DNA of 64,000 bases from Companilactobacillus farciminis KCTC 3681 = DSM 20184 (GTDB lineage Bacteria > Bacillota > Bacilli > Lactobacillales > Lactobacillaceae). Every line of letters starts with the position of its first letter. Position 1 is the stretch's first letter. Below the pieces are notes generated by a model, which made no database searches, was not told where the DNA came from, and saw only the letters and a list, made by a program, of their open reading frames with translations. The stretch is taken from NCBI RefSeq assembly GCF_002706745.1, contig NZ_CP017702.1, positions 1,054,001-1,118,000 of the forward strand, written 5' to 3'. Below, one piece after another: positions 1-64,000 of this stretch. Both the position numbers and the translations under genes were made by a program.

Positions 1-21
1 ATTTATTTAATAATAATGATG

Positions 22-50
22 ATAAGGAGTAATTATATACTCCTTTTTTA
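22..50 (+). terminator. Intrinsic terminator of an upstream gene outside the window
   Basis: AAGGAGT and ACTCCTT form a short stem followed directly by a T run. No coding sequence precedes it in the window, so it probably ends the transcript of the gene just to the left. Confidence 0.65.
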
Positions 51-100
51 TTTTTTTGTTACTATAAGTATGAGAACAAAAATCGGAGGTAGTTATTATA

Positions 101-1525
101 ATGGCAAAACCACAAATTGGTGTTATCGGTATGGCTGTTATGGGTAAGAATCTTGCCCTAAACATTGAAAGTCGTGGATATGAAGTAGCAATCTACAATC
201 GTACAGGTTCAAAGACTAAGGCGGTTGTTGAAGAACATCCAGAAAAGAAATTGGTACCAAGTTATACAATTGAGGATTTCGTTGACTCACTAGAAAAACC
301 ACGTCGTATTATGATGATGGTTAAAGCTGGTGCTGGTACTGATGCTGTCATCAAACAACTATTGCCTTTGTTGGACAAGGGTGATGTCTTGATCGATGGT
401 GGTAACACATTCTTCGAAGATACTATGGAACGTAATGAACGTTTGGATAAATCTGGAATCAACTTCATCGGTATGGGTGTTTCCGGTGGTGAACTTGGTG
501 CCTTGCATGGTCCTTCATTGATGCCAGGTGGTCAAAAGGAAGCTTATGACTTAGTTGCTCCTATTTTGGAACAAATTTCTGCTAAAGCTGATGAAGATGG
601 CGCACCTTGTGTTACATATATTGGACCAAATGGTGCTGGTCACTATGTAAAGATGGTTCACAATGGTATCGAATACGGTGACATGGAACTTATCGCTGAA
701 AGTTACAACTTATTGAAGCACTTATTCAACAATGATGTTGAAAAGATTGCTGAAGTATTCCAAGACTGGAATAAGGGTGAACTTTCAAGTTACTTGATCG
801 ACATTACTTCACAAATCTTGACTAGAAAAGATGACGAAGGAACAGACGACTATATCGTTAATAAGATCATGGATAAAGCTGGTAACAAGGGTACTGGTAA
901 GTGGAGTTCACAAAGTGCTCTTGAATTAGGTGTTCCACAATCATTGATCACTGAGTCAGTTTACTCACGTTACGTTTCTGCATACAAAGACGAACGTGTT
1001 AAAGCAAGCAAAGTCCTACCTGCTCCTGAAACAAAACCAGTTGTTAAAGATGTTGACGACTTAGTAGCCAAGATCCGCAAGGCTTTGTACTTCAGTAAGA
1101 TTATCAGTTATGCTCAAGGATTCGCTCAAATGAAGGCTGCTTCAGATCACTACGATTGGGATCTTAACTACGGTAAGATTGCACAAATCTGGCGTGCTGG
1201 ATGTATCATTCGTGCTCAATTCCTACAAAAGATCACTGATGCTTACGATGAAGAACCAAAACTAGATAACTTGCTATTAGACGATTACTTCAAGGGTATC
1301 GTTAAAGAATATCAATCAGATGTTCGTGATGTTGTTAGCTTCGCTGTTCAAGCAGGAGTTCCTGTTTCAGGCTTCATGGCTGCTATTTCATACTACGATC
1401 AATATCGTTCAGAAACATTGCCAGCTAACTTGACACAAGCTCAAAGAGATTACTTCGGTGCTCATACTTATGAGAGAAACGACAAACCAGGTACATTCCA
1501 CTATACTTGGTACGAAGAGCAATAA
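101..1525 (+). CDS. gnd: 6-phosphogluconate dehydrogenase, NADP+-dependent, decarboxylating
   Basis: This enzyme converts 6-phosphogluconate to ribulose-5-phosphate and CO2 with reduction of NADP+, in the cytoplasmic oxidative pentose phosphate (phosphoketolase) route. The 474-residue length is normal for the GndA type. The N-terminal Rossmann motif [15 protein letters not shown] (about residues 7-21) and the substrate-binding stretch [12 protein letters not shown] (about 184-195) are clear, followed by the long all-helical C-terminal domain. A good ribosome binding site (CGGAGGT) precedes the ATG. The gene stands alone between two terminators. Its product is the substrate of ribulose-phosphate 3-epimerase, encoded near 45.4 kb. 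Recognition is certain. Confidence 0.97.
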
Positions 1526-1546
1526 TTATAAGTTGATATTAAAATC

Positions 1547-1571
1547 GGGGCGAGAAATCGCCTCTTTTTTT
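1547..1571 (+). terminator. Terminator after gnd
   Basis: The stem GGGGCGA-GAAA-TCGCCTC has a GNRA-type loop and is followed by seven T residues. Confidence 0.8.
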
Positions 1572-1629
1572 ATGTTTTAAAAAAAATAAAATAAAAGCTT
1601 GTCTTCTTTTAATTTTTGCTATATGTTAA

Positions 1630-1686
1630 AATCATTAATGCATTGCCAAAAGCGTGACACATTTTAATTAATGATTAAGCTATAAT
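1630..1686 (+). promoter_or_regulatory. Promoter region of the two-component operon with a 10-bp inverted repeat
   Basis: AATCATTAAT (1630-1639) and ATTAATGATT (1667-1676) are perfect inverted copies. The second arm ends just before a TATAAT -10 box (1681-1686). No good -35 box sits at the right distance; GTGACA is about 21 bp away. The repeat is therefore a candidate binding site for an activator or autoregulator. This is inference from position. Confidence 0.4.
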
Positions 1687-1723
1687 TAAAGATAATTTAA
1701 TATTTTATGTATAGGAGATACGT

Positions 1724-2410
1724 ATGGCTAAAATACTTGTTATTGAAGACGAAGAGAATATGGCAAAATTCGTTCAACTCGAACTTCAACATGAGAATTA
1801 CGAAGTGACTGTTGAACGTGATGGTAGAACCGGACTGGACGCAGCTTTATCTGAAGATTGGGATTTGATTCTTCTAGATTTGATGCTTCCTGAATTGAAT
1901 GGTATCGAAGTTTGCCGTCGTATTCGTCAAGAAAAGAACACACCAATTATTATGATGACAGCACGTGATTCGATAATTGACCGTGTATCTGGATTAGACC
2001 ACGGGGCTGATGATTATATCGTTAAGCCATTTGCAATTGAAGAATTACTAGCTCGCATTCGAGCATTGTTACGACGAATTGATTTAGATATCGATGTAAC
2101 GAGAAATAATGATCAAGTGCTTAAATATAAGAATTTGGTAATTGATAAGACGACTCAAACATTGAAGCGTAATGGTGAAGTAATCGATTTGACTCGCCGT
2201 GAATACGATTTGTTGAGTGCTTTGATGGAAAACGTCGGCACGGTCTTGAGTCGTGATGACTTACTAGAACGTGTTTGGGGAACAGGTTCATCAACTGAAA
2301 CTAACGTTGTGGATGTTTATATCAAATACCTTCGTAATAAAATCGATCGCCTCGGTGCACCTAGTTACATCTCTACTGTCCGTGGTAAAGGGTACGTGAT
2401 GCGTCGATGA
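1724..2410 (+). CDS. OmpR-family response regulator, CsrR/ArlR-like
   Basis: This is the DNA-binding output half of a two-component system. The receiver domain (about residues 1-115) has the acidic pair E8-D9, the phosphoacceptor D52 in LILLDLMLPELNG, and the conserved KPF lysine. A winged-helix Trans_reg_C domain follows (about 130-228) with the family ending VRGKGYVMRR. The 228-residue length is typical. The stop overlaps the start of the kinase gene, so the pair is translationally coupled. The regulon cannot be read from the sequence. By family resemblance it is closest to CsrR/CovR and ArlR, which control envelope and surface functions in Firmicutes. Confidence 0.93.
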   Translation: MAKILVIEDEENMAKFVQLELQHENYEVTVERDGRTGLDAALSEDWDLILLDLMLPELNGIEVCRRIRQEKNTPIIMMTARDSIIDRVSGLDHGADDYIVKPFAIEELLARIRALLRRIDLDIDVTRNNDQVLKYKNLVIDKTTQTLKRNGEVIDLTRREYDLLSALMENVGTVLSRDDLLERVWGTGSSTETNVVDVYIKYLRNKIDRLGAPSYISTVRGKGYVMRR

Positions 2411-3498
2411 GAATTTCGATTAGATTTAAATGGACTGCATTGATTTCCATTGTAATTTTGTTAGCATACATTTTTGTCAGTGTCTTAGCGATGAGAACTG
2501 TTCAAACTGTTGATTCAGTCAATGAAATCAATAATTTTACTCTCAAACTATTCATTGGTGGAGTAGTAGTCTTTCTTTTGGGAATCGTTTTGTCATTTTA
2601 TGCTGTTACGTTAGTTTTGAACGATTTGAAAAAAATCAATCAAACAATCGATGATTTGAATAAGAAACCAGATTCAGATTCTCGTATTAAATTGCGTAAG
2701 AGAAATGATGAAATTTATGATTTGACTGTTAATATCAACAAGATGCTTGACCGCATGCAGGCTTATACTAATCAGCAAAAGGAATTCGTGGAAGATGTTT
2801 CACACGAACTAAGAACGCCCGTTGCTGTGTTGGAAGGCCATTTGAGCATGTTGCAACGCTGGGGTAAAGATGACCCTGAAGTATTGAACGATTCAATCAA
2901 TTCTTCTTTGCAAGAATTAAAACGTATGCAATCTTTGATTCAAGAGATGCTAGATCTTACACGTGTTGAACAGATCGACAGTGCATATTTGGAGCAGACG
3001 ACCAAAGTTAAGCCTTTGTTTACTCAAGTAGCAAACGACTTCAAAATGCTGCATCCAGATTTTGTGATCAATTTTGATGACGATATCCGTGAGGGTAGTG
3101 AAGTTAAGATCTATCGTAATCACTTGGAGCAAGTATTGGTAATTTTGCTGGATAATGCTTTCAAATATTCAGCTGACCGCAAAGAAATTAATTTTGCTGC
3201 CTCAACTAACTCTGCTTTGTTAGAGGTAGTAGTCCAAGATTATGGGCTAGGAATCGCAAAAAACGACCTGAAACGCATTTTCAATCGTTTTTATAGAGTT
3301 GACAAGGCTCGCTCTAGAAAACGTGGAGGAAACGGTTTAGGGCTTTCTATCGCTAAACGTCTGATAGAAATCTATCATGGTAGCTTAGAGGTTGAAAGTG
3401 TCGTTGGTTCTGGAACTGTTTTTAAGATTGAATTGCCATTAGTGCAAGTTAAACCTGAAGAAGAACAGACCGAAAAAGAAAATGAAACTGAAAAATAA
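2407..3498 (+). CDS. Sensor histidine kinase, CsrS/ArlS-like, with a very short external loop
   Basis: This is the partner kinase of the preceding regulator, overlapping it by 4 bp. It has two transmembrane helices (about residues 10-30 and 47-70), a HAMP-like linker, and a HisKA domain with VSHELRTPV (phosphorylated His133). The HATPase_c domain carries the N box DNAFKYS and G boxes DYGLGIAKND and GGNGLGLSIAK. At 363 residues it is shorter than classical CovS or ArlS, because only about 16 residues separate the two membrane helices. It may therefore sense something in the membrane or through a partner protein. The tail is rich in Glu and Lys. Confidence 0.92.
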   Translation: MRISIRFKWTALISIVILLAYIFVSVLAMRTVQTVDSVNEINNFTLKLFIGGVVVFLLGIVLSFYAVTLVLNDLKKINQTIDDLNKKPDSDSRIKLRKRNDEIYDLTVNINKMLDRMQAYTNQQKEFVEDVSHELRTPVAVLEGHLSMLQRWGKDDPEVLNDSINSSLQELKRMQSLIQEMLDLTRVEQIDSAYLEQTTKVKPLFTQVANDFKMLHPDFVINFDDDIREGSEVKIYRNHLEQVLVILLDNAFKYSADRKEINFAASTNSALLEVVVQDYGLGIAKNDLKRIFNRFYRVDKARSRKRGGNGLGLSIAKRLIEIYHGSLEVESVVGSGTVFKIELPLVQVKPEEEQTEKENETEK

Positions 3499-3549
3499 AA
3501 GACAGTATTAGAACAGCTTTTTGGAGCTGATTTAATACTGTCTTTTTTT
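3499..3549 (+). terminator. Terminator after the two-component operon
   Basis: A long stem pairs AAGACAGTATTA with TAATACTGTCTT and is followed by a run of T residues. Confidence 0.85.
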
Positions 3550-3647
3550 CCGTAATACCAAAAATATTCTCTATATTAAATTATTGTTACAGTGCTTGTA
3601 ATGAAACACTTTTACTAGTAATTTAAAGCTTATAAGGGGATAGAAAA

Positions 3648-4544
3648 ATGAAGAAAAAATTAGGGATAGCTGTTTTAGCAGTGAGCTTTTTGGCTTTTCT
3701 ATTGATGGGGACAACTCAAGATGCTTTTGCACAAACAGTCAACGACTATATTATTAGCAACCAGATCAAACCAGCTGCGATTCAAAATCGAGAGGGAACT
3801 TTTAGTGAATGGTTCCCTTATGAAAATGGCGTCGGCAAACCAGAAGGGGTCGTAATTCACGAGACAGCTGACAATAATGCAACAGCTGAAGATGAAGTGC
3901 ATTTCTTTAATGATAATTGGCCTAGAATTGAAGCTTATGTACATGCCTTTGTCGATAATAATGAAATTATCAATATTCATAATACGGACTATGGCGTTTG
4001 GGGTGCCGGTCCTACTGCAAATGGTAAATTTATCCAAGTAGAATTGTGTCGAACTCATGATTACGATTCATTTGCTCGTTCGATTGCTAATGATGCTTAT
4101 TACACAGCTAGTAAGTTATTGCAATACAATATACCCGACAAGCCTTGGGAGACTATTGTTTCACACAATCAAGTCAGTCTGACATATCATGAAACGAATC
4201 ACAGTGATCCAACGGGATATTTTAGTAACTGGGGTTACAGTATGAATTTGCTTTACGATATGATTGGGTATTATTACAACAATTTGAAGACGACTGGCAG
4301 TGCTTATGGAATTAATGCCGCTACCCAAGAAGCTATCAATCCAAATTCAACAATCAAAGTTAACAACAAAAATGGCAGTTACGTTCCACTAGTTGCTTTT
4401 AACAACAATCAGATGACCAAAATCAGAAATCGGGCGTTAGCAAATCATACCGCTTGGTATACTGATCAAACTAAAGATGTCAATGGAACAACCTATCGTC
4501 GTGTTGCTACAAACGAATGGGTTAGCACAAGTTATCTAGAATAA
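3648..4544 (+). CDS. Secreted N-acetylmuramoyl-L-alanine amidase with C-terminal SLAP-like wall-binding domain
   Basis: This peptidoglycan hydrolase cuts the bond between MurNAc and the stem peptide. A Sec signal peptide is clear: KKK, a hydrophobic core, then a probable cut after DAFA near residue 28. The Amidase_2 domain (about 50-205) has the zinc-type motifs VVIHETADN, VELCRTHD and HSDPTGYF. The last roughly 60 residues contain RALANHTAWYTD and YRRVATNEWVSTSYL. These resemble the SLAP repeats that anchor proteins to the lactobacillus cell wall. The gene is monocistronic, with a strong GGGGAT ribosome binding site and its own terminator. Role in turnover or autolysis is inferred from the family. 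Confidence 0.9.
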   Translation: MKKKLGIAVLAVSFLAFLLMGTTQDAFAQTVNDYIISNQIKPAAIQNREGTFSEWFPYENGVGKPEGVVIHETADNNATAEDEVHFFNDNWPRIEAYVHAFVDNNEIINIHNTDYGVWGAGPTANGKFIQVELCRTHDYDSFARSIANDAYYTASKLLQYNIPDKPWETIVSHNQVSLTYHETNHSDPTGYFSNWGYSMNLLYDMIGYYYNNLKTTGSAYGINAATQEAINPNSTIKVNNKNGSYVPLVAFNNNQMTKIRNRALANHTAWYTDQTKDVNGTTYRRVATNEWVSTSYLE

Positions 4545-4550
4545 AAAAAT

Positions 4551-4585
4551 AAGTAAAACTCATTTAAAGAGTTTTACTTATTTTT
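4551..4585. terminator. Bidirectional terminator of the amidase gene, now split from yidC by an IS
   Basis: AAGTAAAACTC (4551-4561) and GAGTTTTACTT (4569-4579) form a perfect 11-bp stem, with A residues on the left and T residues on the right, so it can work on both strands. The insertion sequence landed in its T tract. Before the insertion this hairpin lay directly beyond the yidC stop codon. Confidence 0.85.
4578..4585. repeat. Left 8-bp target-site duplication of the ISL3-type element
   Basis: TTATTTTT at 4578-4585 is repeated exactly at 6040-6047, directly outside the two inverted ends. Eight base pairs is the duplication expected for the ISL3 family. Confidence 0.9.
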
Positions 4586-4714
4586 GGTTCTAAACTTTCT
4601 GGTATTGATGAACAATCAATACCAGTTTTTTTATACTCTTTGAAATAAAAAAAGAACATCACTGTTCTCGTGTTAAGATTTAAGCGACCAAACCAAATCA
4701 AACAGGAGTGAACA

Positions 4715-5968
4715 ATGATATCCCAAGACAATTCTATACTATGTGCACTAGACATAAAAGACAATAATATAAAAAATGTTTCAGTAAAGGATGCCAAGAT
4801 AAAAAAACGTGGCGTTATAAAACACATTAAAATAGTGAATGCTGAACTTTCCTATTCTCTACATAGATGTCCTCAATGTGGAATGAATACACTAGTTAAA
4901 AACGGTAAAAGAACTACTAATGCAAGATTAGCTAGCTTTAGTGGTATCGAGTACCACCTAGTACTAAAAAAGCAACGATTTTTGTGTAGGAACTGTGGAA
5001 GCACCTGCGGTGCTCACAGTGATCTACTGATTAAAAATCATACTATGACCAAACAGATCAAGAATAGAATCTTTTCCATGGCTAAAGAATCATTCACTCT
5101 GTCATCAATAGCTAAAATCATTGGCATTTCAGCCAATACTGTAAGTAGAATTCTATATAGTAATACCAAAATTCCTACTAGATGTGTGCATTTGCCAGAG
5201 AATCTTTGTTTTGATGAGTTTCGATCCGTAAAAAATATTTTTACATTTATCGCTATCGATGCGGATACACATAGATTGGTCGAATTGATACATAACAGGC
5301 TGTCTAAAACAATAACCGAACATTTTATAAACAGTTACAGCTTATCAGAACGACAAGCTGTAAAAACTGTATCAATCGATTTAAATGCCAATTATCAATT
5401 AGTCGTTCATCGTATATTCCCAAACGCTCGCATTGTCGTAGATAGGTTTCATATAGTTCAACTTTGTAGTAGAGCCCTAGATCAAGTACGTATCAATTCT
5501 TTAAAAAAATTGCCTGATAAAAAATCTCGTATATACAAAGCAATGAAATCTGATTGGCGTCTATACCATCTTCCAGAGGAAGATGTAGACGATACCCATA
5601 TAAAATTTATTGTCGGTATAAATGAATTCATGACTATCCAAAATGCCATCGATATAGCTACTGATGAAATACCAATTTTCAAGAAGGCCTATGATACTTA
5701 CCAGAGTATTCAAAGATCGATAAGGTATCACGACATAGACTTACTTCAGGAAACTATTTCTGGATATAAAAGAAATGGGACCGCAATGGATACAGCCATT
5801 ACAACGTTACGAAAAAATAAAAATTATGTAAAAAATAGTTGCTTATTGCCATACTCCAATGGCCCTCTAGAGGGCACCATTGGAAAGATAAAGAAACTAA
5901 AAAGAAATTCCTATGGCTTTAGAAATCTTGAACACTTTATTAAGAGAATAAAACTGATTTGTGCATAG
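4715..5968 (+). CDS. ISL3-family transposase
   Basis: The enzyme catalyses cut-and-paste movement of the surrounding element. An N-terminal zinc-finger region has CPQCG (about residue 49) and CRNCG (about 91). An HTH-like segment follows (about 115-140, with IAKIIGISANTVSRIL). The DDE catalytic domain shows FIAIDADT, VSIDLNANY, VVDRFHIVQL and the C-terminal SNGPLEGTIGKIKKLKRNS with the conserved Glu. At 417 residues it is close to the family's usual length and has no frameshift. It has a GGAGTG ribosome binding site just upstream. Confidence 0.94.
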   Translation: MISQDNSILCALDIKDNNIKNVSVKDAKIKKRGVIKHIKIVNAELSYSLHRCPQCGMNTLVKNGKRTTNARLASFSGIEYHLVLKKQRFLCRNCGSTCGAHSDLLIKNHTMTKQIKNRIFSMAKESFTLSSIAKIIGISANTVSRILYSNTKIPTRCVHLPENLCFDEFRSVKNIFTFIAIDADTHRLVELIHNRLSKTITEHFINSYSLSERQAVKTVSIDLNANYQLVVHRIFPNARIVVDRFHIVQLCSRALDQVRINSLKKLPDKKSRIYKAMKSDWRLYHLPEEDVDDTHIKFIVGINEFMTIQNAIDIATDEIPIFKKAYDTYQSIQRSIRYHDIDLLQETISGYKRNGTAMDTAITTLRKNKNYVKNSCLLPYSNGPLEGTIGKIKKLKRNSYGFRNLEHFIKRIKLICA

Positions 5969-5973
5969 AAAAA

Positions 5974-5996
5974 GAGCATCCTCGGTGAGGATGCTC
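5974..5996 (-). terminator. Hairpin inside the IS acting on minus-strand transcripts
   Basis: GAGCATCCTC-GGT-GAGGATGCTC is a perfect 10-bp stem directly after the transposase stop. Read on the minus strand it is followed by TTTTT, the layout of an intrinsic terminator. It would stop the yidC transcript from running antisense through the transposase gene. Confidence 0.6.
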
Positions 5997-6039
5997 AATG
6001 AGCTCAAAATCATTCATCAATACGATTTGACAAAGAGCC

Positions 6040-6047
6040 TTATTTTT
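6040..6047. repeat. Right 8-bp target-site duplication of the ISL3-type element
   Basis: TTATTTTT is identical to 4578-4585. Its last base is also the last base of the yidC stop codon, so the insertion just spared the yidC reading frame. Confidence 0.9.
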
Positions 6048-7045
6048 TATCTCTTGTTGCGATTTTGTTTGCCTTTATTCAATTCACGAATATTTTTATG
6101 AATTTCATTAGCTTCAGCTTTTTGTTCAGAAGTATTGGCTGTAGTAGTACTACTTGTTGTACCTGTGCCATCTGCTTGTAGCATTTCGTCAAGCATTTCT
6201 TTAGTTACAACAACTTTGACTGGGTTCTTGGCTAATTCTTCATCAGTCTTCTTTCTGATCTTAGGCGTAACCACATAGTTAGTAATGATTTGTTGAATAA
6301 CGACAACGACACCACCGACTAAGAAGTAAAGAGCAAGCGCTGCTGTTGAGATCATTGAAATGAAGAAAGTCATCATTGGACTCATCAACAACATAGTTTG
6401 CATTTGTTTTCTTTGTTCTTGTGGAACGATTTGAAGTGACATCCAACCTTGAACCAAGTAGAACACAGTAGCAACGATAGCAATGATCAAACTTGGCTTT
6501 CCAAGTGGAATTGAAAGGAAGGTAGCAGCACCAATATTTTTAGAATATTGCACGGCCTGATAAATACCAATCAAGATAGGCATTTGTAGAAGTAATGGCA
6601 AACAACCCATACCACCAGTTAAACTCAAGTTGTTAGCTTTATAAACTTGCATCATCAAGCTACTGATCTTTTGTTGTGCATCAGGACCTTTGGCTTTCTT
6701 TTGTGCTTCTTGAATCAACTTCAATTGTGGTTGAATAGCACGCATTTTTTCTTGTTGAGTCGTTGATTTATATTGTTGGTTCAATGATAAAGGAACCAAA
6801 ATCAAACGAACTACGAAAGAAATGATCATGATACCCCAAGCATAAGCGTTCGTACCACCAACTGCTTGTGCGGTCTTCAAGATCAAATTTTGGAACGGAA
6901 TCCCTAGCCATTTGTAAATGAAACCATATGGCCCACTAGTTGGAGCGTGAAGGTTAGTTGTACCTTGTGCACACCCCGTCAAAACTAGCGTCAGTACTAA
7001 AACTAAAGACAGTACTGATAAATATTTGACGTATTTTTTATTCAC
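6047..7045 (-). CDS. yidC: Membrane protein insertase YidC/OxaA (lipoprotein type)
   Basis: YidC inserts and folds membrane proteins, alone or with SecYEG. A lipoprotein signal peptide ends in LTGC (lipidated Cys25). The 60KD_IMP core then has about five membrane helices, including YKWLGIPFQNLI, GGMGCLPLLLQMPILIGIYQ and the C-terminal hydrophobic segments near residues 170-250. A basic cytoplasmic tail ends NKGKQNRNKR. The start is GTG, with an AAGGGTGG ribosome binding site 9 bases upstream. At 332 residues it is longer than average, mainly because of the Ser/Thr/Ala-rich linker and charged tail. The acylphosphatase gene lies just upstream on the same strand. Confidence 0.95.
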   Translation of the reverse strand: MNKKYVKYLSVLSLVLVLTLVLTGCAQGTTNLHAPTSGPYGFIYKWLGIPFQNLILKTAQAVGGTNAYAWGIMIISFVVRLILVPLSLNQQYKSTTQQEKMRAIQPQLKLIQEAQKKAKGPDAQQKISSLMMQVYKANNLSLTGGMGCLPLLLQMPILIGIYQAVQYSKNIGAATFLSIPLGKPSLIIAIVATVFYLVQGWMSLQIVPQEQRKQMQTMLLMSPMMTFFISMISTAALALYFLVGGVVVVIQQIITNYVVTPKIRKKTDEELAKNPVKVVVTKEMLDEMLQADGTGTTSSTTTANTSEQKAEANEIHKNIRELNKGKQNRNKR

Positions 7046-7104
7046 TTAAATAAACCACCCTTTTAATCGTATACAAAGTAATATACGTTAACTCATTTGA
7101 CGTT

Positions 7105-7380
7105 TCAACCAATCACAGTGAATTTTGTGTAATGTTGTAAGTCGTCAGAAAAAGTATAGTCCATTTTGGTAACTTTTCCAAAGGGTGAAGGCGAAGATTT
7201 AACTCGATTTAAAAAAATATATAGGATTTTTTGATCTGCTTCGGCTTCAATCGAAACAGATCCGTCGATTTCGTTTTGTACGGTTCCGTTGACGCCAAGC
7301 TCTTGAGCTACTTGAAAAGTTGAATAACGAAAGCCTACGCCTTGAACGAGTCCGTCGACATTAATGGAAAGATGTTTCAC
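7105..7380 (-). CDS. acyP: Acylphosphatase
   Basis: This small cytoplasmic enzyme hydrolyses carboxyl-phosphate bonds such as acetyl phosphate or 1,3-bisphosphoglycerate. The signature VDGLVQGVGFRYST holds the catalytic Arg, and GTVQNEIDGSVSIEAEAD follows with the catalytic Asn. I place the start at the GTG encoding VKHLSIN, because GAGGTG lies about 6 bases upstream. That gives 91 residues, the usual size. The longer frame would begin inside the ribosome binding site. The gene is followed by yidC and is divergent from the rRNA methyltransferase gene, a common arrangement in lactobacilli. Confidence 0.92.
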   Translation of the reverse strand: MKHLSINVDGLVQGVGFRYSTFQVAQELGVNGTVQNEIDGSVSIEAEADQKILYIFLNRVKSSPSPFGKVTKMDYTFSDDLQHYTKFTVIG

Positions 7381-7444
7381 ACGTATCACCTCAAATCTTT
7401 GAATGTGTTAATATCTATATTATAGAACAAGAGGGATGGATTAT

Positions 7445-8206
7445 ATGAAGTATATCGAATCGAAGAAAAATGACGAAATTAAACAACTGAAGAAGTTGTC
7501 TGCAACTAAAAACATTCGTAAGACTGGTACATACATGATTGAAGGCTTCCACTTAGTTAGAGAAGCTGACCAATATGAACAAGACTTTGTTAAATTATTG
7601 GTAACCGAAAAGTATCAAGAAGACCGTCTCGTTAAAAAGTATCATGAAATTGCTGTAACTATTTCTGAAGACGTAGCTAAAGACTTATCAGAAACAAAAA
7701 CTCCTCAAGGAATCTTTGCAGTCATCAAAGTCCAAAACAGTGACGATTTGACTGAATTTTCTGGTAAATGGGTCATGATGGATGATGTCCAAGATCCTGG
7801 TAACGTGGGAACAATTGTTAGAACAGCCGACGCAGCTGGATATGATGGTGTGATCACAAGTATGGATACTGCTGACTTTTATCAACCAAAGGTTCAACGT
7901 TCAATGCAAGGTAGTCAATTCCATTTGCCAATCTATCGCATGGATATCGACAAGGCTATCAATTTAGCTAAGGAATCTGGTTTAACGATTTATGGATCAG
8001 AAGTAAATGCTCAAGCTAAACCATACACACAATTAGAAAAACAAGACCAATTTGCTTTGATTATGGGTAATGAAGCTCACGGTGTCAGCCAAAACGTCTT
8101 GAATGCTACCGATGAAAATATTTATATCCCAATTCTCGGAAAAGCTGAATCCCTTAACGTAGCGGTTGCAGCCGGTGTTTTGATGTACGGTTTGCAAACA
8201 TTATAA
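7445..8206 (+). CDS. TrmH/SpoU-family RNA 2'-O-methyltransferase (rRNA methyltransferase)
   Basis: A SAM-dependent SPOUT methyltransferase, probably acting on rRNA. The N-terminal substrate-binding domain (about residues 1-95) includes GTYMIEGFHLVREA. The knotted C-terminal domain has DDVQDPGNVGTIVRTADA, LIMGNEAHGVS and the closing IPILGKAESLNVAVAAG, all hallmark motifs 1-3. I use the second ATG because GAGGG lies 9 bases before it; the first ATG abuts the ribosome binding site. The product is 253 residues. It precedes pheST, as in many Firmicutes. The exact target nucleotide cannot be told. Confidence 0.92.
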   Translation: MKYIESKKNDEIKQLKKLSATKNIRKTGTYMIEGFHLVREADQYEQDFVKLLVTEKYQEDRLVKKYHEIAVTISEDVAKDLSETKTPQGIFAVIKVQNSDDLTEFSGKWVMMDDVQDPGNVGTIVRTADAAGYDGVITSMDTADFYQPKVQRSMQGSQFHLPIYRMDIDKAINLAKESGLTIYGSEVNAQAKPYTQLEKQDQFALIMGNEAHGVSQNVLNATDENIYIPILGKAESLNVAVAAGVLMYGLQTL

Positions 8207-8208
8207 AC

Positions 8209-8236
8209 TTGCGAAACTTTTTAATTTTTGTATAAT
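8209..8236 (+). promoter_or_regulatory. Promoter of the pheST T-box transcript
   Basis: TTGCGA (8209-8214), a 16-bp spacer and TATAAT (8231-8236) lie just after the methyltransferase stop and upstream of the T-box leader. Confidence 0.65.
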
Positions 8237-8264
8237 CATTTGTATAAATAATATTTGAACTTTG

Positions 8265-8452
8265 ACGAAAAATAGTAACTGTGGCGTTTATAACAGGAAG
8301 AGCCGTTAACTGAGATAGGCTTGATAAATAAAACAGCGAATTCACTTTCTGAGTTTTTAGTTAGTTACTATATAACTACTTGAGTGCATGTTTAACATGA
8401 ACTAGGGTGGTACCGCGAGTCCTCGTCCCTTATTTGGGATGGGGACTTTTTT
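8265..8452 (+). promoter_or_regulatory. T-box riboswitch, tRNA-Phe-responsive, upstream of pheS
   Basis: The leader senses uncharged tRNA and controls pheST by transcription antitermination. The base of stem I pairs ATAGTAACT (about 8272-8280) with AGTTACTAT. The T-box core AGGGTGGTACCGCG lies at 8404-8417. The terminator stem GTCC..TCCC/GGGA..GGAC with a T run is at 8419-8452. The likely specifier codon is TTC (Phe) at 8341-8343, followed by A, which agrees with the downstream genes. The specifier position is my inference; the rest is seen directly. Confidence 0.93.
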
Positions 8453-8506
8453 ATGTGGATACATTTAAAAATTCCAGAATCAGTTTTATCACCAAGGAGG
8501 AAAAAA

Positions 8507-9553
8507 ATGTCATTAAATGATACGTTAAAGAATTTAAGAGAAAATGGTATCGATGAAGCTAAACGTGCGCAAAAGCTTCAAGAATTAAATGATTTACGAG
8601 TTAACTTGTTAGGTAAAAAAGGTCCAATCACTAAAGCCTTGCGTGGTATGAAAGACGTTCCAGCTGAACAACGTCCAGAAATCGGAACTTTAGCTAATAA
8701 TGTTAAAAAAGATATCCAAGCTGCTATCGAAGAAAAGATGGCTGAACTTAATCAAAAACTAGTTGCCAAAAAACTTGAAGAAGAAACAATCGATGTTACT
8801 TTGCCAGCTACAAAAAAGGTTCAAGGAACTAAACATATTTTGAACCAAACGATTGAAGACATCGAACAATTCTTCATTGGTTTAGGCTATGAAGTTGCCG
8901 GTGGCTATGAAGTTGAAGAAGACCACTATAACTTTGAAAGATTGAATATCCCTAAGGATCACCCGGCTCGTGATATGCAAGATACTTTCTATTTGTCAGA
9001 TGAATTGTTGATGAGAACTCAAACTTCAGCCCAAGAAGGTCGTGACATGGAAGCTCATGACTTTACTAAGGGTCCTTTAAAGATGATCTCACCAGGTGTT
9101 GTTTACCGTCGTGATGATGATGATGCTACTCACTCACATCAATTCCACCAAATCGAAGGTTTAGTTGTTGATAAAAACATCAGTATGGCTGACTTGAAGG
9201 GAACACTTGATGCATTATGTCGTCACGTCTTCGGTCCTGATCGTGAGATCCGTTTCCGTCCAAGTTACTTCCCATTCACCGAACCATCAGTTGAAGTTGA
9301 CGTTTCTTGTTTCAATTGTGGTGGTACAGGCTGCCGTATTTGTAAGTATACTGGCTGGATCGAAGTATTAGGTGCTGGTCTAACTCATCCGAACGTTTTG
9401 AAGATGTCAGGCATTGACCCTAACGAATACAGTGGTATGGCTTTTGGTCTTGGACCAGAACGTTTTGCCATGCTTAAATACGGAGTTAACGACATTCGTG
9501 ATTTCTATCTCAACGACGTTAGATTCCTAGAACAATTCAAAGGAGTAAATTAA
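8507..9553 (+). CDS. pheS: Phenylalanine--tRNA ligase alpha subunit
   Basis: Catalytic subunit of the (alpha-beta)2 enzyme that charges tRNA-Phe. An N-terminal coiled-coil arm (about residues 1-85) is followed by the class II catalytic core, with motif 2 [17 protein letters not shown] and motif 3 [15 protein letters not shown] place the start at the ATG after the strong AAGGAGG box, giving 348 residues, the normal length. The longer open frame would begin inside the T-box terminator. The insert [17 protein letters not shown] has four Cys in a knuckle-like layout, common in Firmicute PheS. pheT follows after 4 bp. Confidence 0.97.
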
Positions 9554-9557
9554 GATA

Positions 9558-11963
9558 ATGAAAATTTCTGTTAATTGGCTAAAAGAATACATTCCAGTCG
9601 ACCACACAGTTGAAGAAATTGCTAACAAGGTTTCTCTAACTGGTATCGAATCTGGTCCAGTCAAACTCGGTGAAGAATTGACTAATTTGGTTGTCGGACA
9701 CATTACTAGTGTCAAGCCACATCCAGACTCAGATCATTTGAAGCTTTGCCAAGTTGATGTTGGTGAAGAAGAAGAAATTCAAATCGTCTGTGGTGCTCCA
9801 AATGTAGCTGCTGATCAATACGTAATCGTAGCTTTGCATGGTGCTCATTTGCCAAATGGCGTACGTATCAAGCGTGGTAAACTTCGTGGACAAGAATCCA
9901 ATGGTATGATCTGTGGACTTGATGAAGTTGGTGTTCCTGCTCAATACATGCCAAAAGAATTTGAAAATGGCATTTACGTCTTTGACGAACCACAAACACC
10001 AGGTCAAGACGTTTATGATCTATTAGGTCTTAAAGACGAAATGGTCGATATCGATATTACTCCTAACCGTGCCGATACTTTAGGTATGCGTGGTGCTGCT
10101 TGGGAAATCGGTGCAACTTACGATGAAAAGCCTAAATTTACTAAGCCAGAATTAAATCAAGATAAAGTTAAAGATTTGACTGATGTGACTGCAACAGTTG
10201 AAGAAAAAGACTTAGTTCCAGATTATTTGCTTCGTGAATTAAAAGATATCAAGGTTTCCAAGAGTCCACTTTGGATGCAAAGAAGACTTTGGAATCAAAA
10301 TATCAGACCAGTCAACAGTGTTGTCGATGCTGCAAACTATGTGATGATCGAATATGGTCAACCAGTTCAAGTTTATGATTTGGATAAGTTGCCACAAAAG
10401 AATCTAACCGTTAAACTTGCTAAAGATGGTGACAAACTAATTTTGGCCGACACTGAAAAGTCTCTAAATCATAATGACTTAGTAATTGCATCTGGCGAAA
10501 AAGTACTTGGCTTAGCTGGTATTGTTAATGGTACTAATGCTGCTGTTGATGAAAATACTACAAACGTCTTGGTAGAAGCTGGTGTCTTTGATGGACCCTT
10601 TGTTAGAAAAGCTGCTCAAAGACATGACCTGCGCGACGATGCCTCAAACCGTTTTGAAAAAGGCGTTGACAATGGAATCGTTAGTGAAGCTCTAGTTCGT
10701 GTCACTCAATTGATCGACCAAATTAGTGATGCTAAAGAAATTTCTAAGGAAATTATCGGTAACTATACCAAAGCTGAACCTACCGTTATCAAAGGTAGTA
10801 TCAAGCACATTAACCACTTGATGGGACTAGAACTTTCGAGTGATGAAATCATCCAAATCTTCGACCGTCTGGGCTTTACCAGTGAGTTGTCAGGCGATGA
10901 GGTAACTGTTACAATTCCTACACGTCGTTGGGATATGGAAATTGAAGCTGACTTAGTTGAAGAAGTAAACCGAATTTATGGTTATGAAAACTTACCAAAT
11001 ACTTTGCCTGCCGGAATGGAAACTCGCGGTGGCTACAGTGCCAAACGTGAATTGAGCAATAAATTACGTGACGCATTGTTGGCAAGTGGGTTGGATGAAG
11101 TTATCAACTATTCATTGTTGAACAAACAAGAAGTCGACGATTTCAATATTTTGAATTCGGAATATACTAAATTGCTACACCCAATGACTGAAGACCACGA
11201 ATACTTACGTAACAGCTTGATTCCAGGCTTAGTTAGAGATATTGCTTATAACCAAGCTAGAAAAAATGATGATCTTCAATTATTTGAACAAGCACGAGTA
11301 TTTGACCGAGAGACTGGAAATGATCGTCCAAAAGAATTACCATTTATTTCTGGTGCTATCAGTGGTAATGTCATTGAGGATGCATGGAATACCAATGCTA
11401 AACCAGTAGATTTCTATTATGTTAAGGGAATCGTGGAAGAGTTGCTGTCATATGTAAATGCTGATGCTCAATTTTCATTTGTTGCAACAGCTGATTATGG
11501 CAATCTTCATCCTGGACAAACAGCTAAGATTTTAGCTAATGGTCAAATGGTCGGTGTTATTGGTAAATTGCATCCAAATTATCAAAAAGCACACAATGTC
11601 AATGACACATTTGTTTTTGAATTGAATATCGATGCTCTATTTGATTTGAATACTAGAAATGTTAAAGCAACTAGTGCACCTAAGTACCCAGCAATCAGTC
11701 GTGACTTAGCTATTCTAGTAGAAAAAGATGTTGAAAATGGTCAAATCATCTCTGATATCTTTAGTAATGGTGGCAAGTATCTAAAAGATGTTAATATCTT
11801 TGATGTTTACGAAGGTAAGAATATCAAGGCCAACCACAAATCACTCGGTTATCATTTAGTATTCTTGAATCCTAATGATACTTTGACTGATGAAGAAGTA
11901 GAGAAAGCCTTTACGTTAGTCAAGGACAGTCTAGTTCAAAAATTTAATGTGGAAATTAGATAA
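9558..11963 (+). CDS. pheT: Phenylalanine--tRNA ligase beta subunit
   Basis: Structural, editing and tRNA-binding subunit of PheRS. Domains run in the usual order. An EMAPII-like tRNA-binding domain (about 40-150, with VVGHITSVKPHPDSDHLKLC) comes first. The B3/B4 editing domain (about 205-380), B5 domain (about 405-480) and core-like domain (about 490-690) follow. The C-terminal FDX-ACB anticodon-binding domain (about 705-801) has PAISRDLAILVE. The 801-residue length is normal. It is co-transcribed with pheS under the tRNA-Phe T-box. Confidence 0.97.
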   Translation: MKISVNWLKEYIPVDHTVEEIANKVSLTGIESGPVKLGEELTNLVVGHITSVKPHPDSDHLKLCQVDVGEEEEIQIVCGAPNVAADQYVIVALHGAHLPNGVRIKRGKLRGQESNGMICGLDEVGVPAQYMPKEFENGIYVFDEPQTPGQDVYDLLGLKDEMVDIDITPNRADTLGMRGAAWEIGATYDEKPKFTKPELNQDKVKDLTDVTATVEEKDLVPDYLLRELKDIKVSKSPLWMQRRLWNQNIRPVNSVVDAANYVMIEYGQPVQVYDLDKLPQKNLTVKLAKDGDKLILADTEKSLNHNDLVIASGEKVLGLAGIVNGTNAAVDENTTNVLVEAGVFDGPFVRKAAQRHDLRDDASNRFEKGVDNGIVSEALVRVTQLIDQISDAKEISKEIIGNYTKAEPTVIKGSIKHINHLMGLELSSDEIIQIFDRLGFTSELSGDEVTVTIPTRRWDMEIEADLVEEVNRIYGYENLPNTLPAGMETRGGYSAKRELSNKLRDALLASGLDEVINYSLLNKQEVDDFNILNSEYTKLLHPMTEDHEYLRNSLIPGLVRDIAYNQARKNDDLQLFEQARVFDRETGNDRPKELPFISGAISGNVIEDAWNTNAKPVDFYYVKGIVEELLSYVNADAQFSFVATADYGNLHPGQTAKILANGQMVGVIGKLHPNYQKAHNVNDTFVFELNIDALFDLNTRNVKATSAPKYPAISRDLAILVEKDVENGQIISDIFSNGGKYLKDVNIFDVYEGKNIKANHKSLGYHLVFLNPNDTLTDEEVEKAFTLVKDSLVQKFNVEIR

Positions 11964-12018
11964 AATTATTACCGAACTAATGGTATAATTCTAATAAATT
12001 AACTCGGGAGGCTGTGTC

Positions 12019-13167
12019 TTGAGCCAAAAGGATGAAAAAAAAGAAGCATTGAAGCATGAGTCGGATGACAAAATCAAAACTCGCGCCGAAGAACGTTCCG
12101 TTGCCAATCATATTGCGTATTGGATTGTCGGTGTGATTGCGGTTTTGGCAGTCGTCGTTGCTATCATTGGCTTCAATTATGTGAATAGTTCATTACAACC
12201 ATATAATGCAAATAGTAAAGAAGATATTGTTGTTAAAATCCCAATAGGTTCTTCTAGTAAACAAATTGCTAAGACTCTTGAAAAAGATAAGGTTATCAAG
12301 AGTGCGACAGTCTTTAATTTCTACGTTAAAGCTCAAAACTATACTGATTTTCAAGCGGGATATTACACTTTCAAGCAATCAATGGACATGAATCACGTGG
12401 TCAAACAATTGCAAAAGGGTGGTAGTGCCGAACCAACTGGAACAGCTTCGAATACTGTGCTAGTCCGTGAAGGTGTTACAATAGACCAGATTGGTGATCA
12501 GATTCAAAAATCAACTAAGTTTAAGAAGAAAGACTTCTTGAAATTGATGAAAGATGAATCTTATTTGAAAGAACTTCAAAAGAAGTATCCTCAATTGTTA
12601 GATTCATCAATGGCTAAGAAGAACGTTAGATATCATCTTGAAGGTTATTTGTTCCCAGCTACTTATGGTCTTTACAAAGGTGAAACTTTAAAAGAATTAG
12701 TTAACCAAATGGTTGAAAAAGATAATGAGATCATGAAGCCTTACTTTGAAACTATCAAAGAAAAGGGCTTAACGGTTCAACAAGTTCTTACTTTAGCATC
12801 ATTGATCGAACGTGAAGGTGTTACTGAAAAGGATCGTAAGAAGATTTCCGGCGTATTCTTTAACCGTATCGCTATTGATATGCCGATCCAATCAGATATC
12901 TCAGTCATGTATGCTTTGAATACTCACAAGACTCATTTGACTAATAAAGATGTCAAAGTCGACTCTCCATATAACTTGTATAAGAATTCAGGTTATGGAC
13001 CAGGGCCATTCAATACACCTAGTGTGCAAGCAATCGAAGCTACTTTGAATCCTAGTGATAGGGATGAAAATTACTTATACTTTGTTGCAGACTTGAAGAC
13101 TGGTAAGGTATATTATTCACATACATTAGCAGAACATGAGAAAAAGAGTGCAGCTCTTAATCAATAA
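12019..13167 (+). CDS. mltG: Endolytic peptidoglycan transglycosylase MltG (YceG-like)
   Basis: MltG cleaves nascent glycan strands at the membrane and sets their length. The start is TTG, with CGGGAGG 8 bases upstream. A basic cytoplasmic segment of about 35 residues precedes one transmembrane helix (about 33-55, IAYWIVGVIAVLAVVVAIIG). A LysM-like subdomain and the YceG catalytic domain follow. LTLASLIEREGVTEKDR contains the conserved catalytic Glu, and YNLYKNSGYGPGPFNTPS matches the family signature. The 382-residue length is ordinary. greA follows, as in many lactobacilli. Confidence 0.95.
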   Translation: MSQKDEKKEALKHESDDKIKTRAEERSVANHIAYWIVGVIAVLAVVVAIIGFNYVNSSLQPYNANSKEDIVVKIPIGSSSKQIAKTLEKDKVIKSATVFNFYVKAQNYTDFQAGYYTFKQSMDMNHVVKQLQKGGSAEPTGTASNTVLVREGVTIDQIGDQIQKSTKFKKKDFLKLMKDESYLKELQKKYPQLLDSSMAKKNVRYHLEGYLFPATYGLYKGETLKELVNQMVEKDNEIMKPYFETIKEKGLTVQQVLTLASLIEREGVTEKDRKKISGVFFNRIAIDMPIQSDISVMYALNTHKTHLTNKDVKVDSPYNLYKNSGYGPGPFNTPSVQAIEATLNPSDRDENYLYFVADLKTGKVYYSHTLAEHEKKSAALNQ

Positions 13168-13185
13168 TGTATAATTACAGATAAT

Positions 13186-13222
13186 AAATGTCATCTAATC
13201 ATTACAGGTTAGATGACATTTT
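13186..13222 (+). terminator. Hairpin between mltG and greA
   Basis: AAATGTCATCTAA pairs perfectly with TTAGATGACATTT. Only a short T tract follows, so termination may be partial. Confidence 0.6.
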
Positions 13223-13264
13223 GAAATTATCACAAATAATGATTTTAAAAAGGAAGATATAACA

Positions 13265-13741
13265 ATGGCAGACAGAAGTTATCCTATGACAGCTGAAGGT
13301 AAGAAGAAGCTGGAAGAAGAATTAGAAAATTTAAAGAAGGTTAAACGTCCAGAAGTTATCAATCGTATCAAGATTGCTAGAAGTTTCGGTGACCTTTCAG
13401 AAAATTCAGAATACACATCTGCAAAAGATGAACAAAGTGTAGTCGAATCAAGAATTTCTCAAATTATTGAAATGCTTCAATATGCTAACGTTATCGATGC
13501 TGATGATGTAGCTCATGATGAAGTTTCAATCGGTAAGAAAGTTACTGTTCAAGAAGATGGTGAAGAACCTGACGTTTATACAATCGTTGGTGCTGCCGAA
13601 TCAGATCCTGACAGTGGCAAGATTTCAAATGATTCACCAATTGCTAAGGCTTTGTTAGGTAAGCATACAGGTGACGTAGTTACTGTTGAAACACCTGTAG
13701 GTAGTTATGAAGTTACTGTAAAAGCCGTTGAAGTTGCTTAA
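13265..13741 (+). CDS. greA: Transcription elongation factor GreA
   Basis: GreA rescues backtracked RNA polymerase by stimulating cleavage of the transcript 3' end. The 158-residue protein has an N-terminal antiparallel coiled coil (about 1-78), with [20 protein letters not shown] holding the acidic tip residues (Asp and Glu). The C-terminal FKBP-like domain (about 80-158) has [20 protein letters not shown]. The ribosome binding site AAGGAAG precedes the ATG. It follows mltG in the common gene order. Confidence 0.96.
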
Positions 13742-13792
13742 TGAATACGTTTTCTGATATGTTTATCTTAGAAAAAAATTGAGGTGGACGTA

Positions 13793-14089
13793 ATGGAAAT
13801 TAAGCTAACGGATGAAGCAGTCAAATGGTTTGAAGAAGAGTTGGATTTAGTACCCGGTGATGGTGTACATTTTTATGGTAAGGTCTATGGAAAGACTATG
13901 GTTCATGATGGTTTTTCAATTGCTATGCGCAAAGAAAAGCCAGTTGATCCTGTAGCCAGTACTGTAGTCGATGGTGTGATCTACTACATTACTGACAGTG
14001 ATACTTGGTTTTTTGCCAGATATGACTTATTAGTAGAGTATGATCCAGACCTCGATGGGCCTAAGTATATTTTTAAATCGAATGAATAA
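13793..14089 (+). CDS. HesB/YadR/YfhF (IscA-like fold) family protein lacking cysteines
   Basis: The 98-residue sequence follows the HesB-like pattern, starting MEIKLTDEAVKWFEEEL with a central region VHFYGKVYGKTMVHDGFSIAM. True A-type Fe-S carriers use three conserved Cys; this protein has none. It therefore probably keeps the fold without carrying a cluster, and its job is unknown. I use the internal ATG, 5 bases after GAGGTGG; the earlier GTG lies within that ribosome binding site. The gene sits between greA and a penicillin-binding protein gene. Confidence 0.8.
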   Translation: MEIKLTDEAVKWFEEELDLVPGDGVHFYGKVYGKTMVHDGFSIAMRKEKPVDPVASTVVDGVIYYITDSDTWFFARYDLLVEYDPDLDGPKYIFKSNE

Positions 14090-14113
14090 TTGTTCGTTTT
14101 TTGAAGGATGAAT

Positions 14114-16222
14114 ATGAGAAGAATACTGGATATAATAAAGAAAAGAACAGGTAGTCAAGCGAAGTCTACTATTCCATTTCGTCTAAACCTGCTTTTTTTT
14201 ATTGTCTTTGTGCTATTCGCAATGTTGGTCGCACAGCTTGCTTATTTGCAAATCGTTTATGGTGGCAAGTTTGAAGCTGAAGTTGATCGAACAGATAAGA
14301 CAGTAATGACAGGCAGTGTACCACGTGGAATGATCTATGATTCAAAAGGTAGACTTTTGGTTGGTAATTCAACGCACAATGCCATCACTTATACGAAGAG
14401 TGGTAGTGTTAGTTCGTCTGATATTTACACGATTGTCAACAGATTGACTAAATATATTACTGTTGAACCAAGCAATTTAACTAGTCGTGATAAAGCTGAT
14501 TATATTTTGGCAGCTCCAAATAAATCGAAGCAAGTTATTAAACAAATGCCAAAATCATATCGTGTCGATAGTAATGGGGATGCTTTGTCTAGCAATAAAG
14601 TTTATGCTAACGAAGTTAAATATGTTGAAAAACAGGGTATTCATTTGAATGATAAAGATACGCAACGTGCTTCTTTATTCAAAACAATGAGTTCTGCATA
14701 TTCGCTTTCGACTGTCTTTTTGAAAGACAAGAATTTGAGTGCTAAAGAAATCGCTCAAGTTAGTGAGCATTTAACAGAACTACCAGGGGTAAGTATTGGT
14801 AGTAATTGGGAACGTGATTATCCACAAGGTAAATCAATTGCCAGTATCATTGGTGGCGTATCGACTGAACAACAAGGTATTCCAGACGATGAATTGAATA
14901 CGATGCTTGCTAGTGGATATTCACGAAATGACCGTGTAGGTACTAGTTATTTGGAAAAGAGTTATGAATCGATCCTTTCTGGTACTAAGAGTCAAAAACA
15001 AGTTCAAATTGGTTCGAACAATCAAATTAAGAAGAGTACAACTTTGTACAAAGGTCAAAAGGGTGGCAATCTTAATTTGACAATCGATTCCAAGTTCCAA
15101 AAGAAGGTTCAAGCTGCTCTTGAAGAACAATACAGTGCTGCACAAGCTGCTGGGATCACGCAATATTCTGATGGTGCTTATGTAGTAGCAATGAATCCTA
15201 AGACTGGTGCTATTTTGGCAATGGCTGGGATTCGTAACAATCCACAAACTGGTAAAACATCTGAAGATGCTTTGGGTGTAATCAACCGTACTTTCGTAAT
15301 GGGGTCTGCTGTCAAAGGGGCTACTGTTTTAGGTGCGATGATGGATGGCGTCATCTCTCCAAGCAATAATACTCAAGCTGATAATCCAATTTATTTACCT
15401 GGTACGCCAGTTAAGAAATCAGTTTATCCAGCTGGAACTTTCAGTAGTTTGAGTGCTATTCAAGCTCTACAATTTTCATCCAATATTTACATGATGAATT
15501 TGGCTTTGAAAGAGGCTCATGCTTCCTACGTGCCAAATAAATCTATTTCGATGAATGATGATATTTTTGATAAGTTACGTGGCTACTTCAATCAATTTGG
15601 TTTAGGTGTCAAGACCGGGATCGATATTTCTGGTGAAACGACTGGTATCGAAGGTGCTACTCACAATAGTGATGGCAAGTTGAAGACTGGTTCTGCACTG
15701 GATTTGTCCTACGGAAACTACGATGCTTATACATTGATTGAAATGGCTCAATATATTTCAACCATTGCTAACGGTGGTTATCGTCTGAAACCTTACGTTG
15801 TTCAATCAATTCAAAAGACTAAAGACGACGGAACTAAGGGTGCTTTGACTTCAGTTACTAAGCCTTCAGTTTTGAATAAGGTCGGCGTAACAGAGGATGA
15901 ATTAAATGTCGTTAAAAAAGGTATGTATGCAGCTGTTCACGGTAGTGGTTATTGGACAACTGCTACACGTCTAAAGGATCTTTCACCGGCAGTAGCCGCT
16001 AAGACTGGTACAGCTCAGTCATTCTACTACAACCCTGATAATCCTTCTTCTGATCCTCCAGAAACAATTACTACTAGTTTGGTCAGTTTTGGACCTTATG
16101 AAGATCCAAATATTGCAATGGCAATTGTCTTCCCTAATTTAACTAGTGAAAGCGGAAGTTATCCACAATTACTTGCAAAACAAATTTATACCGACTATTA
16201 TAAAATGACGGGTCAGAAATAA
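14114..16222 (+). CDS. Class B penicillin-binding protein (transpeptidase, PBP2b-like)
   Basis: A monofunctional D,D-transpeptidase that cross-links peptidoglycan, probably for septal or lateral wall synthesis. A short cytoplasmic tail and one membrane helix (about 22-45) precede the PBP dimerisation domain, with GSVPRGMIYDSKGRLL. The transpeptidase domain has all three catalytic motifs: SAVK (Ser398, Lys401), SSN (455-457) and KTGTAQ (630-635). No PASTA domain follows. The second ATG is preferred because AAGGA lies 5 bases before it, giving 702 residues. Which lactobacillus PBP2b paralogue this is cannot be told from the sequence alone. Confidence 0.93.
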   Translation: MRRILDIIKKRTGSQAKSTIPFRLNLLFFIVFVLFAMLVAQLAYLQIVYGGKFEAEVDRTDKTVMTGSVPRGMIYDSKGRLLVGNSTHNAITYTKSGSVSSSDIYTIVNRLTKYITVEPSNLTSRDKADYILAAPNKSKQVIKQMPKSYRVDSNGDALSSNKVYANEVKYVEKQGIHLNDKDTQRASLFKTMSSAYSLSTVFLKDKNLSAKEIAQVSEHLTELPGVSIGSNWERDYPQGKSIASIIGGVSTEQQGIPDDELNTMLASGYSRNDRVGTSYLEKSYESILSGTKSQKQVQIGSNNQIKKSTTLYKGQKGGNLNLTIDSKFQKKVQAALEEQYSAAQAAGITQYSDGAYVVAMNPKTGAILAMAGIRNNPQTGKTSEDALGVINRTFVMGSAVKGATVLGAMMDGVISPSNNTQADNPIYLPGTPVKKSVYPAGTFSSLSAIQALQFSSNIYMMNLALKEAHASYVPNKSISMNDDIFDKLRGYFNQFGLGVKTGIDISGETTGIEGATHNSDGKLKTGSALDLSYGNYDAYTLIEMAQYISTIANGGYRLKPYVVQSIQKTKDDGTKGALTSVTKPSVLNKVGVTEDELNVVKKGMYAAVHGSGYWTTATRLKDLSPAVAAKTGTAQSFYYNPDNPSSDPPETITTSLVSFGPYEDPNIAMAIVFPNLTSESGSYPQLLAKQIYTDYYKMTGQK

Positions 16223-16310
16223 TCTGAATTTAACCTTTTAAAATACCGGAAAAAATGATATATTTAATTAGTTGAATTTAGTTAAGTATTTATGAAAGGA
16301 TGTTCCAAAG

Positions 16311-16460
16311 ATGAGAGTTAATATAACAATGGAATGTACTTCATGCCATGAACGTACATATCTAACAAGCAAGAGCAAACGTAACAATCCCGATCGTCTT
16401 GAACTTAAGAAATATTGTCCACGCGAACGTACTGTTACATTGCATCGTGAAACAAAATAA
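16311..16460 (+). CDS. rpmG: 50S ribosomal protein L33
   Basis: This 49-residue protein begins [20 protein letters not shown] and has the L33 core [17 protein letters not shown]. It was too short for routine ORF cut-offs. GAAAGGATG lies upstream of the start and a terminator follows directly. Zinc-binding (C+) L33 has two CxxC pairs. Here the first pair CTSC is intact, but the second is CPRE, so one Cys is missing. It is intermediate between C+ and C- forms and may bind zinc poorly or not at all. Confidence 0.95.
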
Positions 16461-16492
16461 ACAACAGGTTAAAATCCCTGTTGTTTTTTTTT
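16460..16492 (+). terminator. Terminator after rpmG
   Basis: AACAACAGG and CCCTGTTGTT form the stem, overlapping the rpmG stop codon, and are followed by a long T run. Confidence 0.85.
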
Positions 16493-16510
16493 CTAAGGAG
16501 TGATCATTAA

Positions 16511-17089
16511 TTGGATAAAGTAAGTTTCAGAAAAAAGCAAATTGATCTTGTGAGCGATTTTATGAAGTCTGATAAGGCTCAAAAAGAAATCAACAACCTT
16601 TATTTTCAATTATTTAATGATTTAGATTTTCAAAATGCACCTTCAGTTGGAATTACTATGAGTACTAACGATGAAATTCCAACTTTTCCAATTATCAATC
16701 AATGTTTTGAAATGGGAAAAGAAGTGTATATTCCAAAGACTTTTTCTGACTATTCAATGTCTTTTGTTAAGTACACTCAAGATACTGAATTAGTTGAGTC
16801 AGCTTTTGGCGTCAGAGAACCTAAAGATTATGAAAATAACGTGATGAATCCACCTGATCTTTTGATTGTTCCTGGATTAGCTTACTCCCAAGATAAGAAT
16901 CGTTTGGGATTTGGATCGGGCTCTTTTGACAGATATCTAGCCAAATTTCCAACGAAGACCATTTCCTTAGCATTGACTAGCCAATATTATCAAGCACCAC
17001 TTTGGCCAGTTTATGTGCTCGATAAGCAAATCGATAAGATCATCGTTGCAAAGGATGAACAAAATGCAGATAATCAATCGGCGCGCTAA
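16511..17089 (+). CDS. 5-formyltetrahydrofolate cyclo-ligase family protein
   Basis: This enzyme converts 5-formyl-THF to 5,10-methenyl-THF with ATP, returning stored folate to one-carbon metabolism. At 192 residues it is of normal length. The family signature appears as VPGLAYSQDKNRLGFGSGSFDRYL, with Ser-Phe where most members have Tyr-Tyr. The N-terminal basic segment FRKKQIDLV is a weak match to the ATP-binding region. Start is TTG after TAAGGAG. It overlaps the rhomboid gene by 26 bp, so the two are likely co-translated. Confidence 0.88.
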   Translation: MDKVSFRKKQIDLVSDFMKSDKAQKEINNLYFQLFNDLDFQNAPSVGITMSTNDEIPTFPIINQCFEMGKEVYIPKTFSDYSMSFVKYTQDTELVESAFGVREPKDYENNVMNPPDLLIVPGLAYSQDKNRLGFGSGSFDRYLAKFPTKTISLALTSQYYQAPLWPVYVLDKQIDKIIVAKDEQNADNQSAR

Positions 17090-17741
17090 CGCCTACGTAA
17101 CTTGGTCTTTATTAGCAATAACCGTTGCAGTTTTCTTGCTAGAAACAATCAGTGGTGGTTCACAGAATTTATTAACTTTGATTCATTTTGGAGCCAAAAC
17201 TAATTATTTAGTACAAGAAGGTCAATGGTGGCGCTTAATAACACCAATATTTTTACACATTGGTATCTTCCATATTCTGATGAATGGGTTTACACTATTA
17301 TATGTCGGTCAAATACTTGAACCGATGATAGGCCATTGGCGGTTTTTGATAGTTTACATGCTGAGTGGAATTATGGGTAATTTAGCTAGTTTTGCTTTTG
17401 GCGCTAATAATGCCATTTCTGCAGGAGCTAGTACTTCATTATTCGGAATGTTCGCCGCATTCTTGTCATTAGCAATAATTTATCGTGAAAATCGTTTTTT
17501 GACAGAATTAGGGAAGAGTTTTCTAGGTTTGATCGTCATTAATTTACTGATGGATCTAACCATGTCGGGAATTGATATCTGGGGACACATTGGTGGTGCC
17601 GTTGGGGGACTGCTTTTGGGATATGCTTTGGGATTGCCAAACATTTCTCGTCCAAAGATGATTTTTCGGATTTTAGCAATAGTAGTAGTTGTTGCAATTT
17701 CTTATTATATGTATGCAAAGGGTATGATCGTTTATGGATAA
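17064..17741 (+). CDS. Rhomboid-family intramembrane serine protease
   Basis: A polytopic membrane protein of 225 residues with six or seven predicted helices that cuts transmembrane substrates. Family features include WWRLITPIFLHIGIFHILMN (the HxxxN motif), the catalytic serine in AGASTSLFGM, and the catalytic histidine in IWGHIGGAVGGLLLG. I use the ATG 8 bases after AAGGA. A longer frame starting 51 bases upstream lies within the 5-FCL gene. It sits in a 5-FCL/rhomboid/yqgQ/glcK/rhodanese cluster, like the yqg cluster of Bacillus. Confidence 0.93.
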   Translation: MQIINRRANAYVTWSLLAITVAVFLLETISGGSQNLLTLIHFGAKTNYLVQEGQWWRLITPIFLHIGIFHILMNGFTLLYVGQILEPMIGHWRFLIVYMLSGIMGNLASFAFGANNAISAGASTSLFGMFAAFLSLAIIYRENRFLTELGKSFLGLIVINLLMDLTMSGIDIWGHIGGAVGGLLLGYALGLPNISRPKMIFRILAIVVVVAISYYMYAKGMIVYG

Positions 17742-17961
17742 TAAGATGAGCTTTACGACCCTCTATGATGTACAGCAGTTACTCAAGCGCTTCGGTACCT
17801 TTGTCCACCTTGGCAAAAGATTGTGGGACATCGAATTGATGTTTATTGAGGTTAAACGGTTGTACAAAGATGGATTGATCGACAAAAAGACTTTTATTAG
17901 TGCTCAATTGGTCTTAAAACGGGAGCATAGAAAAGAAGAAGAAAAGGACAGATCAAAGTGA
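17734..17961 (+). CDS. yqgQ: YqgQ family protein (DUF910)
   Basis: This 75-residue cytoplasmic protein has the YqgQ pattern: TLYDVQQLLKRFGTFVHLGKR followed by IELMFIEVKRLYKDGLI. Function is unknown. The family is almost always found between a rhomboid gene and a ROK glucokinase gene. It overlaps both neighbours here: the rhomboid stop at its 5' end, and the glcK start as GTGA at its 3' end. An ATG 12 bases further in is an alternative start. Confidence 0.9.
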   Translation: MDNKMSFTTLYDVQQLLKRFGTFVHLGKRLWDIELMFIEVKRLYKDGLIDKKTFISAQLVLKREHRKEEEKDRSK

Positions 17962-18920
17962 CAGACAAAAAGTTAATCGGTGTTGACCTTGGTGGTACAA
18001 CAATTAAATTTGCTATTCTTACTGATAAAGGTGAGATTCAACAAAAATGGAGTATTGAAACAAATATTCTATCTGATGGACAATTGATTATTCCTGACAT
18101 TATTGATTCAATTAATCATCATATCGATATGTATGATATGAGTGTTGACCAATTCGACGGTATCGGATTAGGTTCACCTGGTACAATCAATCATGAAAAG
18201 GGCACAATCAAAGGTGCTTTTAACCTTAACTGGACTAATGAAGTTTATCCAGTACGTGATATTGAAAAGGGAACTGGCCTACCAGTTGTCATTGAAAATG
18301 ATGCTAACGTTGCTGCTCTTGGTGAAAGATGGCAAGGTGCTGGTAACAATGCTGACGATGTTGTCTTTGTAACACTTGGAACAGGTGTTGGTGGTGGTAT
18401 CATTGCTAACGGTAAGTTGATTCAAGGACAAAACGGTGCTGCCGGTGAAATTGGTCACGTAACAGTTGATCCTAATGGCTTCATGTGTACTTGTGGTAAG
18501 AAAGGTTGTCTAGAAACAATCGCTTCAGCTACTGGTATCGTACGTGTTGCTAGAGACCGTGCATCAGAATATGCTGGAAGTTCAGAATTGAAGGCTATGC
18601 TTGATGATGGTCAAGATATCTCTGCTAAGGATGTATTCGATCTAGCTAAGAAAGATGATGACTTAGCTATGATGGTTGTCGATTATGTTTGTGACTCACT
18701 TGGATTTGTTCTAGGTAACATTGCTAATACCTTGAATCCTAAGTTTGTTGTTATCGGTGGTGGCGTTTCAGCTGCTGGTGATTTCTTACTCAACAAAGTT
18801 GATAAAGCTATGCGTAAAAACGAATTTGCTACAATCAAGGATTCAACTGAACTAAGACTAGCTAGTCTTGGTAATGGTGCTGGTGTTATCGGTGCTGCTT
18901 CATTGATTAAAGTTGATTAG
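17958..18920 (+). CDS. glcK: ROK-family glucokinase
   Basis: This enzyme phosphorylates glucose to glucose-6-phosphate with ATP at the entry to glycolysis. It has the phosphate-binding motif GVDLGGTTIKFAI near the N-terminus, a sugar-binding VIENDANVAALGE segment, and GEIGHVTVDPNG. The ROK zinc motif appears as CTCGKKGCLETIAS. At 320 residues it has the usual GlcK length. The start is GTG and overlaps the yqgQ stop codon, which implies translational coupling. Confidence 0.95.
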   Translation: MTDKKLIGVDLGGTTIKFAILTDKGEIQQKWSIETNILSDGQLIIPDIIDSINHHIDMYDMSVDQFDGIGLGSPGTINHEKGTIKGAFNLNWTNEVYPVRDIEKGTGLPVVIENDANVAALGERWQGAGNNADDVVFVTLGTGVGGGIIANGKLIQGQNGAAGEIGHVTVDPNGFMCTCGKKGCLETIASATGIVRVARDRASEYAGSSELKAMLDDGQDISAKDVFDLAKKDDDLAMMVVDYVCDSLGFVLGNIANTLNPKFVVIGGGVSAAGDFLLNKVDKAMRKNEFATIKDSTELRLASLGNGAGVIGAASLIKVD

Positions 18921-18932
18921 GAGTTTGTATTA

Positions 18933-19340
18933 ATGCAAGTTTTGAATGCCGTTTTATACGTTATTGTAATCGGCTTTTTGATTTATTGGGTTGGTTCATG
19001 GCTCTACTTTTGGTTCAAAGGTAGACAAATGCACGGTGCAATTGATCAAAAGACCTTTGAGGAAACGATGAGAAAAGCTCAAATTGTTGATTTAAGAGAG
19101 AAAAATGCTTTTGATGCCAAACACATCTTGGGTGCTAGAAGTCTTCCATATACGCAATTAAAGTACAATGAAGGCGAACTAAGACCTGATCTTCCTGTTT
19201 ATCTTTATGGAGATAACAAGAATATGTGTGTGCGTGCAGCTCTTAAACTGCAAAAGAAGTGGGGCTTTACCGATGTTAAATGGTTAGAAGACCGTTTTTC
19301 TGATTGGGAAGGAAAAACAAAGAAGACCACAAAAATATAA
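18933..19340 (+). CDS. Membrane-anchored rhodanese-like domain protein without the catalytic Cys
   Basis: One N-terminal membrane helix (about residues 3-26) precedes a rhodanese domain (about 35-130), with VDLREKNAFDAKHILGARSLPY. In active sulfurtransferases the loop reads like LYCxxGxR. Here the aligned loop is LYGDNKNMC, so the catalytic Cys position holds Gly and the nearby Cys is shifted. It is probably a binding or regulatory domain rather than a sulfurtransferase. It sits 12 bp after glcK in the same operon, matching the place of YqgQ-neighbouring rhodaneses in related genomes. Confidence 0.87.
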   Translation: MQVLNAVLYVIVIGFLIYWVGSWLYFWFKGRQMHGAIDQKTFEETMRKAQIVDLREKNAFDAKHILGARSLPYTQLKYNEGELRPDLPVYLYGDNKNMCVRAALKLQKKWGFTDVKWLEDRFSDWEGKTKKTTKI

Positions 19341-19379
19341 AAAAATGCTGTGCAGAAAAAATCTGACACAGCATTTTTT
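19341..19379. terminator. Bidirectional terminator between the glcK operon and the DUF3042 gene
   Basis: TGCTGTG and CACAGCA form a stem with CAGA/TCTG pairs inside. A residues flank the left side and T residues the right, so it can end both convergent transcripts. Confidence 0.8.
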
Positions 19380-19397
19380 AGTATAATGTTTTTAAGT

Positions 19398-19592
19398 TTA
19401 GCCTTGGTGTGCTTGTAAGCTCTTACGGTTAGCACGTCTGCGGTTAGCTTCAATACGTTCGTTTTCTTGGTTTTCTGGTTCGATAACCTTCTTCTTGAAA
19501 GCATGCAATGCTCCATAAACTGCTGTAGCTGTTGTTAGTGAACCAACAAGGAAGCCTTTAACAAAACGTAAGTGTTTTTGATTTTTTGCCAT
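19398..19592 (-). CDS. DUF3042 family small membrane protein
   Basis: A 64-residue protein found in lactobacilli and relatives. It has a short basic N-terminus, a hydrophobic segment (about 11-28, GFLVGSLTTATAVYGAL) and a highly charged Arg/Asn-rich tail (RIEANRRRANRKS). An AGGAGG ribosome binding site precedes the ATG. The function is unknown. It is divergent from miaA, and the intervening gap carries promoters for both. Confidence 0.85.
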   Translation of the reverse strand: MAKNQKHLRFVKGFLVGSLTTATAVYGALHAFKKKVIEPENQENERIEANRRRANRKSLQAHQG

Positions 19593-19676
19593 AATACATT
19601 CCTCCTGTCTTTAATTCTCATTATGGCGTATTTCCTTTAAAATATCTATAAAAGACTGTCTAAGAGAGGTAATTTT

Positions 19677-20594
19677 TTGATAAAAGTAGTTGCAATAGTA
19701 GGACCAACCGCCGTTGGCAAGAGTGCCTTAGGGTTAAAATTGGCCCAAAAATTCAATGGTGAGATCATTTCGGGTGATTCGATGCAAATCTATAAGAAGC
19801 TTGATATCGGAACAGCCAAGGATACTCCAGAAGAATTACAGGCTGTTCCACATCACTTAGTAGATATTTGTGATGCTAGTGAACGTTATACGGTCAAAGA
19901 TTTCCAACAAAAAGCTCGTCAAATTATCACCGATTTATCTAAAGAACAGAAATTACCTTTAGTCGTTGGTGGGACAGGTTTTTATTTGAGTTCTTTGGTC
20001 AACAACTTGAATTTGGGTGGCAAATCTGACAGTGATCCAAGTTTGCGTAAACAATTGATGACGATCGAACAAGCTGGTGGCATTGATCAATTGCAAAAGA
20101 TGTTACAAACAATTGATCCAAAAGCTTTCGAAAAAATTGACATCGATAATTCACGTCGCTTGATCAGGGCAATTGAAGTCATGAAAACGACTGGTAAATC
20201 AATCACAGAACAAAACAATGGTGAAAAGTGGGCTGATTTTTATTTGGTAGGATTAACGGATGAACGCCAGAAATTATATGGACGAATCAACCAGCGTGTC
20301 GATATGATGGCTCAGAATGGCTTAATTGACGAAGCTAAGTACGTTTATGACCATCGTGATGAATTCCCCCAAGCTAGCAAAGGAATTGGCTACAAGGAGT
20401 TATATCCCTATTTTGACGGTACGGCTGATTTAGAAACTTGTCTATCAGAGATCAAAAAGAACTCACGTCATTTTGCTAAGCGTCAATTTACGTATTTCCG
20501 TAATCAAATGGATGTGGATTGGTATAATATTAGTGATGATAACAATTATCAAGAAATAATTGAAAAAAATATCGTTAATTTTATGGAGGGGTAA
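19677..20594 (+). CDS. miaA: tRNA dimethylallyltransferase
   Basis: MiaA adds the isopentenyl group to A37 of tRNAs that read UNN codons. The P-loop VGPTAVGKSALG lies near residues 8-19, followed by SGDSMQIYKKLDIGTAK and VVGGTGFYLSSLV. The C-terminal part has FPQASKGIGYKELYPY and the tRNA-binding RHFAKRQFTYFRNQ. The 305-residue length is normal. The start is TTG, with AGAGAGGT about 8 bases upstream. ynbB begins directly after it, as in Bacillus. Confidence 0.96.
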   Translation: MIKVVAIVGPTAVGKSALGLKLAQKFNGEIISGDSMQIYKKLDIGTAKDTPEELQAVPHHLVDICDASERYTVKDFQQKARQIITDLSKEQKLPLVVGGTGFYLSSLVNNLNLGGKSDSDPSLRKQLMTIEQAGGIDQLQKMLQTIDPKAFEKIDIDNSRRLIRAIEVMKTTGKSITEQNNGEKWADFYLVGLTDERQKLYGRINQRVDMMAQNGLIDEAKYVYDHRDEFPQASKGIGYKELYPYFDGTADLETCLSEIKKNSRHFAKRQFTYFRNQMDVDWYNISDDNNYQEIIEKNIVNFMEG

Positions 20595-20595
20595 A

Positions 20596-21846
20596 ATGAC
20601 TAAATGGAATGCTGCATTTCCAGATAAATTAAAAGAGGTCATCAAAGAAGTTGACCAACAAATTGCACCAAAATTAGCAGAAATAGACGAACAAGTTTTG
20701 GACAATCAAAACAAAGTTTTAGCTGCTTTTCGAGAAGAAAATATCGATGAGAGTAGTTTGTTAGGAACGACAGGTTACGGGGATGATGATCGTGGACGAG
20801 ACCAACTAGAAGCAGTTTATGCGGATGTCTTCAAAACAGAAGCTGCTTTGGTTCGTCCGCAATTTGTTTCTGGAACGCATACTTTAGCAACGGCCTTGTT
20901 TGGCATGCTACGTCCTGGAGACAACCTTTTATACGTGACTGGGGAACCTTATGATACGATGCAAGAAGTCATCGGAATTGCTGGTAACAAGCGTGGTTCT
21001 TTGATCGACTATCAAATTGGTTTTGATTCTGTCAAAATGGACGGAGATAAAGTTGATTTTGACTTGATGAAGCAAAAAATCGAGGAACAAAATCCTAAGG
21101 TCATTGCCATTCAAAGATCTCGTGGCTATTCGACTCGTAAGAGCTTGACGGTTAAAGAAATTGCTGAAATCATCAAGCAGATAAAAACTGTCAGTGATGC
21201 GATAATCTTTGTCGACAACTGTTATGGTGAATTTTCAGAAACTATCGAACCAACAGAAGTTGGAGCCGATTTGATGGCCGGTTCATTGATTAAAAATGCT
21301 GGTGGTGGTCTAGCAAAGGTCGGAGGCTACATCGTTGGTAAAAAGGATTTAGTAGAATTAGCCAGCTATCGTTTAACCGCTCCTGGTATTGGTGCCTCAG
21401 AAGGTGCTACGATCGATCGTCAGTCAGAGATGTTCCAAGGCTTTTTCTTAGCTCCAAGAGTAACCGGCAATGCTATCAAAGGTGCTATTTTTGAAGCAGC
21501 TATTTTTGAAAAACTCGGTCTGAACGTTTCTCCTAAATGGAATGATGATCGAACTGACTTGATTCAAACAATCGAATTCAATGATCCTGATAAGATGGTT
21601 CATTTTGCCAAACTCGTCCAACAATTTTCACCAATCGATTCAAATGTTTCTCCAGAACCTAGTGCGATGTCTGGTTATGAGGATCAAGTCGTTATGGCTG
21701 CCGGAACGTTTGTCTCTGGCGCTAGTGTTGAATTTTCAGCTGATGGACCAATGAGACCACCATATATTATTTATATTCAAGGTGGTTTGACTTATGAGCA
21801 CGTCAAAATTGCCATCAGTAATGCATGTAAAGAATTATTCTTCTAA
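20596..21846 (+). CDS. ynbB: YnbB-like PLP-dependent protein (methionine gamma-lyase/aluminium-resistance family)
   Basis: A fold-type I PLP enzyme of 416 residues. The family is annotated as methionine gamma-lyase-like or aluminium-resistance protein, but its substrate is not firmly known. The PLP lysine is probably the one in GSLIKNAGGGLAKVGGYI. VDNCYGEFSE supplies the cofactor-binding Asp. I use the ATG after GGAGGGG; the longer frame overlaps miaA. In Bacillus and most lactobacilli ynbB is followed by glnR and glnA. Here neither follows intact, only a terminator and a probable glnR relic. Confidence 0.9.
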   Translation: MTKWNAAFPDKLKEVIKEVDQQIAPKLAEIDEQVLDNQNKVLAAFREENIDESSLLGTTGYGDDDRGRDQLEAVYADVFKTEAALVRPQFVSGTHTLATALFGMLRPGDNLLYVTGEPYDTMQEVIGIAGNKRGSLIDYQIGFDSVKMDGDKVDFDLMKQKIEEQNPKVIAIQRSRGYSTRKSLTVKEIAEIIKQIKTVSDAIIFVDNCYGEFSETIEPTEVGADLMAGSLIKNAGGGLAKVGGYIVGKKDLVELASYRLTAPGIGASEGATIDRQSEMFQGFFLAPRVTGNAIKGAIFEAAIFEKLGLNVSPKWNDDRTDLIQTIEFNDPDKMVHFAKLVQQFSPIDSNVSPEPSAMSGYEDQVVMAAGTFVSGASVEFSADGPMRPPYIIYIQGGLTYEHVKIAISNACKELFF

Positions 21847-21853
21847 AATTTAA

Positions 21854-21882
21854 AGTCTGACCGGATTGGTCGGGCTTTTTTG
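21854..21882 (+). terminator. Terminator after ynbB
   Basis: AGTCTGACC and GGTCGGGCT pair with two wobble pairs around a five-base loop, followed by a T run. Confidence 0.75.
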
Positions 21883-21887
21883 TTTTT

Positions 21888-22113
21888 ATGAAACAATTTA
21901 GAAGAAAATATCCCAAAATGAGCTTAATTCCGAACATTGTTAAAGAATTATCAGATTTGACGATAAAGGATAGACCATTTTCTTATTATTAGGAAATGTT
22001 GATTTTTTATGCCAGAAAGAGATGCTAATATTACATTTTTATGACAAATACTTAATAGACTAGTTAAAAGAAAAAATTAATTAGGTTTAACTAAAATATT
22101 GCTTAAGATTTAG
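21888..22113 (+). pseudogene. glnR: Probable decayed relic of glnR (MerR-type glutamine-synthetase repressor)
   Basis: In the first frame (21888-21992) a 34-residue stretch includes FRRKYPKMSLIPNIV, ELSDLTIKDR and a final YY, then a stop. GlnR of related bacteria has RRSMAVFPIGTVMKLTDL and RQIRYYEE at this place. In the next frame (from 22012) the fragments PERDANITFL, LNRLVKRKN and LGLTKILLK, broken by three stops, line up with the following GlnR segments P-K-R...DVDRLLEIKDYL...GLNIAGIK. There is no ribosome binding site. The location right behind ynbB is exactly where glnR belongs. I infer loss of the glnRA operon here. The similarity is weak residue by residue and rests partly on synteny. 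Confidence 0.45.
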
Positions 22114-22202
22114 AATTGATAAATTTAGTCTAAATATCATGAGAAACAAAAAATATCTGACCGAACTATTCTCTAAATAAAAAATAAAATAGTTTGTTTC
22201 TA

Positions 22203-22230
22203 TTGATTTTTTTTTAAAAGCGAGTATGAT
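22203..22230 (+). promoter_or_regulatory. Promoter of the 43-residue gene
   Basis: TTGATT (22203-22208), a 16-bp spacer with a long T/A run, and TATGAT (22225-22230) lie about 20 bases before an AGGAGG ribosome binding site. Confidence 0.55.
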
Positions 22231-22259
22231 GAGTAATCAAATGATAGGAGGTAAGCAAT

Positions 22260-22391
22260 ATGAGATATAAAGTAACACTTGATACTAAGCGTCAATTGTT
22301 TACCGTATTTGATAAGAAAAACACTCGGGTTTCTGCATGCGGTAAGTCAATTGAAGAAGCTATGAATAAATTGTTGAGAATGAGCGCATAA
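22260..22391 (+). CDS. Small hypothetical protein, 43 residues
   Basis: The frame begins MRYKVTLDTKRQLFTVFD and continues VSACGKSIEEAMNKLLRMSA. It has a very good ribosome binding site (ATAGGAGGT) 6 bases before the ATG and its own promoter. The protein is basic and soluble, with a predicted beta-strand start and an amphipathic helix at the end. The pattern is reminiscent of small antitoxin or HicB-like strands, but I do not recognise a family. Expression is supported only by the promoter and ribosome binding site. Three hairpins and a terminator follow in the same transcript. Confidence 0.6.
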   Translation: MRYKVTLDTKRQLFTVFDKKNTRVSACGKSIEEAMNKLLRMSA

Positions 22392-22559
22392 AATTTTACA
22401 AATGTTAGATTTAGAATACAGTTAGTTTACACTTGTTCTAAATCGTAGATATGCGTATGAAGAGATGTTATATTTAACTAGCAACGAAAGTTGCAATCTA
22501 TCCTCAACGATAACTAAAAGAGACCTTTTCCTTGTAATTTGGAAAGGGTCTTATTTTTT
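22392..22559 (+). ncRNA. Structured 3' UTR or small RNA candidate ending in a terminator
   Basis: The stretch carries three stem-loops in a row. GATTTAGAA (22408-22416) pairs with TTCTAAATC (22436-22444). GCAAC-GAAA-GTTGC (22481-22494) has a GNRA tetraloop. The terminator stem AGACCTTTTCC/GGAAAGGGTCT (about 22521-22551) ends in a T run. It may be a processed 3' UTR of the small gene upstream or an independent RNA. Confidence 0.4.
22519..22559 (+). terminator. Terminator of the 43-residue gene transcript
   Basis: An 11-bp stem with one wobble pair and a nine-base loop is followed by ATTTTTTG. Confidence 0.8.
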
Positions 22560-22579
22560 GTCTTTTTAAGGGATAAAAA

Positions 22580-22618
22580 AATAACTCATGCCGTCAAATT
22601 AGACGATCATGAGTTATT
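22580..22618 (-). terminator. Terminator of the first tRNA-Arg transcript
   Basis: AATAACTCATG and CATGAGTTATT are a perfect 11-bp stem. On the minus strand it is followed by TTTTTTATCCC. A short T tract on the plus side means it could act both ways. Confidence 0.75.
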
Positions 22619-22639
22619 TTAATTCTAAGATAGAAAAAA

Positions 22640-22713
22640 TGTCACAGGTGAGATTCGAACTCACGACCTACGGTTTAGAAGACCGTTGCTCTATCCAACT
22701 GAGCCACTGTGAC
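22640..22713 (-). tRNA. tRNA-Arg (anticodon UCU), copy 1
   Basis: The minus strand folds as a cloverleaf. The acceptor stem is GTCACAG/CTGTGAC with discriminator A. The D arm contains CTCAGTTGGATAGAG, the anticodon arm is ACGGT-CTTCTAA-ACCGT, and the T arm has GTTCGAATC. The anticodon UCU reads AGA/AGG, the main Arg codons in AT-rich genomes. The 3' CCA is not encoded. A promoter TTGCAT-N17-TATAAT lies just upstream on the minus strand. Confidence 0.96.
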
Positions 22714-22803
22714 ATCACTCGTACTATTATAGAGAAAAGGATTTGATTATGCAATATTAAATGTGAAATTTTTTAATTAAAAATTTACTTGCAGACAACA
22801 AAA

Positions 22804-22829
22804 AAATCGCCAGATTACTCTAGCGATTT
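22804..22829 (-). terminator. Terminator of the second tRNA-Arg transcript
   Basis: AAATCGC and GCGATTT pair. On the minus strand a run of T residues follows, so this transcript ends before the other tRNA copy. Confidence 0.7.
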
Positions 22830-22836
22830 AACGGTA

Positions 22837-22910
22837 TGTCACAGGTGAGATTCGAACTCACGACCTACGGTTTAGAAGACCGTTGCTCTATCCAACTGAG
22901 CCACTGTGAC
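22837..22910 (-). tRNA. tRNA-Arg (anticodon UCU), copy 2
   Basis: This copy is identical in sequence to the one at 22640-22713, 197 bp away on the same strand. It has its own promoter and its own terminator, so the two are separate transcription units made by a duplication. The flanking sequences differ, so the duplication is not very recent or covered only the gene. Confidence 0.96.
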
Positions 22911-22922
22911 AGCACATTTATT

Positions 22923-22952
22923 ATTATAGATAAAGCACTTGCTTTATGTCAA
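22923..22952 (-). promoter_or_regulatory. Promoter of tRNA-Arg copy 2
   Basis: On the minus strand, TTGACA (complement of 22947-22952), an 18-bp spacer and TATAAT (complement of 22923-22928) form a near-consensus promoter. Confidence 0.75.
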
Positions 22953-23002
22953 TCTAATTTTTGATATAAATTAAAAAAATTCTTAATTTGGGCAAAATAA
23001 AA

Positions 23003-23028
23003 GGTTCACTTAAACGTTTAAGTGAACC
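23003..23028 (-). terminator. Perfect 26-bp palindrome, terminator of the small minus-strand gene
   Basis: GGTTCACTTAAAC and GTTTAAGTGAACC are exact complements with no spacer. On the minus strand the palindrome is followed by TTTTATTTT. Confidence 0.7.
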
Positions 23029-23056
23029 ATCCCTATAAATAATTTACTGATTGACA

Positions 23057-23179
23057 TTACTTTCCATAGATAAAAGGCTTGTTTTCGGCCTCTAATTCAC
23101 ACAATACCTCACGATCTTGTGTAGAAACCTCAGTTCTTTCGGCTTTAAATAATGATTTGATCCATACTATCAATTTCAT
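23057..23179 (-). CDS. Small hypothetical protein, 40 residues
   Basis: The frame begins MKLIVWIKSLFKAERTEVST and ends ENKPFIYGK. A GGAG ribosome binding site lies 8-9 bases before the ATG. A TATAAT box (complement of 23274-23279) and a 5'-end hairpin AGATAAGG/CCTTATCT (23241-23266) lie upstream, and a palindromic terminator lies downstream, so it looks like a complete transcription unit. The first 12 residues could form an amphipathic membrane-associated helix; the rest is acidic. I do not recognise the family. Confidence 0.55.
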   Translation of the reverse strand: MKLIVWIKSLFKAERTEVSTQDREVLCELEAENKPFIYGK

Positions 23180-23376
23180 GATTGTCATCTCCGAAAATAA
23201 TGCAGCTTTTAATGTCATCAGCATCTGGACAGAACACGACAGATAAGGCTTCCTTCTCCCTTATCTATTACGAATTATATCAGAATTATTACAATTGACA
23301 TAAAAATAAGTCTTATTTCAGTAAAAATAATTTTATTTTTCAAATGTAAAGGTATACATTTTTTAAAAATGATTAT

Positions 23377-23562
23377 TTAGGGTTCAACTAATTCTTTACG
23401 ACGGTTTTCGATGATATTTTGCAGTTCTTCGAGGTCTTCAAGAGTTGACTTTTTTCTAATAAAACTACGTGCTGATGAGCGCATGGCGATATAATTTGCG
23501 CGTTCACGATGATTTCTGTGCCATTTTTCGTTAGCACGTTTTTGTGCATCTGTTAATACCAT
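23377..23562 (-). CDS. Small conserved hypothetical protein, 61 residues, Arg-rich
   Basis: The sequence includes MVLTDAQKRANEKWHRNHRE, RSSARSFIRKKSTLEDLEEL and a closing ENRRKEL. Short proteins of this pattern (QxRAN.KW then RS.ARSFIR) occur in many Firmicutes and their phages. Their function is not known to me. It is all-helical by appearance and strongly basic in the first half. A GGGAGAG ribosome binding site precedes the ATG. It lies opposite the esterase gene's upstream region. Confidence 0.7.
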   Translation of the reverse strand: MVLTDAQKRANEKWHRNHRERANYIAMRSSARSFIRKKSTLEDLEELQNIIENRRKELVEP

Positions 23563-23749
23563 TTATATCTCTCCCTTAAAAACATATCTTTGAAATTATA
23601 TACAAGGTTATTTAAGTAAACAAGGAAAATCGTGAATAATTTCATATAACTTTCTTGTAAAAATGGTTACATGAAATTCTTGTACAATACTGATATTAGT
23701 TTAGAATGATAATTAAATTGATATATTGTTCATTGGGGGTCTATTTTTT

Positions 23750-25150
23750 ATGAAGAAGATTATGAAAACTACCACAGGGACATATCACGGAATTATGGAT
23801 CATGAACATCTTGATTTCTTAGGAGTTCCGTTTGGATATGGTCGTCGATTTAAACGCGCTGAAGAATTTTCTATGTCAAAATTTGGACCAAATGAAATTG
23901 ATAAAGTTCATTATGCAGTGCATCATGGTGTGCAACCGATGCAAAAAGATGCATTGAACCAAAATAGTAAAATTAATTTTGGCGAGAATTGTTTGAATCT
24001 TGATATTTGTACCCCTGATGTAGAAGGAAAGTACCCGATTGTCATCGAGTTTTATGGCGGTGGCTTTTTAAAGGGAGGAAATTATACTAAACAGATGTCG
24101 TGGCTAGATCACCAGTCAGTTGTCCATGTAGTGCCAAATTATCGTTTAGGTTTGTTTGGCTGGGGCAAAGTTGAAGGTGGAGATGTTAACGTCGGCTTGT
24201 CAGATCAGTTGATGGCAATTCAATGGGTCTTGGACAATGCTGCAAGTTTTGGTGGCGACGTCAAAAATGTTACGTTAGTCGGCATTTCAGCTGGAGCTAA
24301 GTCGATTTCAGCTTTGATGGCATCTAATGCGACTGTATTGGATCGAATTCAAAAGGTTATTTTATTTTCTGGTGGCGTACAAACAATTCGTGATATGGCA
24401 ACAGCTAAGAAAGTAACCGAAATGATCTGCCGTGATAGTGAAATCAAATCAACAAAAGATCTATTTAATTTAACCGATGATGGCTTGCAAATTGTTCAAG
24501 AGCATTTATTAGATAAACATGTGGCAACGAACTGGTTTGGTCCTGTGATCGATGATGATTTGATTTCTTCAAACTGGCAAGAACAGTTGCTACGCAGAGT
24601 TAAGAGAACCAATTTTAAGACGATTATCTCGGCTGGAAGTAACGAGTTAGAAAATTATAAGTCCATGAATATCAATCATTTGGAAAATGACGTTTTTCCT
24701 GATTTGTTCGACAAGAATGTTGAAGCGTTGAGGACTGCGCTATTAAATGACCAGTATTCGAAAAATGATTTCGTTCAAATGCTTGGGGATGCTATGTATA
24801 CTTTGCCAGCTAGACGTTTGGCTGAATTGCTAGCACAAGAAAATGATGCTGAAGTCTACTGCAACTATGTCAAAGTAGCAGATGGGCAACACGGTGGCAT
24901 ATTGCAGTATTTAAATACGCCAGTTGAAGAATTAAATATCGATTATCGTAAAAATCAACGGCATTTCTTGAATCTTTTGTTTGAGTTCATCAATGAGGGT
25001 AAGCCTTACGATGAAGCAATTAAGTATGAATGGCCTTTATTTGATGATGACCGTTTGGTGTTAGAATTAGACCCTGATGACTTGAAGAGTGTTTCGGTTA
25101 TTAGTCGTAGAATTCCTAAAGATTTACCTTGGCAATCATATTTACTATAA
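23750..25150 (+). CDS. Carboxylesterase family protein (type B, para-nitrobenzyl esterase-like)
   Basis: An alpha/beta-hydrolase acting on carboxylic esters; the natural substrate is unknown. FYGGGFLKGGNY supplies the oxyanion hole. VTLVGISAGAKS contains the GxSxG nucleophile (Ser180), and the catalytic His is probably in DGQHGGIL. It has no signal peptide, so it is cytoplasmic. I start at the ATG after TTGGGGGT, giving 466 residues. The longer frame adds eight residues that overlap the ribosome binding site. It is alone in its operon. Confidence 0.88.
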   Translation: MKKIMKTTTGTYHGIMDHEHLDFLGVPFGYGRRFKRAEEFSMSKFGPNEIDKVHYAVHHGVQPMQKDALNQNSKINFGENCLNLDICTPDVEGKYPIVIEFYGGGFLKGGNYTKQMSWLDHQSVVHVVPNYRLGLFGWGKVEGGDVNVGLSDQLMAIQWVLDNAASFGGDVKNVTLVGISAGAKSISALMASNATVLDRIQKVILFSGGVQTIRDMATAKKVTEMICRDSEIKSTKDLFNLTDDGLQIVQEHLLDKHVATNWFGPVIDDDLISSNWQEQLLRRVKRTNFKTIISAGSNELENYKSMNINHLENDVFPDLFDKNVEALRTALLNDQYSKNDFVQMLGDAMYTLPARRLAELLAQENDAEVYCNYVKVADGQHGGILQYLNTPVEELNIDYRKNQRHFLNLLFEFINEGKPYDEAIKYEWPLFDDDRLVLELDPDDLKSVSVISRRIPKDLPWQSYLL

Positions 25151-25295
25151 AAAAATAAATGCTGACAAATAAACGTTTGTAGATAAGAATAAAAAAATAT
25201 TCTTGCAAACAATAACCTTTAACTTTACAATAAAGTCGTTGTGCTTAAACATTAGGCATTTTTTGTGATGCCAAGATTTTAGAGGTGGACGAATT

Positions 25296-25541
25296 TTGAA
25301 AAGAAAGTTTGCATTTTTTGTAACGATTGCTTTCATTCTAATAGATGTTTTAGCTGCATTTTTAACTCAACAAGCAATTATTAGTAATATGATGGGTATT
25401 CTGATCGGAATTGGTCTAATCGTTGCCCTCATTTTAATAACAAGACTCTTGACGAAGATGGATTTCAAACGGGGAAAGTTAGTTTTTGTAGCTGTTTTCT
25501 TCTTCATCGTTTTAGGACGCTTGTTTATGACAGTTGCTTAG
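25296..25541 (+). CDS. Small integral membrane protein, 81 residues
   Basis: Start is TTG, 7 bases after the strong AGAGGTGG ribosome binding site. The protein is almost entirely hydrophobic: a basic KRK start, then three predicted helices (about 5-25, 28-48 and 58-78), separated by short polar turns such as TKMDFKRGK. I do not recognise the family. It has its own upstream gap, with a GGCAT/ATGCC hairpin at about 25256-25273, and a terminator at its end, so it is probably monocistronic. Confidence 0.7.
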   Translation: MKRKFAFFVTIAFILIDVLAAFLTQQAIISNMMGILIGIGLIVALILITRLLTKMDFKRGKLVFVAVFFFIVLGRLFMTVA

Positions 25542-25560
25542 AAAAATAGAAATTGATTGG

Positions 25561-25588
25561 GGATTGTGTTTAAGCACAGTCCTTTTTT
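25561..25588 (+). terminator. Terminator after the small membrane protein gene
   Basis: GGATTGTG and CACAGTCC pair around a six-base loop, followed by TTTTTT. Confidence 0.8.
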
Positions 25589-25628
25589 AGTATAATAATG
25601 TCATTATTTAATAAAGGGGTTCTCCGTG

Positions 25629-27191
25629 ATGTCCAATCGTTCATGGAAAAAGATCATTTTAGGTCTAATATTTTTAGTTCTAAGCATTTTTTATACTGTA
25701 CTGTTCTTTAATAAAGCTAGCTTTGGAGAAACGATGACGTTTAATATTGCACATTTAAAAAGCCTTTCTAATGTGTTTGTTTCGCCAATCAATTTTGACT
25801 TTTGGAATCATTCCGGTAGTCAAATTAATCTGTTCAGTCCATGGCTGACGATATTGACCGGGTGGTTGTTCGTACAATTTAACATAGCTTATGGGTTTAG
25901 TGTCTATCTGACAATAATCACCTTTTTCACTCTTGTCAGTGCGTATTTTTTCATGAATAAATTTCACAAGGACACGTTTGAAGCACTTTTGTTTGCTATC
26001 AGTTATACTTTTTCGCTAAATCGACTTTTTCTAGTCTTTTTCAATCAGAGGCTAGAAAATTACTTAGCTTTGATATTTATACCAATGGTTTATTTTGGAG
26101 CTCATCAGTTCTTTACTAATCGATCTTGGAAGTATTTGCTCTGGGGCGAGGCGTTAATAGTTTGGACGTCGCCGTATTTGGCTGTGGCTGTGGCAATGAC
26201 TTTGATTGTGGCATTTATTTTAATGCCATTTTGTCGTGTTAGTCATTCGTGGAAGTATCTGCGAAGTATATCGATTAATTCCCTTAAAGTGATTATTCTA
26301 GGGATATTAACGACGATTGGTTTTATTGGTCCAATCTTTATGAGATTAAATTCAAAGTGGCAACAAGATCCGATGAAAAACTTCGATTATCTAGGCTGGT
26401 TTACTAAATTACAATTGCCACAAATGCAGTGGTATTTGTTAATAGCAATGAGTGGGTTATTATTGTTACTAATTTTGATGATTTTTTTGCAGAGTTCTTT
26501 TGCATACAAAGTCATTATTTTAGAAATGATTCCAATCGTGTGTTTATTGATACTCCAACCAAGACTTTTCCAAATAGATATCAGTCGTTTGATTTTTGCC
26601 TTTCAAAGTATTTTTGATTTCTTTTTAATTATGGTTTTGTGTCGAATGATTTTACTAGTCTTTCAGGAAAGTCCCGCGGTATTAAGATTATTGATCTTGC
26701 TTGTTTCAATTGGTGGGCTAGGCTATGTCAATTACAGTCAAGTGAAAACTAATACGTCTGAACAGACGCTTAAAATGGCCGATTCTATTGACTACGAAAA
26801 ATTTGCCTTGAATTATCACGATGCCGCCCAAAATTCGAACAATAAATTTTTGATCGATGGTAAACCAGAAAGAATCTCTTACTATACTAAGGGGGCTGAT
26901 TACTGGGTTCAGTACATCAATCCGCAAACGACAAAAATCGACATACCAATTCAATATTCGTCTAATTATCAAATTCAAATCAACAATGAAACCGTGACGC
27001 CAAAGAAATCGGCTCAAAATACGGTTCAGCTCAAGACTAATCCGGGTAAGAGTATTATTGAAATTCATTCTCATTATGGTTGGTTGAATCTTAGTTTTCT
27101 ATTGATCAATTTATTTGGATTTATACTGATGATTTATTTCAGCTTGCAAAACATTCCTCTGAAAAATAAAAAAAATCCTGAGAATAGTTGA
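25629..27191 (+). CDS. Multi-spanning membrane protein, GT-C/PTPS-related type
   Basis: A 520-residue protein with about ten membrane helices and an extracellular C-terminal beta-rich region (about 385-485), ending in one last helix. The layout resembles GT-C glycosyltransferases and the 6-pyruvoyl-tetrahydropterin-synthase-related membrane proteins of lactobacilli. I see no certain catalytic motif. The loop after the first helix (about 27-60, NFDFWNHSGSQINLFSPW) is where GT-C enzymes keep acidic catalytic residues, but the usual DD or ED is not evident. ATG follows AAAGGGG; a GTG one codon earlier is also possible. The rplU promoter overlaps its stop. Confidence 0.65.
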   Translation: MSNRSWKKIILGLIFLVLSIFYTVLFFNKASFGETMTFNIAHLKSLSNVFVSPINFDFWNHSGSQINLFSPWLTILTGWLFVQFNIAYGFSVYLTIITFFTLVSAYFFMNKFHKDTFEALLFAISYTFSLNRLFLVFFNQRLENYLALIFIPMVYFGAHQFFTNRSWKYLLWGEALIVWTSPYLAVAVAMTLIVAFILMPFCRVSHSWKYLRSISINSLKVIILGILTTIGFIGPIFMRLNSKWQQDPMKNFDYLGWFTKLQLPQMQWYLLIAMSGLLLLLILMIFLQSSFAYKVIILEMIPIVCLLILQPRLFQIDISRLIFAFQSIFDFFLIMVLCRMILLVFQESPAVLRLLILLVSIGGLGYVNYSQVKTNTSEQTLKMADSIDYEKFALNYHDAAQNSNNKFLIDGKPERISYYTKGADYWVQYINPQTTKIDIPIQYSSNYQIQINNETVTPKKSAQNTVQLKTNPGKSIIEIHSHYGWLNLSFLLINLFGFILMIYFSLQNIPLKNKKNPENS

Positions 27192-27216
27192 AAAAGCAAG
27201 TGAAATTTGCTATATT
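27188..27216 (+). promoter_or_regulatory. Promoter of the rplU-prp-rpmA operon
   Basis: TTGAAA (27188-27193), a 17-bp spacer and TATATT (27211-27216) lie just upstream of the L21 leader. Confidence 0.7.
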
Positions 27217-27219
27217 TTA

Positions 27220-27312
27220 TAAGTTGCAATCACTATTGCATCTACAACCGCTCAAAATTAGGTTTAAGCTTAGTGCACCTAGTTGGCGAGTCTTAGAAGG
27301 GAGTGTACGTTT
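27220..27312 (+). promoter_or_regulatory. L21 ribosomal leader (autoregulatory RNA)
   Basis: The leader of rplU in low-GC Gram-positives is a known conserved RNA thought to bind a ribosomal protein of its operon. Here the stretch between promoter and start codon contains TTGCAATCACTATTGCA, TACAACCGCTCAAAATTAGG and GCGAGTCTTAGAAGGGAGTG, in the expected place. Family assignment is from position and general look, not from a covariance search. Confidence 0.7.
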
Positions 27313-27624
27313 ATGTACGCAATTATTAAAACTGGTGGTAAGCAATATAAAGTTGAAGAAAACTCTTCAATTTATGTTGAAAAGCTTGATGTCAAAGAAG
27401 GAGACGCAGTTACATTTGATGATGTAATCTTAGTTTCTGATGGCAAGACTGTTAAAGTTGGTAGCCCTGTAGTTGAAGGCGCTAGTGTTTCTGGTAAGGT
27501 TGAAAAGCAAGGTAAGGAAAAGAAAGTTGTTACTTACAAGTACAAACCTAAGAAGCATTCACATACAAAGACAGGTCACCGTCAACCATATACAAAGGTA
27601 CTTATCGATAGTATCAAGGCTTAA
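27313..27624 (+). CDS. rplU: 50S ribosomal protein L21
   Basis: L21 binds 23S rRNA in the large subunit. The 103-residue protein begins [16 protein letters not shown] and ends with the RNA-binding [19 protein letters not shown] segment. I start at the ATG after GAAGGGAG, because the upstream extension would read through the leader RNA. It is the first gene of the rplU-prp-rpmA operon. Confidence 0.98.
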
Positions 27625-27626
27625 TC

Positions 27627-27971
27627 ATGATTAAAGCTAGTTTTCACCAGAACTCAGATAAACAGATCGATTCTTTTCTAATCAAAGGACATGCTGATTC
27701 GGGACCTTATGGTCAAGATTTAGTCTGTGCTGCTGTTTCAGCGGTGACGATCGGTACGATCAATAATCTGGAAAAACTCACTGGGGCTAAGCCTCAAGTG
27801 GTCATGGATGAGGTAAATGGCGGCCATCTAGGTTGTCAATTTGACGAAGCAATATCACACGATACTGCCTTGTTATTGGATAACTTGTTTTGGACTCTTA
27901 AAGACGTCGAAGGAAGTTACGCCAAAAACATTGAAGTTTCAGTACAAAAAAATAAAATAGATCTTGATTAG
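27627..27971 (+). CDS. prp: Ribosomal-processing cysteine protease Prp
   Basis: Prp removes the N-terminal extension of L27 before its assembly into the ribosome, an essential step in Firmicutes. At 114 residues it has the catalytic His22 in KGHADSG and Cys34 in DLVCAAVSAV. It lies between rplU and rpmA, the conserved position. The downstream rpmA encodes the matching cleavable extension. Confidence 0.95.
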   Translation: MIKASFHQNSDKQIDSFLIKGHADSGPYGQDLVCAAVSAVTIGTINNLEKLTGAKPQVVMDEVNGGHLGCQFDEAISHDTALLLDNLFWTLKDVEGSYAKNIEVSVQKNKIDLD

Positions 27972-27983
27972 GAGGTAAACTTC

Positions 27984-28256
27984 ATGCTTAAGATGAATTT
28001 ACAATTTTTCTCTCACCACAAGGGTGGTGGATCAACAAGTAACGGCCGTGACTCTGCTGGTCGTAGACTAGGTGCTAAGCGTGCTGATGGCCAAGCTATC
28101 ACAGCTGGCTCAATTATTTACAGACAACGTGGTACAAAGATTCACCCAGGTGCTAATGTTGGTCGCAGTGGCGATGACACATTGTTCGCACTTACAGATG
28201 GCGTTGTTAAGTACGAAAGACTTGGCAAAGACAGAAGAAAAGTTTCAGTATATTAA
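27984..28256 (+). CDS. rpmA: 50S ribosomal protein L27 with Prp-cleavable N-terminal extension
   Basis: L27 reaches the peptidyl-transferase centre with its N-terminus. The protein starts [19 protein letters not shown]. The LQFF segment is the Prp recognition site, and cutting after the second Phe leaves SHHKGGG as the mature start. The rest ([18 protein letters not shown] and [13 protein letters not shown]) is standard. It has 90 residues before processing. AGGAGGT precedes the ATG. Confidence 0.98.
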
Positions 28257-28266
28257 TATATTGATG

Positions 28267-28296
28267 AAAAAAGAGGACAATGTTCCTCTTTTTTTT
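28267..28296 (+). terminator. Terminator after rpmA
   Basis: AAGAGGA and TCCTCTT form a stem around CAATGT, followed by a T run. Confidence 0.85.
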
Positions 28297-28394
28297 ATAT
28301 AATAAGTATGAGTTATTGCCATTAACACCGAAATATTGGTAAGATATTGTATGGTGCTTTATCGGTAAAATTTTACGAATCAAGGGAGAAACAA

Positions 28395-28955
28395 ATGTCA
28401 ATTTCAGTAAATGATTTTAAAAACGGTTTAACAATTGAAGTAAAAGATGGTATCTGGCGTGTTATCGAATTCCAACACGTTAAGCCAGGTAAGGGTAGTG
28501 CTTTCGTACGTTCAAAGTTAAAGAACTTGAGAACAGGTGCTGTTCAAGAAATGACTTTCAGATCAACTGCTAAAGTTGAAAAAGCCAACATCGAAAACAA
28601 GAAGATGCAATATCTTTACGCTGAAGGCGATAACTACGTGTTCATGGATACAACAACTTATGAACAACTATCACTTCCAGGCGATGAAATCAGAGACGAA
28701 TTGAAGTATTTGAAAGAAAACATGGAAGTCAGCGTTGTAATGTATGGTGGCGAAACACTTGGAGTTGAATTGCCTAATACAGTTGACCTAAAGGTTGTTG
28801 AAACAGAAGCTTCAATCAAGGGTGATACACAATCAGGTGGTTCAAAACCAGCTACAATGGAAACAGGTGTTGTTGTGCAAGTACCATTCTTCGTTAACGA
28901 AGGCGATATGCTAACAATTAACACACAAGACGGTACTTACATTTCACGTGCCTAA
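28395..28955 (+). CDS. efp: Translation elongation factor P
   Basis: EF-P relieves ribosome stalling at consecutive prolines. The 186-residue protein has three beta-barrel domains, with the modified-lysine loop KPGKGSAF (Lys33) in domain I. I use the ATG after AAGGGAG; the longer frame begins in the intergenic region without a ribosome binding site. The modification type cannot be told from this window. It starts a run of genes through yqhY, nusB and folD. Confidence 0.97.
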
Positions 28956-28982
28956 TTAATAATTGATTATGGAGATAAGTTT

Positions 28983-29402
28983 ATGGCTGAACAAAAATAT
29001 GTTTCTCTACAACAAGATAGTGGAAAAATAAACGGCAATGTTGAAATATCACATCAAGTTATTGAGATCCTTTTAGGAATTGCTACAAACCAGGTTGAGG
29101 GTGTTTACGAAATGCGTGGCACTATTTCAAGCCGAATCGATTCACTCTTTGGTAGAATCAACCATGGTAAGGGAGTTGATGTGTCGTTTGCAGATAATCA
29201 AGTGTCTGCTGATGTCTATGTTTATTTAGAATATGGCGTATCGATCCCTAAAGTATCCTTAGAGATCCAAAAATCAGCCATTGAACAACTCGAATTCATG
29301 ACCGATTTAGACTTAAGTGAAATTAACGTACATGTTGTCGGATTAATCGCTAAGAAAGAAACAGGCGATATCGAACGTGTAACAACGGATAAAAAGGAAT
29401 AA
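28983..29402 (+). CDS. yqhY: Asp23/Gls24 family envelope-stress protein (YqhY)
   Basis: A 139-residue cytoplasmic protein of the Asp23 family. The core includes GNVEISHQVIEILLGIATNQVEGVYEM and VDVYVYLEYG-like strands around SADVYVYLEYGVSIPKV. In Bacillus the YqhY paralogue is linked to acetyl-CoA carboxylase regulation. A second family member (YloU type) is encoded at 52.7 kb. It lies 5 bp before nusB, the conserved neighbour. Confidence 0.92.
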   Translation: MAEQKYVSLQQDSGKINGNVEISHQVIEILLGIATNQVEGVYEMRGTISSRIDSLFGRINHGKGVDVSFADNQVSADVYVYLEYGVSIPKVSLEIQKSAIEQLEFMTDLDLSEINVHVVGLIAKKETGDIERVTTDKKE

Positions 29403-29407
29403 AACTA

Positions 29408-29812
29408 GTGATAAGTAGACATAAGATCAGAGAACTCGCAGTTCAATCACTATTTTCCATTGAAACTACTAAGGACACTCCAGAAGACGCTATCGCATCT
29501 ACCATGCAACTATGTGATTTGACGACTGAAGCAGTGCCAGATTATTTGACATTCTTGGTTTCAGGAACAAATGAACATCAAGAAGAACTTGATGAAAAAA
29601 TTGCTAAATATTTGAAGAATAAATGGACAGTTCAACGTTTGTCCAGAATTGATCGTGCAATTTTACGCGTTGGGTTATTTGAAATGGAAAACAGTTTGGA
29701 AGTACCAAGGAAGGTAGCTATTGATGAAGCAATTCAAATGGCTGGCGACTTTGGCGATAAGGACTCAAAGTCCTTCATAAATGGAATTTTATCTAATTTT
29801 GTAGAAGGGTAA
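29408..29812 (+). CDS. nusB: Transcription antitermination factor NusB
   Basis: NusB binds boxA RNA with S10 and promotes rRNA antitermination. The all-helical 134-residue protein has HKIRELAVQSLFSIE at the start and KWTVQRLSRIDRAILRVGLFE and VAIDEAIQMAGDFGDKDSKSF in the second half. Start is GTG. It sits between yqhY and folD, as in Bacillus. Confidence 0.95.
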   Translation: MISRHKIRELAVQSLFSIETTKDTPEDAIASTMQLCDLTTEAVPDYLTFLVSGTNEHQEELDEKIAKYLKNKWTVQRLSRIDRAILRVGLFEMENSLEVPRKVAIDEAIQMAGDFGDKDSKSFINGILSNFVEG

Positions 29813-29838
29813 AGGCTGATAAATTTATCAGCCTTTTT
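29812..29838 (+). terminator. Palindromic hairpin between nusB and folD
   Basis: AAGGCTGATAAATTTATCAGCCTT is a near-perfect palindrome that overlaps the nusB stop and is followed by TTT. It may act as a partial terminator within the operon, since folD begins right after it. Confidence 0.65.
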
Positions 29839-29850
29839 ATGGTGATTAGT

Positions 29851-30699
29851 ATGAAATTATTAGAAGGTAAAAAAGTAGCACAAGCTTTGGATGAAACAAT
29901 GACTAAGCGAGTTGAAGAATTAAAGAAGAAAGGCGTAACTCCTGGATTGGCCGTTATTTTAGTCGGTGACAATTCAGCTAGTGCTGTCTATGTTCGCAAC
30001 AAGAAACGCCGTGCCGAAAAACTTGGAATCGATTTTCAATTGATTCATTTCGATGCAACTGTAACAGAAGATGAACTTTTGCAAAAAATCGATGAATTGA
30101 ATCATGACGAAAAAGTTGATGGATTTATCGTTCAATTGCCGGTTCCTGATCATATCGATGAGGATAAGGTTATTGAAGCTATTGATCCAAGAAAAGATGT
30201 TGATGGATTCACTCCTATCAGTGTTGGAAATCTTTGGATCGGAACACCTTTAACTAAACCAGCAACTGCTTCAGGAATTTTGATGATGCTTGACCATTAC
30301 AACGTTGACTTAGACGGTAAAAACGTCGTTATCGTTGGTCGTAGCAATATTGTTGGAAAACCAACAGCTGCTTTGATGTTGGATCGTAATGCCACTGTAA
30401 CGATCACTCATTCGCATACTAAGAACCTAAAAGAAATAACAAGTAAGGCTGATGTGCTAGTTGTAGCCATTGGAAAAGCCAAATTTATCACTAAAGAATA
30501 TGTCAAAGACCAAGCAATCGTCGTTGATGTTGGAATGGATCGTGATGAAAATGGCAAGCTTTGTGGGGATGTCGATTTTGATGACGTCAAACAAAAGGCT
30601 GCTATGATGACTCCAGTTCCCGGTGGTGTTGGTCCAATGACAATCACGGCCTTGGTAGACCAAGTGATTGAATTAGCCGAAGGCAGGGCAAATGGATAA
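29851..30699 (+). CDS. folD: Bifunctional methylenetetrahydrofolate dehydrogenase / methenyl-THF cyclohydrolase
   Basis: FolD interconverts 5,10-methylene-, methenyl- and 10-formyl-THF with NADP(H). Signatures include VYVRNKKRRAEKLGI (catalytic Lys), VDGFTPISVGNLWIG, VVIVGRSNIVGKPTA (nucleotide binding) and PVPGGVGPMTITAL. I use the inner ATG after GGTGAT, giving 282 residues. Its product feeds methionyl-tRNA formylation by Fmt, encoded at 39.5 kb. The 3' end overlaps xseA by 8 bp. Confidence 0.96.
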   Translation: MKLLEGKKVAQALDETMTKRVEELKKKGVTPGLAVILVGDNSASAVYVRNKKRRAEKLGIDFQLIHFDATVTEDELLQKIDELNHDEKVDGFIVQLPVPDHIDEDKVIEAIDPRKDVDGFTPISVGNLWIGTPLTKPATASGILMMLDHYNVDLDGKNVVIVGRSNIVGKPTAALMLDRNATVTITHSHTKNLKEITSKADVLVVAIGKAKFITKEYVKDQAIVVDVGMDRDENGKLCGDVDFDDVKQKAAMMTPVPGGVGPMTITALVDQVIELAEGRANG

Positions 30700-32038
30700 T
30701 GAGCAATATTTAACAGTTACCGCTTTAAGCCAATATTTGAAGAGAAAATTTGACGTGGACCCTTATTTGGGACACGTCTATTTGATGGGGGAAATTTCTA
30801 ATTTTCGTTTGAGACCAGCTCATCAGTATTTTTCTTTAAAAGATGACAAAGCTAAGATTTCAGCGATAATGTTTAAAAGTAATTTTGAAAAAGTTAAATT
30901 TAAACCTGAAGAAGGTATGAAGGTTCTCGTTCAAGGTCGAATCTCTTTATATGAACCAGCTGGTTCTTATCAAATATATGTCGATACGATGGAGCCTGCC
31001 GGATTGGGAGCTTTGTACGTAGCTTTTGAGCAATTGAAGAAAAAGCTTTCGCAACAAGGTGTCTTTGATTTGCCCAAAAAGCCAATTCCTCAGTTCCCTA
31101 AGCGAATTGCGGTGGTTACTAGTGAATCTGGTGCGGTTATCCATGATATTATGACTACCGTTGCTAGAAGATTCCCAATCGTTCAACTAGTTTTGTACCC
31201 AGCTCAAGTTCAAGGTGATGGAGCAGCAGAAACGATTGTTGAGCAATTGAGACGCATCAATGAAGATGGTAACTTTGATACGATCATTATTGGTCGCGGT
31301 GGTGGTTCAATTGAAGATTTGTGGCCTTTTAATGAAGAAATCGTGGCGCAAGCAATCGTTCAAAGCCAAATACCAGTAATCAGTTCAGTGGGACATGAAA
31401 CGGATACGACGATTGCTGATTTAGTTGCCGATTTACGAGCAGCGACTCCAACGGCAGCGGCTGAATTAGCGACTCCTGTTTTGAGTGAAACGTTGCAACA
31501 TTTACAAGACTTGCATACAAGACTTTATAGCGCTCAAAACAACTTGATTGCTCAATACCAAGACCGGGTCCAAAATTTGTCTCAGAACGTATTTTTGCAG
31601 CATCCGGAACGAATCTATGAGGTATATCTCCAAAAGGTCGATGGTCTAGAAAATAGATTGTCGCAAAACTTGGCTAATTCGTTAAATCGTTCAAAGACTG
31701 AATTGATCCAATATGCTAATCGATTAGTTAGGGTTTCGCCCCGTGATCAAATTTATAGTTATAACAATCAAGTCAACCGTCAGTATCAAATTTTGATCAA
31801 CAATATCAATAAAATCATTAATAAAAATCGTAATGTATTTAATAGTCAAGTAGCTACTTTAGATTCATTGAGTCCTTTAAAGACTTTGAGTCGTGGATTC
31901 GCTATTCCAACGAATCAAAAAGGCAGGGTATTGACTAAAGCATCTGATTATCAAGTTGATCAAACGGTGAATTTGAGAGTTAGAGATGGTAATGTTAAAT
32001 TAATAACCAAAGAAATAAGCGAGGATAATAATGGCTGA
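30692..32038 (+). CDS. xseA: Exodeoxyribonuclease VII large subunit
   Basis: Catalytic subunit of ExoVII, which degrades single-stranded DNA from both ends. An N-terminal OB fold (about 5-100) is followed by the catalytic domain, with [35 protein letters not shown] and [21 protein letters not shown] long coiled-coil region (about 255-385) and a C-terminal segment complete the 448 residues. It overlaps folD at its start and xseB at its end. Confidence 0.96.
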
Positions 32039-32267
32039 AGAAAAGAAAACATTTGAAGAAAATTTGGCGGATCTAGAAGAAATCGTCAAAAACCTTGAAA
32101 CTGGGAATGTTCCATTGGAAGAAGCCATGGAAAAATTCAAAAAGGGTGTTACTTTGAGTAAAGAACTCGAAAAGACCCTCAGTGATGCTGAAGAAACAGT
32201 TACTAAGATCATGACTAAAGACGGTCAAGAAGTTAATATGAAAAATGATCAAAGTAAGGACGAGTAG
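32031..32267 (+). CDS. xseB: Exodeoxyribonuclease VII small subunit
   Basis: A 78-residue helical hairpin that wraps the coiled coil of XseA. The core is [20 protein letters not shown] followed by [20 protein letters not shown]. The start overlaps the xseA stop by 8 bp, and ispA follows 2 bp after its stop, so the genes are tightly coupled. Confidence 0.95.
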
Positions 32268-32269
32268 TT

Positions 32270-33118
32270 ATGGAAATTAAAAAGTTTTCTGATTTTTGTG
32301 AACAAGTTTTACCAGATTTTAATCAATTTTTAAATGATCGACTAAACTCTGAAATCAAACAAGAAACTTTAAAACAGGCCATGCTCTATTCTGTCAATGC
32401 TGGTGGCAAACGGGTTCGTCCAATGCTATTTTTGGCAGTCGCTTATTCATCTGGAGTTAAATTAAAGGACTTACCAAAGTATTTTGATATCGCTGGTGCT
32501 ATCGAATTAGTACATACTTATTCCTTGATTCACGATGATTTGCCAGAAATGGATGATAGTGATTATCGTCGTGGCAAATTATCTAACCATAAGAAATTCG
32601 GTGTTGGCCCAGCAGTTTTAGCCGGGGATGGTTTGTTAACGCAAGCCTTTTATTGGATTGCCAAATCTAGTTTAAATACTGACAAAAGAATGGCTGCAGT
32701 GAGAATCCTTTCGCACAATGCTGGTCCGATGGGTATGGTTGCCGGTCAAATGACTGACATAACTATGGAAGATAAAGTTCTGTCAGAAAGTGAATTGACA
32801 ACTTTGCACAAGGAAAAGACAGCCGACTTATTGATGGCAGCTATTACCATGGGAGCCTTTTGTGCTGATCATGAGTTGTCTAAGAATTTAGTTTTGTATG
32901 CTCAAGATGTTGGTCTAGCTTTTCAGTTGAAAGACGACTTAGATGACTGTGGCGATGACGAAGATGCCGACAAGAATACTTTTCCTAACTTGATTGGTAA
33001 GAAGGCAACCGAAACTAAGTTGAATGAGTTGGTTAAGGAAGCTTTCAATGCAGTTTTAAAGGAAGACAAATTCGATAAAAACTTACTAGTAAGCTTTTTG
33101 GATTATTTTAAAGAATAG
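32270..33118 (+). CDS. ispA: Polyprenyl synthetase (farnesyl/geranyl diphosphate synthase)
   Basis: This trans-prenyltransferase extends allylic diphosphates with isopentenyl diphosphate, supplying precursors for undecaprenyl phosphate. The 282-residue protein has GGKRVRPML, the first Asp-rich motif DDLPEMDDSDYRRG and the second motif as KDDLDDCGDD. It lies between xseB and tlyA, as in Bacillus (yqiD/ispA). Product length (C10, C15 or longer) cannot be certain from sequence. Confidence 0.95.
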   Translation: MEIKKFSDFCEQVLPDFNQFLNDRLNSEIKQETLKQAMLYSVNAGGKRVRPMLFLAVAYSSGVKLKDLPKYFDIAGAIELVHTYSLIHDDLPEMDDSDYRRGKLSNHKKFGVGPAVLAGDGLLTQAFYWIAKSSLNTDKRMAAVRILSHNAGPMGMVAGQMTDITMEDKVLSESELTTLHKEKTADLLMAAITMGAFCADHELSKNLVLYAQDVGLAFQLKDDLDDCGDDEDADKNTFPNLIGKKATETKLNELVKEAFNAVLKEDKFDKNLLVSFLDYFKE

Positions 33119-33128
33119 GTGACAAATA

Positions 33129-33953
33129 TTGGCAAAAAAAAGAATTGATGTTTTATTAGTTGAACAAAATTTATTCGAATCTCGTGAACAGGCGAAACGT
33201 TCAGTCATGGCTGGAGAAGTTTACAACCAAGATAATTTACGTTTTGATAAACCAGGTGAAAAAGTCGATCCAGATACAGTTTTTCATTTGGCTAAAAATG
33301 CTCACTCCAAGTATGTCAGCCGTGGTGGCTACAAGTTGGAGAAGGCTTTGAAGTCATTTGATATCGACTTGTCTGATCGTATCTGCTTGGATATTGGTTC
33401 ATCAACTGGTGGCTTTACTGATGTAGCTTTGCAAAATGGTGCTACTAAAGTTTATGCCTTGGATGTTGGTTACAATCAATTAGCCTGGAAATTGCGTAAG
33501 GACGAACGTGTTGTCGTTATGGAACGAGTTAATTTCCGTTACAGCAAACCAGAAGACTTTCACGAAGGTTTGCCACAATTTGCGATGACTGATGTCTCAT
33601 TTATTTCTTTGGAATTAATTTTGCCACCAATGTTTAATATTATTTTGCCTGGTGCCGATGCAGTTTGCTTAATTAAACCTCAGTTTGAAGCTGGTCCAGA
33701 AAATGTAGGAAAGCACGGTATCGTCAGGGATCACAAGGTTCATCAAATGGTACTAGAGAAGATTATTAATTTTGCTAAAAATACTGGCTTTATCGTTTCT
33801 GGATTGGACTTTTCGCCAATCAAGGGTGGCGAAGGTAATATTGAATTTTTGATGCACATTCAAAAGCCTAAAGAAGCACAAGATGGTGAAATTTTGGACA
33901 CTGTTTCAGTAGAGAAAACCATGGAAGCAGCATACTCAAATCTAAACAAATAG
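33129..33953 (+). CDS. tlyA: TlyA-family rRNA 2'-O-methyltransferase
   Basis: The family methylates rRNA and is often mislabelled haemolysin. The 274-residue protein has an N-terminal S4 RNA-binding domain (about 3-65, RIDVLLVEQNLFESREQAKR). An FtsJ-like Rossmann domain follows with LDIGSSTGGFTDVALQNGA and AMTDVSFISLELILP. Start is TTG after TAGGTGAC. recN follows 9 bp later. In most Bacillus and lactobacillus genomes an argR/ahrC gene sits between these two; it is absent here. Confidence 0.94.
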   Translation: MAKKRIDVLLVEQNLFESREQAKRSVMAGEVYNQDNLRFDKPGEKVDPDTVFHLAKNAHSKYVSRGGYKLEKALKSFDIDLSDRICLDIGSSTGGFTDVALQNGATKVYALDVGYNQLAWKLRKDERVVVMERVNFRYSKPEDFHEGLPQFAMTDVSFISLELILPPMFNIILPGADAVCLIKPQFEAGPENVGKHGIVRDHKVHQMVLEKIINFAKNTGFIVSGLDFSPIKGGEGNIEFLMHIQKPKEAQDGEILDTVSVEKTMEAAYSNLNK

Positions 33954-33961
33954 GTGAAATT

Positions 33962-35659
33962 ATGCTTAAAAAACTTATAATCAACAATTTTGCAATTATT
34001 AATAAATTACAAATTGATTTTCATCATGGTATGACCGCCTTGACTGGTGAGACTGGTGCCGGTAAGTCAATTATTATCGATGCCTTGGGATTGTTAGTTG
34101 GAAGCAGGTCTTCAATTGATTTTATTAGAACTGGTCAAGAACAACTGAAAGTGCAAGGACTATTTGAAGTAAAATCAAGTAGTCCTCTTTTTGCTATTTT
34201 GGACGAATACGGCATCAATCATGAAGATAACCAGTTGATCATCAAGCGCGAAATCAATCGTAAGGGACGTAATGTTTGTCGAATCAATAATGAATTGGTA
34301 AAAACAAATGTTTTACGACAAGTTGGTAAATTCTTAGTCGAAATCCATGGTCAAAACCAACAACAAGAATTGCTTGATGAAGATAACCATATTAATATCT
34401 TGGATCGATTTTCCGATGACGATTTTCAAAAAGATTTGTTGGCTTATCAACAGCTTTTTAATGAATATCAGGATAAACGCAGTCGCTTGCGAACGATTCA
34501 AAAAAATTCTCAAAACTTAGTTCAAAGAATCGATATGTTGAAATTTCAAATCGAAGATATCGATAGTGCCAAAGTTGAAGCTGGAGAAGATGATAAATTA
34601 GAAGACGAAAAGAATCAGTTGTCTAATTTTGAGAAGATCAGTTCAGCGTTGCAAGAGAGTTATCGAGGTCTGTCGGAGAACAATGTTGGTGTCGTTGATG
34701 CTTTAGGAAATGTTAGAGACCAATTGGAAGATATCATGGACTATGACAAGTCGTATAAAGAGTTATATGATTCTGTCAATGGAGCTTATTACCAGTTGCA
34801 AGACAATGCAGCGACGATTGCTGACCAATTAGAGAATTTGGACTTTGATGAGAATCGTTTGGACAATATTCAAAAACGCTTGATCACTTTAGATAATTTA
34901 AAAAAGAAGTACGGTCCAACTTTGGACGAAGTGATTGAATTTGGCAAAAAAGCTCATCAAGAACTTTCAGAGATTGATATTGATGATGAAACTGAAGCCA
35001 ATCTGGAAAAAGAAATTCAGCAATTACAAAATAAATTACTTGATTTAGCTAAGGACTTGTCTAAAAAACGTCATCAAACGGCAACATTTTTAGAAAAATC
35101 TATTAATCATCAACTAAAAGACCTTTACATGCCAAATGCTAGATTCGGTGTTTCATTCAGTTCTTTGGATGACAATAATTTGTCCAATAAAGGAATCGAC
35201 CAGATTCAATTTGATTTGAAGACTAATCTAGGTGAAGATTTTAAACCATTAGTCAAAGTTGCATCTGGTGGTGAGTTGTCGCGTGTTATTTTGGCATTTG
35301 AAGCTATCATTGCCGAGAAGATGAATGTAGAGACAATTGTCTTTGATGAAATTGATACTGGTGTCAGTGGTCGTGTAGCTCAAGCAATTGGTGACAAAAT
35401 TTATAAAGTTTCACAATTTCTACAAGTTCTTTGTATCACGCATTTACCTCAAGTAGCAGCCATGAGCGATCTTCAATTTGAGATAAAAAAAGAGACCGTC
35501 AAAGACAAAACTGAAACTCAAGTTTCGTTGCTTGACGATCTACAAAGAATTGAAGCGATATCCTTGATGCTGGCTGGAACTAAGGTGACTGATCTAACTA
35601 GAGAGCATGCTAAAGAATTGTTGGAATTAGCTCAAGGTGAACAAAAACGTTTAGATTAA
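33962..35659 (+). CDS. recN: DNA repair protein RecN
   Basis: An SMC-like ATPase that acts early in double-strand-break repair. The N-terminal half holds Walker A TGETGAGKSIIIDALG (about residues 27-42) and the Q-loop region VEIHGQNQQQELL. Coiled coils span about 155-345. The C-terminal half has the signature VASGGELSRVILAFE and Walker B VFDEIDTGVSGR. Its 565 residues are the normal size. Its 3' end overlaps the convergent minus-strand gene by 9 bp, and no terminator is visible between them. Confidence 0.96.
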   Translation: MLKKLIINNFAIINKLQIDFHHGMTALTGETGAGKSIIIDALGLLVGSRSSIDFIRTGQEQLKVQGLFEVKSSSPLFAILDEYGINHEDNQLIIKREINRKGRNVCRINNELVKTNVLRQVGKFLVEIHGQNQQQELLDEDNHINILDRFSDDDFQKDLLAYQQLFNEYQDKRSRLRTIQKNSQNLVQRIDMLKFQIEDIDSAKVEAGEDDKLEDEKNQLSNFEKISSALQESYRGLSENNVGVVDALGNVRDQLEDIMDYDKSYKELYDSVNGAYYQLQDNAATIADQLENLDFDENRLDNIQKRLITLDNLKKKYGPTLDEVIEFGKKAHQELSEIDIDDETEANLEKEIQQLQNKLLDLAKDLSKKRHQTATFLEKSINHQLKDLYMPNARFGVSFSSLDDNNLSNKGIDQIQFDLKTNLGEDFKPLVKVASGGELSRVILAFEAIIAEKMNVETIVFDEIDTGVSGRVAQAIGDKIYKVSQFLQVLCITHLPQVAAMSDLQFEIKKETVKDKTETQVSLLDDLQRIEAISLMLAGTKVTDLTREHAKELLELAQGEQKRLD

Positions 35660-35971
35660 ATTAATAGACTTCAGATTGTTTAGAGTGACAATGCTAAAGA
35701 GGTCGTTGTTGACCTTGAAAACGTATTTATTTTGATTAACTTGTGAAATAAATTTGCCATGAAGTTGATTGTCGTTTAACATTGTAATAACGACAGAATA
35801 ATTTTTTTGGAAACTTTGTTCTGCAAAAAGCTGTAATTGCATTAAAGGCATTTGTTTTAGTTGATTCTTTGTTCCGTATTTGAGATTAAAATCGAAATTA
35901 TTATTAATAAAGCTAGTGGTGTTGTTGATTAGATTTGTAGTGAAACGATTGTGTAATTGTCTTGCTTGCAT
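35651..35971 (-). CDS. Hypothetical protein under LexA-like control, possibly YolD-like
   Basis: A 106-residue cytoplasmic protein. The N-terminal half is Asn/Gln-rich and basic (MQARQLHNRFTTNLIN). The C-terminal half is a beta-rich segment with SVVITMLNDNQLHGKFISQ and NNLKSINLI. That half resembles the small barrel of the SOS-linked YolD/YqjX proteins, but the likeness is faint. The promoter carries two LexA-type boxes (see 35984-36024). The gene is convergent with recN, another repair gene. I infer a DNA-damage role from the promoter and neighbour, not from the protein itself. Confidence 0.7.
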   Translation of the reverse strand: MQARQLHNRFTTNLINNTTSFINNNFDFNLKYGTKNQLKQMPLMQLQLFAEQSFQKNYSVVITMLNDNQLHGKFISQVNQNKYVFKVNNDLFSIVTLNNLKSINLI

Positions 35972-35983
35972 TTTTTAAACCCC

Positions 35984-36024
35984 CGAACGCTTGTTTGTAC
36001 TTTCATTATACGAACAAGCGTTCG
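35984..36024 (-). promoter_or_regulatory. Two LexA/DinR-type SOS boxes over a minus-strand promoter
   Basis: CGAACAAGCGTTCG (36011-36024) fits the Gram-positive SOS consensus CGAAC-N4-GTTCG exactly, and CGAACGCTTGTTTG (35984-35997) fits with one base off. The two share 12-bp perfect inverted arms, with centres 27 bp apart. On the minus strand a TATAAT box lies between the boxes (complement of 36005-36010). A TTGCTC -35 box sits 17 bp before it, so one box fills the spacer and the other covers the start site. Confidence 0.8.
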
Positions 36025-36083
36025 AAAGAGCAACTTTATTTTTATATTTCTTAAGAAATTTTTATCTTGACGTGGCTCAAAGT

Positions 36084-36112
36084 CTTGAAAAACATGCAAA
36101 TTTATTGCATTA
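36084..36112 (+). promoter_or_regulatory. Promoter of the gmk operon
   Basis: TTGAAA, a 17-bp spacer and CATTAT precede the gmk start by about 45 bases. TTGACG a little further upstream is a second -35 candidate. Confidence 0.45.
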
Positions 36113-36153
36113 TAGATATCAATATTAAAATAGATAGTAGGGATAGTTTAATT

Positions 36154-36762
36154 ATGTCAAGGGGAATGTTAATCGTTTTATCAGGTCCATCTGGAGTTGG
36201 TAAAGGAACTGTTAGAAAAGCCATGTTGAAGAATTCATCAATTAAATTTGATTATTCAGTTTCGATGACAACGCGTCAAATGCGTCCTGGAGAAGTCGAT
36301 GGAGTCGATTATTATTTCCGAACAAATGAAGAATTTGAAAAGGAAATAGAAAATGGTGGCATGCTTGAATACGCTAAGTACGTTGACCATTATTACGGAA
36401 CTCCTTTAAAGTATGTCAATCAAAAGCTTGATGCCGGAATTGATGTGTTACTAGAAATTGAAGTCAATGGTGCTATGCAAGTTCGCGAAAAGATGCCTGA
36501 TGGCGTATTTATTTTCTTGACACCACCCGACTTGACTAGCTTGAGAGACCGTATTACTCACCGTGGTACTGATGATGAGAAGACCATCGACAAGCGTATG
36601 GAAAAAGCCAAAAAAGAAATTCAAATGATGACTAGCTATGACTATGCCGTCGTAAATGATAAAATACCTAATGCAGTCGAAAAAATTGAAGGTATAATTA
36701 AGAGTGAACACTTAAGAGTGCCACGCGTAATTGACCAATACAAAAAAATAATAGGAGATTGA
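36154..36762 (+). CDS. gmk: Guanylate kinase
   Basis: Gmk phosphorylates GMP to GDP with ATP. The P-loop [16 protein letters not shown] lies near residue 8. The GMP-binding region includes [19 protein letters not shown], and [20 protein letters not shown] follows. I use the ATG that yields MSRGMLIV, 202 residues; the longer frame would run through the promoter. It opens the operon gmk-rpoZ-priA-fmt-rsmB-stp-pknB-rsgA-rpe-thiN. Confidence 0.95.
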
Positions 36763-36768
36763 TAATTT

Positions 36769-37023
36769 ATGATTATTTATCCATCAATTGATAAACTTTT
36801 AGATCGAGTTGACTCTCGTTATTCACTAGCAGTTCTAGCTGCCAAACGTGCTCACGAATTGGAAAATGGTGACGTTGAACTATTGAGCCATTATGAATCA
36901 CCAAGAACTGTTGGTCGTGCATTTGAAGAAATTGCTGATGATAAAATCGAAATCGATCCTAATTCAATTCTTCTTGAAAAAGAAGCTGAAAAGGTTGAAG
37001 AAGAGAAAAAAGAAGAAAACTAA
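36769..37023 (+). CDS. rpoZ: DNA-directed RNA polymerase omega subunit
   Basis: Omega helps fold and stabilise the beta' subunit. The 84-residue protein has [20 protein letters not shown] and [11 protein letters not shown], and the conserved [11 protein letters not shown]. The acidic Glu/Lys tail is typical of lactobacilli. It lies 6 bp after gmk, with AGGAG before the ATG. Confidence 0.96.
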
Positions 37024-37033
37024 TAAGATTATT

Positions 37034-37068
37034 CCTTCACTGATTTGCGAATTAGTGAGGGCTTTTTT
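37034..37068 (+). terminator. Terminator-like hairpin between rpoZ and priA
   Basis: CCTTCACTGAT pairs with ATTAGTGAGGG through two wobble pairs, followed by CTTTTTT. It probably separates or attenuates expression of the downstream genes. Confidence 0.75.
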
Positions 37069-37095
37069 ATTCTTGAGGAAAAATAGGTGGTTTTT

Positions 37096-39504
37096 ATGTC
37101 AGTAGCAGAGATAATCGTTGATGTACCGACAATGCAAACGAATCGACCATTTGAATATGAAATTCCTGATAGTTTAGCTGAAGTAGTCGTTGCCGGAATG
37201 CGCGTTGAAGTTCCTTTTGGACGTGGCAAGAGAAAAATCCAAGGTTTTGTCATGAAGGTAAAGGATAAAAGCGACTTCCAAGGCAAATTAAAACCCATCA
37301 CTCGAGTGATAGATTTGAAACCCGTTTTATCAGATGAAATGCTGAAATTATCGTATTGGTTAGCTGATCAAACGTATTCTTTCCAAATCTCTTGTCTACA
37401 AACAATGTTGCCTAGCGTGATGCGTGCTAAATATCAGCAATTCGTAATTCCAATTGTAAAAGACGACCCTGAAGTTCAAGCATTATTATCCAATCAAGAT
37501 AGTTTAGAAATTACTAGTTCGCTTGATGATCAAACGATTCGTCTTATTAATAAATTACGTAAAAACAACAAAGTCGATATTCAATATGTTGTTAAAAATA
37601 AAGCCGTTCAAGTAAAACGACAAGCTGTTACGACGGATTTGAATGTTATTCAATTACATGAAGCTAAGAGTAAATTGCGGGCAAATGCTTCTTCACAAAT
37701 TAAATTATTAGCTTTTTTGGCTGATCATTTACAAGAATTGCCAATTGAATACAATGTTTTGGAAAAAGATTACGGCATCTCCAGATCAGCTATCAAAACA
37801 GCTGAAAAAAATGGTTTGCTAAAAACGACTGAAGTTACGAAATTGCGTAAACCAGTTGGTATCACACCAGAACAGACGACTAAATTGGCTTTGACCTCGG
37901 AGCAACAAGTGGCCGTGGATGAAATTTCTCAAGCTATTACAGAAGAATCGGCTCAAACCTTTTTGATTGAAGGTGTAACTGGCAGTGGTAAGACGGAAGT
38001 CTATTTGCAGACGATTGAAAAAGCTTTGCAACAAGACAAAACGGCTTTGATGCTAGTCCCAGAAATTTCTCTGACGCCACAAATGGTCAACCGAGTCGTG
38101 GGTCGTTTTGGTGATCAAGTAGCGGTGTTACATTCTGGATTGTCTAATGGCGAGCGATACGATGAATGGACGAGAATTGAAAATCACGAAGTAAAAGTCG
38201 TTGTCGGAGCAAGAAGTGCTGTTTTTGCACCGCTAGATAAAATTGGCTTAATAATTATCGATGAGGAACACGAAGCTAGTTATAAGCAAGACGACAATCC
38301 AAGATACCATGCTCGTGACGTAGCGTTATGGCGGGCTAAGGTCAATAAATGTCCGGTTGTCTTGGGTAGCGCTACTCCGTCACTAGAGTCAAGAGCTCGA
38401 GCTGAGAAGGGCGTTTATCACTTGATAAGGATGAAAAAAAGAATCAACAATCAAACCTTGCCCCACGTTCAAATCGTGGACATGCGTGATTCTGAGAATT
38501 CAGCAGTCAAAGGCGACTTTTCACCGGTCTTGCAAACTAGTATTCAAGAAACTTTGGACAATCATGATCAAGCAATTATCTTGTTGAATCGACGTGGATA
38601 TTCATCGTTTATGATGTGTCGTGAATGTGGTTTTGTTTTGAAATGTCCTAATTGCGATGTCTCGTTGACTTATCACAAAGATTTAAGAAGGATGAAATGT
38701 CATTATTGTGGACATGAGGAATCTGTTCCCAATATGTGTCCTAATTGCCACAGTAAAAAGATCGGCTTTTACGGTACTGGTACGCAAAATATTGAACAAC
38801 AGTTAAATGACCTTTTTCCACAGGCTAGAGTTTTGCGAATGGATGTTGATACGACTAGAAGAAAGGACGCTCACGCAAAAATTTTGCAACAGTTTGGCCA
38901 GCATAAGGCTGATATTTTGTTGGGAACGCAGATGATTGCTAAAGGATTGGATTTCCCTGACGTTACTTTGGTTGGCGTAATCAATGCCGATACGACGTTG
39001 AGCTTGTCTGATTATCGGGCTAGTGAAAGGACCTTTCAATTGTTAACTCAAGTCAGTGGTCGAGCTGGTCGGGCCCAAAAAACTGGTCATGTAGTAATTC
39101 AGACCTTCAATCCCGATCACTATGCGATAAAAGATGCTGCCAAACAAGACTATGAGACGTTCTTCAAACAAGAAATGTACTTACGGCATCAATCTAATTA
39201 CACGCCATATTATTTTACGACCTTGATCAGCGTTGCCAATCAAGATGAAGGTCAAACTTTAAAGCAAGCCTATTGGTTGAAAAAACAGCTTCAAACGGCT
39301 TTATCAAAGGATGCAATTTTGTTGGGACCAAGTCCAACGATGATTTCTCGGAAACAAAACAAATATTATTATCAAATTATTGTAAAATATAAACATGAGC
39401 CAAAATTGCACGAACGATTGCTCGAAATCTTGAATGAAACTCAAGCGGATGCTAAAAAAGGTTTTACGATTGCAATCGATAATGAACCACAACACATTGA
39501 TTAA
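37096..39504 (+). CDS. priA: Primosomal protein N' (replication restart helicase PriA)
   Basis: PriA recognises stalled forks and reloads the replisome. The 802-residue protein has an N-terminal 3'-DNA-end-binding domain, a winged helix, and Walker A EGVTGSGKTEVYLQT. The DEEH box appears as IIIDEEHEASYKQDDNPRYH. The zinc-binding insert carries eight Cys: CRECGFVLKCPNC, CHYCGHEE, then CPNCHSKK. The helicase C-terminal half includes LLGTQMIAKGLDFP. I use the ATG 5 bases after AGGTGG; the GTG three codons earlier lies in that ribosome binding site. Confidence 0.97.
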   Translation: MSVAEIIVDVPTMQTNRPFEYEIPDSLAEVVVAGMRVEVPFGRGKRKIQGFVMKVKDKSDFQGKLKPITRVIDLKPVLSDEMLKLSYWLADQTYSFQISCLQTMLPSVMRAKYQQFVIPIVKDDPEVQALLSNQDSLEITSSLDDQTIRLINKLRKNNKVDIQYVVKNKAVQVKRQAVTTDLNVIQLHEAKSKLRANASSQIKLLAFLADHLQELPIEYNVLEKDYGISRSAIKTAEKNGLLKTTEVTKLRKPVGITPEQTTKLALTSEQQVAVDEISQAITEESAQTFLIEGVTGSGKTEVYLQTIEKALQQDKTALMLVPEISLTPQMVNRVVGRFGDQVAVLHSGLSNGERYDEWTRIENHEVKVVVGARSAVFAPLDKIGLIIIDEEHEASYKQDDNPRYHARDVALWRAKVNKCPVVLGSATPSLESRARAEKGVYHLIRMKKRINNQTLPHVQIVDMRDSENSAVKGDFSPVLQTSIQETLDNHDQAIILLNRRGYSSFMMCRECGFVLKCPNCDVSLTYHKDLRRMKCHYCGHEESVPNMCPNCHSKKIGFYGTGTQNIEQQLNDLFPQARVLRMDVDTTRRKDAHAKILQQFGQHKADILLGTQMIAKGLDFPDVTLVGVINADTTLSLSDYRASERTFQLLTQVSGRAGRAQKTGHVVIQTFNPDHYAIKDAAKQDYETFFKQEMYLRHQSNYTPYYFTTLISVANQDEGQTLKQAYWLKKQLQTALSKDAILLGPSPTMISRKQNKYYYQIIVKYKHEPKLHERLLEILNETQADAKKGFTIAIDNEPQHID

Positions 39505-39517
39505 TGAGGATGATTTA

Positions 39518-40468
39518 ATGACGAAGATTATATTTTTAGGAACACCAGAATTTTCTGCAACAGTTCTAAGGGGATTATTAAAAGAAGGGTACGACGTAAT
39601 CGCCGCAGTTACTCAACCTGACAAACCAGTTGGTAGAAAGCAAAAACTTCAAAAGAGTCCAGTTAAGTTAGTAGCTGAAAGTGAAAATATCAAACTTTTC
39701 CAACCTGCTAAATTGCCAAAAAGTCCTGAAGTTGAAGAATTAAAAGCATTACACGCTGATTTGATTATTACAGCGGCTTATGGTCAATTTTTGCCAACTA
39801 GTTTTTTGGAATCAGCTAAAGTTGCTGCTATCAACGTTCACGGTTCACTCTTGCCAAAATATCGTGGCGGTGCACCAATTCAATGGTCACTCCTAAACGG
39901 CGACAAGGAGACCGGTATTACTATCATGTACATGGTCAAAGGGATGGATGCTGGTGACATTATTAGTCAAGAGAAGTTGCCAATTGAAAAAGACGATGAC
40001 AATGGTAGTTTGTTTGAAAAAATGGCAATCGTTGGTCGTGAACTTTTATTGGATACAATCCCTAAGATTTTAAGTGGCGATATCAATCCTATCAAACAAG
40101 ATCCTGACAAGGTTGTCTTTTCACCTAACATTTCAAAAGAACAAGAACATATCGACTTCACGCAACCTGCTGAAACAGTCTTTAACCAAATTCGTGCTTT
40201 AAGTCCTGATCCAGGAGCTTGGACGATGTTAGACGGTCAAAGAACAAAGCTTTATAAGACTGAAGTTGTTGAATTGAATTCCCATCAAGCAGTAGGAACT
40301 GTTGCTGACCTTGGTAAGAAGAGATTAGTTATCGTTGCAGGTGACGGCCAAGGCGTTTCTATCAAAAAGATTCAACCAGCTGGTAAAAAAGTCATGGATA
40401 TTGCCAACTATATGAATGGTTTAGGTAAAAATCTAGAAAAAGGACAACAAGTAATTGATGAAAAATAA
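39518..40468 (+). CDS. fmt: Methionyl-tRNA formyltransferase
   Basis: Fmt formylates initiator Met-tRNA using 10-formyl-THF. The 316-residue protein has IIFLGTPEFSATVLRGL, the catalytic loop INVHGSLLPKYRGGAPIQWS, and DAGDIISQEKLPI, followed by the C-terminal OB-like domain. I use the ATG after GAGGATG; the longer frame overlaps priA. The 3' end overlaps rsmB by 11 bp. Confidence 0.96.
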   Translation: MTKIIFLGTPEFSATVLRGLLKEGYDVIAAVTQPDKPVGRKQKLQKSPVKLVAESENIKLFQPAKLPKSPEVEELKALHADLIITAAYGQFLPTSFLESAKVAAINVHGSLLPKYRGGAPIQWSLLNGDKETGITIMYMVKGMDAGDIISQEKLPIEKDDDNGSLFEKMAIVGRELLLDTIPKILSGDINPIKQDPDKVVFSPNISKEQEHIDFTQPAETVFNQIRALSPDPGAWTMLDGQRTKLYKTEVVELNSHQAVGTVADLGKKRLVIVAGDGQGVSIKKIQPAGKKVMDIANYMNGLGKNLEKGQQVIDEK

Positions 40469-41780
40469 TCCTCGCGAACTCGCCGTAGAAGCACTAACTA
40501 GAGTTTTTAAAAATAAAGCTTATTCAAATATTGAAATCAACAACATTTTGAAGAATTCCGACATGTCTGATGCCGATAAACGTTTGATGACTAATATCGT
40601 TTATGGTGTCATTCAACATAAATATGTTTTGGAATATCAACTAGAACCTTATTTGAAAGATAAGAAACTAGATTTGTGGTTAGATCTATTGCTTCAAACT
40701 GCTATCTATCAATTGTCATATCTTGACAAGATCCCAGAACACGCAGTTTTGAACGAATCGACTGAAATTGCTAAGCAAAAAGCTAATCGTGGTGCCGGTA
40801 ATTTAGTCAATGCTGTCTTGAGAAATTTCCAACGTCACGGTGCTCGAGAAATGTCTGGTAAAGACAGTGTTTATGATTTGAGCAAGTTTTACAGTGTACC
40901 TCGTTGGCTAGTGCAATTGTTTATCGATCAACAAGGCTTAGATAAGACAAAAGAAATTTTGAAATCTATCAATCAACCTTCACACGTCTCAATTCGTGTC
41001 AATACTAATAAGACAACTGTAAAAGATTTACAAAAGACACTTCAAAGTAAAGGTTTTGACGTAAAACCAAGCAAAATTTCTTCAGTTGGGTTAATCTGTG
41101 AGAGTGGAAACTTGGTTAATACTGATGAATTTAGAGATGGCTTGTATACGATTCAAGACGAAAGTTCGATGCTTGTAGCTCCTGCACTTGATTTATTGCC
41201 AGATAGTCGAGTTTTGGATGCTTGTGCTGCACCGGGTGGTAAAACGACTCATATCGCTAGTTACATCAAAGACGGCGAAGTGACAGCTTTAGATATTCAT
41301 AAGCATAAGACCAAGTTGATTCGTGATAATAGTCAAAGAATGGGCTATAGCGATATTATTAGTACTGGAGCAATCGATGCTAGAAAAGCTAAAGACGTTT
41401 TAAATACAACTTTTGATCGTATTTTGGTTGATGCCCCATGTTCCGGTCTAGGTTTGATCAGAAGAAAGCCAGAATTAAGATATTTCCGCCAAGAAGAAGA
41501 TTTGATGAATTTGCAACGAGTTCAGTTACAAATTTTAGACAGTATGGTTGATTTACTAGAGGTCAATGGTAAGTTAGTTTTCAGTACTTGTACTTTTGAT
41601 GATGAAGAAAATGAAGCAGTCGTAAAGAAGTTCTTAGCTGATCATAAAAACTTTGAACTTGAACCTGTTAAGCATGAAGCCGTTATGGATAAATCAGTCA
41701 AAGACGGCATGCTAAAAGTTCTACCAAGTGATTACTTTACAGATGGTTTCTTTATAGCTACTTTCGTTAGAAAAAATTAA
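40458..41780 (+). CDS. rsmB: 16S rRNA (cytosine-967-C5)-methyltransferase
   Basis: RsmB methylates C967 of 16S rRNA. The N-terminal NusB-like RNA-binding domain (about 1-140) is followed by a Rossmann methyltransferase domain with LDACAAPGGKTTHIAS. The two catalytic cysteines are in VDAPCSGLGLIRRKPE and VFSTCTFDDEENEAVV. It has 440 residues. It overlaps fmt; a TTG one codon before the ATG is possible. Confidence 0.95.
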   Translation: MKNNPRELAVEALTRVFKNKAYSNIEINNILKNSDMSDADKRLMTNIVYGVIQHKYVLEYQLEPYLKDKKLDLWLDLLLQTAIYQLSYLDKIPEHAVLNESTEIAKQKANRGAGNLVNAVLRNFQRHGAREMSGKDSVYDLSKFYSVPRWLVQLFIDQQGLDKTKEILKSINQPSHVSIRVNTNKTTVKDLQKTLQSKGFDVKPSKISSVGLICESGNLVNTDEFRDGLYTIQDESSMLVAPALDLLPDSRVLDACAAPGGKTTHIASYIKDGEVTALDIHKHKTKLIRDNSQRMGYSDIISTGAIDARKAKDVLNTTFDRILVDAPCSGLGLIRRKPELRYFRQEEDLMNLQRVQLQILDSMVDLLEVNGKLVFSTCTFDDEENEAVVKKFLADHKNFELEPVKHEAVMDKSVKDGMLKVLPSDYFTDGFFIATFVRKN

Positions 41781-41799
41781 AGAGGTAAGGTCTAAACTG

Positions 41800-42549
41800 A
41801 TGGAATATGCGTTACTAACTGATGTTGGAAAACTCAGAGAGAACAATCAAGATTATGTGAATGTTTTCAAAAACAAAAAGGGAATTGTCTTTGGAATTGT
41901 AGCAGATGGCATGGGTGGACACCGTGGCGGAGATGTTGCATCTGATATGGCAGTATCCCATTTAGGACATAATTTTGAAGAATCAGAAGTTGACGAAATT
42001 AGTGAACTTCGTGAATGGATTATTCGAGAATTAAGTAAGGAAAATGATCGTATCGTCTCCGTATCAAATCAATTTGATGATTTAAATGGTATGGGAACGA
42101 CGATGGTTGGCGTATTTTTTGTTGGGTCCAAAATGATGGTCGTCAATGTCGGTGATTCGAGATGCTATATTTATGCAAACGATGAACTGAAACAATTGAG
42201 TGTTGATCATTCATTGGTTCATGAACTTTTAGAGACAGGTCAAATTAGTCCCGAGGAAGCTGAGAATCATCCGCAAAAGAATATCATCACGCAAACTCTT
42301 GGCGTATCACAAACAGTTCAGCCACGAGTAAAAGATTTTGATTTAGTTAATGATGCCATTATTCTTTTGTGTACCGATGGTTTGACTAATATGGTCCCAG
42401 AAAATGAAATCAAAGATATTTTATCTAATAAAAAGATGGGTCTTGAGACTAAATGTCATCTTTTGATCGACAAAGCCAACGCTGCTGGTGGAAGAGATAA
42501 TATTACCGCCTTACTCTTTTCTACGAAGGATAACGGAGGTAATCATTAG
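41800..42549 (+). CDS. stp: PP2C-family serine/threonine phosphatase
   Basis: Stp/PrpC reverses phosphorylation by the PASTA kinase encoded next to it. The 249-residue protein has the metal-binding Asp residues in TDVGKLRENNQDYVNVF, VADGMGGHRGGDVAS, VGDSRCY, LCTDGLTNM and GGRDNITALL. It has no membrane segment. It abuts pknB with no gap, and the pair is conserved in Firmicutes. Confidence 0.96.
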   Translation: MEYALLTDVGKLRENNQDYVNVFKNKKGIVFGIVADGMGGHRGGDVASDMAVSHLGHNFEESEVDEISELREWIIRELSKENDRIVSVSNQFDDLNGMGTTMVGVFFVGSKMMVVNVGDSRCYIYANDELKQLSVDHSLVHELLETGQISPEEAENHPQKNIITQTLGVSQTVQPRVKDFDLVNDAIILLCTDGLTNMVPENEIKDILSNKKMGLETKCHLLIDKANAAGGRDNITALLFSTKDNGGNH

Positions 42550-44502
42550 ATGGAAAAAGGTTACCTAGTAGGCGGTCGTTATGAGATTCTAGGTACGCTT
42601 GGTGAAGGCGGTATGGCTAATGTTTATTTAGCCAATGACACTTTGTTAAACCGTAAAGTTGCTGTCAAAGCATTGCGGTATGATCTTCAAGATGATGAGT
42701 CCGTTAAAAGGAGATTTGGTCGTGAAGCCAAGGCAACTAGTGGTCTCTCCAATCCCAATATCGTTAATGTTTTAGATGTCGGTAATGATAACGGAGTTCA
42801 ATACATTGTTATCGAGTACGTTGATGGTCCGAATTTAAAGAAATATATTCGAACGCACTTTCCAATCCCATATCATGAAGTGGTCGATATCATGAAACAA
42901 ATTTGTATGGCCGTTTCTGATGCTCATGAGCATGGAATCATTCATCGTGATTTAAAGCCAGAGAACATTCTGGTCGATGAGAAAAAAGATCCCATTCAAG
43001 TGAAAGTTTCTGATTTTGGGATTGCTTTAGCTTTGAGTGAACGTTCGATTACGCGGACTAATTCTTTGTTAGGTTCAGTGCATTACATGTCTCCAGAACA
43101 AATCAAAGGACGCCCAGCAACAGTTTTGTCTGATGTCTATGCTTTAGGAATCGTCTTGTTTGAATTGTTGACGAAGCACGTACCATTTACTGGCGATACG
43201 GCAGTGACTGTAGCATTGAAGCATTCTAAAGAAGAAATGCCAGACTTAAGAAAAATCGATCCTGATATTCCGCAGCCATTGGAAAATGTTGTTTTGAAGG
43301 CTACTGCTAAAGACCCTGATCAGCGTTACCAATCAGTTAAGAAAATGTGTGAAGATTTAAATACCTGTCTGATGCCTGAACGAAGCGATGAGCCAAAATT
43401 CATTCCGACTCCAGTCAATGACTTAGAAGAGACTCGTGTGATGGAGCCAATGGATACTAAGCGTGAAGAAAATACGCCCGTTCCAAAGAAACCAAAAATG
43501 AGTCGTAAGAAGAAAATGATCTTGATGCTTTCAATCATTCCCATTGTTTTAATTTTATTTATTATTGCAATGGTTATTAAGAGCAATCAGGAAACGACAG
43601 TGCCAGATCTATTCAATTTAACCGTCAAACAAGCAAATGTCATGCTCAAAAGTTCTAATTTGTCAGCAGGTGACATCTCTAAAGAAAATGACGATGACGT
43701 TGAAGCTGGTCATGTGATCAAGTCCGTTCCTGCTAAAGGATTGAAGTTGAAAAATGGTGCTAGTGTCAATCTAGTAGTCAGTTTGGGAGCTAAGTACTAT
43801 AAGATGCCAAAATTAATTGGCCAAGATTATGACGACGTTTCGGCTAATTTAAAGAAACGTGGTTTTAAAATCAAAATACGCTACAAAGCAACCAATGAAT
43901 ATGCTGCTGGAATAATCATGAAGCAAAGTATCGATAGCGGTAAAAAGGTTGTTACAAAGAATAAGCCACTGACGCTTACGATTGCTAAAGTAAAGACAGT
44001 TAAACCAAAGACGGTCAAAGTTCGCGATCTAACTGGCTATAATTTAAAGAGTATTCAAGATTATGCAACAGAAGCACATCTAAGATTAGATACGTCATAT
44101 GCTTATTCAAGCGATATTGAAGAAGGCTTGTTAGTCAGTCAATCGCCAGAAGCTAATACGACTATCAATCAGGGAGAAACTTTGAGCGTAGTTATCTCTA
44201 AGGGTCCAGACCCAGAAAAGACCACAGATAGCGATAGTGAAAATTCTAATAGCAATACCAATTCAAATACTACTAAGACAGTCACAAAGGATATAACGAT
44301 TCCTTACGATGCTAATGGCGACAACAGTATAACGATTTATATTTCTGATTCTACGCACAGCATCAATTCGCCATATCGAACAATGACTATTAGTGAAGAT
44401 ACACCAGTAACGTTAAGTTTTAATTTAAAAGATGGACAGACAGGATCCTATATAGTTGAGCGTAACAACAAGACTGTATTAGGCGGTTCAGTCAATAGGT
44501 GA
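42550..44502 (+). CDS. pknB: Serine/threonine protein kinase with PASTA domains
   Basis: A membrane kinase that responds to wall fragments and controls growth and wall synthesis. The kinase domain (about 11-270) has GEGGMANVYLAN, the catalytic HRDLKPEN (Asp134) and SDFGIA. A juxtamembrane linker and one membrane helix (about 322-344) follow. Three PASTA repeats (about 347-415, 416-482 and 488-555) are outside the cell. After a Ser/Asn/Thr-rich linker there is an extra beta-rich C-terminal domain of about 80 residues, a feature of several lactobacillus kinases. It has 650 residues. stp lies directly upstream. Confidence 0.96.
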   Translation: MEKGYLVGGRYEILGTLGEGGMANVYLANDTLLNRKVAVKALRYDLQDDESVKRRFGREAKATSGLSNPNIVNVLDVGNDNGVQYIVIEYVDGPNLKKYIRTHFPIPYHEVVDIMKQICMAVSDAHEHGIIHRDLKPENILVDEKKDPIQVKVSDFGIALALSERSITRTNSLLGSVHYMSPEQIKGRPATVLSDVYALGIVLFELLTKHVPFTGDTAVTVALKHSKEEMPDLRKIDPDIPQPLENVVLKATAKDPDQRYQSVKKMCEDLNTCLMPERSDEPKFIPTPVNDLEETRVMEPMDTKREENTPVPKKPKMSRKKKMILMLSIIPIVLILFIIAMVIKSNQETTVPDLFNLTVKQANVMLKSSNLSAGDISKENDDDVEAGHVIKSVPAKGLKLKNGASVNLVVSLGAKYYKMPKLIGQDYDDVSANLKKRGFKIKIRYKATNEYAAGIIMKQSIDSGKKVVTKNKPLTLTIAKVKTVKPKTVKVRDLTGYNLKSIQDYATEAHLRLDTSYAYSSDIEEGLLVSQSPEANTTINQGETLSVVISKGPDPEKTTDSDSENSNSNTNSNTTKTVTKDITIPYDANGDNSITIYISDSTHSINSPYRTMTISEDTPVTLSFNLKDGQTGSYIVERNNKTVLGGSVNR

Positions 44503-44505
44503 TGT

Positions 44506-45399
44506 ATGGAAAAAACAGGAAGAATTATAAAATCAATCAGTGGATTTTATGATGTTTTAGACGATGAAAGCAACGTTTTAGTACGAACTAGAGCTCGCGG
44601 AAATTTTCGTAAGCGTAAGATCAAGCCTTTAGTTGGTGACAAAGTGAGTTTTGACTCAACGGGAGATTTGGGTTATATTTTGGAAATTTTGCCTCGTGAG
44701 AATAGTTTGGTACGTCCACCGATTGCAAATGTCGACCAAGCAATTGTCGTAACTTCAGCGGCAGAGCCTAATTTTTCTAGTAATTTATTAGACAAAATTT
44801 TGGTAAATATCGAGCATAATGAGATTGAGCCTGTAATTTATTTAACAAAGGCTGATTTGCTGTCTGATGAACAATACGCTGAGTTAAAGACAACTTTGAT
44901 GGGTTACCATGAACATGCCGACTATCAAGTTTTTTGTGACCGCGACAGCTACAATGATCAACAAGTTTCCAAGCTAAAAGCAACTTTTGCGGACAAAGTG
45001 ACAGTCTTTACTGGTCAATCAGGTGCTGGGAAGTCAACTTTGCTAAACCACATCGATCATGATCTGGGTTTGGCAACGGCAGAAATTTCTCAAACATTGA
45101 ATCGTGGTAAGCATACGACCCGTCAAGTATCGTTGTTCGATATTGAAGGTGGTTTAGTTGCTGATACACCGGGATTTTCTTCAATTGATCTACAAAATAT
45201 TCCTGCTGAAGAATTGCCAAAACTTTTTCCTGAATTTTTGAAATACAGTGATATGTGCCAATTTCGTGGATGTCGCCATGTGAATGAACCTAACTGTGCT
45301 GTAAAAGAAAAACTTTCAGAAGGTCAGATAATGCAAAGTCGTTATGACAATTATCTCTACTTTTTGAATGAAATTAATTCGTACAAAAAAAGATATTGA
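44506..45399 (+). CDS. rsgA: Ribosome small-subunit-dependent GTPase RsgA
   Basis: RsgA checks late 30S maturation. The domain order is an OB fold (about 1-65), a circularly permuted GTPase, then a zinc-binding tail. G motifs include YLTKADLL, TGQSGAGKSTLLNHI (P-loop) and ADTPGFSS. The zinc knuckle is CQFRGCRHVNEPNCAV. It has 297 residues. It follows pknB by 3 bp in the conserved order. Confidence 0.96.
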   Translation: MEKTGRIIKSISGFYDVLDDESNVLVRTRARGNFRKRKIKPLVGDKVSFDSTGDLGYILEILPRENSLVRPPIANVDQAIVVTSAAEPNFSSNLLDKILVNIEHNEIEPVIYLTKADLLSDEQYAELKTTLMGYHEHADYQVFCDRDSYNDQQVSKLKATFADKVTVFTGQSGAGKSTLLNHIDHDLGLATAEISQTLNRGKHTTRQVSLFDIEGGLVADTPGFSSIDLQNIPAEELPKLFPEFLKYSDMCQFRGCRHVNEPNCAVKEKLSEGQIMQSRYDNYLYFLNEINSYKKRY

Positions 45400-45413
45400 G
45401 GAGTTGATTTTTG

Positions 45414-46088
45414 ATGACAGTAAAGATTGCACCATCAATTTTATCTGCAGATATTATGAATCTAGAACGAGATGTTAGAGCCGCTGATAAGGCAGGAGCA
45501 GATGTTTTTCATATCGATATGATGGACGGAAACTTTGTCCCTAACATGTCCTTTAGTCCTAGCGTCGTTGAAGGGATGCGTCGAGTAACTGACAAGCCTT
45601 TGGATATCCATATGATGATGGAAAATCCAGATGCTTATATCAAACCAGTGATTGATGCTGGAGCTGATACAGTCTTGATTCATGCTGAAAGTACGCAACA
45701 CATCTACCGTTCAATTGATTTGGTAAAAAGCTATGGAGCCCGTGCTGGGGTAGTTGTTAATCCTGGAACGCCTCTAGAGACTGTAAAAGAGCTTTTCCCA
45801 ATCATTGACCAAATTCTAGTTATGACAGTTAATCCCGGTTTTGGTGGACAAAAGTTCATTCCTGGTATGACTAAAAAGATTCAACGTTTGGATCAATTAC
45901 GTCAAACAGCTGCCGATGACAATTTTGAAATTGAAGTCGATGGTGGAATCAATGCTGACACGATCAGTCAATGTGCTCGAGCTGGAGCTGATATTTTCGT
46001 AGCTGGGTCATACTTATTCAATGGTGAAGCTGGCTTAGAAAAGAGAATCGATGACATTCGTTCTTTGGCTGTGGAAGCAAAGCAATGA
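45414..46088 (+). CDS. rpe: Ribulose-phosphate 3-epimerase
   Basis: Rpe interconverts ribulose-5-phosphate and xylulose-5-phosphate, supplying the phosphoketolase pathway. The 224-residue TIM barrel has APSILSADIMNLERDV, VFHIDMMDGNFVPNMS (metal-binding His and Asp), LDIHMMMENP, VMTVNPGFGGQKFIP and EVDGGINADT. ATG follows GAGGAG; a TTG one codon earlier is possible. It overlaps thiN by 4 bp. It takes the product of Gnd, encoded at the start of the window. Confidence 0.96.
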   Translation: MTVKIAPSILSADIMNLERDVRAADKAGADVFHIDMMDGNFVPNMSFSPSVVEGMRRVTDKPLDIHMMMENPDAYIKPVIDAGADTVLIHAESTQHIYRSIDLVKSYGARAGVVVNPGTPLETVKELFPIIDQILVMTVNPGFGGQKFIPGMTKKIQRLDQLRQTAADDNFEIEVDGGINADTISQCARAGADIFVAGSYLFNGEAGLEKRIDDIRSLAVEAKQ

Positions 46089-46744
46089 AACGAGTAAATA
46101 TTCTTTTAGGTGGTCCCGATAGCGAATATCCTGACGAGTTAAAAAAGAGTATCAAAGCAATTCCTGGACCTTGGGTTGGAGCAGATCGAGGCAGTTTGCA
46201 TTTGATGGCAAGTGGGATAATCCCTGAAATTGCGATTGGAGATTTTGATTCTATCAACAAAAAAGAACAAAAACTCTTGCAAGATAATGTGCCAGTCTTT
46301 GAAAAATTCCCTCCTGAAAAGGATGATACGGATTCTGAGCTGTGTTTGTTGGCAGCTAAGGAAAAGTACAATGCTCAGGAGTATTACGTTTATGGAGCCA
46401 CAGGTGGCCGTATCGATCACTTTTTAGTTAATTTGTTCTTGCCATATGATTCGAGATTCTTGGACTTTTATGACAAGTTGTATTACAAGTCAGCAACCAA
46501 TACGATCAGATTCTTCAAACCAGGTCGTTATACGATTTTTCACGAGAATTCAATGAAATACGTAGCTTTTGTTAATTTAGGACCAGTAACGCACCTGAAT
46601 TTGTTTGATGCTAAGTATAAATTGACAGACTACAGCGTGGAACATCCAGTCAGTTGGGCTAGTAATGAATTCGTCAAAGATACGATCGACTTTAGTTTTG
46701 AAAGTGGCATCGTAGCCGTTATTCAGAGTAAAGATAAAAAATAA
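46085..46744 (+). CDS. thiN: Thiamine diphosphokinase
   Basis: ThiN makes thiamine diphosphate from thiamine and ATP. The 219-residue protein has VGADRGSLHLMASGI, IAIGDFDSINKKE, FPPEKDDTDSELCLLAA and YGATGGRIDHFLVNL. The C-terminal thiamine-binding beta domain includes KYVAFVNLGPVTHLNLFDAK. It is the last gene of the gmk operon, overlaps rpe as ATGA, and is followed by a strong terminator. Confidence 0.95.
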   Translation: MKRVNILLGGPDSEYPDELKKSIKAIPGPWVGADRGSLHLMASGIIPEIAIGDFDSINKKEQKLLQDNVPVFEKFPPEKDDTDSELCLLAAKEKYNAQEYYVYGATGGRIDHFLVNLFLPYDSRFLDFYDKLYYKSATNTIRFFKPGRYTIFHENSMKYVAFVNLGPVTHLNLFDAKYKLTDYSVEHPVSWASNEFVKDTIDFSFESGIVAVIQSKDKK

Positions 46745-46748
46745 ATTT

Positions 46749-46780
46749 AAGACATTTTCTGATGGAAGATGTCTTTTTTT
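46749..46780 (+). terminator. Terminator of the gmk-thiN operon
   Basis: AAGACAT and ATGTCTT form the stem, with a TTTTC/GGAAG extension, followed by a run of T residues. Confidence 0.85.
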
Positions 46781-46859
46781 ATGCCCATTAAATCAAGGGG
46801 TTGAGAGTATTTTTAAAATAAAGATTAAATGCCAAAAGAAAATTATTTTCAAAATAACG

Positions 46860-46888
46860 TTGACAAAGAAAAACTACTAGAGTAAATT
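46860..46888 (+). promoter_or_regulatory. Promoter of the metQ T-box transcript
   Basis: TTGACA (46860-46865), exactly 17 bp, then TAAATT (46883-46888). A strong -35 box and a weaker -10 box lie just upstream of the T-box. Confidence 0.7.
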
Positions 46889-46919
46889 AATCACCAATCA
46901 AACGATTAAAAATTAATTA

Positions 46920-47187
46920 ATCTTATTAGACGTTGAAGAGAAGAGTAGATCAACTATTAGTTTGAAGAGTGACCATCGGATAGTGAAAAGGTGGAGCGAA
47001 CGTTGATTGAAGATGAGCTTGGAGTCTTACCTAGGTGCAAGCCAAAGGTACGCAAGGATGCGATATCATCCCGGACATGTTAGTGTCGTTGAGGTATTTT
47101 GTGTAAGCAAAATATAAATTAGGGTGGTATCACGGGAAATCGTCCCTACAATTCAGATTTAGGTCTGTTTTGTAGGGGCGATTTTTT
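46920..47187 (+). promoter_or_regulatory. T-box riboswitch upstream of metQ, probably tRNA-Met-responsive
   Basis: The core T-box AGGGTGGTATCACGGG is at 47121-47136. The terminator pairs AAATCGTCCCTACAA with TTGTAGGGGCGATTT and ends in a T run (47138-47187). Stem I motifs AAGAGAAGAGTAGA and GAAGAGTGACCATCGG lie in the first half. ATG at 47013-47015, followed by A, is a plausible specifier codon for methionine and would match the metQ gene downstream. The specifier assignment is inference. Confidence 0.88.
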
Positions 47188-47308
47188 ACTGTCTCTTTGT
47201 GGCTATGCCACTTAGAGACAGTTATGGGGAAGCTTTAGCTTCCGTATTCCTTAGTTGTAGGGGAATTTTAATTTTCCCACAACGTATTGGGGCAGCTCAG
47301 TCCCCATA
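47188..47308 (+). repeat. Row of four hairpins between T-box terminator and metQ
   Basis: Hairpin A (47188-47222) pairs ACTGTCTC with GAGACAGT and has an inner GTGGC/GCCAC stem. Hairpin B (47228-47243) is GGAAGC-TTTA-GCTTCC. Hairpin C (47254-47283) pairs GTTGTAGGGGAATT with AATTTTCCCACAAC through one mismatch and two wobbles. Hairpin D (47285-47308) pairs TAT-GGGG with CCCC-ATA. None has a T run, so they are not simple terminators. They lie only on read-through transcripts. Confidence 0.7.
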
Positions 47309-47360
47309 GTCAACATCAGAATTTGATATTAATTATTTAACCAATCGAGGAGGCATTTTT

Positions 47361-47390
47361 GTGAAAAGTTTATGGCTTAGACCAACATAA
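47361..47390 (+). CDS. Nine-residue leader ORF before metQ
   Basis: GTG AAA AGT TTA TGG CTT AGA CCA ACA TAA encodes MKSLWLRPT. A very strong GAGGAGG ribosome binding site sits 7 bases upstream. It ends 37 bp before the metQ start, which has its own GGAGGAG site. It could be a leader peptide, a decayed gene start, or chance. Confidence 0.3.
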   Translation: MKSLWLRPT

Positions 47391-47427
47391 AAATTAGAGG
47401 ATTATTAGAATAGAGGAGGAGAAGGAA

Positions 47428-48282
47428 ATGAGAAAAGGGAAAAGTTTAATTGTTACAGTACTTTTAGCACTGTCGGTTATTTTATTGGTCGGCTGTGGAA
47501 ATCAATCAAAGGCGGCTGATGACGACACCATCGTTGTTGGTTCGCAAGGTTCAGACCTAGATATTTGGGAACACATTGCTAAGAGTTCTCAAGCCAAGAA
47601 ATTAGGTTTGAATATCAAAACTAAGGAAATCACTGATGGGGCACAACTTAACTCCGCCACAAGTCAAGGACAAGTCGATGTCAATGCTTTTCAATCATGG
47701 TCTTATTACAAGGCTTACAATAAACAAAATCCTAAAGGAAAGTTAGCTGCTTTGGGAACAACTTATTTGGAACCTTTGGGAATTTATTCTAAGAAATATA
47801 AGAGTGTTGAAGATATTCCTGATGGCACGACCATCGCCATTGCTAACAATCCTGCCAATACATCACGAGGATTGTTGTTACTGCAAGCAGCCGGTTTGAT
47901 AACTTTGAAGAAAGATTTTGGAGCTTTAGATAATACCAAAGATATTACTTCCAATCCCAAAAATCTTAAATTCAAGGAAATCGACGATACCACCGGTCCA
48001 AGAGTTTTAAATGACGTACCAGTAGTTCTCATTTCTAATACAGTTGCTTTGGAAAGTGGACTTCACGTTTTGACTGATTCTATCTACCACGAAAAGATTG
48101 ATCAAAGCACCAAAGAAAACGTCAATATTCTAGCAACTGCTGATAAGAATAAAAATAATGCTAACTACAAGAAATTAGTTAAGCTCTACCACAACAAGAA
48201 GATTCAAGAATACATCAAGAAAAAATATTACGGAACTAAGATTGAAGTTAATAAACCATTAACATATTTGGAAAATAAATAA
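47428..48282 (+). CDS. metQ: Methionine ABC transporter substrate-binding lipoprotein (MetQ-like)
   Basis: NlpA/MetQ lipoproteins capture methionine for the MetNPQ importer. The signal peptide ends LLVGCG, with lipidated Cys23. The mature domain has VVGSQGSDLDIWEHIAK, DVNAFQSWSYYKAYN and IAIANNPANTSRGLLLLQ, as in the family. It has 284 residues. No metN or metP follows; luxS does. The permease must be elsewhere, or this is a stand-alone second MetQ. A methionine T-box upstream supports the substrate. Confidence 0.93.
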   Translation: MRKGKSLIVTVLLALSVILLVGCGNQSKAADDDTIVVGSQGSDLDIWEHIAKSSQAKKLGLNIKTKEITDGAQLNSATSQGQVDVNAFQSWSYYKAYNKQNPKGKLAALGTTYLEPLGIYSKKYKSVEDIPDGTTIAIANNPANTSRGLLLLQAAGLITLKKDFGALDNTKDITSNPKNLKFKEIDDTTGPRVLNDVPVVLISNTVALESGLHVLTDSIYHEKIDQSTKENVNILATADKNKNNANYKKLVKLYHNKKIQEYIKKKYYGTKIEVNKPLTYLENK

Positions 48283-48303
48283 AATTTTAAGGAGATAATT
48301 ATT

Positions 48304-48777
48304 ATGGCTAAAGTTGAAAGTTTTACATTGGATCACACAAAGGTAAAGGCACCATACGTTCGTTTGATTACTGAGGAACACGGAGCAAAAGGCGATGCAA
48401 TTTCAAATTACGATTTGCGTTTAGTACAACCTAATGAAAATGCTATTCCTACTGCAGGTTTGCATACGATTGAACATTTGCTAGCAGGACTTTTGAGAGA
48501 CAGACTAGACGGCGTGATTGATTGTTCTCCATTCGGTTGTCGTACAGGTTTTCATTTGATTACTTGGGGTGAACATTCAACTACTGAAGTTGCTGAAGCT
48601 TTGAAAGGCGCTTTGACAGATATCGCCGAAAACATCGAATGGAAAGACGTTCAAGGAACTGACAAATACAGTTGTGGTAACTATCGTGATCATTCATTAT
48701 TCTCAGCTAAGGAATGGTCAAAGAAGATTCTTGAAGAAGGAATTTCTAACGACCCTTATGAACGCCACGTAATCTAA
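48304..48777 (+). CDS. luxS: S-ribosylhomocysteine lyase LuxS
   Basis: LuxS splits S-ribosylhomocysteine into homocysteine and DPD, the precursor of AI-2, in the activated methyl cycle. The 157-residue protein has the metal ligands in HTIEH (His54, His58) and a third ligand in the C-terminal SCGNYRDH. The catalytic Cys lies in FGCRTGFH. It lies 21 bp after metQ, so homocysteine salvage and methionine uptake share one T-box-controlled transcript. Confidence 0.97.
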
Positions 48778-48796
48778 TTAGTAAAGAAGGTTAATT

Positions 48797-49573
48797 ATGA
48801 GTCTATTTACATCTTTAGAGAAAAAAATCGTCCTCGTCACTGGTGGTTTTCAAGGTATCGGACGTGAAGTGGTGACGACTTTTCAAAACGAAAAAGCAAT
48901 TGTGATTGCAGCTGATCTATCGTATCAAAATAGTGATTTGAAACGACTGAATGACTTTGAATATCAAATTCATCTCGATGTCAGTGACGAAACTAGCGTC
49001 AAAAATTTAGCAGATCAACTAAAAACTCAAAATCTTACTCCCAACATTTTAGTTAATGTAGCTGGAATTTCGACGATGGATTATTTAATCGACAGTCAGA
49101 CGAGTGATTTTGATAAGACTTTAGCTGTTAATACACGTGGAACTTACTTAGTCAGCAAATACATTGTTAAATTGATGGTTGCCGCCAAACGTCCTGGAAA
49201 AGTAGTTTTGATAGCTTCGCAAGCTGGTAAAAACGGTTATCGTGCGATGTCAGCTTACGTTGCTTCTAAACACGCCGTGCTTGGTTTGACAAAGACTCTG
49301 GCAATCGAAGTAGCCAAAGACCAAATCAATGTCAATGCAGTTTGTCCCGGTATTATTGAGACTTCAATGAAGCATCGTGAAAGAAAAGATGGTGCTAAAA
49401 TCAGGGGCTTAACCGCTGACGATATTGAAAAGGAAGACAACAGCCAAGTACCACTAGGACGGACAGGAACTCCTAAAGATGTTGCCAATGTCGTGTTGTT
49501 CTTAGCTAGTCCATTGTCAGATTATATGACTGGACAGGGCATCAACGTAACTGGTGGAATGACGATGAATTAA
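48797..49573 (+). CDS. Short-chain dehydrogenase/reductase
   Basis: A classical SDR of 258 residues. It has TGGFQGIGREVV (NAD(P) binding), NVAGIS (NAG motif), the catalytic Ser in VLIASQAG, and YVASK (Tyr, Lys). The C-terminal SDYMTGQGINVTGGMTMN is common to FabG and sugar or diol dehydrogenases. The substrate is unknown. Its place 19 bp after luxS suggests co-transcription with the sulfur genes, but a functional link is not established. Confidence 0.88.
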   Translation: MSLFTSLEKKIVLVTGGFQGIGREVVTTFQNEKAIVIAADLSYQNSDLKRLNDFEYQIHLDVSDETSVKNLADQLKTQNLTPNILVNVAGISTMDYLIDSQTSDFDKTLAVNTRGTYLVSKYIVKLMVAAKRPGKVVLIASQAGKNGYRAMSAYVASKHAVLGLTKTLAIEVAKDQINVNAVCPGIIETSMKHRERKDGAKIRGLTADDIEKEDNSQVPLGRTGTPKDVANVVLFLASPLSDYMTGQGINVTGGMTMN

Positions 49574-49579
49574 AAAAAT

Positions 49580-49618
49580 AAGCTAGCCAATTTTAAATAA
49601 CTGGCTAGCTTTTTTTTA
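49580..49618. terminator. Terminator after the metQ-luxS-SDR operon
   Basis: AAGCTAGCCA and TGGCTAGCTT pair perfectly and are followed by T residues. A residues on the left allow it to serve the convergent DJ-1 gene as well. Confidence 0.85.
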
Positions 49619-49623
49619 GATAT

Positions 49624-50130
49624 TTATTGTAATTCATTAACGATGGCTTTGTTAAAAGCATCCAAGTCATCAGGGGTACGGCTAGTTATCAAATGACGAT
49701 CGATAACTACTGGTTCATCTTTAACGATACCACCGGCATAGTAAAGATCAGTTTGAACAGTCTTGTATGAAGTTAAAGTTCTACCTTTAACTAAGCCTGT
49801 TTGCATCAAAAGTTGTGGACCGTGGCAGATTGAAAAGATAGCTTTATCATTGAGCATGAATTTCTTAGCAAGTTCGACGAATCTTTCATCGGCACGAAGA
49901 TTATCAGGTGAGAAACCACCAGGAATTAATAAAGCATCGTAATCATCAGCGTTAATGTCATCGATTCCTTTTTCAGTTGTGAATTCTGTGCCGTGTTTGC
50001 CGACTAATTTTTCGTTAGCATTTGCTCCAACTAGAGTTACCTCGTTACCAGCATCTGTTAAAGCTTTTGCAGGGGATGTGAACTCAATATCCTCAACGTC
50101 GTTAGCCATTACAGCAATAATCTTACTCAT
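49624..50130 (-). CDS. DJ-1/PfpI family protein (type 1 glutamine amidotransferase fold)
   Basis: A 168-residue flavodoxin-like protein with the nucleophile elbow FSICHGPQ (Cys102, His103), ALLIPGGFSPDNLR, and VTSRTPDDL-like ending LITSRTPDDLDAF. Family members act as deglycases, chaperones or proteases; the job of this one is unknown. It is a single gene with a GGAGGA ribosome binding site, divergent from the PLP enzyme gene. Confidence 0.9.
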   Translation of the reverse strand: MSKIIAVMANDVEDIEFTSPAKALTDAGNEVTLVGANANEKLVGKHGTEFTTEKGIDDINADDYDALLIPGGFSPDNLRADERFVELAKKFMLNDKAIFSICHGPQLLMQTGLVKGRTLTSYKTVQTDLYYAGGIVKDEPVVIDRHLITSRTPDDLDAFNKAIVNELQ

Positions 50131-50285
50131 AAATTTGTTTCCTCCTCATTAATATAGTAATACTTTACTAGTTAAGGGTAGGGGCGAGTCAAATGATTTC
50201 CATTATAAATATTTTTATTGTTTAATTGTTAAAGTGTTTTTTGTGAAGTAACATAAGGTCTGTGATATGCGTTAGGGAGGTTATT

Positions 50286-51428
50286 ATGACAGGTTTTAAT
50301 ACAAAATTGGTTCATGGAGAACCACAAAATGACAACAATACTGGAGCAGTAAATGTTCCGGTTTACAATTCTTCAACTTATATTTATCCATCAGTTGATG
50401 CCAAAGTGAAATATGATTATGCACGTTCTGGCAATCCAACGAGAAATTATTTGGAAGAACAAGTAGCTCAGCTAGAAAATGGCTATCGTGGATTTGCTTT
50501 TTCTTCAGGTTCAGCTGCCATTCATGCTGTTTTGGCGATTTTTAAACCCGGAGACCACTTGATTATCGGTAAAGAAATTTATGGTGGTACTTTTAGAATC
50601 ATTAATGAATTCTTCAAGCGTTGGCAAATTGAATTTACCGCTGTTGATACTCAAAATTTGGACGAAATTAGACAAGCAATCAAGCCTAATACGAAAGCAG
50701 TTTATTTTGAAAGTTTTACCAATCCTTTGTTGCACGTGACAAGCGTTGCGGGTGTAAGTAAAGTTGCTAAGGCTAATAATCTTTTAACGATCGTTGATAA
50801 TACGTTCTTGTCACCATATTTACAACGTCCACTAGATTTAGGCGCTGACATTGTTATTCATTCAGCTACAAAATATCTCAGTGGTCATTCAGACGTCATT
50901 GCAGGTATTGCCGTAGCCAAGGACAAAGATATTGCTGACAAAATTTACTTCAATCAAAATGCGATTGGATCAACTTTGTCACCAGAGGATTCCAATTTAG
51001 TTCGTCGTGGAATTCAAACTTTATCCGTGCGAATGGATCGTCATTTAAGCAATGCTAAAAAGATTGTAGAATTTCTACAAAGCCGTCCAGAAATCATTAA
51101 GATTTATTATCCTGGAATCGCTGGTAGTAAGGATCACGAGATTGCTGCTAAAGAAGCTGATGGTTTTGGTGGAATTGTTTCTTTTGAATTAGCTGACGGA
51201 TTAGATTCAACTAAATTTGTTGAGGGAACTAAATTGATTCAATTGGCGGTTAGTTTGGGTGCTGTTGAAAGTTTAATCGAATTGCCTTATAAGATGACCC
51301 ATGCCGAACTTTCGCCTGAAGAACAACTAAAGGCTGGTATTACACATCAACTAGTTAGACTGTCAGTTGGTATTGAAGATGTGAACGATTTGATTGATGA
51401 TTTAGCACAGAGTTTAGATAGATTATAA
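50286..51428 (+). CDS. Cys/Met metabolism PLP-dependent enzyme (cystathionine gamma-synthase/lyase family)
   Basis: A fold-type I PLP enzyme of 380 residues working on sulfur amino acids. Motifs include YDYARSGNPTRNYLEEQVAQLE, split here as YARSGNPTRN and LEEQVAQLENG, VYFESFTNPLL, and the cofactor lysine in HSATKYLSGHSD (Lys196). Sequence alone does not separate cystathionine gamma-synthase, beta-lyase and gamma-lyase. I use the ATG after AGGGAGG. Its place beside metQ and luxS supports a role in homocysteine/cysteine exchange. Confidence 0.92.
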   Translation: MTGFNTKLVHGEPQNDNNTGAVNVPVYNSSTYIYPSVDAKVKYDYARSGNPTRNYLEEQVAQLENGYRGFAFSSGSAAIHAVLAIFKPGDHLIIGKEIYGGTFRIINEFFKRWQIEFTAVDTQNLDEIRQAIKPNTKAVYFESFTNPLLHVTSVAGVSKVAKANNLLTIVDNTFLSPYLQRPLDLGADIVIHSATKYLSGHSDVIAGIAVAKDKDIADKIYFNQNAIGSTLSPEDSNLVRRGIQTLSVRMDRHLSNAKKIVEFLQSRPEIIKIYYPGIAGSKDHEIAAKEADGFGGIVSFELADGLDSTKFVEGTKLIQLAVSLGAVESLIELPYKMTHAELSPEEQLKAGITHQLVRLSVGIEDVNDLIDDLAQSLDRL

Positions 51429-51430
51429 AA

Positions 51431-51476
51431 AAATCTCGATAGAATGTAATTACATTTTATCGAGATTTATTTTTTT
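51431..51476. terminator. Bidirectional terminator between the PLP enzyme and beta-helix genes
   Basis: AAATCTCGATA and TATCGAGATTT pair perfectly, with an inner AATGTAATTACATT palindrome. T residues lie on both outer strands. It overlaps the stop codon of the minus-strand gene. Confidence 0.85.
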
Positions 51477-52264
51477 AGATTTTTTCCATCAATACTGATT
51501 TTTGATTTCTTATCAAACTTAAAATTAATGTGATTCGTTTCTGGTTGAAAGTCATCAACGTCAAATTGACTTTCTAAAATTCTTACTTGTGGTTTATTTT
51601 TTACGAAAATAAGGTCGTTGCCGCTGATTTGAGATTTAGTTTTAACGGCTAAATCATTTTTATAGTCGGTAGTAGTTGAATCAATCGTCAAATTTTTAAA
51701 GAAAGTTTTTGAACCTTGGCGTAATTCAAATTTATGCAAAATAGTAGAGTCTTTTAAATAGACTGTAGAATCTTTTTGAAACAGCAATTGAAATTCGGTG
51801 TTGTCCGCAAATAATTGGCTTTTTTCGAGTGACAAACCAATGGCTTTAATTTTTTTGCCAGTTAAGATTTTGGAATCTTTAAATGAGAAATAAGCATTTT
51901 GTCCGTAAATCGTATCCCAGTAGTCACTCGTTTGGCGATCGATAATGATATTTTGTCCATAAACTCTGGCACCGTCGTAAGCTGACATAGTATTTTCATC
52001 GTTAGCAGGGTAGATGATGCTTAAATTTTTAAAAATCAAAGTATTTTTAGCACCAACGGTAAAACTGCAATATAATTTGACGTCTTCTTTATCAGAGGTT
52101 TTGCCAATAAAGGAAATATCGCGTCTGATCGTACAAATAAAGGGATTATTTCTAGAAAAATAAGTTCCAGGCAGTAATTCGATCACGTCGCCGTCTTTGG
52201 CATTGACGATAGCTTGCATTAATTCTTCGTCATTATTCTTTTTAGTGCCAATAGTGATTTTCAT
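51467..52264 (-). CDS. Right-handed beta-helix protein of unknown function, cytoplasmic
   Basis: The 265-residue protein starts MKITIGTKKNNDEELMQAIV and has the KDGDVIELLPGTYF segment typical of the first coil of pectate-lyase-like beta helices. Short repeats of about 20-25 residues follow, each with polar turns and hydrophobic strands, such as LIFKNLSIIYP, AYFSFKDSKILTG and SQLFADNTEF. No signal peptide or membrane segment is present, which is unusual for this fold. I see no catalytic motif. It is a lone gene with GGAGGG before the ATG. Confidence 0.7.
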   Translation of the reverse strand: MKITIGTKKNNDEELMQAIVNAKDGDVIELLPGTYFSRNNPFICTIRRDISFIGKTSDKEDVKLYCSFTVGAKNTLIFKNLSIIYPANDENTMSAYDGARVYGQNIIIDRQTSDYWDTIYGQNAYFSFKDSKILTGKKIKAIGLSLEKSQLFADNTEFQLLFQKDSTVYLKDSTILHKFELRQGSKTFFKNLTIDSTTTDYKNDLAVKTKSQISGNDLIFVKNKPQVRILESQFDVDDFQPETNHINFKFDKKSKISIDGKNLKK

Positions 52265-52302
52265 AAAATCCCTCCTTTAATTGATTATTATAGGATAAAA
52301 TA

Positions 52303-52333
52303 AAAGAGACCAACAATAATGTTAGTCTCTTTT
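52303..52333. terminator. Bidirectional terminator 3' of rpmB
   Basis: AAAAGAGAC and GTCTCTTTT pair, with CAACA/TGTTA inside. It follows the rpmB stop on the minus strand. Confidence 0.75.
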
Positions 52334-52350
52334 AAATTATTAAGTGATAA

Positions 52351-52536
52351 TTATACACGAGTAACTTTTCCTGATTTCAATGCTCTAGCTGAAACCCATA
52401 CACGTTTTGGCTTACCATCAACCATGATACGAACTTTTTGCAAATTTGGCTTCCAAGAACGTTTTGATTGGTTAAGAGCGTGTGAACGTTTGTTACCGAA
52501 CACTGTTTTACGGCCTGTAATAATATCTTTTGCCAT
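52351..52536 (-). CDS. rpmB: 50S ribosomal protein L28
   Basis: The 61-residue basic protein has [20 protein letters not shown] and [20 protein letters not shown], typical of short Firmicute L28. It lacks the CxxC zinc motif seen in some forms. GGAGGTCGGTCCC precedes the ATG. It is transcribed away from yloU, the conserved arrangement in Bacillus and lactobacilli. Confidence 0.97.
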
Positions 52537-52732
52537 GGGACCGACCTCCTTTGGCTACATGTTTTTCTTTAAAATATCACCTGACTAATTTACCATATAT
52601 AAATGGTTAAAGCAATAGAGTAATTATGGAATAATCGACTTTTATCTAGTTTAATTCTTTAATTAGATTTGTGGCTATGATAGAATTTTATTGTTTATGA
52701 TAGATTTGGTCCATGAATAGGAGGATCCAGAG

Positions 52733-53101
52733 ATGGCAGTTACAATTAAAACAAAACATGGTGAAATTGAAGTTTCAACAAATACTGTTGCTACAATTGT
52801 CGGCGGTGCTGCTTCTGATATCTACGGTATTGTAGGTATGGCAAGCAAGAACCAGCTACGTGACGGGATGAATACGATTTTGAACCGTGAGGACTTTTCT
52901 AGAGGTGTAGTTATTCATCAAGAAGATGGTAAACTGGCCGTTGATGTCTACATAATCGTTGGATATGGAATCAAAATATCCGAAGTAGCGAAAAATTTAA
53001 AAGAAAAAGTAAAATATAACCTAGAAACAATGCTTGGAACGCCAGCTGGCACTGTTAACATTTATGTTCAAGGAATTAAAGTTCTGGACGATATCGAATA
53101 G
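52733..53101 (+). CDS. yloU: Asp23/Gls24 family protein (YloU)
   Basis: A 122-residue member of the alkaline-shock Asp23 family. It has VAVTIKTKHGEIEVSTNTVA-like start MAVTIKTKHGEIEVS, VDVYIIVGYGIKISEVAKN and VNIYVQGIKV. Its exact role is unknown. It is paired with yloV, whose product is a DAK-type kinase; the pairing is conserved. The yqhY gene at 29 kb is a paralogue. GGAGGATC precedes the ATG. Confidence 0.92.
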   Translation: MAVTIKTKHGEIEVSTNTVATIVGGAASDIYGIVGMASKNQLRDGMNTILNREDFSRGVVIHQEDGKLAVDVYIIVGYGIKISEVAKNLKEKVKYNLETMLGTPAGTVNIYVQGIKVLDDIE

Positions 53102-53126
53102 GTAAAGCTGGTTGGAGGGGAAACTT

Positions 53127-54806
53127 TTGAGCAAAGAACTAATTACAAAAAAAGAATTTTCAGATATGGTGCGTGTTGCATCGCACAGACTTGAAAAGAA
53201 TGCTAAGTTTGTAAACTCACTTAATGTCTTTCCGGTTCCTGATGGCGATACCGGAACAAATATGAGTTTAACTATACAAAGCGGTTTTAAGGCTGTTAAT
53301 GAATCAGAGAGTAATCATGTAGGGACACTCGGAAAAGCTCTTGCAAAGGGACTTTTGATGGGTGCTCGTGGAAACTCTGGTGTTATTACATCACAAATCT
53401 TCCGTGGATTTTCAAAGAGTATCGAAGATAAAGAAACTTTGACAGCAATGGACTTAGCAAAAGCTTTTGATGATGGTGTAAAAACTGCCTATAAAGCTGT
53501 TATGAAACCCGTTGAAGGAACAATTTTGACTGTTGCTAGATTCGGTGCTGAAGCAGCAATGGAAAAAGTTAAGACAACAAATGATACGATTGAGATCTTA
53601 AAAGCCGTTGTGGCTGGTGCTAAAGTTGGACTTGAGAAGACACCATCACTTTTGCCTGTTTTAAAAGAAGTAGGTGTAGTTGATTCCGGTGGTCAAGGAC
53701 TAGTCTTTATTTATGAAGGCTTTTTAGAAGGTTTAAGTGGCGTTGCTAGCGACGAAGAAGAATACGTCCCTGACGAACGAGACATGACTGAAATGGTCAA
53801 TGCGAACCACCACCAATCAGTTCAAGGTCAATTCAATACTGATGAGATCAAGAATGGCTACTGTACTGAAATGATGGTTGAATTAGGCAAGAACCCAACT
53901 TCTGATGAAAAATTTAAAAATGACAAGTTACGTAGTTATTTAGATAAAATCGGTGACTCATTAATTGTTGTTTCCGATGACGAAGTTGTTAAAGTTCACG
54001 TTCATACTAACTATCCTTACAAAGTTTGGGCAGCTGGTAGAAAATACGGTTCACTTTCAAAAATCAAAATCGACAACATGCGTTTGCAACATGAAACAAT
54101 TGTTGATGATGACGAGCCAATGACACCAGAAGCACAACCACAAGCAGCTATTGACTATGCAGTTATTGCTGTTTCATCTGGTGCTGGTTTGACAGAATTG
54201 TTCAAGAGTTTAGGTGTAACTCATGTAATTAGTGGTGGACAAACAATGAATCCATCAACTAACGATATTGTCGACGCTATTAATAAGTCAAATGCTAAAC
54301 GTGCCTTAGTATTGCCAAATAACGGTAATATTGTCATGGCGGCTAAACAAGCAGTTGATTTAGTTGATATTCCAGTTGCAATCGTTGGTTCTAAGACTAT
54401 TTCTCAAGGAATGACTGCTATGCTTTCTTTCAATCCTGATGCTGAACTTTCAGAAAATGAAGCAAACATGGAAGATTCTTTGGATACAGTTAAGAGTGGT
54501 CAAATTACTCAAGCAATTCGTGATACTGAAATCGATGGTCTAAAGATCACTAAGGGTCATTACATGGGAATTGTCGATGGCAAAATTTTAGTTGACGATG
54601 AAGACATTATTTCTGGTACCGAAAAGATGCTTGATAAGATGATTGATGAAGATAGTGAAGTAATTACTATCTTGATTGGTGAAGATGGTAACCAAGACGA
54701 TGCTCAAAAGATTGCTGATTACTTAGACGATAAGTATGATGACTTAGAGACAGAAATTCACCAAGGAGATCAACCAGTTTATCCTTATTTGATTTCGGTT
54801 GAATAA
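53127..54806 (+). CDS. yloV: DAK2-domain fatty acid kinase FakA-like protein (YloV)
   Basis: FakA phosphorylates fatty acids bound to a FakB carrier, feeding exogenous fatty acids to PlsX/PlsY. The N-terminal DhaL/DAK2 domain (about 5-200) has NVFPVPDGDTGTNMSLT and GARGNSGVITSQIFRG. A middle domain and a C-terminal DegV-like domain follow, with LPNNGNIVMAAKQAVDL. I use the TTG 6 bases after TGGAGGGG, giving 560 residues; the earlier TTG overlaps the ribosome binding site. plsX lies two genes downstream, which fits the lipid role. Confidence 0.92.
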   Translation: MSKELITKKEFSDMVRVASHRLEKNAKFVNSLNVFPVPDGDTGTNMSLTIQSGFKAVNESESNHVGTLGKALAKGLLMGARGNSGVITSQIFRGFSKSIEDKETLTAMDLAKAFDDGVKTAYKAVMKPVEGTILTVARFGAEAAMEKVKTTNDTIEILKAVVAGAKVGLEKTPSLLPVLKEVGVVDSGGQGLVFIYEGFLEGLSGVASDEEEYVPDERDMTEMVNANHHQSVQGQFNTDEIKNGYCTEMMVELGKNPTSDEKFKNDKLRSYLDKIGDSLIVVSDDEVVKVHVHTNYPYKVWAAGRKYGSLSKIKIDNMRLQHETIVDDDEPMTPEAQPQAAIDYAVIAVSSGAGLTELFKSLGVTHVISGGQTMNPSTNDIVDAINKSNAKRALVLPNNGNIVMAAKQAVDLVDIPVAIVGSKTISQGMTAMLSFNPDAELSENEANMEDSLDTVKSGQITQAIRDTEIDGLKITKGHYMGIVDGKILVDDEDIISGTEKMLDKMIDEDSEVITILIGEDGNQDDAQKIADYLDDKYDDLETEIHQGDQPVYPYLISVE

Positions 54807-54825
54807 TTTTTTAAAGGAGGCAATG

Positions 54826-54891
54826 ATGAAACGTTTGTTTTGTCACGCCCTTTTTTTGATTTCAGAGGAAGGGGAATGTAAATGGATTTAA
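54826..54891 (+). CDS. 21-residue ORF overlapping the recG start
   Basis: After a perfect AAAGGAGG site, ATG opens a frame reading MKRLFCHALFLIS then EEGECKWI, stopping 10 bp inside recG in another frame. Its 5' spacing is 5 bases. The recG start has its own site (GAGGAAGGGG). Translation of the short frame could couple to recG. The conservation is unknown. Confidence 0.35.
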   Translation: MKRLFCHALFLISEEGECKWI

Positions 54892-56915
54892 GAAAAGTAT
54901 CGTTAGCACAATTACCCAGTGTTGGGCCAAAGCGTCTAGAAGCACTGCAATCATTAGGAATCAACAACGTATATGACTTGCTGTTTTATTTCCCTTTTCG
55001 CTATGAAGATATGCAAGCTAAGTCTTTAGATGATGCAATAGATCAAGAAAAAATTCTGATCAAAGGTGTAGTCGCTAGTGAGCCGGTCGTATCTCGCTTT
55101 GGTTACAAGAAAACGCGGTTGAATGTTCGTTTGATGACTGATAACGAATCAATCATGGTAACTTTTTTTAATCAGCCTTGGTTAAAAGATAAATTCGAAA
55201 CAGGTAATGAAGCGGCCGTTTATGGCAAATGGAATGCTAATCGTCGTTCATTGATGGGAATGAAAGTAATTGGCGTCGATGATAATTCGGTTGACTCAGT
55301 TTATTCAGTCAATAAAAATATCCATCAAAAAACTTTGGTCAATTTGATTAAAGTTGCTTTTGAAAAATATCATGATCAAATTGAGACAGTTGTTCCTAGT
55401 TATTTGCGTTTGAAATATAAATTGCTAGATGATGAACAGATTGTTTCGGGAATTCATTTTCCCAAAAGTGAAGAACAGAGTGAAGAAGCCAGAAGAAGTG
55501 CTAAATTTCGAGAATTCTTCTTATTTCAATGCGGCTTGCAAAGTATTAAACGAAATGATGACAACCAAAATATCGGTATCGTTGAAAAGTATGATCAAAA
55601 ATTTTTGGATGACTTTATCAAGAGTTTGCCATTTAAGTTGACTGATGCCCAAAATCGAGTAGTGCAAGAGATTTTACAAGATATGGCTTCAAATCATCAT
55701 ATGAATCGCTTGTTGCAAGGGGATGTTGGTTCTGGTAAGACAATCGTCTCAGTGATTGCTATGCTAGCTTCAGTGACAGCAGGTTATCAGGCAGCTATTA
55801 TGGCACCAACCGAGATCTTAGCCCAGCAGCATTTTGATAAAATCAGTAAACTGTTAACGCCGTTGAAGATAAGAACTGCTTTGTTGACAGGTTCTTTGAC
55901 TAAAAAAGAGCATGATTTTATTGCCGGCGATATTTTAAATGGCAAGACTAATATCGTAGTCGGAACGCATGCCTTGATACAAGATAGCGTTGAATTTAAA
56001 GATTTAGGATTCATTGTAATCGATGAGCAGCATCGTTTTGGTGTCAATCAGAGAAAAGCCTTGCGTCAAAAGGGAAATAACCCGGATGTCTTGGCAATGA
56101 CAGCGACGCCGATCCCTAGAACATTAGCGATTACGACTTATGGCGATATGGATGTCTCGAGAATCGATCAATTGCCTGCTGGTCGTAAAAAAATTGAAAC
56201 TTATTGGATCCGTAGTCAAAAAATTGAGCAAATGTATCAATTTGTGGCTAAGGAGTTACAGACAGGTTCACAAGTTTATGTTGTTACGCCGTTGATCTCT
56301 GAGTCGGAAACGATGGATTTGAAGAATGCTGAATTGATTTTTGATAAATTTACTGAGTTGTTTGGTAAAAAATATAAAATTGGTTTATTGCATGGACAAA
56401 TGCCAAACGACCAAAAAGAAGCTGTCATGAGTGACTTCAGCGATAAAAAAATCGATGTTTTAGTATCGACGACGGTAATTGAAGTTGGGGTCGATGTCCC
56501 TAATGCTTCAGTAATGGTGATCTATGATGCCAATCGTTTCGGCTTGTCTCAATTGCATCAGTTGCGTGGTCGTGTTGGTCGTGGCGATAAACAATCATAT
56601 TGTATTTTGATTGCTGATCCAAAGAATGAATCGGCAGCAGAACGGATGAAGATTTTAACTTCAACCAACGATGGCTTTGTACTAGCTGAAGAAGATTTAA
56701 AGATGCGTGGTGCTGGTGACTTGTTGGGAAATCGTCAATCAGGTTTGCCAGAATTCAAAATAGGCAATCCTATCAATGACATCAATATTTTAGAAGTGGC
56801 ACAAGAAGAAGCCAGTCGTTTGTTTGAAGATGATAAGTTATTCAATAGTCCAGAGACTAAGAATTTGAAGTCATTTATTAATGAAGAGTATGATCAATTA
56901 AATAATTTTGATTAG
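54882..56915 (+). CDS. recG: ATP-dependent DNA helicase RecG
   Basis: RecG remodels stalled forks and branch-migrates Holliday junctions. The 677-residue protein has an N-terminal wedge/OB domain (about 1-200), Walker A LQGDVGSGKTIVSVIAML, the DExH box as IVIDEQHRFGVNQRKAL, MTATPIPRTLA, and VDVPNASVMVIYDANRFGLS. The QLRGRVGRG motif precedes the C-terminal TRG region. ATG follows GAGGAAGGGG. It is downstream of yloV in the usual order, and plsX follows. Confidence 0.97.
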   Translation: MDLRKVSLAQLPSVGPKRLEALQSLGINNVYDLLFYFPFRYEDMQAKSLDDAIDQEKILIKGVVASEPVVSRFGYKKTRLNVRLMTDNESIMVTFFNQPWLKDKFETGNEAAVYGKWNANRRSLMGMKVIGVDDNSVDSVYSVNKNIHQKTLVNLIKVAFEKYHDQIETVVPSYLRLKYKLLDDEQIVSGIHFPKSEEQSEEARRSAKFREFFLFQCGLQSIKRNDDNQNIGIVEKYDQKFLDDFIKSLPFKLTDAQNRVVQEILQDMASNHHMNRLLQGDVGSGKTIVSVIAMLASVTAGYQAAIMAPTEILAQQHFDKISKLLTPLKIRTALLTGSLTKKEHDFIAGDILNGKTNIVVGTHALIQDSVEFKDLGFIVIDEQHRFGVNQRKALRQKGNNPDVLAMTATPIPRTLAITTYGDMDVSRIDQLPAGRKKIETYWIRSQKIEQMYQFVAKELQTGSQVYVVTPLISESETMDLKNAELIFDKFTELFGKKYKIGLLHGQMPNDQKEAVMSDFSDKKIDVLVSTTVIEVGVDVPNASVMVIYDANRFGLSQLHQLRGRVGRGDKQSYCILIADPKNESAAERMKILTSTNDGFVLAEEDLKMRGAGDLLGNRQSGLPEFKIGNPINDINILEVAQEEASRLFEDDKLFNSPETKNLKSFINEEYDQLNNFD

Positions 56916-56927
56916 TGAGGAAATATT

Positions 56928-57932
56928 ATGAAAATAGCTGTTGATGCTATGGGTGGCGATAACGCTCCTAAAGTAATTGTTGAGGGAATCGAACAAGCTC
57001 GCGATGAGTGGAAAGATTTAGAATTCGTTCTCTATGGTAAGGAATCAGAAATTAAGAAGTATTTGCAAAATGACGAAAGAATCAAGATAGTTCACACCGA
57101 TGAAGAAATTCTTGGAACTGATGAACCAGTCAGAGCTATCAGAACTAAGAAAAATGCTTCGATGGTCTTGGCTGCTAAATCAGTTAAAGATGGCGAAAAT
57201 GACGCTTTATTTTCATTAGGTAATACTGGAGCTTTATTGGCCAGTGGAATCTTTATCGTTGGACGTATCAAACAAGTGGCTCGTCCAGCCTTGATGCCAA
57301 CTTTGCCAGTTACTAATTCTACTAACGGAGTTAATATGTTGGATGTTGGTGCTAATGCAGAAGCTAAAGCAAGTTACTTGCAACAGTGGGCAATCATGGG
57401 TTCAATCTATGCACACGACGTTAAAAAAATCGACCAACCAAGAATTGCCTTGTTGAACAACGGAACTGAATACGATAAGGGTGATACTTTGCACAAAGAA
57501 GCCTATCAACTCTTGAAAGAAACTGAAGGCATCAACTTTATCGGAAACGTGGAATCTGGCGATATCTTAGCTGGAGTTGCGGATGTTATCGTAACCGACG
57601 GATTCACTGGTAATGCTGCTTTGAAGGCTACTGAAGGTACAGCAACCATTTTGTTGAAACAATTAAAAGACGCCTTGCTAAATAATGGTATATTTACTAA
57701 AATGGGTGCAGCTATCGTTAGTCCATCACTAAAAGGTATGCGTAAGATGTTTGATACTTCTCAAGCTGGTGGAGCTGTATTGTTAGGTTTGAAATCTCCA
57801 GTGATCAAAGCCCACGGTGCAGCTGACAGTAAGACAGTCTATTATACTGTTAAACAAATTTATGATATGTTAACTAACGATACAATTAACAAAGCTAATA
57901 AATATTTCGAAAAAATGAACGCCGAAAAATAG
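56928..57932 (+). CDS. plsX: Phosphate acyltransferase PlsX
   Basis: PlsX makes acyl-phosphate from acyl-ACP, the first step to phosphatidic acid with PlsY. The 334-residue protein has MKIAVDAMGGDNAPKVIVEG, SLGNTGALLASGIFIVGRI, LLNNGTEYDKGD and VIVTDGFTGNAALKATEG. In Bacillus fapR precedes plsX and fabD-fabG follow; both are absent here, as in other lactobacilli. acpP follows after 11 bp. Confidence 0.96.
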   Translation: MKIAVDAMGGDNAPKVIVEGIEQARDEWKDLEFVLYGKESEIKKYLQNDERIKIVHTDEEILGTDEPVRAIRTKKNASMVLAAKSVKDGENDALFSLGNTGALLASGIFIVGRIKQVARPALMPTLPVTNSTNGVNMLDVGANAEAKASYLQQWAIMGSIYAHDVKKIDQPRIALLNNGTEYDKGDTLHKEAYQLLKETEGINFIGNVESGDILAGVADVIVTDGFTGNAALKATEGTATILLKQLKDALLNNGIFTKMGAAIVSPSLKGMRKMFDTSQAGGAVLLGLKSPVIKAHGAADSKTVYYTVKQIYDMLTNDTINKANKYFEKMNAEK

Positions 57933-57943
57933 GGAGAGTTTTT

Positions 57944-58186
57944 ATGACAGAACAAGCTGTATTTGACAAAATCAAAGCATTGATTGCTGACAAATTTGAA
58001 GTAGACGCTTCAACAATTACTAAGGAAACATCATTTACAAAGGATTTGGATGCGGATTCTATCGACCTTGTAGAATTTGTACTAGAACTTGAGGATGAGT
58101 TCGGTTCAGAAATTCCTGATGACGATGCCGAAAAGATTACAACTGTTGGTGAAGCAGTTAGCTATATTTCTTCACATCAAGGATAA
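57944..58186 (+). CDS. acpP: Acyl carrier protein
   Basis: ACP carries acyl chains on a phosphopantetheine arm attached to Ser39 in DLDADSIDLVEFVLELED. The 80-residue acidic four-helix protein is standard. It is co-transcribed with plsX. The transcript then enters the structured region at 58.2 kb before reaching a terminator at 58694. Confidence 0.96.
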   Translation: MTEQAVFDKIKALIADKFEVDASTITKETSFTKDLDADSIDLVEFVLELEDEFGSEIPDDDAEKITTVGEAVSYISSHQG

Positions 58187-58221
58187 GATTTTTATTTGAA
58201 GTTTGAGTGGGAATAAGAATT

Positions 58222-58389
58222 CCGTCGTCCGTTCGGTCCTGGAAAATGCTGGAGAATGTGCGCACGACTTGGAGTCTTTGCTAAGCCCAAGTTCAGGCAA
58301 AGTCTTCAAGCTCGACCTTTCACTAGGCAATAAATTGCCAAGTGAAATTTCACGGCTGAGCATTTTCCAGGGCTCTCACTCCCGACTAG
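58222..58389 (+). ncRNA. Candidate structured RNA element, copy 1 (plus strand)
   Basis: In order: CCGTCGTCCG (58222-58231); the outer helix GTCCTGGAAAATGCT (58236-58250) paired with AGCATTTTCCAGGGC (58359-58373); and CACGACTTG (58263-58271). Arm a pairs CTTGGAGTCTTTGC (58268-58281) with GCAAAGTCTTCAAG (58297-58310). Next come CAAGCTCG (58307-58314) and arm b, TTTCACTAGGCAAT (58318-58331) with ATTGCCAAGTGAAA (58334-58347). CGGCTGAGC (58353-58361) and CCGACTAG (58382-58389) close the element. Copy 2 shares all blocks and spacings. I do not recognise the class. It lies in the 3' UTR of acpP. Confidence 0.65.
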
Positions 58390-58489
58390 ATAGTGTTTCT
58401 AAATTTATTTCATTTAATTGATTGAAATAAACAGTGATATAACCATTCGATTAATGCAAATCCAATGTTATTAAAATAAATAATAGAAA

Positions 58490-58656
58490 CTAGTCGGTAG
58501 CAAAAGTTCTGTGATGGCTCAGCCGCCAAATTATTCTTAGCGATTTATCGCTTAGAATAAGACCGAGCTTGGAAACAATACGCACTTGTTCCATGTATTG
58601 GTTTCAAGTCGTGTCGGCAGCGTTCCAGCCAATCACAGAGCTTTTGCGGACGACGG
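58490..58656 (-). ncRNA. Candidate structured RNA element, copy 2 (minus strand)
   Basis: Read on the minus strand: CCGTCGTCCG (58656-58647), an outer helix of about 20 bp (58627-58647 with 58500-58519), and CACGACTTG (58613-58605). Arm a is CTTGAAACCAATAC with GTATTGTTTCCAAG. CAAGCTCG (58571-58564) follows, then arm b, TTATTCTAAGCGAT with ATCGCTAAGAATAA. CGGCTGAGCC (58525-58516) and CCGACTAG (58497-58490) close it. The helices differ from copy 1 but pair in the same way. No promoter is obvious for a minus-strand transcript. Confidence 0.6.
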
Positions 58657-58693
58657 CAGTATAACTCACATTCAAAATTTAATAACGAAATTT

Positions 58694-58717
58694 AAGGCCA
58701 AGTGGTCTTATTTTTTT
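58694..58717 (+). terminator. Terminator between the structured region and rnc
   Basis: AAGGCC-AAGT-GGTCTT with one wobble pair, followed by ATTTTTTT. It would end transcripts from plsX-acpP after they cross both structured elements. Confidence 0.7.
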
Positions 58718-58748
58718 ATCCAGCTAATTATTTAATAGAAAAGTTTAG

Positions 58749-58754
58749 TATAAT
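58749..58754 (+). promoter_or_regulatory. Probable -10 box of the rnc-smc-ftsY operon
   Basis: TATAAT lies about 27 bases before the rnc start, after the terminator. No strong -35 box is seen 16-18 bp upstream. Confidence 0.45.
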
Positions 58755-58780
58755 TAATATTATCGGAAAGGGGACACGTT

Positions 58781-59470
58781 ATGTTAGATCCAAAATTTTT
58801 AGAATTTTTAGATAAAAAGTATGGAATCAAGTTTAACAATAAAAAATTAGTTCAAAGAGCTATGACGCATTCCTCATTTGATAACGAGCATAAAGGGCTC
58901 GGTATTGGTGATTATGAACGTCTAGAGTTTTTGGGGGATGCGGTCCTAGAAATCAATATCTCTCGCTACCTCTTTGAAAAGTACCCAGAATTACCAGAAG
59001 GCAAGTTGACACGTTTGAGATCAGACATTGTCAGAACAGACAGTTTTGCTCGTTTTGCCAAAGAAATCCAAATTGATAAATATTTATTGATTGGAAAAGG
59101 TGAAGAGAAACAAGGGGCTCGTCAAAGACATACTTTACTCGAAGATATCTTTGAGGCTTTTAATGGTGCTTTGTACTTGGACCAAGGTAATGAAGTCGTC
59201 AATGAATTTTTGAAGAAGGTAGTTTATCCACATATTGATTCGGGCGAATTCTCTGAGGATACTGATTTTAAGACACATCTTCAAGAAAAATTACAACAAT
59301 CAGGCGAAGTTGAAATTGATTACAAAGTGATCGATGAAGAAGGTCCTGATCACGATAAGAAATTTAAAGTTGAACTAATTGCTAACGGTAAGATTTTGTC
59401 CAAAGGACTTGGATACAGCAAGAAACACGCTGAACAAATGGCAGCCAAAAGAGCATTAGATGAATTATAG
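58781..59470 (+). CDS. rnc: Ribonuclease III
   Basis: RNase III cuts double-stranded RNA in rRNA precursors and structured transcripts. The 229-residue protein has the catalytic signature YERLEFLGDAVLEINIS, the acidic LLEDIFEAFNGAL, and a C-terminal dsRNA-binding domain (about 158-229) with SKKHAEQMAAKRAL. AAAGGGG precedes the ATG. The gene lies directly after two large structured elements, whose long helices would be natural substrates. Confidence 0.96.
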   Translation: MLDPKFLEFLDKKYGIKFNNKKLVQRAMTHSSFDNEHKGLGIGDYERLEFLGDAVLEINISRYLFEKYPELPEGKLTRLRSDIVRTDSFARFAKEIQIDKYLLIGKGEEKQGARQRHTLLEDIFEAFNGALYLDQGNEVVNEFLKKVVYPHIDSGEFSEDTDFKTHLQEKLQQSGEVEIDYKVIDEEGPDHDKKFKVELIANGKILSKGLGYSKKHAEQMAAKRALDEL

Positions 59471-59480
59471 GAGTTAAGTT

Positions 59481-62400
59481 ATGCCATTAAAATCATTAAC
59501 GATCAATGGGTTTAAATCATTTGCTGATAAGACGAAGATTGATTTCACAAGCGGAATCACTGGTATCGTTGGACCCAACGGGAGTGGAAAATCAAATATT
59601 ACTGAAGCCATACGTTGGGTAATGGGTGAACAATCAGCGAAGAGTTTACGTGGAGACAAAATGGTCGATGTGATTTTTGCTGGAAGTGCGACTCGTCCTC
59701 AAATGAATCGTGCGGAAGTAATTTTAGAATTTGATAATCGCAATAAAGAATTAAAAACGACTCAAGATGAGGTCGTAATTTGTCGTCGCCTCTTCAGAAA
59801 TGGCGATACGGAATTTTTAATCAATAATAAAGCTTGTCGTTTGCGTGATATTACTGAATTGTTCATGGATTCAGGAATGGGTAAACAATCATTTTCTGTT
59901 ATTTCTCAAGGTCGAGTTGAAGCTATCTTTAACAGTAAACCAGTGGAAAGACGTAGCATTATTGAAGAATCAGCCGGTGTTTCCTTGTTTAAGCAAAAGA
60001 AGCAACAAGCTGAAAATAAATTATCCGATACGACTGACAATTTGCATCGTGTTTCTGATATCGTTTCGGAATTGTCAAAGCAAGTTGAACCATTGAAGAA
60101 ACAAGCTAGTATTGCTCGTGATTACAAGGAACAGAAGAGTAAGTACGATGATATTTATCAAAAAATCTTAACGATTGAAATCAGAGATTTATCGAATCAA
60201 AAACGTCAGATCGATAAGGAATTGCGAGAAGTTAAAGCTAGTTTGCAAAATATCTCGCAACAAGTCACTCAAGCTAATCAACAAGTTGAAGACAATAACC
60301 AAGCTGTCAGAACTTTGACAAATCAGTTGGATGAAAAGCAAGCTAAATTAGTTGAAGTAACCAAGACCTTAGAAATTTACAATAGTAAAATTGCTGTTGC
60401 TGACGAGAGAACTGGTTTCAATTCAACAACTAAGTTAACTTTGACGAATCAATTGCAATCTGTTGAAGATCAAAAAGTTAAAAATGATGCTAAGCTAGTT
60501 GAGTCGAATCAAAAACTAGCTCAATGTCTAGAAAAGATCACTGACTTTGAAAAGAAGTTAAAAGATTTACAACAGTTGAAACAAAAGACGCCAGCTGATA
60601 TTAAAGATAATATTGATCAGTTGAGAACAGACTATGTCAATCTTTTACAAGACCAAGTGACGAATAACAATGAGCAGAAGTTCTCACAAAGACAACTAGA
60701 ACGAATCAATGCAGGGATTTCTGAACAAAATTCTCAACTTAAAGAGGTAACGACTAATTTAGATGGTTACAAAAAGAGTCATCAAAAGATCGATGCCGAG
60801 ATTAAACAACTAATTGATGACAATCAAGCACTTTTAACACGTAATCAAGAATTAGAGAAATCGATTCAAGAGATTACTGAAACAGGTAAGAACGAGAATA
60901 ACAATTATTTGAAGATTTTGGAAAACTTGCAAGAGATCAAAGCTCGTAAAAGAGTGCTTGAAAACATGGAACAGGAACATGCCGGTTTCTTTGAAGGTGC
61001 TAAAAATGTTTTGAATAATAAAGCACGTCTTTCTGGAATCGTTGGTGCTGTCGCAGAACTTATTTCTGTACCTCAAGCTTACCAATTGGCGATTCAAACT
61101 GTTGTTGGCAATCAATTGCAATCGATCGTAACTGAAGACGAAATGGCGGCCAAAAAAGCTATTGGCTATTTGCGTCAAAGTCGTGGCGGTCGGGCAACTT
61201 TCTTGCCACTTAATATTATTCAAGCTAGAAACATCAACACTAATGATTTGAACAAAGCTAAAAGGGTCACAGGTTTTGTTGGAGTCGCTAGTGATTTAGT
61301 GACCTATGATGAGAAAGTAAAAAATATTGTTAAGAATATTTTGGGTAATTTGTTAGTTGCCAAAAATATTGATGATGCGACAAATATTTCATCAGCGGTT
61401 AACCGTAAGTTCCGTGTAGTTACATTGGATGGAAATGTTGTAAATGCTGGTGGTTCCTTGACTGGTGGTCAACAACGCAAGGTTAATTCCAGTATTTTGA
61501 GTCGAAAAGATGAATTGACTGATTTAACAAAACAGCTTTCTAAACAAGAATTATTGATGGATCAAAAACAAGCCTTAGTTCAAGATTTGAGAAATCAATT
61601 GATTCAATTTAACGCTGAAAAGAAACGTATCGATGAAAAACTCGCTAATTTCAATCAAGCTAAGAATAAATTTGAAAATGAAATGTCGACTTCGCAAAGT
61701 GAAGAAAAGCACTTTAGTGAACGTTTAGATGTTATCAAATACAATTTGAGTAAGAATCAAGAAGAGCAGACTCAGATAAATCAAAATTTGGCTACTCAAA
61801 AAGCTGCTGCAAAAAAGATTCAACAAGAAATCACTGCCACTCAACAAGAAATCGACCAAAAGCAAAAGTTGTTGACTGACTTTGATACGCAGCTCAATAC
61901 GATCAATCACCAAGAACAAGAATTGCAGACTAAATTGGCAGTTATCAAAAACAATCATGCCAACGAATCTGATCAAAATAGCTACTTAAAGGAATCAATT
62001 TCTCAAGCTACAAAGCAAATTGAACAATTACGCAACAAGTTAAATGATCTTGATTCAGAAAAGAGTCAGTTAGACTTAAGCAATACTGAGGTCAAGAATC
62101 GTATCAAAGAATGTCAGACTGAAATTAATGATCTGCAAGACGTTGTAGCTAAGTTAAAAGCTGAGCGTGAGAAGCAACAAGCACTATCTAGTGAATTGAA
62201 TTCAAAAGCTCAACGTAATTTTGACTTGCAAAAAGCTGCCGCTGACCAGCAAGAATCACTGGCTATCCAAAATACAAAATTGTCCAATCAAATCGACAGT
62301 CGTCTGGATACATTGTCACAAGATTATCAATTGACTTATGAGGCGTCACTACAAGAACTAAAACGTGGTGATTATGATCCTGAGGCTTTGAAGAAAGAAG

Positions 62401-63026
62401 CACGCTTGCTCAAGATGGGAATTGAAGAATTGGGAACGGTCAATTTATCAGCTATTGATGACTATGACAAGGTCAAAGATCGTTACGAATTCTTAACGCA
62501 ACAACAAAATGACCTTTTACAAGCTAGAAGTCAATTGTTAGATACGATGTCAGAAATGGATAAAGAAGTAACGACGAGATTTAAGAAGACTTTTGATGAG
62601 GTGTCAGAAGCCTTTGAAGAGATTTTCCCAGAAATGTTTGCTGGTGGTCGTGCTAAACTAGTCCTAACTGAGCCGGATAATTTGTTAGAGTCAGGAATCG
62701 AAATCATTGCTCAACCACCCGGGAAGAAATTCCAACGTTTGAGCCTTTTGTCTGGTGGGGAAAAAGCTTTGACAGCAATTACTTTGCTCTTTGCAATTAT
62801 TAAAGCTAAACCAGTGCCATTCTGTATCTTAGATGAGGTTGAAGCGTCACTTGATGATGCCAATGTCTATCGATTTGCCAATTATCTAAATCAATATGAT
62901 GACAACACTGAATTCATCGTCATTACTCACCGTAAAGGAACTATGATGAACGTTAACCGTTTGTATGGTGTAACTATGGAAGAATCCGGTGTTTCCAGAA
63001 TGTTGTCAGTTAAAGTTAAAGAATAG
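59481..63026 (+). CDS. smc: Chromosome partition protein Smc
   Basis: Smc forms the ATP-driven ring that organises and separates chromosomes with ScpA and ScpB. The 1181-residue protein has Walker A VGPNGSGKSNITEAIRWVMG (about 30-49), two long coiled coils, and the hinge (about 510-640, with GGRATFLPL and GGSLTGGQ). The signature LSGGEKALTAITLLFA and Walker B ILDEVEASLDDANVY follow. The length is normal and the frame is intact. It lies 10 bp after rnc, with ftsY following. Confidence 0.97.
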   Translation: MPLKSLTINGFKSFADKTKIDFTSGITGIVGPNGSGKSNITEAIRWVMGEQSAKSLRGDKMVDVIFAGSATRPQMNRAEVILEFDNRNKELKTTQDEVVICRRLFRNGDTEFLINNKACRLRDITELFMDSGMGKQSFSVISQGRVEAIFNSKPVERRSIIEESAGVSLFKQKKQQAENKLSDTTDNLHRVSDIVSELSKQVEPLKKQASIARDYKEQKSKYDDIYQKILTIEIRDLSNQKRQIDKELREVKASLQNISQQVTQANQQVEDNNQAVRTLTNQLDEKQAKLVEVTKTLEIYNSKIAVADERTGFNSTTKLTLTNQLQSVEDQKVKNDAKLVESNQKLAQCLEKITDFEKKLKDLQQLKQKTPADIKDNIDQLRTDYVNLLQDQVTNNNEQKFSQRQLERINAGISEQNSQLKEVTTNLDGYKKSHQKIDAEIKQLIDDNQALLTRNQELEKSIQEITETGKNENNNYLKILENLQEIKARKRVLENMEQEHAGFFEGAKNVLNNKARLSGIVGAVAELISVPQAYQLAIQTVVGNQLQSIVTEDEMAAKKAIGYLRQSRGGRATFLPLNIIQARNINTNDLNKAKRVTGFVGVASDLVTYDEKVKNIVKNILGNLLVAKNIDDATNISSAVNRKFRVVTLDGNVVNAGGSLTGGQQRKVNSSILSRKDELTDLTKQLSKQELLMDQKQALVQDLRNQLIQFNAEKKRIDEKLANFNQAKNKFENEMSTSQSEEKHFSERLDVIKYNLSKNQEEQTQINQNLATQKAAAKKIQQEITATQQEIDQKQKLLTDFDTQLNTINHQEQELQTKLAVIKNNHANESDQNSYLKESISQATKQIEQLRNKLNDLDSEKSQLDLSNTEVKNRIKECQTEINDLQDVVAKLKAEREKQQALSSELNSKAQRNFDLQKAAADQQESLAIQNTKLSNQIDSRLDTLSQDYQLTYEASLQELKRGDYDPEALKKEARLLKMGIEELGTVNLSAIDDYDKVKDRYEFLTQQQNDLLQARSQLLDTMSEMDKEVTTRFKKTFDEVSEAFEEIFPEMFAGGRAKLVLTEPDNLLESGIEIIAQPPGKKFQRLSLLSGGEKALTAITLLFAIIKAKPVPFCILDEVEASLDDANVYRFANYLNQYDDNTEFIVITHRKGTMMNVNRLYGVTMEESGVSRMLSVKVKE

Positions 63027-63035
63027 GAGAGAATA

Positions 63036-64000
63036 ATGGGATTATTTGATCGAATTAAAAAAGCCTTTACCGGCAAAGATGATTCTGAAGAAAAAGAATT
63101 AGAGAAAAAATCTTCAGAACAAGCCCCTGAATCTGACCAAAATTCAAAACCAGAACCAGCTTCTCCTGAAGAAAAAGAGTCCACACCAGAAGCTCAACCA
63201 GAGGAAGCTACTGAAGATGAATCAACAGTTGAAGAAAAGCCAGAACCAGCAGAGCCTACTGTTGAAGAACCTGAATCAAAAACGGTAGAACCAGAGCCGG
63301 AATCTGAAACTAAACCTGAGAATTCTTCTGAAACCGTTAAAGAAGAGCCAGAAAACACTCCTGAAGAATCAGCTCCAGAAGAAGTTTCTGAATCGGATGA
63401 AGAAACTGAAGAAGAAACTACTGAGCCAGTTGCTGAAGAATCTAAAGAAACTGAAGAGCCTAAAGAATCCGAAGAAACTGAAAAGCCAAAGGATGATGTC
63501 AAAGAGTATGACGAAGGCTTGAAGAAGAGTCGTAACTCCTTTAGTTCTCGTTTGAATCATTTCCTAGCTAACTTTAGAAGTGTCGATGAGGATTTCTTTG
63601 ATGATTTGGAAGAATTGTTGATTGAGTCTGATGTTGGCTATGAAACAGCTATGCGTATTTCTGATGAATTGCGTGAAGAAGTTAAGTTGGAAAATGCCAA
63701 GAAAAAATCTGATGTTTCTAACGTTATTGTGCGTAAATTAGTTGATATGTACGGTGAAGAAGGTAAGGACGAAGATAATGATTTGAAGTTCAGTACTGAC
63801 AAAACACCTACTATCTTCTTGTTCGTCGGTGTCAACGGTGCTGGTAAAACTACTACTATCGGAAAGCTTGCCCATCGTTACCAATCAGAAGGTAAGAAGG
63901 TCTTATTAGCTGCTGGTGATACGTTTAGAGCTGGAGCAATCGAACAATTGCAAGAATGGGGTAAACGTGTAAATGTTCCTGTTCAAGCAAGTAAAGCACA
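63036..64000 (+). CDS. ftsY: Signal recognition particle receptor FtsY (3' end beyond the window)
   Basis: FtsY docks the SRP at the membrane. The frame starts [16 protein letters not shown] after AGGAGAG and is open at the window end, with about 321 residues visible. Residues about 15-150 are a very acidic Glu/Pro/Ser-rich region. The NG domain then starts ([20 protein letters not shown]). The P-loop [20 protein letters not shown] lies at about 263-282, followed by [19 protein letters not shown]. The long acidic A-domain is common in lactobacilli. Confidence 0.96.

Follow-up and report, generated by a model that had tools for sequence, protein, structure and literature searches.

A large family of inserted doublets with covarying, folded ends in Companilactobacillus farciminis and related genomes

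The gap between acpP and rnc of Companilactobacillus farciminis KCTC 3681 = DSM 20184, within the 64,000-nucleotide stretch of contig NZ_CP017702.1 analyzed here (the window), is occupied by an inserted unit with two distinct inverted ends, which belongs to a large and apparently undescribed family. The original prediction described two matching structured copies in this gap. That observation was confirmed and proved to be understated, as copy 1 and copy 2 form the opposite (left and right) ends of a single inserted unit of approximately 0.5 kb, a point missed in the earlier reading. The element is probably a non-autonomous, REPIN-like mobile DNA doublet, the folded ends of which would be recognized as DNA. 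PP-binding and ribonuclease III domains were present in the products of acpP and rnc, respectively, and the outer neighbors of these genes are, judging from their open frames, presumably plsX and smc. The parts of the locus, with bit scores for covariance model R1, are as follows.

58187..58695, no strand: whole insert, from the acpP stop codon to the acpP terminator, about 509 bp, in a gap of 594 bp compared with 85-86 bp in 19 of 29 relatives read
58187..58221, plus strand: left outer foot, AT-rich and matched to the right foot as a weak terminal inverted repeat; boundary approximate
58222..58389, plus strand: end 1 (copy 1) with an outer helix of class B, 165.7 bits, included in the 53-copy alignment A2
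58318..58347, plus strand: arm b of end 1, a stem with an A-A mismatch and a TAAA loop
58390..58489, no strand: spacer between the ends, by eye without a terminator-like hairpin, unlike several other doublets
58490..58656, minus strand: end 2 (copy 2) with an outer helix of class C, 159.9 bits
58531..58560, minus strand: arm b of end 2
58657..58695, minus strand: right outer foot; boundary approximate
58696..58717, plus strand: native acpP intrinsic terminator (GGCC....GGTC and a T run), pushed downstream by the insert

An inverted repeat, I2, spans the feet (58196-58231 with 58647-58682, 75%), and conservation of the flanks outside the motif CCGTC has faded by about 30-35 nt. In the short acpP-rnc gaps of relatives, GGCC....GGTC and the T run directly follow the stop codon.

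The seven sequence blocks reported for the two copies were found in the same order in both, and the intervals between block starts (41/43, 44/42, 46/46 and 29/28) were reproduced exactly. By eye, arm b of both copies was a 14-bp stem with an A-A mismatch at pair 8, an AA loop and five pairs changed on both sides, as described, and arm a had four pairs altered on both sides and one mismatch in both copies. Each end is about 168 nt in length. An outer helix encloses an internal loop (GCTGGAAC/TGAGC), which is followed by a 6-bp helix and then by a three-way junction from which arms a and b extend. The outer helix is long, of unrelated sequence and of three or four classes; the internal loop is conserved. 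Arm a is interrupted by a bulge and by a C-T mismatch; arm b has an A-A mismatch and a loop that is mostly TAAA. Fold energies calculated with DNA parameters gave z values of -5.2 for copy 1 and -7.8 for copy 2, with 0 of 200 shuffles as good for each, and folding of the whole insert gave a z of -11.8.

The fold was also evident from aligned copies. RNAalifold performed on 53 aligned elements from the source genome (A2, a sequence-only alignment) predicted 52 pairs, of which 35 showed double changes, and 97.0% of cells paired; further pair types in A2 were not above those in shuffles (499 of 500 shuffles at least as high). Comparable values were noted in relatives, in which 96.7% of cells paired and 49 of 52 pairs showed double changes among 58 matches at 36 loci, and for the best 150 of 161 matches at loci from named genomes (96.4%, 50 of 52 pairs). 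Alignments A3 and A4 were fitted to the model and are hence biased towards R1. Covariation of paired columns, which the original prediction expected to exceed background, was 0.667 among the best 150 of 161 matches as opposed to 0.055-0.107 with partners slid. In the same 150 copies the C.T and A.A mismatches were retained in 145 and 146, respectively, across genera, an argument for selection on the fold as such.

The claim that compensatory change marks a selected fold was upheld in that the fold is maintained and double changes abound, and requires qualification in that part of the change may have another origin. At the orthologous site of locus L022, the core of the element was 76% identical to that of genome G026 and the flank about 90%, while the G026 core at this site was closer (88.6%) to another copy from the source genome. 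Whole arms thus differ between close species at one orthologous site as though swapped among copies, and part of the two-copy compensation may therefore be module exchange. These findings, together with G.T and A.C pairs of nearly equal frequency and units with internal deletions in genomes G005 and G007, are also those expected of passive inverted repeats, in which template switching corrects quasipalindromes and recombination spreads and homogenizes copies while the fold goes unrecognized. We consider this explanation very unlikely. Template switching would erase the C.T and A.A mismatches, the retention of which argues against passive correction of quasipalindromes; moreover, conservation extends to the letters of loops and junctions, the topology is identical in many genera and, as indicated by the empty sites described below, units are either present or absent whole.

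When copy 1 was used as a DNA query, at least 40 strong places were found in the 2.55-Mb source genome (best 40 of 83 candidates scored), and the 40 loci (39 and that of the window) contained 56 elements, 53 of which were aligned in A2. Surveys of genomes were performed with R1, which gave at least 97 matches in the source genome at E<=0.01 (best 150 of 1110 candidates scored). Matches were present in 34 of 36 Companilactobacillus genomes, 20 of which contained at least 40 (best 79 at most scored per genome), so that the further copies in related genomes anticipated by the original prediction were found in large number. In the family, matches were noted in 49 of 201 genomes and 11 of 40 genera (best 14 scored per genome), and in a sample of the phylum in 3 of 398 genomes including the source genome, those in the other 2 of 397 being weak (best 7 scored per genome). 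In named genomes, scanning for a sequence pattern gave at least 80 loci that were then scored with the model. Among the loci listed, matches occurred in Companilactobacillus, Lapidilactobacillus, Levilactobacillus, Lacticaseibacillus, Schleiferilactobacillus, Pediococcus and Lactiplantibacillus, as well as in MAGs labeled Limosilactobacillus and Lactobacillus.

In the two phylum genomes with weak matches, both from one other Bacillota family, the matches were full-length and scored 37.8 and 37.0 bits; of nine genomes from this family two (G238 and G413) matched, with two matches each (E-values being those for a single genome). Four distant elements (L321, L322, L324 and L325) possess long inverted ends and have arm b CTARGCGCTAAAGCGCYAAG in common with the model, including the A-A mismatch and the TAAA loop. 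A full second end was not seen within approximately 3 kb of each, and L321 has a partial second match nearby. The distant elements may be old relatives, or the likeness may be confined to one arm.

The original prediction knew of no named family of this layout, and Rfam 15 likewise gave no hit to the element at the gathering cut-off, whether in the window or at 16 loci from relatives. A permissive Rfam scan of 58150-58780 gave four hits only, with E-values of 0.21-5.4. Elsewhere in the window, two tRNA genes with equal Rfam scores (22640-22713 and 22837-22910, minus strand) lie 123 bp apart. Residence on plasmids or phages was considered and dropped when one class A copy gave no blastn match in either collection, from which records near the source genome may be missing. 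A description of the element family was not found in the literature searched, most subscription papers being outside its scope.

That the unit is a doublet was evident from the arrangement of neighboring matches. In the source genome, 24 of 24 neighbors within 1 kb were tail-to-tail, one of these being an overlapping pair, and at the named loci 45 of 52 were so arranged (best 150 of 161 matches). The two ends belonged to different outer-helix classes in 15 of 15 source-genome doublets when three or four classes were distinguished and in 12 of 15 with two classes, the 15, out of 24, being those in the first set of loci; in Lapidilactobacillus achengensis the ends differed in 15 of 15 doublets with two, three or four classes. 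When whole elements were clustered two ways, the ends differed in only 2 of 15 doublets from the source genome and 12 of 15 from L. achengensis. The distinction between ends therefore resides in the outer helix.

At the model level, 49 of 97 matches in the source genome had no partner. Remnants of the inner block of a second end were detected within 260 nt of 10 of 24 single copies with at most 2 mismatches (0.75 expected), of 6 of 24 with at most 1 mismatch (0.04 expected) and of 15 of 24 with at most 3 (5.8 expected). Places in the source genome at which the class A outer foot might stand alone were also considered, and all 7 adjoin known ends. Terminator-like hairpins were present in several doublet spacers. 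Spacers of up to 889 bp at the named loci listed contained open stretches of at most 162 codons, none of which looked gene-like by eye. Many of the spacers of Lapidilactobacillus doublets (L118-L181) are about 400 nt in length and alike by eye, without a recognized gene, and there may be further structure inside them.

The unit appears to be mobile, as occupied and empty sites were both observed. In a comparison of 30 acpP-rnc loci including that of the source genome (six more genomes being outside this count), the gap was 85-86 bp in 19 of the 29 relatives read and consisted of the terminator followed by the rnc promoter, without an insert. The doublet was present in G026 in reversed order, and the units of G005 and G007 had the deletions already mentioned. 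In four other Companilactobacillus loci (L093, L100, L101 and L102), larger or different inserts were noted in the gap after the terminator; the acpP-rnc gap is possibly a hot spot for insertion. Two further sites were compared in 8 of 12 matched relatives each, and the site of L022 was empty (28-31 bp) in 5 of the 8 and that of L031 (17-21 bp) in 2 of the 8. The unit at the L022 site is flanked on both sides by ATAAAG. Less clear duplications elsewhere amounted to TCAT with an imperfect extension at one site and at most TAA at acpP, and a target duplication of constant length was not found at the sites compared (ATAAAG at one only).

Insertions were noted at terminators. At 3 of 4 sites read closely, the unit either separated a stop codon from a terminator or replaced the terminator, and where the window has a native intrinsic terminator (3499-3560), C. 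formosensis and G026 have a class A element instead. Since insertions occur at terminators, including that between acpP and rnc, the element may alter read-through in operons.

A terminator is also the site of an ISL3-family insertion sequence in the window (4585-6039), which is flanked by the 8-bp duplication TTATTTTT, encodes a protein that matches DDE_Tnp_ISL3 and is absent from this position in C. formosensis and G026. The first eight letters of the outer tip of the class A copy L041, GGCTCTTTC, recur in the tip of this insertion sequence, GGCTCTTTG. This likeness of sequence and the shared siting in terminators might be taken to indicate that the element is a MITE derived from an ordinary DDE insertion sequence, perhaps of ISL3 type, in which the fold is incidental to terminal inverted repeats. 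Against this are the restriction of the likeness to the tip of one copy, the tip being variable among copies, the lack of a constant 8-bp duplication at element sites, the failure to find a unit with its own transposase between its ends, and a covarying internal fold that it leaves unexplained. Such an origin therefore appears rather unlikely, and the ISL3 resemblance is at present a lead only.

Other candidates for the mobilizing enzyme fared no better. The Y1_Tnp domain (PF01797), although present in 18 of 36 Companilactobacillus genomes, was not found in the source genome or in the copy-rich genomes G004, G005, G022 and G026, and mobilization by a RAYT or IS200/IS605-type TnpA was rejected on its absence from the former. 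An autonomous form was not recovered either, as the only tail-to-tail pair in the source genome with a gap of 1-3 kb (1.8 kb) holds an IS3-type insertion by which the spacer hairpin is split; in L277 (1000-2770) the IS3-type element within the spacer hairpin of a doublet has two frames, with rve and HTH domains. A recurrent partner gene was sought by clustering 537 open frames from the named loci listed, and the top families (e.g., ABC transporter, universal stress protein and peptidase, as judged by eye from first residues) looked ordinary.

The covarying fold was further examined for pairs that distinguish RNA from DNA, since a fold held as RNA should tolerate G.U but not A.C. Alignments were made with MAFFT and RNAalifold, columns with a majority of G.T were excluded, and counts are of cells rather than events. 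For control RNase P RNA, taken from 30 of 41 family genomes, the counts were 195 G.T and 15 A.C (13:1), whereas the ratios for the element were 60:33 (A2), 60:66 (A3) and 103:109 (A4), i.e., about 1:1 to 1.8:1, although decaying copies alone would push this ratio towards 1 and many copies may be decaying. Private departures from the Watson-Crick consensus were to G.T in 16 cases and to A.C in 28 (p 0.10). The test says that folds of single copies are not kept as RNA and stops short of proving single-stranded DNA. An RNA role, which the original prediction had entertained, is at best weakly supported in view of helices so unlike those of RNase P RNA, and it is further weakened by the inconstancy of both adjoining genes and orientation.

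The same results bear on the possibility that the element is a dispersed structured RNA (an sRNA, an element of the 3' UTR or a component of an RNA-guided system) on a mobile carrier, with selection acting on the fold of the transcript. The very strong covariation would agree with such an RNA, as would the finding that G.T occupied at least 15% of cells in 4, 3 and 2 columns across the alignments and A.C in none. With pairs re-predicted on the complementary strand, G.T:A.C ratios were 77:19, 57:40 and 113:33 (4.1, 1.4 and 3.4), and these ratios and the common G.T columns make some strand preference possible. Elements were also scarcer in divergent gaps (7 of 68 compared with 47 of 198, Fisher p 0.02, among the loci listed and with genes taken as simple open frames), so that many may be co-transcribed with the upstream gene, and at source-genome loci the left gene was directed towards the unit in 23 of the 38 cases called. 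However, the adjoining gene was directed into the end in just 55 of 100 cases among the named loci listed, and with these two counts a fixed orientation to genes was ruled out. Given also the near equality of G.T and A.C among the best 150 of 161 matches, the private changes, the lack of a constant neighbor gene at the named loci listed and the lack of a match in Rfam 15, we regard a structured RNA as unlikely.

For the preferred reading, that of a mobile doublet recognized as folded DNA, we propose a mechanism for a unit that comprises a left and a right end, inverted and facing each other over a short spacer devoid of coding sequence, with the AT-rich feet at the outer sides. As single strands, the ends would fold into one common three-way junction; their sequence drifts while the fold, the A-A and C-T mismatches and the loops persist. 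An enzyme supplied in trans would read both folded ends as DNA and move the unit, copies would swap arms, probably by gene conversion, and copies would decay, often with the loss of one hairpin. The family, its covarying fold, the arrangement in doublets with distinct ends and the occupied and empty sites are seen in the data; recognition as single-stranded DNA, gene conversion and the trans-acting enzyme are what we infer from them. Points against this reading are that neither a transposase nor an autonomous partner was found in the searches described, that no duplication of constant length was found at the sites compared, that the common G.T columns and the complementary-strand ratios allow some strand preference, and that 49 of 97 matches in the source genome have no partner at the model level. 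More tentatively, it is possible that the family represents an unnamed class of mobile DNA in which two unlike three-way-junction ends are recognized in single-stranded form by an enzyme that would differ from Y1/RAYT and would not be encoded by the unit. This class may be old, to judge from the shared arm b in the other Bacillota family (2 of 9 genomes, G238 and G413). As a natural record of how a fold is retained while its letters change, the family is very deep; it also cautions that strong covariation is no proof of RNA and points to an enzyme, so far only inferred, that recognizes folded DNA.

Several known systems resemble the element in part. MITEs are gene-less, have inverted ends and may occupy a given site in one relative and be missing from it in another, all of which is likewise true of the element; it differs in that no parent insertion sequence or constant duplication was found and in its conserved multi-helix fold. 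BOX and ERIC repeats of other bacteria are dispersed, modular, intergenic and able to fold, as is the element, which presumably differs from them in sequence, size and organization.

Closer parallels are found among REP sequences. GTAG- and CGTC-tagged REPs are described in the main text of PMC3733652, in which the string 'Lactobacill' is absent, as inverted dimers, often heterodimers, that lie mostly downstream of genes; the CGTC REPs have no known transposase according to that text, and the REPs of both tags consist of a single short stem (8-9 bp for CGTC) and an unpaired tag. The element shares with these the inverted dimer and, in the CCGTC with which its ends begin, the letters of the CGTC tag, but the tag of REPs is unpaired (PMC3733652) whereas GTC of the element pairs within the outer helix, and the common letters are probably due to chance. 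REPINs, as described in PMC3116915, are inverted REP doublets moved by RAYT transposases. The REPs themselves are short hairpins (PMC3116915), and the ends of the element, about 168 nt with a three-way junction, are not the short (20-40 bp) tagged palindromes of that group; furthermore, the two ends of the element are of unlike class and a Y1/RAYT gene was not found in the source genome. In agreement with REPINs, the element occurs as inverted doublets (24 of 24 in the source genome and 45 of 52 at named loci, best 150 of 161 matches), and both are non-coding, intergenic doublets of inverted folding ends that are present in many copies per genome and accompanied by singlets resembling decayed doublets (PMC3116915).
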